Of a DNA stretch of 36,442 nucleotides, positions 1-36,442 are shown piece by piece; positions within the stretch are counted from its first letter, which is position 1, and every line of letters begins with the position of its first letter. Below the pieces are notes generated by a model. The model was not told where the DNA came from. It was given only the letters and a program-made list of their open reading frames with translations, and did no database searches. The stretch covers positions 1 to 36,442 of the forward strand of contig NZ_JAFKIC010000160.1 of NCBI RefSeq assembly GCF_017306585.1. The letters run 5' to 3'. The translations under genes were made by a program, and so were the position numbers. This DNA comes from Mesorhizobium sp. (GTDB lineage Bacteria > Pseudomonadota > Alphaproteobacteria > Rhizobiales > Rhizobiaceae).

Positions 1-3000
1 CCAGAGGCGCGCTCCCGAGAACCGGCGTCAGCCAAGTTGGCCGGACCGACCTTCTCCAGCAGCACGGTCAGCCAGGGTGTCAGGTCTTCGATCCTGTCGG
101 CGACGATGTGGATGACGCCGGATTCCGATTGCAGCTTGCCGGTGACGCGGATGAATCGGGCTCCCATGACGATGGGCCGGAAGCGGTCGAAGACCCTTGG
201 CCAGATGATGACATTGGCGACCGCCTTGTCGTCTTCCAGGGTGAGAAAGATGGCGTTGCCCTTGCCGGGGCGCTGGCGCACCAGCACCAGCCCGGCGACG
301 GAAACGCGCCTGCCGTCGCGCACGGCAGGCAGGTTGGCGTTGGGGATGACGCCGGCGCGGTCGAGCCGTTCGCGCAGGAAGGCCACCGGATGCGCCTTCA
401 GCGACAGGCCGAGCGAGCGGTAGTCGTGGATGACATGTTGGCCGAGCGGCATTTTCGGCAGCTTCGTCTCCGGCTCCAGTTCGCGCAGCGCGATCCCCGG
501 CTGGTCGAACAGAGGCAAGCTCTCGGCGGCACTCCTGCCGTCCAGCGCCCGCACTTCCCAGAGTGCCGCACGGCGATCGAGGCCAAGCGAGCGAAAGGCG
601 TCGGCCTGGGCCAGCTTCTCGATCTCGCCGACGTCGAGGCCGGAGCGCAGCCAGACGTCCCGCACGCTCGCATAGCCCGGACCACGCCCCTTCACGAAGG
701 TATCCATGCGATCCTTCGACAGGCCCTTGACCTGCCGGAAACCGAGCCGCAACGCATGATCTGTCTCGATGACGCCGCGCATCTCGGCATGACGCGGCAG
801 GATGCGGGCGGGGTCGAAGGAAGCTTTCTCCAGCGTGCAGTCCCAGACGGAATGATTGACGTCGATCTCGCGGATCTCGACGCCATGGTCGCGCGCGTCG
901 CGCACCAGCTGGGCCGGCTGGTAGAAGCCCATGGGCTGCGAATTCAGGATCGCGGCGCAGAAGACGTCGGGATAGAAGGTCTTGAACCAGCAGGAGGCAT
1001 AGACGAGCAGCGCGAAGGACGCGGCATGGCTTTCGGGAAAGCCGTACTCGCCGAAACCCTCGATCTGCTTGAAACAGCGCTCGGCGAAGTCTCGTGGATA
1101 GCCCTTCTTGACCATCCCTTCGATCATTCGAATCTCATAATTTCCAATAGTGCCATTGCGCCTAAACGTCGCCATCGCTCGTCTTAACTGATCGGCTTCA
1201 CCGGGAGAGAAGCCGCCCGCATCGATCGCGATTTTCATTGCTTGCTCTTGAAACAGCGGCACACCCAGCGTTCGCTTCAGAATGGCTTCAAGCTCCTTGC
1301 TAGGATATTCGACCTTCTCCTTTCCCTGTCGTCGACGAAGGTAGGGATGAACCATATCACCTTGGATTGGACCTGGCCGGACGATCGCCACCTCGATGAC
1401 CAGATCGTAAAATGTGCGTGGCCTGAGACGCGGCAACATGGACATCTGGGCGCGCGATTCTATCTGGAAGACACCGAGCGTGTCGGCACGGCAGATCATA
1501 TCGTAGACGCGGTCATCCTTCTGTGGGATCGTAGCTAGGGTCAGGCACCGGCCATATTTGTCTCTCACACCGTAGTGGGTTTCCAGCAGATCAAAGGCGC
1601 GTCTCAGACAAGACAGCATGCCAAGCGCCAGCACATCGACTTTGAGGATGCCGACATTGTCGAGGTCATCCTTGTCCCATTCGACCATCTTGCGTTCGTC
1701 CATCGCCGTCTTGACGATGGGCACGATTTCGTCGAGCCGGTCCTTAGTAATGACGAAGCCGCCGACATGCTGGGACAGATGGCGGGGAAAGCCCATGATG
1801 TCGTTGGATCTCTCGATCACCAATCGTGCAAGCGGGTCGGCTCGGTTAATGCCGCCGGCGTGAGCCTCCTTCTCGCCGAGCTCAGAGGTCGACCAACCCC
1901 ATATCGTGCTCGACAATGCGCTTCTGACATCCTCAGACAGACCCATGGCTTTCGCCACTTCGCGGAGCGCCGAGCGGCCGCGATAACTGATGACAGCTGC
2001 CGCAAGTGCCGTGCGCTTGGCGCTGTATTTGTCGTAAATATACTCGATGACGACGTCGCGCTTTTCATGCTCGAAATCGACATCAATGTCTGGGGGTTCG
2101 TCGCGCTCCGTTGAAACAAAGCGCTCAAAAAGAACGTCCAGAAGGCTAGGATCAACTTCCGTAATCTCAAGACAGTAACAGATGACGGAGTTTGCGGCGG
2201 AGCCGCGACCCTGACACAGAACACTCTTCGAACGCGCGAACCGAACGATGTCGCGAACGGTTAGGAAATAACGAGCGTATTTCTTCAAGCCGACAATTGC
2301 GAGCTCGTGCCGGATCAGCCCGTCCACTTTGTCCGGGATGCCGTCGGGGTAGCGTTTCCTGGCGCCATCCCAAGTCAATCTTTCCAGTTCGGTCTGAGGA
2401 TCGACGCCTGCCTCGGTTGTCTCTTCCGGGTAGTTGTGTTTCAGCTCGTCCAGAGAGAACTCCAGGCTTTCGGCGAACCGCAATGTCTCGGCCAGCGCTT
2501 GCGGATGGCGGCGGAACAGGCGCGCCATTTCCAGCGGCGGCTTGAGATGGCGTTCGGCATTGGCGGTGAGCTCAAGCCCGACCTCGGCGACAGGGGTGTT
2601 GAGGCGGATCGCGGTCAGCACGTCCTGCAGCGGGCGGCGTTCGGCGGTGTGGTAGAGAACATCGTTGGTCGCCATCAGCGCGATGCCGGTGCTCTCGGCC
2701 ATTGCCGCCGCTTGCTCGATCCTGAACCGGTCATTGCCGGCATAACAGGGCGAGACGCCGAGCCGCAGGGCCTCGCCGAAGCGGTCCTTGAGCCGGCGCA
2801 GCAAGGTCAGGCTGACCTCGGCGCCGGCCGTCAGGTCGGGCAGGACGGCCAGCGACATCAAATCCCCCCATTCGAGCAGGTCGTTGCGCTGGGGAAGGGT
2901 GGCGCCCTTCTCGTTCTCGTCGCGCAGATTGGCTTGCGTCAACATTCGGCACAGATGCCCCCAGCCCTTGCGGTCCCTGGGATAGGCGAGGATGTCGGGC

Positions 3001-3236
3001 GTGCCGTCGCCAAAGACCAGCCGGCAGCCGGGGTGATAGGAAAGCTTTTCGACCTTGGCCTGCTGCCAGGCGCGCACGACGCCGGCCACCGTGTTGCGGT
3101 CGGCAAGGCCGATCGCGGAGAAGCCCAGCAGCTTGGCCGCGACCACCAGCTCTTCCGGCTTGGAGGCGCCGCGCAGGAAGGAGAAATTCGACTGGATGCC
3201 GAATTCGGCATAGGGGATGGCGGTCAGCGCGTTCAT
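1..3236 (-). CDS. dnaE2: Error-prone DNA polymerase DnaE2 (ImuC), 3' end beyond window
   Basis: This is a C-family DNA polymerase alpha-type subunit that carries out SOS-induced translesion synthesis with ImuA and ImuB. I read the frame from ATG 3236 to base 3 as 1078 codons without a stop; the C-terminus lies outside the window. In order it shows an N-terminal PHP domain ([17 protein letters not shown] start, [10 protein letters not shown] near residue 36), the palm with PDIDVDF (D383, D385, D387), a further catalytic Asp in [10 protein letters not shown] (D534), the fingers motif GVPLFQEQ (about residue 658), a helix-hairpin-helix region ([17 protein letters not shown], about 725) and a C-terminal OB fold (about 975-1030). 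The start overlaps the imuB stop (ATGA, 3233-3236). Codon use is odd: roughly 1090-2460 is clearly AT-richer than both ends, although the frame stays intact. Identity is very secure from the motifs and the neighbours. Confidence 0.96.
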
Positions 3237-4882
3237 GCGAAGACCCCGTGCAGGAACCAGCGTGGCGGCACCTTCGATGCGCCGCCGTAAAGACCTTGCC
3301 GGTAAAGCCAGTAGCGGCGGCCATCGGCGTCCTCGATGCGGAAATAGTCGCGCGTCGCCGCGGCGTCGTCGCCCGGCGGCTGTCGCCACCATTCGGCGGC
3401 GATGCGCTCAGGACCCTCGGCGCGCGCGACGCGGTAGAGCGCGCGGCGCCAGCGGAAACGCAGCGGCGGTCCTTCCGGCATTTCGGTGGCCGGTACCTCG
3501 ATGGGCTCGGGCGCGCGAAACAGCCGGATCGGACGCTCCGGCGGGAAGATGGTCATCGGCGCCCGCACCCTGTCCGGTTTCCTCGGCGGCGTGGTGCGGC
3601 GCGGGGTTTCGCTGAAGGGGACGATGGCGACGGCACGCTCCGGCAGATGGCTTTCGACGGCGACCGGCCTCAGCACGGCGCCGTCGCCCAGGCGGGCACG
3701 GACGCGATCGGCGAAGAGGGCGATGTCGGCCTCGTCATCGGCGACCTCGCCGGCAAGGTCGCCCTGCTGCATGTCGAAGGCGGCAACCGAAAGCACGCAG
3801 AGCCGCACGAGGTCGAAGCCGAAACCTGCGTCGATGGTCTGCTCCAGCGCGGTAAGCCTTTCGTGGAACAGGCGCCTGATCAGCTGGGGTTCGCGCAGGG
3901 GCCGCGAGGTGCCGACCGCTATGCGGTTGACGGCGCCGTCGACGCGAAAGAGGAAAAGCGCGAGCCCCCTCGCACCCTCGCCGCGCCGTTCGAGATCTGT
4001 CTTCAGGGCCGTGGCCAGCCGGCCGACCAATTGCTCGATGTCGTCGGTCTGCACGATCGGTTCGGCCAGATGGCGTTCGACCGAAAGCGGCGCGACGGGC
4101 AGGCGCGGCGAGACGGCCTCGTCGAGCCGGCCGAGCGCCTGGTCGAGGCGCAACAGCAGGGAGGCGCCGAAGCGGCGGGCGAGCGGCGCACGCGGCGCGG
4201 CCATCACCGCGCCGGCCGTGCGCAGGCCGACGCTTTCCAGGCTGGCGCGGGTTTCCGGCGCTATGCGCAGCGCCGCCAGGGGCAGAGGCGCGAGCAGCGT
4301 TTCCTCCTCGCCCGATAAAACGATGCGGTCGCCGCAGAAGCGCGCCGCCGCCCAGGCAGCGCCCGGTGTCGCGGCAAGCCCGGCGCGGACATCGAAACCC
4401 TGCTGGAAGAAGCGCGACAGGATGGTGTCCAGCATGGCGCGTTCGCCGCCGAACAGATGGGTACAGCCGGTGACGTCGAGGAACAGGCCGTCAATGCCGT
4501 CCAACGCCACCAGCGGGGTGTAGCGGTCACACCAGTCGGCAAGGCCCTCGAGCAGGCGCCGGTCCGCCTCCGGATCGGCCTCGACGATATCGATCGAGGG
4601 ATGCATGGCGCGCGCATCGGCAATGCCCATGCCGGGCTTCAGGTGCAGGGCTTCACCCTGCTCGTCGAGGGCCGAGATGCGTTGCGCGTTGCTGTCGCGA
4701 TGGCTGATCACGAGTGGTGGGTGAGCCGGATGCTCCGGCGGCCGGGAACGCCAGGACCGCCCCAGCCGCTGCCGCAGGATCCTTTCGGCCGCGAGATAGG
4801 GAAACCACAGCGACAGGATTCTCTGCCCGGCGCTCTTCGCCGGCTCTTTCGTCGCCCCTTCTTTCATCGAATACGCGTTCAT
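3233..4882 (-). CDS. imuB: ImuB, catalytically degenerate Y-family polymerase-like protein
   Basis: ImuB is a DinB/UmuC-related protein that no longer polymerises. It acts as the hub of the translesion mutasome, linking DnaE2 to the sliding clamp and ImuA. The 549-residue product opens with the typical [17 protein letters not shown] segment (about residue 21), followed by the Y-family fold ([28 protein letters not shown]) and a long variable C-terminal region ending in [11 protein letters not shown] candidate clamp-binding stretch is MQQGDLAG; that assignment is inference. I chose ATG 4882, preceded by GGAG about 10 nt upstream; ATG 4867 is an alternative. The conserved start cannot lie further downstream than about 4822, so the gene overlaps the end of imuA by roughly 200 nt or more. 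Its TGA overlaps the dnaE2 start by four bases, suggesting translational coupling. Confidence 0.95.
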
Positions 4883-5717
4883 CGGGGTTCCACTCCAGTG
4901 TGAATTGTCCGGGCAGGGCCGTGCGGCTCTTGCCGATGGTGATGGTGAAGGCCGGGCGGCCGATCGAGCCGGCCAGCGGCCCGGCGACCGTGGCGCGCGG
5001 CGCCGCCGGTGCTGATGCAACGATGAGGCGCACGGGTGCCGCCGTCGGCTCGGGCGCCGCCGCCTGCCGCAGCAGCAGGACCGGCCGGCCGGCGGCAAGC
5101 GCCCTTGCATGCAGCCGGCGCGTCGCGGTCAGGTCCAGCCGCTGCGGATTGCCACGGATTTCCAGGATGACAGCGGCGAGCGCCGTCATGCGGGCCGCTT
5201 CCTCGGCGACCCACAGGGCATCAGTGAGTTTCGACGTCTCGGAAAACACCAATTGCCCCGGCTCGATGCCGAAGGCGGCATGCAGACCCCGGGCATAGGG
5301 AAAGCCGGCCTCATGGAAGATTTCCGATGTGCCGACCCACAGCACCGGCAAGCCTTGCGCCTGCTTCAGGATCAGGCTGGTGAGCGACAGCGCGAAGCCG
5401 GCGACGGCCCCGGCATCGCGGGTTTCCTGGCCATGGATTTCGCTGAGCGCCGCTTTCGGCAGGCCGCCGCTCAGGGCGGCGTCGAGGCGCCCGGCGCCGA
5501 CGGGCAGGAAGGCATCCGGCAAGGCCGCGGCAGGCCCGCGCCGGACGATCGTGAGATCGGCGCCGGGGAAGTCGGCGCCAGACACGTCAGCGGCGGCACC
5601 GGCATCGACCAGCGCGCCAGCCGGCGCCTGCAGGCGCTCGGGCAGCGTTCCCTCGATTTTCGCGATCTGGCGGCGCAGGGCAAAAACAGTCTCCCGCGCC
5701 ACAGCGGTCATCGCCAT
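4653..5717 (-). CDS. imuA: ImuA, RecA-like SOS mutagenesis accessory protein
   Basis: ImuA is a RecA/SulA-related protein required with ImuB and DnaE2 for damage-induced mutagenesis. The product has 354 residues. Visible family features are the N-terminal REtVfaLRRQIAKIEG helix, the GRLDAALSGGLPKAALSEIHG segment around residues 75-95 that matches the RecA-like core start, and the strand VLWVGTSEIFHEAGFPYARGL. The start is ATG 5717; ATG 5711 is a close alternative. It is the first gene of the operon, and a LexA-type box lies 25 nt upstream. The C-terminus is unusual: after ITIGKSRTALPGQFTLEWNP the frame continues for about 80 low-complexity Arg/Ala-rich residues that run inside imuB in another frame, giving a 230-nt overlap. 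ImuA proteins are usually nearer 240-280 residues, so this tail may be a non-functional read-on. Confidence 0.92.
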   Translation of the reverse strand: MAMTAVARETVFALRRQIAKIEGTLPERLQAPAGALVDAGAAADVSGADFPGADLTIVRRGPAAALPDAFLPVGAGRLDAALSGGLPKAALSEIHGQETRDAGAVAGFALSLTSLILKQAQGLPVLWVGTSEIFHEAGFPYARGLHAAFGIEPGQLVFSETSKLTDALWVAEEAARMTALAAVILEIRGNPQRLDLTATRRLHARALAAGRPVLLLRQAAAPEPTAAPVRLIVASAPAAPRATVAGPLAGSIGRPAFTITIGKSRTALPGQFTLEWNPDERVFDERRGDERAGEERRAENPVAVVSLSRGRKDPAAAAGAVLAFPAAGASGSPTTRDQPSRQQRATHLGPRRAG

Positions 5718-5741
5718 GACGGTCAGCTTCCACTCACAATT

Positions 5742-5756
5742 GTTCCTGTTATGTTC
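5742..5756 (-). promoter_or_regulatory. LexA binding site (alphaproteobacterial SOS box)
   Basis: The + strand reads GTTC CTGTTAT GTTC, an exact match to the direct-repeat box GTTC-N7-GTTC known for LexA in Rhizobiales, Rhodobacter and Caulobacter. It lies 25 nt before the imuA start codon, where it would cover the promoter. Repression by LexA and induction by DNA damage are inferred from the motif and from the known regulation of this cassette. Confidence 0.88.
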
Positions 5757-5791
5757 CTATAGATTCCAGAGAGGTCTGGAAGAGTCAAGCA

Positions 5792-5818
5792 GGGTCACAA
5801 GGAATTTATTCCTTGACC
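5792..5818. terminator. Inverted repeat, possible terminator of the LysE gene
   Basis: The arms GGTCacAAGGAAT and ATTCCTTGACC form a stem with a two-base bulge and a TT loop. It lies between the LysE-family gene (-) and imuA (-). There is no clear T-tract, so it may act as a terminator, a transcript stabiliser or neither. Confidence 0.35.
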
Positions 5819-5867
5819 TGATGCCCGCGAGCCCAACATGCAAGTTGGCTACGCACCATCCATGAGG

Positions 5868-6051
5868 TCGTCATCCCTGGGCGAAGCAGCCGCGTGAGCG
5901 GCGTCGCGGAGACCCTGGGATTCATTCCGTGACCTTGGTCGACGGTGCAGCGGAGCAGAATTCCGCATCGCCGCGCCGCTCGGAAGTCACGGCATGGATT
6001 CCGGGGTCTGCGCCGCGTCGCTGCGCTCCTTGCTCCGCCCCAGAATGACGA
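5868..6051. repeat. Two 66-bp repeat units in inverted orientation
   Basis: Unit 1 (5868-5933) starts TCGTCATCCCTGGGCGAAG and ends ATTCATTCCGTGAC. Unit 2 (5986-6051), read on the - strand, starts TCGTCATTCTGGGGCGGAG and ends ATCCATGCCGTGAC. The two match along most of their length and are separated by 52 bp, so the transcript could fold into a long hairpin. The wording resembles intergenic palindromic elements that are dispersed in Mesorhizobium chromosomes; that resemblance is from memory. No coding sequence is credible in 5760-6100 apart from this repeat. Confidence 0.7.
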
Positions 6052-6103
6052 AGCAGTGGGCGCTTCTTCATAGCGATGACCGTCACACGTCTCCGCCGGG
6101 AGA

Positions 6104-6736
6104 CTAACGCTGGCCGCCAAACGCCAGCCGTGCGGCAAGCCCGGCGAAGACGGTTCCGAGCAGGATCTGCGGCGCGCGCTGGAACCGTGTGCGCTTCGAC
6201 AGTGCGGTTCCGATGCGGCTGGCGGTGAGGATGACCATGCCGTTGACGGCCAGCCCGATCAGGTTGAGCACGGTCGCCAGCACGAGGATCTGGCCGGCGA
6301 CCGAACCAGCTTCTGGGTGCACGAATTGCGGGAACAGCGCCAGCACGAACAGCGCCATTTTCGGATTGAGCAGGTTCGTGAACAAGCCCTGCCGGAAGAT
6401 GCGGCCCCGCGAATAGCGCGGCAGGCCGGCGACCGGCGCGAATGCGGTTCCATCGGAGCGGAACGCCTTCCAGGCAAGCCAGGCGAGATAGGCGGCTCCG
6501 GCATAGCGCACGATGTCGTAGGCGATGGGTGCCGCCAGGAACAGTTGCGCCAGGCCGAAAGCGGCGGCCAGTGCGTGGCAGTAGGTGCCGGCGGCGATGC
6601 CGGCATAGGTCGCCAGGCCCGAGGCGCGCCCCTGGCTGGCGCTGCGGGAGGCGATCAACAGCATATCCGGCCCCGGCGTCGCGGTCAGCGCGAGGCAGGC
6701 AATGGCGAAAAGTCCGAGTGTGGAAAGGTCCGGCAT
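6104..6736 (-). CDS. LysE/RhtB-family amino acid or homoserine exporter
   Basis: This is an inner-membrane exporter of the LysE/RhtB superfamily, which pumps amino acids or homoserine (lactones) out of the cell; the substrate cannot be read from sequence. The 210-residue product starts MPDLSTLGLFAIACLALTATPGPDMLLI, whose TPGPDM motif is the family signature. It then shows GxxxGxxxGtYCHALAAAFGLAQLF, the loop YLAWLAWKAFRS, the FRQGLFTNLLNPKMALFVLALFPQF signature and about six membrane segments. ATG 6736 is chosen because AGGAG sits six bases upstream; an upstream in-frame ATG at 6754 has no such site. It is a single gene on this strand, divergent from the metalloprotease gene at 6874. Confidence 0.93.
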   Translation of the reverse strand: MPDLSTLGLFAIACLALTATPGPDMLLIASRSASQGRASGLATYAGIAAGTYCHALAAAFGLAQLFLAAPIAYDIVRYAGAAYLAWLAWKAFRSDGTAFAPVAGLPRYSRGRIFRQGLFTNLLNPKMALFVLALFPQFVHPEAGSVAGQILVLATVLNLIGLAVNGMVILTASRIGTALSKRTRFQRAPQILLGTVFAGLAARLAFGGQR

Positions 6737-6873
6737 GAGAGCTCCTTGAGGCATGGCCGGAGCCGACCCCTACGCGATTCCCCGTCGGGCGGTAAAGCAT
6801 CTGAACCAGGAATCATGCTGTCATTTGCCTGAGCCAGCGCGAAAGCCTATATGCCGGGATCAAAGGACAAAGC

Positions 6874-7296
6874 ATGGCCCGCATCTACAAGACACGCACC
6901 TGGCACGACCAGTTCTCGCCCTCGATGGACGAATTGGAGTTCCTGGCCCTGGAGGCTTACGCCCACCTGCCGGAGGACTTTCGCAAGCTGACCGGCGAGA
7001 TCGTCATCCAGATCGCCGAGTTCCCGACCGACGAGATCATGGACGACCTGTCGCTGGAGACGCCCTTCGACCTGCTCGGCCTGTTCGAGGGACGCGGCAT
7101 CGCCGAACGCTGGAACCCGCAGACCGGCGAGGGGCCAAACCGCATCACGCTCTACCGCCGCGCCATGCTCGACTACTGGGCCGAGAATGAGGAAACGCTG
7201 GGCGACATCGTCACCCATGTGCTGATCCATGAAATCGGCCATCATTTCGGCTTATCGGACGATGATATGGAGCGGATCGAGGAAGCAGCAGAGTAG
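6874..7296 (+). CDS. Zincin-like metalloprotease family protein
   Basis: The product is a small cytoplasmic protein of 140 residues with the zinc-binding motif HEIGHHFGLSDDD. H119, E120 and H123 form HExxH, and the pattern extends to HExxHxxGxxD with D129 as a possible third ligand. This matches the family of short minimal metallopeptidases often annotated as zincin-like or DUF1025; the substrate is unknown. There is no signal peptide. The acidic segment FPTDEIMDDLSLETPFDLLGL (about 50-70) precedes the catalytic helix. AAAGGA lies just upstream of ATG 6874. The next gene begins six bases after the stop, so the two are probably co-transcribed. Confidence 0.88.
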   Translation: MARIYKTRTWHDQFSPSMDELEFLALEAYAHLPEDFRKLTGEIVIQIAEFPTDEIMDDLSLETPFDLLGLFEGRGIAERWNPQTGEGPNRITLYRRAMLDYWAENEETLGDIVTHVLIHEIGHHFGLSDDDMERIEEAAE

Positions 7297-7301
7297 GCAG
7301 C

Positions 7302-7640
7302 ATGCGCGGCATCACCAATCCCGGCGACCTTTTCGACAGGCTGAAACAGGCCTGGAGTCCTGAAAGCTCGTTAAGCTGGAGCGCCGAAAACCCCGCAAAG
7401 GGCCAATGCAGCGTCACCGCGCTGGTCATCCAGGACGCCTTCGGCGGCGATATCCTGAAAACCTACACGCGCGGCGGCACGCATTTCTACAATCTGGTCG
7501 ACGGCGTCAAATGGGACATGACGGTCAGCCAGTTCGATCGCCCGATCCCGTTCGCGGACATGCCGTCCAGCCGCGAGGAAGCGATGGCCGACACTTCGCC
7601 CGCCCAGTACGAGGCGCTCAAGGCCAGGCTGAGCCTCTGA
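7302..7640 (+). CDS. YunG-like protein of unknown function
   Basis: This 112-residue soluble protein carries the conserved-looking block SAENPAKGQCSVTALVIQD followed by FGGDILKT, GGTHFYNLVDG and SQFDRPIPF. The order ENPxxGQCSVTALVxxDxFGGDIL...HFYN resembles Bacillus subtilis YunG, a family without an assigned function. Cys37 in GQCSVTA and the later His in THFYN would be worth testing as a catalytic pair, since the arrangement recalls Cys-His hydrolases; that is inference only. It follows the metalloprotease gene by five bases and was probably acquired or expressed with it. Confidence 0.78.
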   Translation: MRGITNPGDLFDRLKQAWSPESSLSWSAENPAKGQCSVTALVIQDAFGGDILKTYTRGGTHFYNLVDGVKWDMTVSQFDRPIPFADMPSSREEAMADTSPAQYEALKARLSL

Positions 7641-7664
7641 CCTGAACGCCTCGGCGGCGTATCC

Positions 7665-7871
7665 TCACCAGTCGCTGAGCTTGGTGTCCGGCCCGTATTC
7701 CTGGCCGTCTATGTCCTTGACCACGGCCTGGCCGCAGCGCATCGCCTTGGCCTCCTTGTCATAGGCATAGGTCGGCGAGCCGAACAGGTGCCAGCCCTTG
7801 TTCAGCGCCGCCGTCACCTTGTGACAGAAGCTGGCGTCGTCCGGGCCGGTCAGAAAGCGGTAGAGTTTCAT
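7665..7871 (-). CDS. DUF1737 domain protein
   Basis: This 68-residue protein has the pattern MKLYRFLTGPDDASFCHKV, then ALNKGWHLFGSPTYAYD and MRCGQAVVKDIDGQEY. That is the DUF1737 family, small cytoplasmic proteins of unknown function found widely in proteobacteria. AGGA lies about nine bases before ATG 7871. It is transcribed towards the YunG-like gene, with 24 bp between the stop codons. Confidence 0.85.
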   Translation of the reverse strand: MKLYRFLTGPDDASFCHKVTAALNKGWHLFGSPTYAYDKEAKAMRCGQAVVKDIDGQEYGPDTKLSDW

Positions 7872-7913
7872 CGGGTTGGTTCCTGTCGTGAATAGCCCGC
7901 AATAGGGGGGCCA

Positions 7914-8789
7914 TCATGCGCCGATGGCGGCCGCCTTCGCCAGCAGTTTTTCGGCCTGCGTCAGGTGCAGGCGCTCGACCATCCGGCCGTTCAGCGCGAT
8001 CACGCTCCTGCCCTGGTTCTCGGGAAGCGCAAAGGCATCCGTCACCTGGCGTGCCTCGGCCAGCGCCGGCGCCGACGGCGCGAAGGCGCGGTTGGCCGCC
8101 TCGATCTGGGCGGGGTGGATGACGGTCTTGCCGTCAAAGCCCATGGCGGAGCCTTCCGCGCATTCGCGGGCAAAGCCATCGAGATCGCGGAAATCATTGG
8201 TCACGGCGTCCAGCACATCGAGGCCGCCGGCCCGCGCGGCCAGCACCATCTGCATCAGCCATGGCACGAGGTAGCGGCGGTCCGGCGTGGCCAGCACGCC
8301 CGTTTCCTTGGCCAGATCATTCGTTCCGGCGACGAAACAATTGAGCCGCGAGGCGGGATCGCGGCCAAGCTCGGCGATGGCGCCGATGTTGAGCATGGCC
8401 TTCGGCGTCTCGATCATCGCCCATAGTTTGACGCTGTCGGGGGCGAAATTGTCGTCCAGCACGTCGCCGGCCTCCAGCAGGTCGCGCGGCGTGTCGACCT
8501 TGGTCAGAAGGATGCCGTCGGGCTGGCAGTTTGCTGCGGCCAGAAGGTCGTCGGCGCCCCATTCGGTGGAGAGCGCGTTGATGCGCACCACTATCTCGCA
8601 GCCGCTGGCGGGGCGATTGGCGAGGATGCCGGCCAGCTTGCCGCGGGCGGCGATCTTGTCGGCCGGGGCAACGGCATCCTCGAGGTCGATGATGACGGCG
8701 TCGCAGGCAAGCCCGGCGATCTTGGCCAGCGCCTTGTCGTTGGAGGCGGGGACATAGAGCACCGAGCGGCGCGGGCGGTAGGTTTCCAT
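7914..8789 (-). CDS. HpcH/HpaI aldolase, citrate lyase beta (CitE)-like CoA-ester lyase
   Basis: This is a TIM-barrel lyase of the CitE/malyl-CoA lyase family, which cleaves or forms 3-hydroxyacyl-CoA esters such as malyl-CoA or citramalyl-CoA; the exact substrate is unknown. The 291-residue product contains RSVLYVPASNDKALAKI (N-terminal strand), DAVIIDLEDAVAP (metal-site acidic motif), the Arg of VVRINAL, AMIETPKAMLNIG (the metal-binding Glu region) and GFDGKTVIHPAQIEAAN near the C-terminus. Family members of this length usually act as stand-alone enzymes. ATG 8789 is the first Met matching the conserved METYRPRRSVLYVPA start; the ribosome site is weak. It lies 103 bp downstream of the IclR gene on the same strand and could be co-transcribed with it. 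Confidence 0.9.
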   Translation of the reverse strand: METYRPRRSVLYVPASNDKALAKIAGLACDAVIIDLEDAVAPADKIAARGKLAGILANRPASGCEIVVRINALSTEWGADDLLAAANCQPDGILLTKVDTPRDLLEAGDVLDDNFAPDSVKLWAMIETPKAMLNIGAIAELGRDPASRLNCFVAGTNDLAKETGVLATPDRRYLVPWLMQMVLAARAGGLDVLDAVTNDFRDLDGFARECAEGSAMGFDGKTVIHPAQIEAANRAFAPSAPALAEARQVTDAFALPENQGRSVIALNGRMVERLHLTQAEKLLAKAAAIGA

Positions 8790-8892
8790 GGCCGATCTAT
8801 GCCGGTTGCGGCTGGCCGAGGCAAGCATGCAGGCTAACCGGCCGACCGGCCCAACCGTCCGGAGAGGGGCCGCCGTCGCGAGCCTGGTTCGC

Positions 8893-9699
8893 TCAGGCTC
8901 TGGATCGCCATGCCACCGAGGCCGGCAGACCGCCCAGCGCCACCGAGATGCGGTCGGCATGGTCGACAAGCGAGCGGGTCAAGGCCGGCACGGCGTCATC
9001 TGGCAGCAATTGTTTGAGCGTGGTGATGCTGATCGCGCCGATAGCCGCGCCGTCATGTCCGAAGATCGCCGCGGCGACACAGGCAATGCCGATATGATCC
9101 TCCTCGTCGTCGATCGCATAATGGACCGAGGCTACTTTATCGAGGGCCGATGTCAGGGCCGGCATCGTGCTGAGCGTCCTTGGGGTCCTGGCCGGAAAGC
9201 CGACGCGTTCCAGGATGTCGATCGCCCGCTGTCGCGGCATGGCGGCGAGAAAGACCTTGCCGACCGCCGAACAATGCGGCCGTTCGCGTCGTCCCAGCGC
9301 GGCATCGAAACGGATCGCATCCGGAGCGTCGGCCCGGCCCACGACGACGGCCGCGTCCTCGTCCCATATAGCGACGCGCGATGTGATCCCGGTCGCCTGC
9401 GTCAACTGCCGCAAGACAGGCATGGCGGCCTCCGCGACACCCGTGCCAGCCACGGCAAGATCGCCGAGCCGAACCAGGGCGAGGCCGAGACGGTAGCGCT
9501 TGCCCATGCCCTCTCCGGTGTCGGATATGATGCCGGCGGCCTTCAGGCTGAGGAGGATCGCGTAAGCGGCCGCCTTGGTGACGCCGACCGCAAGGGCGAG
9601 GTCGGTCAGACGGGCGCCATCCTTTCCCGCCTTCGCGATCAGTTCGACGATGTCGAACGCGCGGCCGACACTTTGCACCCGATACCGGTCACCGTTCAT
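8893..9699 (-). CDS. IclR-family transcriptional regulator
   Basis: The 268-residue product has an N-terminal winged helix (VQSVGRAFDIVELIAKAG, LTDLALAVGVTKAAAYAILLSLKAAG, about residues 8-60) and a C-terminal IclR effector-binding domain (SRVAIWDEDAAVVVGR, HCSAVGKVFLAAM, ISITTLKQLL). IclR proteins bind small carboxylates or aromatic acids and control neighbouring catabolic or transport genes. The gene is divergent from the ABC operon beginning near 9845; two palindromes in the shared spacer are likely operators. AGGA lies six bases before ATG 9699. A role in controlling the ABC operon, and possibly the CitE-like gene downstream, is inferred from position. Confidence 0.92.
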   Translation of the reverse strand: MNGDRYRVQSVGRAFDIVELIAKAGKDGARLTDLALAVGVTKAAAYAILLSLKAAGIISDTGEGMGKRYRLGLALVRLGDLAVAGTGVAEAAMPVLRQLTQATGITSRVAIWDEDAAVVVGRADAPDAIRFDAALGRRERPHCSAVGKVFLAAMPRQRAIDILERVGFPARTPRTLSTMPALTSALDKVASVHYAIDDEEDHIGIACVAAAIFGHDGAAIGAISITTLKQLLPDDAVPALTRSLVDHADRISVALGGLPASVAWRSRA

Positions 9700-9727
9700 C
9701 GAAAATCCTGCCAGCCGTCATCAAACA

Positions 9728-9739
9728 GACATGCATGTC
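9728..9739. promoter_or_regulatory. 12-bp perfect palindrome in the IclR-ABC spacer
   Basis: GACATGCATGTC is its own reverse complement; it is followed by GTGCAT, which extends a second ATGCA...TGCAT inverted repeat (9731-9745). It lies 29 bp upstream of the iclR start codon. It is a candidate IclR-type or other operator; identity is inferred from symmetry and position only. Confidence 0.4.
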
Positions 9740-9760
9740 GTGCATCAATAGTAAATAGCA

Positions 9761-9775
9761 TTTAGTATTACTAAA
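9761..9775. promoter_or_regulatory. 15-bp perfect palindrome, candidate IclR operator
   Basis: TTTAGTATTACTAAA is symmetric about a single central base. It sits in an AT-rich island of an otherwise GC-rich region, between the divergent IclR and ABC operon starts. This is where an autoregulated IclR protein would bind, and where the promoters are likely to lie. Confidence 0.5.
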
Positions 9776-9844
9776 CAATAGCGAAGCCCATCATTTTTGA
9801 CCGGCATGACTTGCCTGGTCCGAAAACCAAATTCGGAACGGATC

Positions 9845-9967
9845 ATGGATTTTACAATCTCGGCCCCGCATCAGGGGCACGCCACTACCATGCTCGAAGT
9901 CGCCGGTGACCCGGCGTCCGGATCGCAAGAGGCTGACCGCGCAGTGACGCGATGGTGTCCGGCGTGA
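9845..9967 (+). pseudogene. 40-codon reading frame, possible remnant of the missing ABC ATPase gene
   Basis: The frame runs from ATG 9845 to TGA 9965-9967 and encodes 40 residues (MDFTISAPHQGHATTMLEVA... ending RAVTRWCPA). Its stop overlaps a GTG start (9964) for permease 1 as GTGA, the same coupling used elsewhere in this window (for example vapB-vapC and leuB-GNAT). That overlap suggests the frame is the end of a formerly longer gene, and the position is where the ATPase of such operons often lies. There is no Walker A, signature or Walker B motif. It could equally be a short leader peptide or a chance frame. Confidence 0.4.
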
Positions 9968-10797
9968 AGCGCCTGCGATTCGCGTGGATCGGCCTGGCGC
10001 CGTTCCTGATCCTCGTACTGGCTTTCGAAATCCTGCCCATCCTTGCCCTGCTGGTTTCCAGCCTGAGCGCGAAAGACGGACCCACGCTCAGCAATTTCGG
10101 CCGGGCCCTGACCCCCACGACGCTGGCGGCATTCGGCAACAGCCTGCAACTGGCCATCGCCACCGCGTTCGGCGGCACGCTCTTCGGCACCGTCGTCGCC
10201 TATGCCATCGCCACTTCGCGCAATTCGGCGATGCGGCACGTCATGACGGCGCTCGCCAATGTCGCCGCCAATTTCGGCGGCGCCCCGCTGGCCTTCGCCT
10301 TCGTCATCACGCTGGGCTCCACCGGCTTCGTGACGATCCTGCTGGGCTGTCTTGGAATTCAGCTCTACCCGGACTTCCGCATCTATTCGATCACCGGGCT
10401 GGGCATCGCCTATCTCTATTTCCAGACGCCGCTGGCCATATTGCTGGTCATGCCGGCGGTTGCGGGACTGCGGCCGGAATGGCGGGAGGCGGCCGAAATC
10501 CTCGGCGCCACGGCAAGCCAATACTGGCGGCGGATCGCGCTGCCGATCCTGGCGCCGGCGATATCGGCGAGTTTCTTCCTGCTGTTCGCCAATGCCTTCG
10601 GCGCTTACGCCACCGCCTGGACGCTGACCGGTTCGGACGTCAACCTCATCCCGGTACAGATCGCGGCGCTCGTGCGCGGAGAGGTCGTGCTGGACCCCGC
10701 GCTGGCCGATGCGCTCGCCATCCTGTCGCTGCTGGTGATGGCCCTGTGCCTGATCGCCTACCAGTATTTCGCCCGCCGCATGAGGCGCACGGCATGA
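9952..10797 (+). CDS. ABC transporter permease 1 (spermidine/putrescine or iron type)
   Basis: The 281-residue inner-membrane permease starts with a hydrophobic segment (WIGLAPFLILVLAFEILPIL) and has about six membrane helices. The cytoplasmic EAA loop that docks the ATPase reads REAAEILGATASQYWRRIALPIL (about residues 177-199), typical of binding-protein-dependent importers of the polyamine, iron(III), thiamine or phosphonate group. Its partners are permease 2 (overlap ATGA at 10794-10797) and the binding protein at 11697. No ATPase gene is adjacent. ATG 9952 has no clear ribosome site; GTG 9964, overlapping the upstream stop, is a good alternative start and would imply translational coupling. 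Confidence 0.9.
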   Translation: MVSGVKRLRFAWIGLAPFLILVLAFEILPILALLVSSLSAKDGPTLSNFGRALTPTTLAAFGNSLQLAIATAFGGTLFGTVVAYAIATSRNSAMRHVMTALANVAANFGGAPLAFAFVITLGSTGFVTILLGCLGIQLYPDFRIYSITGLGIAYLYFQTPLAILLVMPAVAGLRPEWREAAEILGATASQYWRRIALPILAPAISASFFLLFANAFGAYATAWTLTGSDVNLIPVQIAALVRGEVVLDPALADALAILSLLVMALCLIAYQYFARRMRRTA

Positions 10798-11615
10798 GCG
10801 TGCGGTTCCTGACATGGCGCGCGCCGGTCATCGGCGTCTTCACTGCCTTCATGATCGTTCCGGTCGCCGCGACCGCGCTGTTTTCCGTGGCGACGCGCTG
10901 GGACCGCAGCTTGTGGCCGGAAGGTCTGACATTGGCCTGGTGGCTGAAGGTCACATCGCGCTCGGCATTCGCCGACACGCTGCTGAACTCGTTCTGGGTA
11001 GCGGCCGTTTCGATGCTGGTTTCGCTGATCGCCGTGGTGCCGGCGGCCTATCTCGCCCACACCAGGCTGCCGCAAGCGAAACCCTGGCTCGAACTGCTCT
11101 CCATCGTGCCGTTTTCCCTGCCTGGGGTCGTACTGGCACTGGGGCTGATCCGGCTCTACTCGAAACTGCCGCTGCCCCTTGTCAACACGCCCAACATCCT
11201 GGTCGCTGCATACGTGATCGTCACATTGCCATTCATGTACCGCGCGGTGATGAACACGCTGGAAAGCGTGGACACGCGCAGCCTCATCGAGGCGGCCCAG
11301 AGCCTCGGCGCCAATCCGCTTCAGGTCCTGGGCTGGGTGGTCGTGCCCAACATCGCTGCCGGCATCGTCAACGGCAGCCTGCTGGTGCTTTCGGCGGTCT
11401 TTTCGGAGTTCGTGCTGGCCAACCTGCTCATCGGCACCCGGCTGAAGACCTTTCCGATCTACCTCGTCGAATTCACGCGATCGGACGCCCGACAGGCCAG
11501 CGCCCTGGCGCTGATGAGTTTCGTGATCGCATGGATCATCTCGCTTGCCATCCTGTGGACCGCCGCCCGACCGGGCCGGCGAAGGCAAGCCGAAAGTCCG
11601 CCGAGGAGCCGTTAG
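10794..11615 (+). CDS. ABC transporter permease 2
   Basis: This 273-residue inner-membrane permease is the second channel subunit of the importer. It has about six membrane helices, from VIGVFTAFMIVPVAATALF to FVIAWIISLAILW. The EAA loop is EAAQSLGANPLQVLGWVVVP (about residues 165-184), with the downstream Gly and Pro expected for ATPase docking. Conservation of both EAA loops implies that an ATPase must be supplied in trans or was lost recently. ATG 10794 overlaps the permease 1 stop by four bases, indicating translational coupling. Confidence 0.92.
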   Translation: MSVRFLTWRAPVIGVFTAFMIVPVAATALFSVATRWDRSLWPEGLTLAWWLKVTSRSAFADTLLNSFWVAAVSMLVSLIAVVPAAYLAHTRLPQAKPWLELLSIVPFSLPGVVLALGLIRLYSKLPLPLVNTPNILVAAYVIVTLPFMYRAVMNTLESVDTRSLIEAAQSLGANPLQVLGWVVVPNIAAGIVNGSLLVLSAVFSEFVLANLLIGTRLKTFPIYLVEFTRSDARQASALALMSFVIAWIISLAILWTAARPGRRRQAESPPRSR

Positions 11616-11696
11616 CAGCAGATCCGGACACCGGACATGCCGTCGCGAGCGGGCGCGGGGGCGGATCGACATCGACCCGCATTTGGAGAGACGACT

Positions 11697-12725
11697 ATGA
11701 ACAAGACAATGTTGGCCGTGCTTCTTGGCGCAACCGCCTTTTCGATGCCGGCACTAGCTGACGATACCCTGGCTTCGGCCAAGGCCGAGGGGCAATATGT
11801 CAGCTACGGCATGTCGGACGACTGGGTCAATCTCGGCACCATCTTCGGCGAGATCGAGAGCAAGTTCGGCCTCAAGCATGTCGACACCGATATGACGTCC
11901 GCCGAGCAGGTTACCCATCTTCTGGCGGAGAAGGACGCGCCCGTGATGGATATCGCCGACATCGGCTATGACTTCACCGGTCGCCTTCTCGAAAACGGCC
12001 TGGCCGCCAGCTACAAGAACGCGTCCTGGGACAGCATCGAGCCACGCTACAAGGACGCGGAAGGCCGCTGGGCCTCGGCCTATTGGGGCGCCATCGCCTT
12101 CCTGGTCAACACCGACAAGGTCAAGGTCGCGCCGCAGACCTGGAACGACCTCCTCAAGGCTGACTACAAGGACATGGTGTGCAGCCGCGATCCCCGCATT
12201 TCCAGCTACGCGACCGCCTCGGTTCTGGCTGCCGCCTATGCGAATGGCGGCGGCGAGGACAATGTCCAGCCCGGGCTCGACTGGTTCAAGCAGTTGCGCG
12301 ACAGCGGCAACCTGCGCAACGGCGTGGTGCTGAACGTGGCGTCGGTCCAGAAGGGCGAATGCCCCATCTCGCTGGTCTACGATTTCGACGGCTTCGCCAA
12401 GCGTGACGCGACCGGCCTGCCGCTGCAGGTCATCATCCCGTCCGACGGCACGGTCGGCATGCTGTTCGCGCAGTATATCAGCGCCGTCGCACCGCATCCC
12501 AACGCGGCCAAGGTCGCCATCGATTTCCTGTTCTCCGATGAGGGTCAGCACCTGCTGGCCGAAGGCTATGCCCATCCGACCCGGAACATCGAATTGTCCG
12601 ACGCGGTGAAGGCCAAGATGCTGCCGGCAAGCGCTTACGAGAAGGTTCGGTTCCCGACGAACCTCGAGAGCTTCTCCGGCGCCGTCAAGAACATCGCCGA
12701 AGGCTGGGACAAAGTCGCCAAATAA
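11697..12725 (+). CDS. Periplasmic substrate-binding protein of the ABC importer
   Basis: This is a secreted binding protein of 342 residues. The signal peptide MNKTMLAVLLGATAFSMPALA is probably cleaved before DDTLASAKAEG. The mature part has the two-lobe binding-protein pattern seen in the polyamine/iron/thiamine group: GMSDDWVNLGTIFGEIE, MDIADIGYDFTGRLLENG, SAYWGAIAFLVNTDKV, TWNDLLKADYKDMVC and HPNAAKVAIDFLFSDEGQ. The ligand cannot be read from sequence; aromatic and acidic residues (W, Y, D) are well represented. TTTGGAGAG lies just before ATG 11697. It is the last gene of the operon and is followed by a strong terminator. Confidence 0.92.
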   Translation: MNKTMLAVLLGATAFSMPALADDTLASAKAEGQYVSYGMSDDWVNLGTIFGEIESKFGLKHVDTDMTSAEQVTHLLAEKDAPVMDIADIGYDFTGRLLENGLAASYKNASWDSIEPRYKDAEGRWASAYWGAIAFLVNTDKVKVAPQTWNDLLKADYKDMVCSRDPRISSYATASVLAAAYANGGGEDNVQPGLDWFKQLRDSGNLRNGVVLNVASVQKGECPISLVYDFDGFAKRDATGLPLQVIIPSDGTVGMLFAQYISAVAPHPNAAKVAIDFLFSDEGQHLLAEGYAHPTRNIELSDAVKAKMLPASAYEKVRFPTNLESFSGAVKNIAEGWDKVAK

Positions 12726-12742
12726 GGGCTGACTGTCCATTG

Positions 12743-12773
12743 CCGCCCGCGCAAGGTGCGCGGGCGGTTCTTT
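12743..12773 (+). terminator. Rho-independent terminator of the ABC operon
   Basis: A 10-bp GC stem, CCGCCCGCGC (12743-12752) with GCGCGGGCGG (12758-12767), is closed by a five-base loop and followed by TTCTTTC. It begins 18 bases after the binding protein stop. The following 300 bases (12774-13076) are GC-rich with no gene I can support; they form the upstream region of the DUF4173 gene. Confidence 0.85.
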
Positions 12774-13076
12774 CGCGCCGTCCCGTGCAACGGGACGTCG
12801 GGTCGCAGCTCCCGGGCGCGAAGTTCCCGCCTGCACGAAAACTGCACGCGGCTGCGGAAAACCTCCTCCGATCCGCCGCATCGCCACCCGGCTGGCCTGC
12901 CAGACAGGCGGCATGCAAAAGCGAAGACATCCCCGTTGGTCCTTGCCCTACCGGCTGCGCAGCGAAGGCTGGTGGCTGGCCGATCCGCCGGATGCGAGGC
13001 CGGCGGCGATGCTCGTCCCTTTTATCCGCAAACGCCCGCCGACGGTTCGGCGCAAAGCCATGGGGAGGGCCAGGCC

Positions 13077-14648
13077 GTGACATTCGTATCCGCCGCACAG
13101 AGTACAGCCAAACACAGCACCGGCTTCGCGAATTATTGCAACCGCTTCGGCGTTGCCGTGCTGCTCGTCGCGGCCGCCGACTTTCTCTTCTACGGCCAGC
13201 CCGCCGGCATCACGGTGCTGCTGTTCGCCATCCTTATCGCCGCGGCGGTCGTGGCCGTGCATCCGGCCGCCTTCAGCGACGGCAGGCTGTGGCTCAAGCC
13301 CGCCGCCTTGCTGGTCGCGCTGCTGCCGCTCGCCGAGACGGTCAGCCCGCTGTCGGTCTCGACCGGGCTTGCGGCCCTGGTGGTGTTCGCGCTTTCCGTG
13401 CACCGCCGGCTGCGGCACGGCATCGCCCGCATTGCTGGCCAGATCGCGCTGTTCCTGATGGCGGCGCCGGTCCGCTTCGCCGGCGATTTCATCCGCTGGC
13501 GCAAGACGGCGCGGCGCCTGGGCGGGCGCCGTGTCCGGCTGGCGGCGGCCGCCGTCTGGGTGATGCCGCTGACGCTCGGCGCCGTTTTCCTGGCGCTGTT
13601 CGGCGCAGCCAACCCGGTCATCGACTACTGGCTGTCGCTGATCGACCTGATGAAGCTCATCAACCTCATCGAACTCACGCGGATCGCCTTCTGGCTGTTC
13701 GTGCTCGGCGGCGTCTGGGCGTTTCTGCGGCCACGCCTGCCACGATTTTCCCGGCGCATGTCCCGGCCGAGCCATCCCCCGGCTGATGCCCAGCCGATTG
13801 CCAAACCCGACAGGCACGTTGTCGAGGACATACTGTTCGGCAAGGCCGCGATCCTGCGCGCCCTGATCGTCTTCAACGTTTTGTTCGCGCTGCAGACCGG
13901 GCTCGACGCCACCTATCTCTGGGGCGGAGCGGCCCTTCCCGATGGCCTGAGCTACGCTTCCTACGCGCACCGCGGTGCCTATCCCCTTGTCGTCACCGCG
14001 CTGCTCGCCGCTGCCTTTGTGTTGGCCGCGCTCCGGCCTGGCAGCGCGACATCGGCCGATCCGCTCATCCGCCGGCTGGTCTATGCCCTGATAGCGCAGA
14101 ACATCATGCTGGTCGTCTCATCGATCCTGCGGCTCGATCTCTATGTCGGCATCTATTCGCTGACCTACTGGCGCGTCGCCGCCTTCGTCTGGATGGGACT
14201 GGTGGCCGCCGGGCTTGTGCTGATCATCGCCCGCATCGCGCTGCAAAAATCCGGCGAATGGCTGCTGTCGGCCAATCTTGCGACACTTTCGACCACGCTT
14301 TATGCCTGCTGCTTCATCAATTTCGCCGCGCTGATCGCCAATTACAATGTCGACCATTCCTACGAAATGACCGGCCAGGGCATCCCTCTCGACGCCTGGT
14401 ATCTGCGCTCGCTCGGGCCGGGAGCGTTTCCGGCGCTCGACCGCTTCATAGATCATCAGGGCAGGACGCCTGCTGCCGGCGCCGTGCGGGAAATCGCCGG
14501 AATGCGCGCCAGCGACGAAGGCTGGTATCGCGGCGTCCAGCAGAACTGGCGCGCGTGGAGCCTTCGCGACTGGCGCCTGCTTCGCCATCTCGACAGCAGG
14601 GGGCCGCTCGTGATTCCCTCTCCCGCCGCAGCTGAACCGGGCCGCTGA
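13077..14648 (+). CDS. DUF4173 polytopic membrane protein
   Basis: This 523-residue inner-membrane protein has about a dozen hydrophobic segments. A central cytoplasmic stretch (LRPRLPRFSRRMSRPSHPPAD, about 220-240) separates two membrane halves. The second half carries the blocks LRALIVFNVLFALQTGLDATYLW and YASYAHRGAYPLVVTALLAAAF, which I recognise as DUF4173 (related to DUF4153). The function is unknown. The start is GTG 13077, preceded by GGGGAGG at a suitable distance; the frame is open further upstream but no better start is visible. The response regulator begins three bases after its stop, so the protein is likely to form one operon with, and be a partner or target of, the two-component system. 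Confidence 0.82.
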   Translation: MTFVSAAQSTAKHSTGFANYCNRFGVAVLLVAAADFLFYGQPAGITVLLFAILIAAAVVAVHPAAFSDGRLWLKPAALLVALLPLAETVSPLSVSTGLAALVVFALSVHRRLRHGIARIAGQIALFLMAAPVRFAGDFIRWRKTARRLGGRRVRLAAAAVWVMPLTLGAVFLALFGAANPVIDYWLSLIDLMKLINLIELTRIAFWLFVLGGVWAFLRPRLPRFSRRMSRPSHPPADAQPIAKPDRHVVEDILFGKAAILRALIVFNVLFALQTGLDATYLWGGAALPDGLSYASYAHRGAYPLVVTALLAAAFVLAALRPGSATSADPLIRRLVYALIAQNIMLVVSSILRLDLYVGIYSLTYWRVAAFVWMGLVAAGLVLIIARIALQKSGEWLLSANLATLSTTLYACCFINFAALIANYNVDHSYEMTGQGIPLDAWYLRSLGPGAFPALDRFIDHQGRTPAAGAVREIAGMRASDEGWYRGVQQNWRAWSLRDWRLLRHLDSRGPLVIPSPAAAEPGR

Positions 14649-14651
14649 CCC

Positions 14652-15344
14652 ATGCCGCATCACATCCTTGTCGCCGACGACGATCCGCATATACGCGAGG
14701 TGATCTGCTTCGCGCTGGAAAAGGCCGGCATGAAGACGCAAACCGTCTGCGACGGCGCCGCCGCCCTGCAGGCGGTCGAGCGCCAGGCGCCCGATCTTGT
14801 CGTGCTCGACATCGGCATGCCGGAGATGGACGGGCTGGAGGTCTGCCGCAGGCTCAGGCAGCGGTCCGATGTGCCGGTGCTGTTCCTGTCGGCGCGAGAT
14901 GAGGAAATCGACCGCATCCTGGGGCTCGAAATGGGCGGCGACGACTATGTGACGAAGCCGTTTTCGCCGCGCGAACTGGTCGCCCGCGTCAACGTTATCC
15001 TGCGGCGCGCCCGCCCGGCGGCGCCCGAACCGGCCGACGAACGGCAGTTCGCGCATGGCAAGCTCATGCTGGCGCCGGCCAGCCATGCGGCCAGCTTCGA
15101 CGGCAGGCCGCTTGCCCTAACGGGGATCGAGTTCGCGATCCTGAAGGGGTTCCTGGCGCGGCCCAGCCATGTGCTCGACCGCGACGCGGTGATGGTCAAT
15201 GCCTATGCCGGCAAGGTCCATGTCGCCGACCGCACCGTCGACAGCCATATCCGCAACATCAGGGCCAAGCTGGCGGCGGTTGGCTGCCCCGATGTCATCG
15301 AGACCGTGCATGGCGTCGGCTTTCGGCTCGGCCGATGCGGCTGA
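14652..15344 (+). CDS. OmpR-family response regulator
   Basis: This is the transcription factor of a two-component system, 230 residues. The receiver domain has the acidic pair D9-D10, the phosphorylated D53 (VVLDIGMPEMDG), S80 (VLFLSARDE) and K102 (DYVTKPFSPREL). The C-terminal winged helix spans about 135-228 (LALTGIEFAILKGFLARPSHVLDRD, VADRTVDSHIRNIRAKL, ETVHGVGFRL). The domain order and the kinase next door recall CreBC of Enterobacteria, but orthology is not established. It starts three bases after the DUF4173 gene and its end overlaps the kinase start by 10 bases. The regulated genes are not visible; autoregulation of this operon is a reasonable guess. Confidence 0.95.
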   Translation: MPHHILVADDDPHIREVICFALEKAGMKTQTVCDGAAALQAVERQAPDLVVLDIGMPEMDGLEVCRRLRQRSDVPVLFLSARDEEIDRILGLEMGGDDYVTKPFSPRELVARVNVILRRARPAAPEPADERQFAHGKLMLAPASHAASFDGRPLALTGIEFAILKGFLARPSHVLDRDAVMVNAYAGKVHVADRTVDSHIRNIRAKLAAVGCPDVIETVHGVGFRLGRCG

Positions 15345-16930
15345 CGGCGTCGCGCAAATGGATCGGCCGCAAATGGCGGCCGCGGCTCGCCACGGTCGTC
15401 GTCGCCATCCTGATGCTGGTCATGGCGCTGCCGCTGGTCGGCCTGTTCTTCTTCCGCCTCTACGAGAACCAGCTCATCCGCCAGACCGAGGCGGAACTGA
15501 TCGCGCAGGGCGCCGCCATATCGGCCATTTACGCGCAGGCGGTGCACGAGGCCGGCATCGCGCCGGAGAAACTCGGTGCGCCGATGCCGCAAATCGGCGC
15601 CGGCGCAAGCCGGAGTGCCGACGGACCCTACCGGCCGATCGAGCCGCAACTCGATCTCGCCTCCGACAGTGTGCTGCCGACTCGGCCGGCGGGGACGCCC
15701 GGCACCGCCGATCCCGTCTTCGCCGCGATCGGGGCGCGCCTGTCCGGCATTCTCGACGCGACGCAAAAAACCACGCTGGCCGGTTTCAGGTTGCTCGACC
15801 CCCAGGGCGTCGTCATCGCCGGGGGCAGCGAGGTCGGGCTGTCGCTGGCCGGGGTCCAGGAGGTGCGCACGGCGCTTGGCGGCGACTATGCCAGCGCGCT
15901 CAGGCTGCGCATCCCCGAGCAGCCGGCGCCGCCGCTCTATTCGGTCAGCCGCGGCACCAGGGTGCGCGTCTTCGTCGCCATGCCGGTGGCGGTGGACGGC
16001 CATGTCGCAGGCGTGGTCTATGTGTCGCGGACGCCCAACAACATCGTCAAGCATCTCTACGGCGAGCGCGGCAAGGTAACGTTGGCGGCCATCGCCGTCC
16101 TCGGCGGCACTCTGCTCATCGGCCTTGTCTTCCTGCGCGCCGTCAGCCGGCCGATCTATGCGCTGATCGACCGTACCCAGCGCATCGCCGCCGGCGAACG
16201 CGATGCGATCCGGCCGCTCGACCATCACGGCACCTACGAAATGGCCGAACTGTCCGCCGCCTTCCTCGACATGGCCGAAAAGCTGCAGGCGCGCTCGGAT
16301 TCGATCCAGACCTTTGCCACCCATGTCTCGCACGAGCTCAAATCGCCGCTGACGGCAATCCAGGGCGCGGCCGAACTGCTGCGCGATTCCGGCAGCACGA
16401 TGGACGACGAGGAGCGGCGGCGCTTCTCCAACAACATCGTCACCGATGCCGGGCGGCTCAATCTGCTGGTCCGGCGCCTGCTCGACCTGGCGCGGGCCGA
16501 GAATCTCGCGCCATCGGGCGAAACCACCTCGGTGAGGTCGGCGCTGGCGCTGCTTCCCGTCGACACCAGGCTGGCGGTCAGTGCCGGTGCCGGCGGCGAC
16601 CTGCCGTTGCGCATATCGGCCGAGAACGCGGCGATCGTGCTGGCCAATCTCATCGACAATTCGGCCAGGCATGGGGCGACGCTGGTTTCGATCACCGCGT
16701 CAAGCGCCAGCGGCAGGGCGACGGTCGAGGTAAGCGACGACGGCGCCGGCATTTCGCCGAGCAACCGGGCACGCATTTTCGAGCCGTTCTTCACCACGCG
16801 GCGCGAGTCGGGCGGCACCGGCATGGGCCTCGGCATCGTGCTGGCCCTCCTGAAAGCACATGATGGCACGATCCGGCTGGTTGACTCCGGGCGCGGCACG
16901 CGCTTCGAGATCACTTTGCCGGTCGCGTAA
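15335..16930 (+). CDS. Membrane sensor histidine kinase
   Basis: This is a 531-residue HisKA/HATPase kinase, partner of the preceding regulator. Membrane helix 1 is about 18-40 and helix 2 about 250-270. Between them is a periplasmic sensor domain of about 210 residues with an extra proline-rich stretch near 80-130. A HAMP linker (271-320) leads to the H-box ATHVSHELKSPLTAI with H333. The ATPase domain has an N box (NLIDNSARHGA, 438-448), a G1 box DDGAGI (469-474), FEPFF, and a G2 box GGTGMGLGI (493-501). All catalytic boxes are intact. The sensor domain layout resembles CreC; the signal is unknown. Confidence 0.95.
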   Translation: MRLTASRKWIGRKWRPRLATVVVAILMLVMALPLVGLFFFRLYENQLIRQTEAELIAQGAAISAIYAQAVHEAGIAPEKLGAPMPQIGAGASRSADGPYRPIEPQLDLASDSVLPTRPAGTPGTADPVFAAIGARLSGILDATQKTTLAGFRLLDPQGVVIAGGSEVGLSLAGVQEVRTALGGDYASALRLRIPEQPAPPLYSVSRGTRVRVFVAMPVAVDGHVAGVVYVSRTPNNIVKHLYGERGKVTLAAIAVLGGTLLIGLVFLRAVSRPIYALIDRTQRIAAGERDAIRPLDHHGTYEMAELSAAFLDMAEKLQARSDSIQTFATHVSHELKSPLTAIQGAAELLRDSGSTMDDEERRRFSNNIVTDAGRLNLLVRRLLDLARAENLAPSGETTSVRSALALLPVDTRLAVSAGAGGDLPLRISAENAAIVLANLIDNSARHGATLVSITASSASGRATVEVSDDGAGISPSNRARIFEPFFTTRRESGGTGMGLGIVLALLKAHDGTIRLVDSGRGTRFEITLPVA

Positions 16931-16958
16931 GGACGGGGACGGCGGATTGGAGAAAAAC

Positions 16959-18125
16959 GTGCGCTACGACATCGTCATCATCGGCGGAGCCATCGTCGGT
17001 TCCTCGATCGCCTATTACCTGCGCGAGGAAGGATTCTCAGGCTCGATCGCGCTGGTCGAGCGCGACCCGCAATTCGCGCACGCGGCAACGACCCTGTCGA
17101 TGGCCTCGATCCGCCAGCAATTCTCGATCCCTGAGAACATCCGCCTGTCGCAGTTCACGCTGAAGCTGTTCCAGCGGCTGAAGGAGGAGTTCGGTTCCGA
17201 TGCCGATATCGGGTTTCGCGAGGGCGGCTATCTCATCCTGGCCGGCGAGGCTGGACTGCCGATCCTCAAGGCCAATCACGAGGCGCAGGTCGCGGAGGGC
17301 GCCGACATCCTGCTGGAGGACGCCGGCCAACTGACGCGCCGTTTCCCCTGGCTATCGGATGAGGGCATCGTCGCCGGGGCCTATGGCCGCAGCGGCGAGG
17401 GCTGGTTCGACGCGCATGCCATGCTGAGCCTGTTCCGCAAGGCGTTGCGCGGCAAGAAAGTCGATTTCATCACCGCTGACGTCACCGGCGTCGCGCGGCA
17501 GGGTGGTAGCGTAACCGGCGTCAGCCTCGACAATGGCGAGACGCTGGAAGCTGGCATCGTCGTCAATGCCGCCGGGCCGAACGCCGGCAAGGTCGCGGCT
17601 TTGGCCGGGCTCGAACTGCCGGTCGAGCCGCGCAAGCGCAACGTCTTCGTCTTCGAGGCGCGCGAGAAATACGCCGACATGCCGCTGCTGGTCGATCCCT
17701 CGGGCATCTATGTCCGGCCGGAAGGCTCGGTCTACCTGACCGGCGGCGCCGAGCCGGAGGAGGGTGACGGTCCGGCGGACCCCCGCGATTTCGATGTCGA
17801 CTGGGCGCTGTTCGAAGAGGTTATCTGGCCGGCGCTGGCGACCCGCATCCCGGCCTTCGAGGCGATCAAGGCGACCCGCGCCTGGGCTGGCCACTACGAC
17901 TACAACACGCTCGACCAGAACGCGGTGATCGGCCCGCATCCGGAGGTCGGCAATTTCCTCTTCGCCAACGGCTTCTCCGGCCACGGCCTGCAGCAGGCGC
18001 CGGCGGTGGGCAAGGCGCTTGCCGAACTGATCGTACATGGCGGGTATCGGACGATCGATTGCTCTGCGTTCGGCTATGCGCGCGTAGCGGAGGGAAGGGC
18101 GTTTAGGGAGCTGAATGTGATCTGA
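16959..18125 (+). CDS. FAD-dependent oxidoreductase of the DAO/sarcosine oxidase family
   Basis: This is a flavoenzyme of 388 residues that oxidises an amine or amino-acid-like substrate; the substrate is unknown. The N-terminal dinucleotide fold reads YDIVIIGGAIVGSSIAYYL, with Ala in place of the third Gly of the usual GxGxxG, as found in some relatives. It is followed by the acidic ribose-binding end ALVERD. Further features are MASIRQQFS, the FAD-binding VVNAAGPNAGKV strand and the C-terminal GNFLFANGFSGHGLQQAPAVGKALAEL, typical of the DAO family. I chose GTG 16959 because GGAG lies six bases upstream; TTG 16947 is an alternative. It starts 28 bp after the kinase gene and may be read with it. 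Confidence 0.9.
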   Translation: MRYDIVIIGGAIVGSSIAYYLREEGFSGSIALVERDPQFAHAATTLSMASIRQQFSIPENIRLSQFTLKLFQRLKEEFGSDADIGFREGGYLILAGEAGLPILKANHEAQVAEGADILLEDAGQLTRRFPWLSDEGIVAGAYGRSGEGWFDAHAMLSLFRKALRGKKVDFITADVTGVARQGGSVTGVSLDNGETLEAGIVVNAAGPNAGKVAALAGLELPVEPRKRNVFVFEAREKYADMPLLVDPSGIYVRPEGSVYLTGGAEPEEGDGPADPRDFDVDWALFEEVIWPALATRIPAFEAIKATRAWAGHYDYNTLDQNAVIGPHPEVGNFLFANGFSGHGLQQAPAVGKALAELIVHGGYRTIDCSAFGYARVAEGRAFRELNVI

Positions 18126-18248
18126 GGTCGCGTAGCGAACCGGATCTGTTCAAGGAACGATCCTGGACGTTGCCACTCGCGGCACACTTCGCGGAACCAG
18201 CGATCAATGCAGCCGCTTCTTGCCCGCAATATCAAGGCAAGCTAACGT

Positions 18249-19184
18249 TTGCCGAGGGTGATATTGAGGAAAACATTGTTCAAGGCGATTGTCGAAAATT
18301 TTCGGCGCACGAAGAGCGTTCAATCGCTTCTGGAACTCCGCAACGAAATTCTGTACCGGCAATTCATGGGCAGTTCCGCGTCCGGGGGACAGGCGTTCGC
18401 CAAGACTCTCAGCGAGAAGCCTGGCCGAAATTATTGCTTTACGATCGCCTTCAATACGCCTTGGGTCATCGATACGCTCGCCGAGGCCTGGCGCATATTC
18501 GTGCCCGGAACCAATCTCGTCGTCGTCGACAACTCGTCAAATGCGGCGGCCAGGATTGCCATCGAGGCAATCTGCAGGCAGCGCGGCGTCGCCTATTTCC
18601 CGCTGCCCAGGAATTTCGAGCGAAACCCCTCCCGGTCGCACGGGATCGCTCAAACCTGGACCTTCCACAACATTGTCAAGCATCTCAGGCCTGACATATT
18701 CGGCTTCATCGATCATGATTGCTTTCCACTTGGCCCCGTGGATTTAGAGAAACGAGTTGGTCGGAATATAGGGTACGGATTTGTGCTGAATGCCAAGTCA
18801 ACCTACCTCTACGAGCGACCAAAAGAGGACGTAAGCTGGTTCTATTGGGCGGGCTTCTGCTTCTACAATTTCGCCCTGGTGAAGGATGTCAATCTGGACT
18901 TTAGGCATCGCCTGGACATCGGCATGGATACGGGCGGCGGGAACTGGCCAGTGCTATACTCGAAACATCCCGCGTCGGAATTCGAGAGGGCGAGTTCGGG
19001 GTCGATGAAGGTCAGCCTTCAGGAGAAGGAGGCCGAATACCAGCTGATCGACAATGCTTTCTTCCACGTAGGAGGCGCTTCCTATCGCCTGTTCGCAAAG
19101 AACCCGGACTATCGCCGCGCCCTATGCGACCATATCTGGAAAGCCTATCTGGGCGGGGTCCAGGACCGCCTGGCGTCCTGCTAA
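18249..19184 (+). CDS. Glycosyltransferase-like protein (GT-A fold), AT-richer
   Basis: The product has up to 311 residues and resembles a GT-A type glycosyltransferase. VPGTNLVVVDNSSNAAARI corresponds to the nucleotide-sugar strand, and FGFIDHDCFPLGPVD contains an acidic D-H-D in the position of the metal-binding DxD. Later segments VSWFYWAGFCFYNF and GMDTGGGNWPVL are aromatic and may form the acceptor site. There is no signal peptide or membrane segment. The start is uncertain: TTG 18249, GTG 18258 and TTG 18276 (with GAGG six bases before) are possible. One sampled 60-base line in the gene had 30 G+C, lower than its neighbours, which suggests horizontal transfer. No polysaccharide genes are adjacent. 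Confidence 0.72.
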   Translation: MPRVILRKTLFKAIVENFRRTKSVQSLLELRNEILYRQFMGSSASGGQAFAKTLSEKPGRNYCFTIAFNTPWVIDTLAEAWRIFVPGTNLVVVDNSSNAAARIAIEAICRQRGVAYFPLPRNFERNPSRSHGIAQTWTFHNIVKHLRPDIFGFIDHDCFPLGPVDLEKRVGRNIGYGFVLNAKSTYLYERPKEDVSWFYWAGFCFYNFALVKDVNLDFRHRLDIGMDTGGGNWPVLYSKHPASEFERASSGSMKVSLQEKEAEYQLIDNAFFHVGGASYRLFAKNPDYRRALCDHIWKAYLGGVQDRLASC

Positions 19185-19214
19185 AGCAATTCCAGCAAAA
19201 ACGCTGAACCGCTC
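19184..19214. repeat. Fragment resembling a common rhizobial intergenic repeat
   Basis: The sequence AAAGCAATTCCAGCAAAA, followed by CGCTGAACCGCTCT, resembles the short AGCAATTCCAGGAAAA element that I remember as widely dispersed in rhizobial intergenic regions. It lies between the convergent glycosyltransferase-like and SRPBCC genes. Recognition is from memory only. Confidence 0.35.
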
Positions 19215-19218
19215 TAGA

Positions 19219-19704
19219 CTAAGCCACGCGCCCCGCGAAATACCCTTGCAACCAGCGGAGTACCCGCGCCCAGCCTTCGGCATGCTCCCCCGCCGCTTGC
19301 GCAAATCCCGCGAAACCACCATGGCAGATGGTGAGCCGCGTGCCACGAGCCGCGGGCTCCAGCAGATAGGCGACCGTCGTTTCGCGGCGGCCAAGCGTCT
19401 GGTGGTTCCAGTCATAGCACCTCGTCTGCACGATCCGGCGCGGCGCTTCGATCTCGAGGAATTTTCCGCTCGCCGGCAAACGCCTGCCGTCGGCCGTCGT
19501 GACGGTTACGCTCCAGCATCCGCCGCTGCGTGCGTCGGCCGTCCAGCGGTCCATCCTGTAGGTGTCTGCCGAACCCCACCAGCGTTCGACCTCGTCGGTG
19601 ACCAATGCGGCAAAGACCTGTTCCGGCGCGACGGAAATCTCGGCCAACGCCATGATCGTCTCGCCGTTCGTCATGGCCTGGGGCGCGGAGCGCTGTAGCA
19701 GCAT
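19219..19704 (-). CDS. SRPBCC/AHSA1-family protein (second gene of the arsR operon)
   Basis: This 161-residue protein has the START/AHSA1-like fold, a hydrophobic-ligand cavity protein without assigned activity. Typical features are MALAEISVAPEQVFAALVTDEVERWWG, the strand GGCWSVTVTTADGR, the segment EIEAPRRIVQTRCYDW, and the C-terminal helix GWARVLRWLQGYF. ATG 19704 is preceded by GGAGA at good spacing. It lies 40 bp downstream of another AHSA1 gene and, with ArsR, forms the familiar ArsR-AHSA1-AHSA1 arrangement. Confidence 0.87.
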   Translation of the reverse strand: MLLQRSAPQAMTNGETIMALAEISVAPEQVFAALVTDEVERWWGSADTYRMDRWTADARSGGCWSVTVTTADGRRLPASGKFLEIEAPRRIVQTRCYDWNHQTLGRRETTVAYLLEPAARGTRLTICHGGFAGFAQAAGEHAEGWARVLRWLQGYFAGRVA

Positions 19705-19744
19705 CGTTGTCTCCGGTGTATTTGTTTCGAAAGCGAAACGATCC

Positions 19745-20191
19745 TTATCCCTTGGAGGGCGGGCGCTCAAAACCCTTGCCGGTTTCGAGCAGGCTCTTGA
19801 GGCTTGCCAGCACCAGCGGCCAACCCTTGGAGACGTTCGGGATCAGCCTGTGCGGGCCATCCGCTTCATGGGTGACGGCCAGCTTCATCAACTCGCCGTC
19901 CTGCTCCATTGTGAAGGTGCAGCGCGTGTAGCCGTCTTCCCGCACCTCCGGCAGCCACTCGTTGCGCCATTTGATGACCAGCCGGCGCGGCGGATCGATC
20001 TCCAGGATTTCGCCGGAATCGGCGACGCGGCCGTCAGGGAAGACCAGCTTCCAGCTCGATCCTACTTTCCAGTCGCTCTCCTGGTAGGAGCAGAGGAAGA
20101 ACTGCCGGTTGAATTCGGGATCGGTCAGCGCCTCCCAGAGTTTCTCGGGCGTGGTACGGATATAGGTCACGTAGACGAAGCTGTTGCTCAC
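19745..20191 (-). CDS. SRPBCC/AHSA1-family protein (first after arsR)
   Basis: This 148-residue START-like protein opens FVYVTYIRTTPEKLWEALTDPEFNRQFF and contains GSSWKLVFPDGRVADSGEILEIDPPRRLVIKW, the AHSA1 pattern, then SKGWPLVLASLKSLLETG. Such proteins sit in a soluble cavity-forming fold; the ligand is unknown. The start is a GTG (20191) that overlaps the ArsR stop as GTGA, which supports translational coupling. It is distinct in sequence from the downstream AHSA1 protein, so the two are old paralogues rather than a recent duplication. Confidence 0.9.
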   Translation of the reverse strand: MSNSFVYVTYIRTTPEKLWEALTDPEFNRQFFLCSYQESDWKVGSSWKLVFPDGRVADSGEILEIDPPRRLVIKWRNEWLPEVREDGYTRCTFTMEQDGELMKLAVTHEADGPHRLIPNVSKGWPLVLASLKSLLETGKGFERPPSKG

Positions 20192-20508
20192 GGCTCTTCC
20201 CTTTCAAGGCGTTTCTTCAGGTCGCTGAGGGCGGCCAGCCGTCCCCGCTCGAATTTGCCGATCCAGCGCTCGGCGATCTCGTTGATCGGAACCGGATTGA
20301 GGTAGTGCTCCTTCTCCCGGCCCCGGCGCATGGTGGTGACGAGGTTCGCTTCTTCCAGGATCGCCAGATGCTTGGTCACCGCCTGGCGTGTCATGTCCAT
20401 CTCGGCACACAGCGCGTTCAGCGTCTGGCCATTCCTGGCATGAAGGCTGTCCAGCAATTGCCGGCGGGTCGGGTCGGCCAGGGCGCGAAAGACGGCATCC
20501 ATGCTCAT
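20188..20508 (-). CDS. ArsR-family transcriptional repressor
   Basis: This is a small winged-helix regulator of 106 residues (FRALADPTRRQLLDSLHARNGQTLNALCAEM, then DMTRQAVTKHLAILEEANLVTTMRRGREKEHYLNP). No metal-binding Cys pair of the ELCVC type is present, so this is the non-metal subgroup that commonly precedes AHSA1 genes. ATG 20508 is chosen, since the in-frame ATG at 20523 falls inside the operator palindrome; ATG 20502 is also possible. It probably represses itself and the two SRPBCC genes. Confidence 0.92.
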   Translation of the reverse strand: MSMDAVFRALADPTRRQLLDSLHARNGQTLNALCAEMDMTRQAVTKHLAILEEANLVTTMRRGREKEHYLNPVPINEIAERWIGKFERGRLAALSDLKKRLEREEP

Positions 20509-20517
20509 GGCTCTAAT

Positions 20518-20537
20518 ATGCAACCATTTGGTTGCAT
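20518..20537. promoter_or_regulatory. 20-bp perfect palindrome, ArsR operator
   Basis: The arms ATGCAACCA (20518-20526) and TGGTTGCAT (20529-20537) are exact reverse complements around TT. It begins 10 bases upstream of the likely arsR start, where bound repressor would block transcription or initiation. The assignment to ArsR is from symmetry and position. Confidence 0.75.
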
Positions 20538-20590
20538 GTCAAGCGCAAGCTCACATCCCGTCGACAACGGGGGTAATCGCGGGAGAAAGA

Positions 20591-21016
20591 TCAGCGCGTG
20601 CGGGAGAACCAGAAGGCGTCGGTCATGCGTTTCATGCCGATGCGTTCATAAAAGCCGACGGCGTCGGGCATCGAAATCAGGCTGATGGCGACCGAGGGGC
20701 CGAGCTGCCGGCGCGCCTCGTCCATCAGGCCCTTGCCTATACCCAGCCCCTGCGCCTTGGCCGAGACGGCGAGGTCGCTGATGTAGCAGACCCAGGAGAA
20801 GTCGCTCAGGCAGCGGGCGACGCCGATCAGCGGTTTGCCCTCCATGTCGAGGCGGGCGGTGAGGATGAGGTTGGCGCCATCCAGCATCGCCTTCAGCCTT
20901 GCCTCGTCGCCGACAGGCCGGACCTCGCCGAGGCCCGACTCCACCAGCACGCGGCGGAACTCGGCAATGCCGAGGGTCGGTTCGCGTGCGTAGAGGACAT
21001 GTGACCTTTCCGTCAT
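20591..21016 (-). CDS. GNAT-family N-acetyltransferase
   Basis: This is a 141-residue acetyl-CoA-dependent acetyltransferase; the acceptor is unknown. The fold is visible from [17 protein letters not shown], through the beta-4 strand [26 protein letters not shown] (the Q-G-L-G-I-G pyrophosphate-binding loop), to [20 protein letters not shown] near the C-terminus, as in small YhbS/RimI-like members. ATG 21016 matches the start [16 protein letters not shown]. It is transcribed towards arsR, with the ArsR operator in between, and divergently from leuD. Confidence 0.9.
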
Positions 21017-21181
21017 GACGGCCAGAGTGCACCATCGGGCGGCGAATTCGAAGCGGTTTGTCGAGCGCTTCCTGTCCGGCGGATGGGAGGCGCACGAACA
21101 GTTGCCTTTTATTTGCCGCCGGCTTTGTGTAAACCGGCACCAGCAATCCCCCGCAGTGCAGAGAGAAGACGGGCAAAAGCC

Positions 21182-21787
21182 ATGGAAAAATTCACCAAGC
21201 TCACCGGCGTCGCCGCCCCCATGCCGATCGTCAATGTCGACACCGACATGATCATCCCGAAGGATTATCTCAAGACGATCAAGCGCACCGGGCTTGGCAC
21301 CGGCCTGTTCGCGGAAATGCGCTACAAGGAGGACGGTTCGGAGAATCCGGATTTCGTGCTCAACAAGCCGGCCTACCGCAAGGCGCAGATCCTGGTCGCC
21401 GGCGACAATTTCGGTTGCGGCTCGAGCCGCGAGCACGCGCCGTGGGCGCTGCTCGATTTCGGCATCCGTTGCGTGATCTCCACCTCGTTCGCCGACATCT
21501 TCTACAACAACTGCTTCAAGAACGGCGTGCTGCCGATCACCGTCAGCCCGGAGGATCTGGAGAAGTTGATGGATGACGCCTCGCGCGGCTCCAACGCCAC
21601 CTTGTCGGTCGATCTCGAAGCCAAGGAAATCCGTGGTCCGGACGGCGGCGTGGTCTCCTTCGACCTCGACGACTTCAAGCGCCACTGCATGCTGAACGGC
21701 CTCGACGATATCGGCCTGACCATGGAAAAGGCCGGCGCTATCGCCTCGTTCGAGAAGCGCAACGCCGAGCAGCGCCCCTGGGCCTGA
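21182..21787 (+). CDS. leuD: 3-isopropylmalate dehydratase small subunit
   Basis: LeuD is the small subunit of isopropylmalate isomerase, which with LeuC converts 2- to 3-isopropylmalate in leucine synthesis. The 201-residue length is normal for the family. Key blocks are [23 protein letters not shown]-type [17 protein letters not shown] (about 77-92), [21 protein letters not shown] and [22 protein letters not shown] 21182 begins the conserved [11 protein letters not shown]; the frame is open upstream but unlike the family. leuC is not adjacent and must lie elsewhere; leuB follows about 5.7 kb downstream on the same strand. Confidence 0.97.
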
Positions 21788-21811
21788 GCGGCACCGTCCT
21801 TTGATGGATAG

Positions 21812-21834
21812 ACCCGGCCGTCAGGGCCGGGTTC
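21812..21834 (+). terminator. Hairpin after leuD, probable terminator
   Basis: The stem ACCCGGCC (21812-21819) with GGCCGGGT (21825-21832) has a five-base loop and is followed by TCG rather than a long T run. It lies 25 bases after the leuD stop and ahead of the next gene, so it is a plausible terminator or attenuator. Confidence 0.55.
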
Positions 21835-21857
21835 GTGCGACTGAGGGAGGGACAGTC

Positions 21858-22787
21858 ATGAGACATCAGTTGCTTGCCGGAGCTTGCGGCCTGGCCTTGT
21901 TGATGGCGTCCGGCGCGTTCGCGCAGACGCAGACCCAGACGCCGGCCGCGCAACCGGCGCCGGCGGCGGAAAAGCCCGCCACCGACCAGGGAACGGATGC
22001 GGCCAACGCCGCCGATGACGACAAGCAGGCGCCGGTGCCGTTCGAGGGCGGCCAGTTCACCATCACCCAGAAGGAACAGTATGGCGAGAAGGTGCTGGCC
22101 TATGACGGCAAGGAGCTGGCCAGCAATTACGATGTCTTCTTCGACAAGGTCGTCGAAGTCGGCGGCGTCAAGGTGGCGCTGTTCGACGTCGGCGACGGCG
22201 GCAACCAGTGCGGACCGGCGACGCTGATCATCTGGAAGCCTGAAGGCGGCGGAATCCAGAGCACCAAGGTCGAGCAGGACGAATGCGGCGCGCCGCCGAC
22301 CGCTGTCTCCGACAACGCCATCTATTTCGTGCCCTATCTCCTGCCGGGCGACCAGAAGCCGGCGCTGCAATGGTCGCCGACGGACGGTCTGACGATTTCG
22401 GGCAACCTGACCTACATGCCCGAGCCCGGCACCGACTGGAAAGACATCGATCCGGAAAAGTACCAGAACATCATCGACGCCTTCCACAACGAGGCGATCT
22501 ACAAGGAAGCGCAAAAGCTGCTCGGCAAGGACATGACCGATATGGCGACCAGCCTGCTGGTCGGCGGCGGTACCGAAAAGACCGCGTCCGGCGCCTTCTA
22601 CGCCACCGGTTGCGTGCCGCATGATTGCGGCGGCAATGACGGCTTCATGGCCGTCGACCCGGCCAAGCACAAGCTCTACTTCGCCCGCCGGGGAGACGAT
22701 GGCCAGCCGAAGGGCTGGCCGGCGCTGAAGGACTGGCCCGCTGACGTCAAGGAAGCGCTGGACAAGGCACAGGGCGCGGCGAACTGA
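21858..22787 (+). CDS. Secreted hypothetical protein
   Basis: This 309-residue exported protein is of unknown function. The signal peptide is MRHQLLAGACGLALLMASGAFA, cleaved before QTQTQTP. A low-complexity linker rich in Ala, Pro, Gln and Asp follows (about 23-62), then a folded domain with GGQFTITQKEQYGEKVLAYDGKEL, two CG pairs that may form disulfides (GGNQCGPATLIIW, VEQDECGAP, then GCVPHDCGGNDGFM), and a C-terminal LYFARRGDDGQP. The ending recalls inhibitor-like periplasmic proteins that carry a CxxHDCG... block, but I do not assign a family. A strong ribosome site (GAGGGAGGGA) precedes ATG 21858. It is a single gene between leuD and the convergent TPR gene. Confidence 0.85.
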   Translation: MRHQLLAGACGLALLMASGAFAQTQTQTPAAQPAPAAEKPATDQGTDAANAADDDKQAPVPFEGGQFTITQKEQYGEKVLAYDGKELASNYDVFFDKVVEVGGVKVALFDVGDGGNQCGPATLIIWKPEGGGIQSTKVEQDECGAPPTAVSDNAIYFVPYLLPGDQKPALQWSPTDGLTISGNLTYMPEPGTDWKDIDPEKYQNIIDAFHNEAIYKEAQKLLGKDMTDMATSLLVGGGTEKTASGAFYATGCVPHDCGGNDGFMAVDPAKHKLYFARRGDDGQPKGWPALKDWPADVKEALDKAQGAAN

Positions 22788-22804
22788 TTGAAGGCACCAT
22801 GCAC

Positions 22805-22827
22805 GATCCGCTTCCGTAAGGCGGATC
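22805..22827. terminator. Hairpin between convergent genes
   Basis: GATCCGC (22805-22811) and GCGGATC (22821-22827) form a 7-bp stem with a nine-base loop. It lies between the stop codons of the secreted protein and the TPR gene and could terminate both transcripts. There is no clear T-tract on either side. Confidence 0.45.
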
Positions 22828-22927
22828 ATCGACCTCCGGATCCGCAAAGCCCGCCGCAGCGGCGCGGATGCCTATCCACCAGGGCTGGCCGATGATCGCG
22901 GCCTGCCGCGATCCCGGATCCAGAAGC

Positions 22928-25900
22928 TCAATTCCCGCCCAGGCTCAGCGCTTTCTTGCGATCGGCCTTGGCGCGCTTGTGGTTGCCTTTCGCCTCCCAG
23001 GAACGGCCCCGGAAAGTGTAGGCATCGGCATAGTTGGGGTAGAGCTTGATCGCCTGATTGAAGTTGGCGATCGCGCCGTCATGATCGCCCTTGCGTGCCT
23101 GCACAAGACCTCTGCCGAAGTAGCCGCCGGGACCCTTGCTGTCGATCCGGACCGCCAGGTCGAAATCAGCCAGGGCACGACCTGTATCGCCTTTTGCCAT
23201 CCAGACTATGCCGCGATCGACATGTATTTTGGCGACTCCCGGACCAAGCGTGATTGCCTTGTCATAATCGGCTATGGCGCCGTCGTAGTCGCCCAAGGTC
23301 ATCCGGCTGATCCCCCGGGCGTGGAAGTTCACGGGGTAGGTGGGGTCGAACTCGATCGCTTTGTCGAAATCGGCGACTGCACGCCTGTCATCGTTCTTGG
23401 CAGTCCAGGCGAAAGCACGAGCGGAGTAATAGGTGCTGGTTTCCGGCGCTAGCGCAATTGCGCTGCCGTAGTCCGTTATGGCGCGATCGTAATTACCTTT
23501 CTGAGCCCATGCGAGACCGCGATATCCGAAAGCCTCGGCATCGCCAGGTTCGAGCGCCAATGCCTGATCGAATTTGGCGATCGCGAGGTCGTACTTGCCC
23601 TTGTTGTACAGGGCTATGCCGCTGTGCGTGGCTTGCTGGGCCGTCGGCTCGGGTCCCGTCTTCGGCGTCTGCTTGGCCGCCGCTTTCGCCGCGACGGCAT
23701 CATCACGCTGCTTGCGGGCATTGGCGTGGTCTGGATCAAGGCGCAAAGTCTCATCAAGATCGGAGATAGCGCGGTCGTATTGCTTTTGCCTGTTCCAGCA
23801 GAAGCCGCGATTGAACCATGCTTCGGCATCCGTTGGACGCAGCCCGATGGCCTTTGTCGAATCGGCGATGATGCCATCGCAATCGTGTTTCGCGGCTCGG
23901 GCACGGCTACGCAGCACATAGGCGTCGGCATTGTCGGGTTGCAACGCAATGATGGTGCTCAGATCCGCGATGGCTCGGTCGATCTTGCCTTTCTGGCTCC
24001 AGATGGCAGAACGGTAAAAATACGCATCGGTCGACTTTGGCGCGAGTTTGATAGCCTTGTCGTAGTCGGCCATCGCCCGGTCGGGATCGCCCTTCAATGC
24101 AAAGGTGAAGCCGCGCAAGGTGTAGGCGTTGGCATTGGATGGATCGAGGGCGATCGCTATGTTGTACTGCTCGATCGCACGATCGAATTGATTTTGGGAA
24201 CGCCAGATCGCGCCCTGTTCAATAGCGTTCTCGACGATTTTCCTTCGATCCTGGTCGCCCGAACCAATTGCCGCGGCTTTGTCCTTCGCCGCCACCGCCA
24301 TCTCCCGACCCTCGCGGGCAGCCGTCATTCCGGGATCGAGTTTCAGCGCCTGGTCGAAATCGGCGATGGCCTCGGCATAGTTCTTGCCGTCGGCTTGCGC
24401 CATACCGCGTCCGTAATGGCTGCCGGCGTCTTTGGGGTCGACGTCGATTGCTGCTGAAAAAGCCTGGATCGCACGCTTCAGGTCGCCTGTGGCGTACCAA
24501 GCCGTTCCTGAGCAGAAGTAGGCGTCGCTCGCTTCAGGTTTGAGCCTGGCTGCCGCGATACAATCGTCAAGCGCGCCGAGCGCGTCGCCGCTGGCCATCT
24601 TGGCCAGGCCACGACGCACGAGTGGCTTGGGCAGATGCGGAAGCTTTGCAATCGCCTTATCGTAGTCGGCGATGGCGCTGGCAAAGTCCTTCTTGGCATC
24701 AAAGGCCTTGCCGCGACCGAAATACGCAAGCGGGTTTTCAGGAGCGAGTGCGATAGCCTCTTCGTAGGCCTTGATCGCCTCGTCATACTTGCCGTCATGC
24801 GCGAAGCGATCGCCCTTTGACACGACCACCAGGACGCGTGGATCCGTATCGTCGATCAGCTTCGCCAATTTCGGATCGAAAATCCGACTATCATCGTTCT
24901 CGTCTGGCTTAGCCGTTGGCCCAGTCCCGGCCGAGGCGGCCATAGCGGCGCCCTGTCCGGTCGCCAAGTTGCCGGCTTTCCCTGCTACGTCCCTGGCAGG
25001 CTTCTCGCTGACGCTCGCCGCCGCCTTGCGGGCGACAGCATAATCGGGATTGCCGGGGTCGAGCTTGAGCGCCTCGTCGAAGTCGGCGATGGCGCCGGCA
25101 TAGTCGCTCCGGTCGGCCCGCGCCATGCCGCGCGCGTAAAGGCTGGCGTCATCCTTCGCATCGATATCGATCGCGACGGAATAGGCGGCGATGGCACGCC
25201 CGGCGTCGCCCTTGGCATGCCATGCCAACCCTTTGCAGTAAAAGGCGTCATTGGCGTTCGGATCGAGTGCGGCGGCGCGGCTGCAGTCGGCGAGCGCGCC
25301 GTCGGCATCGCCAAAGGTGACCTTGGCGAGGCCCCGGTGCAGAAGCGCCTCAGGAAAGTCGGGACTGACGTCTATGGCCTTGTCGTAGTCCTCTATCGCT
25401 TTGGCGTAATCACGCTTGGCAGCCCAGGCCCGACCGCGGCCGAGATGGGCAAAGCGGTTTTCGGGATCGAGCGCGATCGCGTGGTCATAGGCGCCGATCG
25501 CCTTGTCATATTTGCCCATGTGAAGGAAGGCGTCGCCACCAAGCACGGCCTCGAGGGCGTCCGGGTCGCTCGCCGCCAGAGCCCTGTCGACCACCGCTTT
25601 GCTCTCCGCGGGTGTCATCTCGGCGACGGTGGCTGGCGGCCTCGAAACGTCCGTCCCAGCCGTCGCCTCAGGCGCTTCCGGCTGCGGCACGGCAAGCTCG
25701 CGTGCCCTGTCGGCTCGCTTCAAGGCGATGGATTTGCCGGCATCGGCGATTGCGCCATTCACATTGCCGGTGCGGGCCTTGGTCATGCCGCGTACCCGGT
25801 ACGCCTGGGCGTTGGCCGGGTCGAGGCGGATCGCTTCATCCAGATCGGCAAGAGCGCCGGCATAGTCTCTCTTCAAGCCCCGGCTTTTGGCACGGTTGAA

Positions 25901-26338
25901 ATAGAAATGGGAATTTGCCGGATTCAGCCGGATCGCTTGGTCGAACGCCGCAATGGCGCGCACATGGTCGCCCTTATCCTGCCAGGCGATGCCCTGCACG
26001 CCATAAGCCATCGCATTGGCGGGATCGGTGTCGATCGCCTGGTCGCAATCGACGAGTGCGCGGTCATACTCGCCTTTCTTGCTGAATGCCTTGGCACGAC
26101 TGACATAGAGGCGGTCATCGCCCGACGTCTGCGCGATCGCGCGGGTGCAGGCAGCGATCCGCTGGTCGACCTCGACTTCGTCCTGGCTGAGGCAGGTCGC
26201 ATGGTCTATGTCGGCTGCGGGCGCCGGCGTGCCGAGACCGATGAGGGCCACCATTCCCGCCAGCGACAGCCGCGAAAGCGAACCGCTTGAAAATCCTGGA
26301 ACAAACGCGCGCGCCAGCGCGGCGGTGCGGCTTGACAT
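22928..26338 (-). CDS. Giant exported TPR-repeat protein
   Basis: This 1136-residue protein is made almost wholly of tetratricopeptide repeats. An N-terminal hydrophobic segment (LSLAGMVALIGLGTPAPAADI, about 25-45) looks like a signal peptide, so it is probably periplasmic. I read about 25 TPRs of 34 residues ending in AIxLDP-type turns, broken by three linkers (about 205-265, 440-505 and 880-905). Residues 268-440 and 508-682 are two copies of the same five-repeat order, showing an internal duplication. TPR arrays bind proteins or peptides as scaffolds; the partner is unknown. I chose ATG 26338 (MSSRTAAL), with GGGGG upstream; ATG 26359 is in frame. It has no close operon partner. Confidence 0.93.
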   Translation of the reverse strand: MSSRTAALARAFVPGFSSGSLSRLSLAGMVALIGLGTPAPAADIDHATCLSQDEVEVDQRIAACTRAIAQTSGDDRLYVSRAKAFSKKGEYDRALVDCDQAIDTDPANAMAYGVQGIAWQDKGDHVRAIAAFDQAIRLNPANSHFYFNRAKSRGLKRDYAGALADLDEAIRLDPANAQAYRVRGMTKARTGNVNGAIADAGKSIALKRADRARELAVPQPEAPEATAGTDVSRPPATVAEMTPAESKAVVDRALAASDPDALEAVLGGDAFLHMGKYDKAIGAYDHAIALDPENRFAHLGRGRAWAAKRDYAKAIEDYDKAIDVSPDFPEALLHRGLAKVTFGDADGALADCSRAAALDPNANDAFYCKGLAWHAKGDAGRAIAAYSVAIDIDAKDDASLYARGMARADRSDYAGAIADFDEALKLDPGNPDYAVARKAAASVSEKPARDVAGKAGNLATGQGAAMAASAGTGPTAKPDENDDSRIFDPKLAKLIDDTDPRVLVVVSKGDRFAHDGKYDEAIKAYEEAIALAPENPLAYFGRGKAFDAKKDFASAIADYDKAIAKLPHLPKPLVRRGLAKMASGDALGALDDCIAAARLKPEASDAYFCSGTAWYATGDLKRAIQAFSAAIDVDPKDAGSHYGRGMAQADGKNYAEAIADFDQALKLDPGMTAAREGREMAVAAKDKAAAIGSGDQDRRKIVENAIEQGAIWRSQNQFDRAIEQYNIAIALDPSNANAYTLRGFTFALKGDPDRAMADYDKAIKLAPKSTDAYFYRSAIWSQKGKIDRAIADLSTIIALQPDNADAYVLRSRARAAKHDCDGIIADSTKAIGLRPTDAEAWFNRGFCWNRQKQYDRAISDLDETLRLDPDHANARKQRDDAVAAKAAAKQTPKTGPEPTAQQATHSGIALYNKGKYDLAIAKFDQALALEPGDAEAFGYRGLAWAQKGNYDRAITDYGSAIALAPETSTYYSARAFAWTAKNDDRRAVADFDKAIEFDPTYPVNFHARGISRMTLGDYDGAIADYDKAITLGPGVAKIHVDRGIVWMAKGDTGRALADFDLAVRIDSKGPGGYFGRGLVQARKGDHDGAIANFNQAIKLYPNYADAYTFRGRSWEAKGNHKRAKADRKKALSLGGN

Positions 26339-26357
26339 GGTGCTGATCCCCCGGAGC

Positions 26358-26379
26358 AACCGCGACAGGTGCCGCGGTT
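26358..26379. other. Hairpin in the TPR gene leader
   Basis: AACCGCG (26358-26364) and CGCGGTT (26373-26379) form a 7-bp stem with an eight-base loop just upstream of the TPR start codon, in the transcript leader. It may modulate translation. The rest of the 26339-26599 spacer shows no gene. Confidence 0.35.
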
Positions 26380-26599
26380 ACCCATATAGTTCCGTCTTTG
26401 TTCTAGAATGCAAGCAGAAATTGCAACCGTCCCCGACCGCACGGATTTCCGTTCTCCATGGACTTCAGTCAGCGGTGTCCAGGGCGAGCGGACCGGCGTG
26501 ATCGCATCATGGCGCCTGCACCGCCGATCCACCCGCATTGGCCCATGGCAGGGCGGGCGCTTTCCCACAGAATGGCCGAACAACCCAACGAGGCTCCCC

Positions 26600-26983
26600 A
26601 TGCGCAAACTGATCTCCACCGGCTCGCCGTTCGAAAAGACCGCCGGCTATTCGCGGGCCGTGGTGCAGGGCGACTGGTGTTTCGTCTCCGGCACGACCGG
26701 CTACGACTATGCCACCATGACGATGCCCGAAACCGTCGAGGCTCAGACGCGCAACTGCCTGGCGACGATCTCCAAGGCGCTCCGGGATGGCGGCTTCGAC
26801 ATGGCCGACGTGGTGCGGGCGCATTACTACATCACCGACCAGGCTTTCGCCGACATCGTCTTCCCGATCCTGGGCGAGACCTTCGGCGACATCAGGCCGG
26901 CGGCGACGATGATCGTTTGCCAGCTCAACAAGCCGGAGATGAAGATCGAGATCGAGGTGACGGCGCTGCGGCGTACGGCCTGA
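26600..26983 (+). CDS. RidA-family protein
   Basis: This 127-residue protein has the YjgF/RidA fold, a trimeric cytoplasmic family whose best-known member hydrolyses reactive enamines and imines released by PLP enzymes. Visible blocks are RKLISTGSPFEKTAGYSRAVV, DWCFVSGTTGYD, VEAQTRNCLATISKALRDGGFDMADVV, and PAATMIVCQLNKPEMKIEIEVTA. The Arg of R-P-A-A-T, expected for the imine deaminase group, is present (IRPAATM). GAGG lies before ATG 26600. It is followed 21 bp later by a VOC-family gene. Confidence 0.92.
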   Translation: MRKLISTGSPFEKTAGYSRAVVQGDWCFVSGTTGYDYATMTMPETVEAQTRNCLATISKALRDGGFDMADVVRAHYYITDQAFADIVFPILGETFGDIRPAATMIVCQLNKPEMKIEIEVTALRRTA

Positions 26984-27004
26984 GGTGAATTGGGGCGTAA
27001 AGCC

Positions 27005-27355
27005 ATGACGGTCCGGCGCATCGTAGCCAATATCGCAACACCGAACGCGGCGGCGGCGAAACGCTTCTACCGTGACGTGCTCGGCCTCGACGTCCTGATG
27101 GATCAGGGCTGGATCGTCACCTACGGTTCCGCGGAAGAAATGCAGGTGCAGGTCAGTTTCATGGCGCAGGGCGGTTCGGGCACGCCGGTGCCGGACCTGT
27201 CGATCGAGGTCGACGATGTCGAAGCGGCGCTGGAAGGCATGAAGGCGGCGGGCTTCGCCATCGAATACGGACCGGCCGACGAGCCCTGGGGCGTGCGGCG
27301 CTTCTATGTGCGCGATCCCTTTGGCCGGCTGGTCAACATTCTCTCGCACCAGTGA
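27005..27355 (+). CDS. VOC-superfamily (glyoxalase-like) protein
   Basis: This 116-residue protein is of the vicinal-oxygen-chelate fold. The halves start [29 protein letters not shown] and [23 protein letters not shown] and end [21 protein letters not shown], the usual glyoxalase/bleomycin-resistance pattern. The typical first metal ligand is replaced by Asn (IVANIATP), so metal binding is uncertain. It could be a dioxygenase, glyoxalase or binding protein. The start is ATG 27005 (MTVRRIV), with GGGG upstream; TTG 26990 is in frame. It follows ridA and precedes leuB. Confidence 0.9.
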
Positions 27356-27374
27356 CCAAGGAAGCGGCTTGCAG

Positions 27375-27389
27375 GCTTGCGCCGCAAGC
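27375..27389. other. 15-bp palindrome upstream of leuB
   Basis: GCTTGCGCCGCAAGC is symmetric around one base and lies between the VOC gene stop and leuB. It could be the VOC-gene terminator stem (no T-tract is seen) or a regulator site for leuB. Confidence 0.3.
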
Positions 27390-27440
27390 GGTTGGCGTTT
27401 AGCAAGGCCGCGGTTCAAATTTTCTGGGACGGTTTTCTCC

Positions 27441-28544
27441 ATGGCGACGAAGCATCTTTTCCTGCTCCCCGGCGACGGCATCGGCCCTGAGGCCATGGCG
27501 GAGGTCAAGAAGCTGATCGCGGCCATGAACGACAAGCTTGGCAGCGGCTTCGTCACCGATGAAGGCCTGGTGGGCGGCTCAGCCTACGACGCGCATGGCG
27601 CGGCGATCTCCGATGCCGACATGGAAAAGGCCATGGCGGCGGACGCCGTGCTGTTCGGCGCCGTCGGCGGACCGAAATGGGATGCCGTGCCCTACGAGGT
27701 GCGCCCCGAAGCCGGCCTGCTGCGGCTGCGCAAGGACATGGAGCTGTTCGCCAATCTGCGCCCCGCCATCTGCTATCCGGCGCTGGCGGCGTCCTCGTCG
27801 CTCAAGCAGGAGGTGGTCGAAGGCCTCGACATCCTCATCGTGCGCGAACTGACGGGCGGCGTCTATTTCGGCGAGCCCAAGCAGATCATCGATCTCGGCA
27901 ACGGCCAGAAGCGCGGCATCGACACGCAGGTCTACGACACGTTCGAGATCGAGCGCATTTCGGGCGTCGCCTTCGAACTGGCGCGCACGCGCAAGAACCA
28001 CGTCACCTCGATGGAAAAGCGCAACGTCATGAAGTCGGGCGTGCTGTGGAACGAGGTCGTCACCCAGACCCAGAAGGCGCGCTACTCCGACGTCAAGCTC
28101 GACCACATGCTGGCGGATGCCGGCGGCATGCAGCTGGTGCGCTGGCCGAAGCAGTTCGACGTCATCGTTACCGACAATCTGTTCGGCGACATGCTGTCCG
28201 ACATCGCCGCCATGCTGACCGGCTCGATCGGCATGCTGCCTTCGGCCTCGCTCGGCGCGCCTGACGTAAAAACCAAGAAGCGCAAGGCGCTCTACGAGCC
28301 GGTGCATGGCTCGGCGCCCGACATCGCCGGCAAGGGCATCGCCAACCCGATCGCCATGATCGCGTCCTTCGCCATGTGCCTGCGCTATTCCTTCGGCATG
28401 GTTGCCGAGGCTGACAAGCTCGAGGCGGCGATCGCCGCGGTGCTCGACGATGGCCTGCGCACCAAGGATATCTTCTCCGCCGGGACCACCGAGGTCGGCA
28501 CGACCGCGATGGGCGATGCGATCATCGCCAAGTTCCTGGGGTGA
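27441..28544 (+). CDS. leuB: 3-isopropylmalate dehydrogenase
   Basis: LeuB oxidises and decarboxylates 3-isopropylmalate to 2-oxoisocaproate using NAD, in leucine synthesis. It is 367 residues, full length for the family. Key blocks: [44 protein letters not shown] (substrate Arg residues), [14 protein letters not shown], the metal-binding [16 protein letters not shown], and [23 protein letters not shown] 27441 is the conserved start [13 protein letters not shown]; the frame upstream is open but unrelated. The stop overlaps the following GNAT gene start as GTGA. Confidence 0.97.
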
Positions 28545-29029
28545 CGGCGGTCGACGTCCGCTGGGCGACGACCGGGGATGCCGGGGCGCTTGCCATTCTG
28601 TTCTGCGAGATGGCGCGGCATTATCGGCAGGCGCCGCTCGACCACAGCCGGGCGGTCGCGACGGCCAGGCAGTGGCTTGGCGACGAAAGTCCGGCCTATC
28701 CGCATTTCGCACTCGCCTTCGCGGACGGCGAGGTTGCCGGGCTGGCCTCCATCGCGATCGCCCATCCCGGCATCGATCTCGAACGGCTGATGTTCCTGAA
28801 GGACCTGTTCGTGCTGGACAGCGCGCGAAATCACGGCGTCGGCCGCGCCCTGATCGGCTTTCTCGCCAATTATTGCGTGAGCAAGGGCATAGGCCGCATC
28901 GATCTGACGACCGAGGACCGGAACGAAGGCGCGCGGCGTTTCTACGACCGGCTCGGCGCCGAACGTCATGGCCAGAAGGTTTTCCTCAGGCTGCCGGGGC
29001 ACGCGCTCAAGAGGATCGCTGGAACCTGA
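28541..29029 (+). CDS. GNAT-family N-acetyltransferase coupled to leuB
   Basis: This is a 162-residue acetyltransferase. The GNAT core is seen in [52 protein letters not shown] (acetyl-CoA loop N-H-G-V-G-R), and [32 protein letters not shown]. The acceptor is unknown. It starts with GTG 28541, overlapping the leuB TGA, so translation is probably coupled to leuB. Its 3' end overlaps the convergent DUF805 gene by 23 bases. Confidence 0.9.
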
Positions 29030-29675
29030 CCTTCGCCGGCATGGATCCCCATCGGTTCTGCCCGGGCTGAGAGGGAAGGAGTCCAATGATGATAGCGGCC
29101 ACTGCACCCAAGGCTGGAGCGTAGCAAAGCAAGACAAGCCAGCCGGTCAACCCCGCGTCGTGCAGGCGCCGTACGACGACCGCGATCGACGGCAGGATCG
29201 CCGCCAGCACGAAGAGCAGGCCGGGAATGTACCCGATCGAGGTCCCCGGGCTGTCGCGGAAGCCGTTTATCGCCAGGTTGAGGAGAATGCCGAAACCGAA
29301 CAGCGCGCCGACTATGATGTAGAGCCAGAGGTAGAACGCCCAAAACTCCTTGCGACTGGCCCGACCGGCGAAGTTGCGGTAGTCGTCGCCAAATGCCCGC
29401 AGGAAATAGGCCCAGAGTCCCATCGGCCTGGGTTGGCGGCTTCCTACTGTTTGATCAGATTGCTCCGGTGTCCCATTTGGTGACGATGCGGAGGATTTCG
29501 CGGCGACGATTTCGTGGGCCGTCCCGTCGTCCGGTGTGAACTCGACCAGCATGCCCCTCGCAATGGTCATGTCCTGGGTCAAGTCGCCACGGCTGAAGAT
29601 GTAGCGCTTGCCGTCGACGCCGTCCACGTAGCCGTAATCATGATCCTGGTCGTAGTGAATGACTTCCCCGCGCAT
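29007..29675 (-). CDS. Cold-shock-like plus DUF805 membrane protein (copy 1)
   Basis: This 222-residue protein has two parts. Residues 1-60 form a cold-shock-type beta-barrel (MRGEVIHYDQDHDYGYVDGVDGKRYIFSRGD), in which the RNP-like aromatic stretch is DYGYVDG. A linker leads to DUF805 (LWAYFLRAFGDDYRNFAGRASRKEFWAFYLW, then PSIAVVVRRLHDAGLTGWLVLLCYAPALG), with about four membrane segments. The Arg-Lys-Glu-x-W and RRLHD motifs are DUF805 hallmarks. The function is unknown; it is possibly a membrane-bound nucleic-acid sensor. The start is ATG 29675, with GGGGGAG upstream. It is a tandem paralogue of the next gene upstream on the same strand, and its end overlaps the GNAT gene. Confidence 0.88.
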   Translation of the reverse strand: MRGEVIHYDQDHDYGYVDGVDGKRYIFSRGDLTQDMTIARGMLVEFTPDDGTAHEIVAAKSSASSPNGTPEQSDQTVGSRQPRPMGLWAYFLRAFGDDYRNFAGRASRKEFWAFYLWLYIIVGALFGFGILLNLAINGFRDSPGTSIGYIPGLLFVLAAILPSIAVVVRRLHDAGLTGWLVLLCYAPALGAVAAIIIGLLPSQPGQNRWGSMPAKVRFQRSS

Positions 29676-29742
29676 TGCTCCCCCTTTGCGTCGCGTATGA
29701 TACTACGTCAGGTTGTGTCTGATTGCAACAGCACGTTTAGCG

Positions 29743-30453
29743 CTAGACTCTCACGCCCGCCGGCACCGGTCCCCACTGGTTCTCGCGCGCCTGGGTCGGG
29801 ATCAGGGCGAATACCAGGATGATCAGGCTGCCGAAAGTGGGGATGAAGATCACCAGATAGAGCCAGCCCGACAGGCCGATGTCGTGCAGCCGACGCACGG
29901 TCATGCCGAGCCCGGGCAGGAACGTCGCGAGAAGGAAGGTGCCGCAGAGGCCGACCGTCACCGCCGCCGAGATATCGCTGTCGAAATTGCCCAGCTCGAT
30001 ATCGGTGAAGATGCCGATGCCGCCGACGATCAGCAGGCAGACCACCCAGAACAGGCAATAGCCCCAATATTCCTTGCGGCGGGCGCGGCCGGCGAAGTTG
30101 AAGTAGTTTTGCGTGAGGCCGCGCCAGAAATAGCCCCAGAGATCGGTGGGCTCGGCCTGTTCGGCCGATCGGCCGAAGCGTTGCGCCTGGGATGCGCCGG
30201 CCGGCTGGATGACGGCGGCTTGAGCCGGCGCGGCGACAGGGCCGGTATCGACGGCGGGGATGGCGGCCTGTGCGCCAACGGAAAAGACGTCGCGCGCCCG
30301 GCCGCCGCCAGCCTGGAATTCGACCACCGTCCCTTTGGGCATCGGGGTCTGGCGGCGCATGGTCTCGGCGGTGAAGGTGTAGCGGTTGCCGTCCGCCCCG
30401 GTGATGAAGCCGAAGCCCTGATCCTCGTCATAGTGGAGCACTTCGCCGCGCAT
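29743..30453 (-). CDS. Cold-shock-like plus DUF805 membrane protein (copy 2)
   Basis: This 236-residue paralogue of the gene at 29007-29675 has the same architecture: an N-terminal cold-shock-like domain (MRGEVLHYDEDQGFGFITGADGNRYTF, with the RNP-like GFGFITG), an Ala/Pro/Gln linker and DUF805 (LWGYFWRGLTQNYFNFAGRARRKEYWGY, TVRRLHDIGLSGWLYLVIF) with about four membrane segments. The GFGFI core is closer to true cold-shock proteins than that of copy 1. ATG 30453 is chosen because the upstream leader closely matches that of copy 1 (CAAAGGGGG). The two copies are 67 bp apart and are probably an operon; the GT4 gene is divergent. Confidence 0.88.
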   Translation of the reverse strand: MRGEVLHYDEDQGFGFITGADGNRYTFTAETMRRQTPMPKGTVVEFQAGGGRARDVFSVGAQAAIPAVDTGPVAAPAQAAVIQPAGASQAQRFGRSAEQAEPTDLWGYFWRGLTQNYFNFAGRARRKEYWGYCLFWVVCLLIVGGIGIFTDIELGNFDSDISAAVTVGLCGTFLLATFLPGLGMTVRRLHDIGLSGWLYLVIFIPTFGSLIILVFALIPTQARENQWGPVPAGVRV

Positions 30454-30568
30454 TGCCCACCCCCTTTGTCGCCGCGTCCCTGCCAAGATGTGGCACGTTG
30501 GCGAGCCTACGGGCAAGGCCATGCGTCACGGCTACCATGTTGGCGGCAAATCAAGCATAAGGCTCCAA

Positions 30569-32008
30569 ATGCAGCCGCCTTCGCCAAAACAGACAGTCGA
30601 CCATTCCGATTCCGATGCCGTGCACGAGGCCGCGGCGAAGCCGAAAGAATCACTGGCCATCGACGCGACAGGCCTGATGTTTTGGCCACCGGGCAAAGGC
30701 CTGGCAGGCATTCCGCGCGTGGAGAGCTTCCTGGTCAACGCGGCCCTCGCGGACCCCGACCCCGACGTGGAGGTCGTTGCGTACAGGTCTGGCGAAGGCC
30801 GGTTCCGGCCGCTTGCCCCTTTCGAGCAGGACCATGTCGCGGCAGGCGAGGTTCCGGCGCAGCGCGTCAAACGATGGCCCGGCAGACGCGCTGCGCTGTC
30901 GCATGCCTTCGAGGCGGTGAGGCAGCAGCCATGGAACAAGCGCGACACCGACCGTCATCTCGCAAAAACGGTGACCAATGGCCGTGAGGGGATCGCCTAC
31001 CAGGCGACGAGGCTGTTGATCCGGGCCTATCGTCTCTATCAGCGGGCACGGGCAGGATCGGGCACACGGCCTGTCTCGCCGAACCGAGACGCGGACACAG
31101 GGCTGGGAAGGGTGCTGATCAGTCACCACATCCTGACCCAGGAGGACCGCACGGCGGTTTCCGGCAGCGCCGGCAAGCTGGCCTTTCTATGCCACGATCT
31201 CATCCCGACCCTGCGTCCCGACATGCTCGGCGCGGGCACGAGCGAGGGCCGTTTCGGCTCCTATCTCGAGCAGTTGGTTCGTTCGGGCGCGCCGGCGTTC
31301 TGCGCCTCTGACGAGGCCGGCGCCACCTTGACCGACCATATGCGCAAGGCCGGCATCGCCGCGCCGGTCGTGTACCGGTTTCCGATGCCCTCCATCCTGC
31401 ACGAGACGGCGTCGCGCATGGGCGCGACCTCGCGGCTCGAAGCCGACGAACCGTTCGTGATCTACTGCTCGACCATCGAGGTGCGCAAGAACCACATCCT
31501 GTTGGCGCGGATCTGGCAGCAGGCGCTGGAGGAAGGCGTCAAGCTGCCCAGGCTCATCTGCGCCGGGCGCTGGGGCTGGATGATCGAGCCGCTGCGCGCC
31601 TTCCTCAAGGAGCATCCCGAACTGCTCCAGTCGGTCACCTTCGCCGGACTGGTCAGCGACGAGGAACTCATCCGGTATTATCGCAGCGCTACTTTTGGGG
31701 TCTTCCCCTCGCATATAGAGGGCTGGGGTTACGGCGCCTCGGAATGCCTCGATTTCGGTGTTCCGGTCATCGTGTCGACGACGCCGTCGCTGATCGAGGC
31801 GACCGGCGGGCTGATGCCGGCGATCGATTCCAACGACCAGGCAGGCTGGTATGCCGCCATCCGCAAGATGGCGGACGATCACGCCTGGCGCTCCTCGCTG
31901 GCGGAACGCATAGCCAGCGAGCATCGCCCGACACCGGCATCGGCCAGTTGGGCCGCCATCAAGGCCGGGCTGCAGGAGAGCGTGTCCCGCCAGCGCGCCG
32001 ATCGTTGA
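30569..32008 (+). CDS. GT4-type glycosyltransferase
   Basis: This is a 479-residue family-4 (group 1) glycosyltransferase of the retaining GT-B fold. The C-terminal half carries VIYCSTIEVRKNHILLARIW, the nucleotide-binding region, and the EX7E motif with its conserved Glu residues in HIEGWGYGASECLDFGVPVI. The N-terminal part has an unusually long lead of about 30 Ser/Pro/Asp residues, then AIDATGLMFWPPGKGLAGIPR. Sugar donor and acceptor are unknown. ATG 30569 (MQPPSPK) with AAGG upstream is preferred over upstream ATGs at 30488 and 30521. It is a single gene, convergent with the RNA helicase, with 17 bp between stops. Confidence 0.87.
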   Translation: MQPPSPKQTVDHSDSDAVHEAAAKPKESLAIDATGLMFWPPGKGLAGIPRVESFLVNAALADPDPDVEVVAYRSGEGRFRPLAPFEQDHVAAGEVPAQRVKRWPGRRAALSHAFEAVRQQPWNKRDTDRHLAKTVTNGREGIAYQATRLLIRAYRLYQRARAGSGTRPVSPNRDADTGLGRVLISHHILTQEDRTAVSGSAGKLAFLCHDLIPTLRPDMLGAGTSEGRFGSYLEQLVRSGAPAFCASDEAGATLTDHMRKAGIAAPVVYRFPMPSILHETASRMGATSRLEADEPFVIYCSTIEVRKNHILLARIWQQALEEGVKLPRLICAGRWGWMIEPLRAFLKEHPELLQSVTFAGLVSDEELIRYYRSATFGVFPSHIEGWGYGASECLDFGVPVIVSTTPSLIEATGGLMPAIDSNDQAGWYAAIRKMADDHAWRSSLAERIASEHRPTPASASWAAIKAGLQESVSRQRADR

Positions 32009-32025
32009 GGGTCCTTCCGTCGGCC

Positions 32026-33894
32026 CTATGAAGGACGCTTCTTGGTCTTCTTGTGCTTCGGCGGACCGGCATTATCGAATTTCGGCTTTCCCGGCTTCTT
32101 TGCCCAGGGCTTTGCCTCGTGCGCGCCTGCCGGGCGCTGGTCGGCGGCGGCAGGCGCTCGCTTGTCGAACTTGCGCTTCGGCGCATTCGGATCGAAGGGT
32201 GCCTTGCCGCGGTGCGGTTTCTTATCCGGTTTGGGCGGCTGGTAACCGGCCCGCGACAAATCGGGCGTGCCGTCCAGCCGCCTCACCACGATGTTGCCCT
32301 GCAGCTTGCGGTCGGGGCCGATGGCGGCGAAAAACCGGTCGGCCCAGTCGGCCGATATCTGCACGAAGGTTTCTTCCGGCTGCATCTTGATGGCGCCGAT
32401 CTCGCGCTTGGAAATGCTGCCGGTGCGGCACAGCATCGGGATCAGCCAGCGCGGTTCGGCGTTCTGCCGGCGGCCGACCGACAGCGAGAACCAGACGCTG
32501 TCGCCGAAATCGTCGCGGCGGCTGGGCGCATCGTCACCGCGCGCGAACTTCTCGCCCGCAGGTCTTTCACGCGAAGGCGTGAACGGCGCGGCTTCCATCA
32601 GCTCCTCGGGGGCCGAACGGCTGGAGCGGCACTGGCGCACGAAGGCAGCCGCCACCTGCTCGGCGCCGTGCTGGGCGAGAAGCGCCTCGATGAAAGCGCG
32701 CTCTTCATCCTTTACCGGCTCGTCGAAGGTGGGATCGGCCAGGATGCGTTCATCGTCGCGCCGTATCACCTCGTCGGCCGAAGGCGGGCTTGCCCAGGTC
32801 GCGGTCAACTTGGCGCTTTGCAGCAGCCGTTCGGTGCGCCGGCGGGCGCTGCCCGGCACGATCAGCGCGCTCACACCCTTGCGCCCTGCGCGTCCGGTGC
32901 GGCCGCTGCGGTGCAGCAGCGTTTCGGGATTGGTCGGCAGGTCGGCATGGATGACCAGTTCGAGGCCCGGCAGGTCGATACCGCGCGCGGCGACATCGGT
33001 GGCGATGCAGACCCTGGCGCGGCCGTCGCGCATCGCCTGCAGCGCATGGCTGCGCTCGTTCTGGCTGAGTTCGCCCGACAGCGCCACGACCGAGAAGTTG
33101 CGGTTGTTGAAGCGCGCGGTGAGATGGTTGACGGCGGCGCGCGTGTTGCAGAACACCAGCGCGTTCTTGGCTTCGTAATAACGCAGCACGTTGATGATGG
33201 CGTTCTCGCGGTCGGCCTGGGTCACGCTCAGCGCGCGGTATTCGATGTCGAGATGCTGCTTTTCCTCGCCCGCCGCCGAGATGCGCACGGCATCGCGCTG
33301 GTAGCCCTGGGCGAGCGTGGCGATGGAGCGCGGCACGGTGGCCGAGAACATCAGCGTACGGCGCTCGGCCGGTGCGGCGTCGAGGATGAATTCGAGATCC
33401 TCGCGAAAGCCGAGATCGAGCATCTCGTCGGCCTCGTCCAGCACCACCGCCCTCAGCGCCGACATGTCGAGCGAGTTTCGGGTGATATGGTCGCGCAGGC
33501 GGCCAGGCGTGCCAACGACGATATGGGCGCCGCGCTCCAGCGCGCGCCGTTCGGTGCGCATGTCCATGCCGCCGACGCAGGAGGCCACCGTGGCCCCGGT
33601 TAACTCATAGAGCCATTCCAGTTCGCGCGTCACCTGAAGCGCCAGCTCGCGCGTCGGCGCCACGGCCAGAGCCAGCGGTGCCGAAGCGGCCTCGAAGCGC
33701 TCGGCGCCGGCCAGGAGCGTCGGCGCCATGGCAAGGCCGAAGGCGACGGTCTTGCCCGAGCCGGTCTGGGCCGAGACCAGCGCATCGGCTTGGCCGAGCT
33801 CCAGGACCGCCTTCTGCACCGGAGTCAGTTCGCTATAGCCGCGTTTTTCCAGCGCCTTCGCCAGCGCGGGGACGATACCTTCGAAATTGGACAT
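32026..33894 (-). CDS. DEAD-box ATP-dependent RNA helicase with C-terminal RNA-binding domain
   Basis: This is a 622-residue RNA helicase of the DeaD/DbpA type that remodels rRNA or mRNA, especially in the cold. The Q motif (ALEKRGYSELTPVQ, 14-27), Walker A AQTGSGKT (42-49), DEAD (153-156, VLDEADEML), SAT (FSATVP) and HRSGRTGRAG are intact. A region near residues 520-570 (FVQISADWADRFFAAIGP, GNIVVRRLDGTPDLSRAGY) matches the DbpA-type RNA-binding domain, followed by a Lys-rich tail. ATG 33894 (MSNFEGIVPAL) is the family-like start, with an in-frame extension upstream discounted. The 5' leader contains a hairpin at 33991-34014. Confidence 0.93.
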   Translation of the reverse strand: MSNFEGIVPALAKALEKRGYSELTPVQKAVLELGQADALVSAQTGSGKTVAFGLAMAPTLLAGAERFEAASAPLALAVAPTRELALQVTRELEWLYELTGATVASCVGGMDMRTERRALERGAHIVVGTPGRLRDHITRNSLDMSALRAVVLDEADEMLDLGFREDLEFILDAAPAERRTLMFSATVPRSIATLAQGYQRDAVRISAAGEEKQHLDIEYRALSVTQADRENAIINVLRYYEAKNALVFCNTRAAVNHLTARFNNRNFSVVALSGELSQNERSHALQAMRDGRARVCIATDVAARGIDLPGLELVIHADLPTNPETLLHRSGRTGRAGRKGVSALIVPGSARRRTERLLQSAKLTATWASPPSADEVIRRDDERILADPTFDEPVKDEERAFIEALLAQHGAEQVAAAFVRQCRSSRSAPEELMEAAPFTPSRERPAGEKFARGDDAPSRRDDFGDSVWFSLSVGRRQNAEPRWLIPMLCRTGSISKREIGAIKMQPEETFVQISADWADRFFAAIGPDRKLQGNIVVRRLDGTPDLSRAGYQPPKPDKKPHRGKAPFDPNAPKRKFDKRAPAAADQRPAGAHEAKPWAKKPGKPKFDNAGPPKHKKTKKRPS

Positions 33895-33990
33895 CTTGCT
33901 CTTTCGGAATTCGGGGTTTGCGCTCACCATGGAGCACATGCCGGAGCCAACACAGCGCCAGCCAAACAACTTGGCCGTTCGTACTTCGGA

Positions 33991-34014
33991 CCACTGTCAT
34001 TGTACAGCCAGTGG
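33991..34014. other. Hairpin between helicase and vapB
   Basis: CCACTG (33991-33996) and CAGTGG (34009-34014) form a 6-bp stem with a 12-base loop. It sits in the leader of the helicase transcript (or beyond its promoter) within a 245-bp spacer that holds no gene. Cold-shock helicase leaders are often structured, but nothing here proves a role. Confidence 0.35.
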
Positions 34015-34095
34015 ACACTCGGCCTGCGTCTTGCACCGCCGGCATGATTGAAAGACAGTGCTCGCTTCGGCCTTCTGTCCGAAAAACTGGACGGG

Positions 34096-34136
34096 ATATC
34101 CATACAGGGATATGATGATATCCAAACAAGGATATC
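34096..34136 (+). promoter_or_regulatory. Double operator of the vapBC operon
   Basis: Two inverted repeats of the same type are present: ATATCC-N6-GGATAT at 34096-34113 and GATATCC-N6-GGATATC at 34117-34136. Their centres are 22 bp apart, about two helical turns. They end three bases before the vapB start codon. This fits cooperative autorepression by a VapB dimer or VapBC complex, a known property of the family; the DNA-protein assignment is inferred. Confidence 0.8.
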
Positions 34137-34139
34137 TCC

Positions 34140-34391
34140 ATGGCTCTCTACATCAAGGATCCCCGGGTCGACGATCTGGCCGAGCAAGTCCGCATCAGCC
34201 TTGGCGCGCGCACGAAGACCGACGCCGTCCGGGCGGCTTTGCAGCATGAGCTGGAGCGGGCTTCCAGCAGAATTCCTTTGCGCGAGAAGCTGGCCGATCT
34301 GCGCGCGCGGGCGCGCAAGCAATTAGGCCCGCCGGTTGTAGGCGTCGATATGAAGAAGTTGATGGACGATCTGTGGGAGGAGGGGGAGTGA
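34140..34391 (+). CDS. vapB: VapB-type antitoxin
   Basis: This 83-residue protein has the VapB (PSK-type) pattern: an N-terminal DNA-binding segment (MALYIKDPRVDDLAEQVRISLGARTKTDAVRAALQHELERA) and a C-terminal acidic tail (DMKKLMDDLWEEGE) that would occupy the toxin active site. It neutralises VapC and represses its own promoter. Its TGA overlaps the vapC GTG start (GTGA, 34388-34391). Start ATG 34140 directly follows the double operator. Confidence 0.9.
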   Translation: MALYIKDPRVDDLAEQVRISLGARTKTDAVRAALQHELERASSRIPLREKLADLRARARKQLGPPVVGVDMKKLMDDLWEEGE

Positions 34392-34816
34392 GCTTTGTCG
34401 ATGCCTCGGTCATTGTCGCGATCCTCAACGAGGAACCGGGCTTCGAGGAACTGGAGAAGCGGCTCGGCGAGGCAGGCCGCCAATTCTATGTGTCGCCCCT
34501 GGTGCGCTTCGAAGCGGTCGCGGCCCTTGTGCGCCTGCGGCTTGTCGCGACGGAACACAAGGCCGATCGCGCCACGCTGATCGCTGATGCCCGCGAACTG
34601 GTTGACGGGTTCTTCCAGGCATTGAAGGCACGGGAAATCGCCCTGGACCACGGCATCGGTATCGGAGCGCTCGATGCGATGGCGAGCTATGGCAAGATGT
34701 CAGGACATGCAGCACAACTGAACCTGGGAGACTGTTTCGCCTATGCTGCGGCAACCGCCCATCGCTTGTCCCTGATCTACAGGGGCAGCGATTTCGCCCA
34801 CACCGATCTGGCGTAG
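34388..34816 (+). CDS. vapC: VapC-type PIN-domain ribonuclease toxin
   Basis: This 142-residue PIN-domain nuclease probably cuts a specific RNA, such as tRNA. Catalytic acidic residues are all present: D5 (SFVDASVIVAIL), E42 (LVRFEAVAAL), D115 (LNLGDCFAYAAA) and D134 (YRGSDFAHTDLA). The start is GTG 34388, overlapping the vapB stop and preceded by GGAGGGGG in the vapB end. Production is coupled to the antitoxin. The pair lies between the RNA helicase and asd and has no other partners. Confidence 0.93.
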   Translation: MSFVDASVIVAILNEEPGFEELEKRLGEAGRQFYVSPLVRFEAVAALVRLRLVATEHKADRATLIADARELVDGFFQALKAREIALDHGIGIGALDAMASYGKMSGHAAQLNLGDCFAYAAATAHRLSLIYRGSDFAHTDLA

Positions 34817-34861
34817 CGGGCACCAACGGGCGATTGACTCCTGCCGCAAACCGCGTAAAAG

Positions 34862-34885
34862 CCCGCTTCGAACGGGATCGTTTTT
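34862..34885 (+). terminator. Weak terminator after vapC
   Basis: CCCG (34862-34865) and CGGG (34873-34876) form a short stem followed by ATCG and five T residues (34881-34885). The stem is short, so efficiency is doubtful. Confidence 0.35.
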
Positions 34886-34989
34886 CGATGCGCGGCCTCT
34901 TGATGGCTCTTCTTGCATTCGATGCCCCCAGCCTCAATGCGAACCATTGGGCCGGGCGCTCCGACGCGTCCTCTCGTTCCAGCAAAACC

Positions 34990-35022
34990 ATGGCCAAGAA
35001 AACCACCACCAAAACGGTGTGA
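34990..35022 (+). CDS. Candidate attenuation leader peptide MAKKTTTKTV upstream of asd
   Basis: A 10-codon frame (ATG GCC AAG AAA ACC ACC ACC AAA ACG GTG TGA) encodes three Lys and four Thr. Its first codons pair with CTTGGCC just past the stop to form an RNA stem. Lys and Thr are end products of the pathway that Asd feeds, and Thr/Lys-rich leaders are the classical sign of ribosome-mediated attenuation. The weakness is that no ribosome site is evident before ATG 34990. The frame is open further upstream (ATG 34888, giving a 44-residue peptide with the same end), which would serve equally. Translation is not proven. Confidence 0.5.
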   Translation: MAKKTTTKTV

Positions 35023-35093
35023 TTCCCTTGGCCTAACCACCCTCTCCCGGGTCCGGCCCGGGGGACGAAACCCGCATGAGGCCGGCGGGTTTT
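34992..35093 (+). promoter_or_regulatory. Candidate transcription attenuator in the asd leader
   Basis: Three hairpins can form in a row. Hairpin 1 joins GGCCAAG (34992-34998) to CTTGGCC (35027-35033) around the Lys/Thr codons. Hairpin 2 is 35044-35064 (eight pairs including a CCCGGG-TCCGG-CCCGGG core). Hairpin 3 is a terminator: AAACCCGC (35068-35075) with GCGGGTTT (35085-35092), ending in TTTT. Competing pairs exist: GGCCT (35030-35034) with AGGCC (35079-35083), and CCGGCC (35053-35058) with GGCCGG (35080-35085). A ribosome stalled on the Lys/Thr codons would cover arm 1 and free arm 2. The mechanism is inferred from these complementarities. Confidence 0.5.
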
Positions 35094-35129
35094 CTCCAAC
35101 AACCAAGCGGAGAGGGACAGGAGATCTCT

Positions 35130-36164
35130 ATGAGTTTCAAGGTTGCGGTAGTCGGCGCCACGGGCAATGTGGGCCGCGAAATGCTGAACATTCTGGACGA
35201 GCGCGGCTTTCCGGTCAGCGAAGTGGTGGCGTTGGCGTCGCGGCGCAGCCAGGGCACCGAAGTGTCCTTCGGTGACCGCACGCTGAAGGTCAGGGCGCTC
35301 GACAGCTACGACTTTTCCGACACCGATATCTGTGTCATGTCGGCTGGCGGCAACGTCTCCAAGGAATGGTCGCCGAAGATCGGCAAGCAGGGCTGCGTTG
35401 TCATCGATAACTCGTCGGCCTTCCGCTACGACCCTGACGTGCCGCTGATCGTGCCGGAGGTGAACCCGGATGCGGTCTCGACGTTCACGCGCAAGAACAT
35501 CATCGCCAATCCGAACTGTTCGACGGCCCAGCTCGTCGTGGCGCTGAAGCCGCTGCACGATGTCGCCACCATCAAGCGCGTCGTCGTCGCCACCTATCAG
35601 TCGGTATCGGGCGCCGGCAAGGAAGGCATGGACGAGCTCTTTACCCAGACGCGCGCCGTGTTCGTCGCCGACTCGGTCGACGTCAAGAAGTTCACCAAGC
35701 GCATCGCCTTCAACGTCATCCCGCATATCGACGTCTTCCTCGATGACGGCTTCACCAAGGAAGAGTGGAAGATGGTCGCCGAGACCAAGAAGATGCTCGA
35801 CCCCAAGATCAAGCTGACGGCGACCTGCGTGCGCGTGCCGGTGTTCATCGGCCATTCGGAAGCGGTCAACATCGAGTTCGAGAAGCCGATCACCGCCGAC
35901 GAGGCGCGCGAGATACTGCGCGAGGCTCCCGGCTGCCAGGTCTTGGACAAGCGCGAGGACGGCGGCTACATCACGCCGCTCGAATCGGCCGGCGAGGACG
36001 CCACATTCATCTCGCGCATCCGCGAGGATTCGACCGTCGACAACGGCCTGTCGATGTGGGTCGTCTCCGACAATCTGCGCAAGGGCGCGGCGCTCAACGC
36101 GGTGCAGATCGCCGAACTGCTTATCGAGCGCGGCCTGATCCAGCCGAAGAAGAAGGCGGCCTGA
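35130..36164 (+). CDS. asd: Aspartate-semialdehyde dehydrogenase
   Basis: Asd reduces aspartyl phosphate to aspartate semialdehyde with NADPH, the branch point to lysine (and cell-wall diaminopimelate), threonine and methionine. It is 344 residues, full length. The N-terminal Rossmann motif is KVAVVGATGNVGREML; C130 in IIANPNCSTAQL is the catalytic cysteine; QSVSGAGKEGMDEL and RVPVFIGHSEAVNIEF carry substrate and acid-base residues; C-terminal VVSDNLRKGAALNAVQIAE is typical. ATG 35130 follows AGGAG at six bases; an in-frame extension upstream is not conserved-looking. The leader before it holds a candidate attenuator. After the gene, 36165-36442 contains no coding sequence I can support. Confidence 0.97.
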   Translation: MSFKVAVVGATGNVGREMLNILDERGFPVSEVVALASRRSQGTEVSFGDRTLKVRALDSYDFSDTDICVMSAGGNVSKEWSPKIGKQGCVVIDNSSAFRYDPDVPLIVPEVNPDAVSTFTRKNIIANPNCSTAQLVVALKPLHDVATIKRVVVATYQSVSGAGKEGMDELFTQTRAVFVADSVDVKKFTKRIAFNVIPHIDVFLDDGFTKEEWKMVAETKKMLDPKIKLTATCVRVPVFIGHSEAVNIEFEKPITADEAREILREAPGCQVLDKREDGGYITPLESAGEDATFISRIREDSTVDNGLSMWVVSDNLRKGAALNAVQIAELLIERGLIQPKKKAA

Positions 36165-36345
36165 CGGCTGTCTGTCTAGCGCTCACGGGCCGTATCGCCG
36201 CTGCCGCGGCTGGCCCTCCGCGAGGGCGCCGGACGACCGGCGGCCTGCGGTCGCGGGCTCGGCCTTCGGCCGGGGTTCTTCCTTCTCCCCGTTTACGGCA
36301 GGGCAATCGCATATGGATTCTTGCGAAGGGGACCCCCACCCTAAC

Positions 36346-36366
36346 CCTCCCCACAAGGGGGAGGGA
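36346..36366. repeat. Short palindromic repeat (CCCTCCCC-ACAA-GGGGGAGGG)
   Basis: CCCTCCCC (36346-36353), loop ACAA and GGGGGAGGG (36358-36366) form a hairpin in a context CCCCCACCCTAACCC...GGGAAC. This arrangement is familiar as a widely dispersed intergenic repeat in alphaproteobacteria; I recall it but cannot check copies. The rest of the 36165-36442 spacer is GC-rich and shows no gene; it could also hold the asd terminator. Confidence 0.6.
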
Positions 36367-36442
36367 ACGCTGCCGCGCGCGCCCTATCCATCTTCATGTT
36401 GAGGATCGAAACCTCAGTACTGGCCGCAATCAGCGCCGACCA

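Follow-up and report, generated by a model that had tools for sequence, protein, structure and literature searches.

The asd gene, encoding aspartate-semialdehyde dehydrogenase, is preceded in a Mesorhizobium sp. contig by an open reading frame that is rich in Lys and Thr codons at its 3′ end. The leader is larger than first described, and its wide conservation among relatives is real. Our main reading, to which we give a probability of about 0.7, is that of a ribosome-sensed regulatory leader of asd. The new elements are this wide conservation, the anatomy of the leader and an apparent general lack of an intrinsic terminator; one member of the leader had been suggested before. We refer to the whole stretch of DNA analysed (36,442 nucleotides) as the window; the named loci closest to it, judged by Asd, are those of Mesorhizobium (98% Asd identity). 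Coordinates are collected in Table 1.

Table 1. Features of the asd leader region in the window
Feature	Position	Strand	Description or basis
TTGACT	34834..34839	+	Promoter-like (-35) element for the leader transcript of asd; family comparison
TAAAAG	34856..34861	+	Possible -10-like element; weak, judged visually from the sequence
Leader ORF, 44 aa	34888..35022	+	Predicted translation MRGLLMALLAFDAPSLNANHWAGRSDASSRSSKTMAKKTTTKTV; ATG 34888 to TGA 35020–35022; Lys/Thr-rich 3′ end
10-codon frame MAKKTTTKTV	34990..35022	+	3′ end of the 44-codon leader ORF; ATG 34990 not conserved
P0	35004..35019	+	Hairpin inside the last codons; CACC 35004–35007 with GGTG 35016–35019
P4	35040..35116	+	CCCTCTCC 35040–35047 with GGAGAGGG 35109–35116; closes P2 and P3 ahead of the asd ribosome site
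P2	35046..35062	+	CCCGGG/CCCGGG hairpin; clade B pairing counts
P3	35068..35093	+	AAACCCGC/GCGGGTTT hairpin with a short run of T behind it; in the genus, weak resemblance to a terminator
AGGAGA	35119..35124	+	asd Shine-Dalgarno-like sequence
asd	35130..36164	+	Aspartate-semialdehyde dehydrogenase; TIGR01296 472.8 bits (cut-off 324.2); PF01118, PF02774

The leader reading frame and its conservation

The initial annotation had centred on the 10-codon frame MAKKTTTKTV. This frame is indeed present, its stop lying 107 bases ahead of the asd ATG, but the start assigned to it was rejected: many relatives carry ACG, AAG or another codon at that position. The frame stays open further upstream as far as ATG 34888, which gives the 44-codon ORF. 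Of 168 distinct family leaders, 164 have a start codon (ATG, GTG or TTG) at 30–47 codons, and ORF lengths in the family are mostly 38–46 codons. This answers the doubt expressed earlier, that the short frame lacks a clear ribosome site: translation probably begins elsewhere.

We scored conservation by a fixed rule, according to which a stop codon lies 30–300 nt before asd, an in-frame start is present, and at least six of the last 14 codons specify Lys or Thr. A total of 329 asd loci were fetched: 30, 29, 27 and 3 new loci from samples of 61, 151, 160 and 115 genomes (genus, family, order and class, respectively; upstream DNA was taken from part of these genomes), the 80 best-matching named loci, and chosen regions, mostly of higher identity (60 family, 60 order, 40 class). 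After dropping three loci with an unrecognised asd start (L167, L199, L237), two from genomes already counted (L145, L287), those with less than 250 nt of sequence ahead of asd, and duplicates identical over these 250 nt, 303 were counted. The tail was found in 222 of these 303 regions, and since the regions were chosen and lean to nearer relatives, the fractions hold for them and not for whole taxa. By group, the tail was present in 31/31 loci of the genus, 68/77 of the family, 70/70 further named loci, 49/83 of other families and 4/42 of other orders, and was thus absent by the rule from 34/83 and 38/42 loci of the last two groups. The same rule was passed by 1/303 reverse complements and 16/3030 dinucleotide shuffles. 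Comparison of asd upstream regions from relatives, a check of the kind suggested in the initial annotation, bore out the conservation of the Lys/Thr-rich tail.

Both amino acids recur in the tails. Among distinct tails that passed the rule, Lys is present in 96/96 from the family and 45/46 from other families, and Thr in 96/96 and 46/46, counts to which the rule itself contributes in part. The string KTTTKTV followed by a stop occurs once per genome, beside asd, in 17 of 25 genomes of the genus; it was found in 0/16 genomes of other families, where variants occur instead, and the reversed control pattern in 0/41 genomes.

Several loci outside this picture deserve a comment. Several of the nine family misses have short Thr/Ile/Lys leaders such as MSALTFTKTTIII. 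Very short asd leaders of about 11–13 codons with Thr and Lys (MITRSPIKTII is another example) are seen at L193, L213, L217 and L225, three of which also carry Ile runs; this suggests that in one lineage isoleucine also contributes to the signal. In one other family of the order, L155, L163 and L166 start asd with GTG and have no leader by the rule. Lys/Thr-rich short frames ahead of asd in other orders of the class (L300, L311, L316, L325) may reflect ancient origin or convergence. A crude motif that we take to mark leuB was found 5′ of asd in 0/9 non-carriers of the family, 3/34 of the order and 20/38 of the class, a count made without a control, and so asd may sit in an operon in part of the other orders.

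The tail is conserved in the manner of a coding sequence. In a set of 79 distinct tails from the family, variability is highest at the third position in every one of the last eight codons, and all 79 retain the stop (TGA in 76, TAA in 3). Raw leaders often differ in length by codon-sized steps (for example, GGCCAAGAAAACC and GGCCAAAACC). The N-terminal part varies among lineages, and the Lys/Thr tail is common to them. The last codons also contain the P0 hairpin, whose outer and inner pairs join third positions of four tail codons. Both of these wobble pairs are complementary in 60/79 distinct family tails, whereas 1000 shuffles averaged 34.2 and did not exceed 47; the count is inflated by relatedness and reflects few independent changes (CACC/GGTG, GACC/GGTC and GACG/CGTC).

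One probable member of this group has been detected experimentally. Translation of SEP5 in S. meliloti was demonstrated by Ribo-seq and Western blotting (Hadjeras et al. 2023, PMC10117765), and the portion of that paper covered here describes SEP5 as a small ORF, carrying six Thr and three Lys codons towards the 3′ end, in the 5′ UTR of an ‘aspartate dehydrogenase’ gene; SEP5 is considered there to be possibly a leader peptide and conserved only in Sinorhizobium. We take the gene so named to be asd, and SEP5 to be a member of the same leader, by way of the paper's description and the leader of Sinorhizobium sojae (MGPILASIAQPILPAHAAGRVRLYSLASKTTAKTTTKTV; from a genome with a stretch of 6000 bases 100% identical to a S. 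sojae plasmid), whose last 14 codons likewise include six for Thr and three for Lys. In contrast to a Sinorhizobium-only distribution, the asd leader occurs across the sampled family as defined by GTDB and in 49 of the 83 other-family loci; RNA structure, a promoter or a family-wide comparison do not appear in the covered portion of the SEP5 account (PMC10117765). The view of the initial annotation that no case had been described for asd in rhizobia was thus nearly right, the exception being this 2023 suggestion. A literature search that covered few subscription journals, and many of its sources in part, returned no description of an asd leader besides SEP5; in the text covered, ‘semialdehyde’ is absent from the main text of a 2005 paper on alphaproteobacterial RNA motifs (PMC1273637), and a Caulobacter Ribo-seq paper (PMC4117421) names the trpS and ilv leaders.

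The recovery of SPA-tagged SEP5 from the soluble fraction of S. meliloti, reported in the covered part of PMC10117765, would fit a functional small protein to which the RNA structure is unrelated. We consider this very improbable, given that the N-terminal part is lineage-variable while the Lys/Thr tail is shared, and that this tail is of low complexity and adjoins asd.

The leader lies behind a promoter-like site. In the window, TTGACT is located 54 nt 5′ of ATG 34888. When distinct family leaders having an ATG at 30–46 codons were considered (n = 146), TTGAC was found 40–70 nt 5′ of the leader ATG in 133 of them versus 137/7300 mononucleotide shuffles; a purine-rich triplet (AGG, GGA or GAG) stands at -16 to -4 in 130/146 of the same leaders, counted without a control. 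Some Sinorhizobium- and Rhizobium-type leaders have TAAGAG at a position like that of TAAAAG. A strict sigma-70 scan of 34500–35400 gave no promoter match. As to the surroundings, 17 bases separate TTGACT from the end of a VapBC-like gene pair that precedes it on the + strand (34140–34391 and 34373–34816; Rv0623-like antitoxin, PF07704, and PIN domain, PF01850). On the other side, 3′ of asd, positions 36165–36400 hold a strongly palindromic GC-rich stretch and CCCTCCCCACAAGGGGGAGGG-type sequence that resemble intergenic repeats; visual inspection of L009 showed comparable DNA next to asd.

RNA helices between the leader stop and asd

The RNA from 34980 to 35130 is predicted to fold more stably than expected (z = -3.15; 0/200 shuffles equally stable). 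As claimed in the initial annotation, the CCCGGG hairpin and the AAACCCGC/GCGGGTTT stem with TTTT at 35090–35093 are all present in the window. We additionally propose P4, a helix that would close P2 and P3 and whose inner two pairs use bases also engaged in P2.

A consensus fold of the complete family set (84 rows) by RNAalifold reached only -3.1 kcal/mol, and clade alignments were therefore used instead. Clade B comprises Mesorhizobium, Brucella, Phyllobacterium and their kin (55 rows; six divergent rows were omitted from the alignment and two more before the pairing counts) and was compared with 300 shuffles. For P4, 393/431 cells are canonical (shuffle maximum 389), with 10 two-sided changes (maximum 7). 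P2 has 300/327 canonical cells (maximum 299) and 4 two-sided changes (maximum 4), and P3, scored as ACCCGC:GCGGGT, 294/322 (maximum 292) and 9 (maximum 8). In clade A (21 rows) P2 and P0 are invariant; P4 pairs in 84/126 cells, equal to the shuffle maximum of 84, probably through alignment shifts, and is not counted as support. By these comparisons, support for helices P2, P3 and P4 ahead of the asd ribosome site is modest.

Other pairings proposed initially fared less well. Complementarity of GGCCAAG (34992–34998) with CTTGGCC (35027–35033), here called P1, is present and the helix can form, but it lacks covariation support: GGCCAA/TTGGCC is canonical in 171/321 cells (shuffle maximum 178), which constitutes weak counter-evidence as the 5′ strand drifts in the alignment. 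The competing GGCC pairings can likewise form in the window but lack covariation support and do not exceed shuffles. In clade B, pairing 2:3 is canonical in 410/484 cells (maximum 411) and pairing 2:P3 loop in 277/309 (maximum 278). In clade A, 183/184 cells of pairing 2:3 pair (21 rows) with almost no variation, and so this count is no test of the pairing.

For wider comparisons we used non-redundant sets: of 222 leaders, the 214 with a stop 85–160 nt before asd were reduced to 95 less than 85% alike, of which 53 belong to the Rhizobiaceae and 38 to other families (four from other orders were omitted). A closing helix of at least six pairs with at least two hairpins inside is predicted before asd in 42/53 Rhizobiaceae leaders and 30/38 others, as compared with 631/2120 and 471/1520 shuffles. 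The stability of the post-stop RNA exceeds that of shuffles to a modest degree only (mean z = -1.28 and -1.68, respectively), and in 5/53 and 6/38 leaders this RNA lies below all 40 shuffles. In 19 of the 30 folds shown P4 ends 7–23 nt from the asd ATG, which argues that the Shine-Dalgarno sequence is not simply buried by P4.

A conserved multi-helix structure directly before asd could also be that of a metabolite riboswitch, for example for lysine, formed by P2, P3 and P4. We regard this as the least probable of the explanations considered. A search of the window against Rfam gave no match at the gathering score, and at E up to 1 the region 34800–35200 gave two matches, far under their cut-offs and outside P2–P4; in addition, loops and linkers differ between clades when compared by eye.

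Terminator-like hairpins and the trpE control

The stem of P3 in the window is followed by a T run and then by TCTCC, an arrangement compatible with a classical transcription attenuator, in which a stalled ribosome would favour a GGCC antiterminator and so prevent formation of a P3 terminator. We called a hairpin a U-tract terminator when 5 or more of the 8 bases after the stem were T, and used at least 4 T of 8 as a weaker test. By the weaker test, hairpins were found in 26/30 leaders of the genus, in 12/53 Rhizobiaceae leaders (shuffles 50/1060) and in 2/38 others (shuffles 29/760). By the stricter one the numbers fall to 0/30 in the genus, 1/53 (shuffles 17/1060) and 0/38 (shuffles 8/760). 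Among all asd leaders, 9/222 have at least 5 T, including those of Phyllobacterium (L106) and the Brucella group (L109, L111, L112). Hence some lineages may use termination as the readout. U-tract terminator-like hairpins are also seen at L036, L183 and L247, and two of the leaders from other orders, L316 and L325, pass the test too.

The same code was applied to trpE of the family (30 fetched loci from 41 genomes). A Trp-rich leader was found in 30/30 and a U-tract terminator in 29/30 (shuffles 15/600), in regions longer than those of asd (137–188 versus 90–150 nt). The method therefore sees a real attenuator, and the asd leaders are mostly without that kind of terminator. The U-tract is missing in 90/91 non-redundant and 213/222 of all asd leaders. 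We conclude that an intrinsic terminator is, for the most part, absent by sequence from the asd leaders of rhizobia and their relatives; Mesorhizobium may have a weak terminator, and a few lineages a better one. A mutually exclusive antiterminator did not emerge either, pairings 2:3 and 2:P3 loop being at the shuffle level in a non-exhaustive search and P1 within the shuffle range as well. Set against 29/30 for trpE, these counts make the classical attenuator unlikely. Thus, of the Lys/Thr-sensing attenuator first proposed ahead of asd, the conserved, frame-preserved leader behind a promoter-like site is supported, while switching at an intrinsic terminator is not generally supported.

Proposed regulation and related systems

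In the mechanism that we propose, a promoter at about 34834 would start the leader mRNA, whose first ORF ends in the run of Lys and Thr codons. When charged Lys- or Thr-tRNA is scarce, the ribosome would stall on the tail codons and open P0, altering the folding or use of P2, P3 and the closing helix P4; the altered downstream RNA would presumably allow more asd to be made. When both amino acids are plentiful, the ribosome would finish and leave, and the structure beside the asd ribosome site would keep asd low. The sensing half of this scheme, stalling on a Lys/Thr leader peptide, appears well supported by the anatomy of the leader and by what is known of leader peptides.

As for the readout, control of asd translation initiation seems to us the likeliest, at close to, though short of, an even chance; the position of P4 before the asd ribosome site favours it. 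Folding at equilibrium with the ribosome imposed as a constraint gave no switch and hardly altered the accessibility of the asd Shine-Dalgarno sequence, which in Rhizobiaceae was 0.416 free, 0.416 and 0.435 stalled and 0.452 with the ribosome at the stop, and in the others 0.507, 0.496 and 0.532, and 0.553. Since equilibrium folding cannot capture a co-transcriptional choice, we treat this outcome as negative and not as a refutation. We tried and rejected a pairing of the post-stop segment with the asd ribosome site, as own combinations were no better than swapped ones (688/1325 and 539/1050); pairing of the P4 window with the ribosome site did somewhat better (709/1325 and 651/1050). Control windows at ‘-100..-60’ were set aside because they could overlap the query.

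The main rival to translational control is Rho-dependent attenuation, in which a C-rich stretch after the stop would load Rho once the leader ribosome leaves, and a stalled ribosome or a changed RNA fold would block it. In the window, the stretch between the leader stop and P2 is rich in C and poor in G, an intrinsic terminator is not generally conserved, and Rho has been proposed as the readout for terminator-less cys leaders of mycobacteria (PMC1262725, in the part covered). Yet the C-rich stretch extends for only about 25 nt before strong hairpins, and a ribosome positioned at the tail codons would shield very little of it. We place Rho second and consider it improbable. In third place, and unlikely, is a readout by weak intrinsic termination at P3 in Mesorhizobium and a few further lineages. 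Taken as a whole, a leader peptide that operates order-wide, senses Lys and Thr jointly and acts on P2–P3–P4 as an asd switch with a mostly non-terminator readout is a tentative reading, somewhat below an even chance.

Terminators are not obvious in some leaders of Actinobacteria as well. According to the part of the 2005 study in BMC Microbiol covered here (PMC1262725), cys-operon leaders and the LEU element before leuA have no obvious terminator, and Rho, or pairing with the Shine-Dalgarno box, is proposed for them; in the LEU element it is the leucine codon run itself that pairs with that box. As described there, these leaders resemble the asd leader in having a regulatory-codon peptide and no obvious terminator; they differ in phylum, genes, amino acids and RNA structure.

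Parallels are also found in two other systems. The attenuator of trpE in Rhizobiaceae (trpL, rnTrpL) belongs to the same organisms and also relies on a leader peptide with regulatory codons, but 29/30 loci have a U-tract terminator, whereas the asd leaders are mostly without one. The thrL leader of E. coli combines codons for Thr and Ile with an intrinsic terminator ahead of thrABC. Both thrL and the asd leader are rich in codons of regulated amino acids, Thr among them, and precede genes of the aspartate family; the asd leader differs in its Lys and Thr codons and, in most cases, by the lack of a U-tract terminator.

The product of asd feeds the synthesis of diaminopimelate and lysine, threonine, methionine and isoleucine. 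Lysine is usually regulated by riboswitches and proteins, and control through leader-peptide codons is unusual for this amino acid. The family-wide comparison provides a ready set of natural leader variants, and the missing terminator, set against the trpE control from the same family, turns the readout into a testable question. If the leader does answer to charged Lys- and Thr-tRNA, rhizobia would match the shared asd step to two of its end products.
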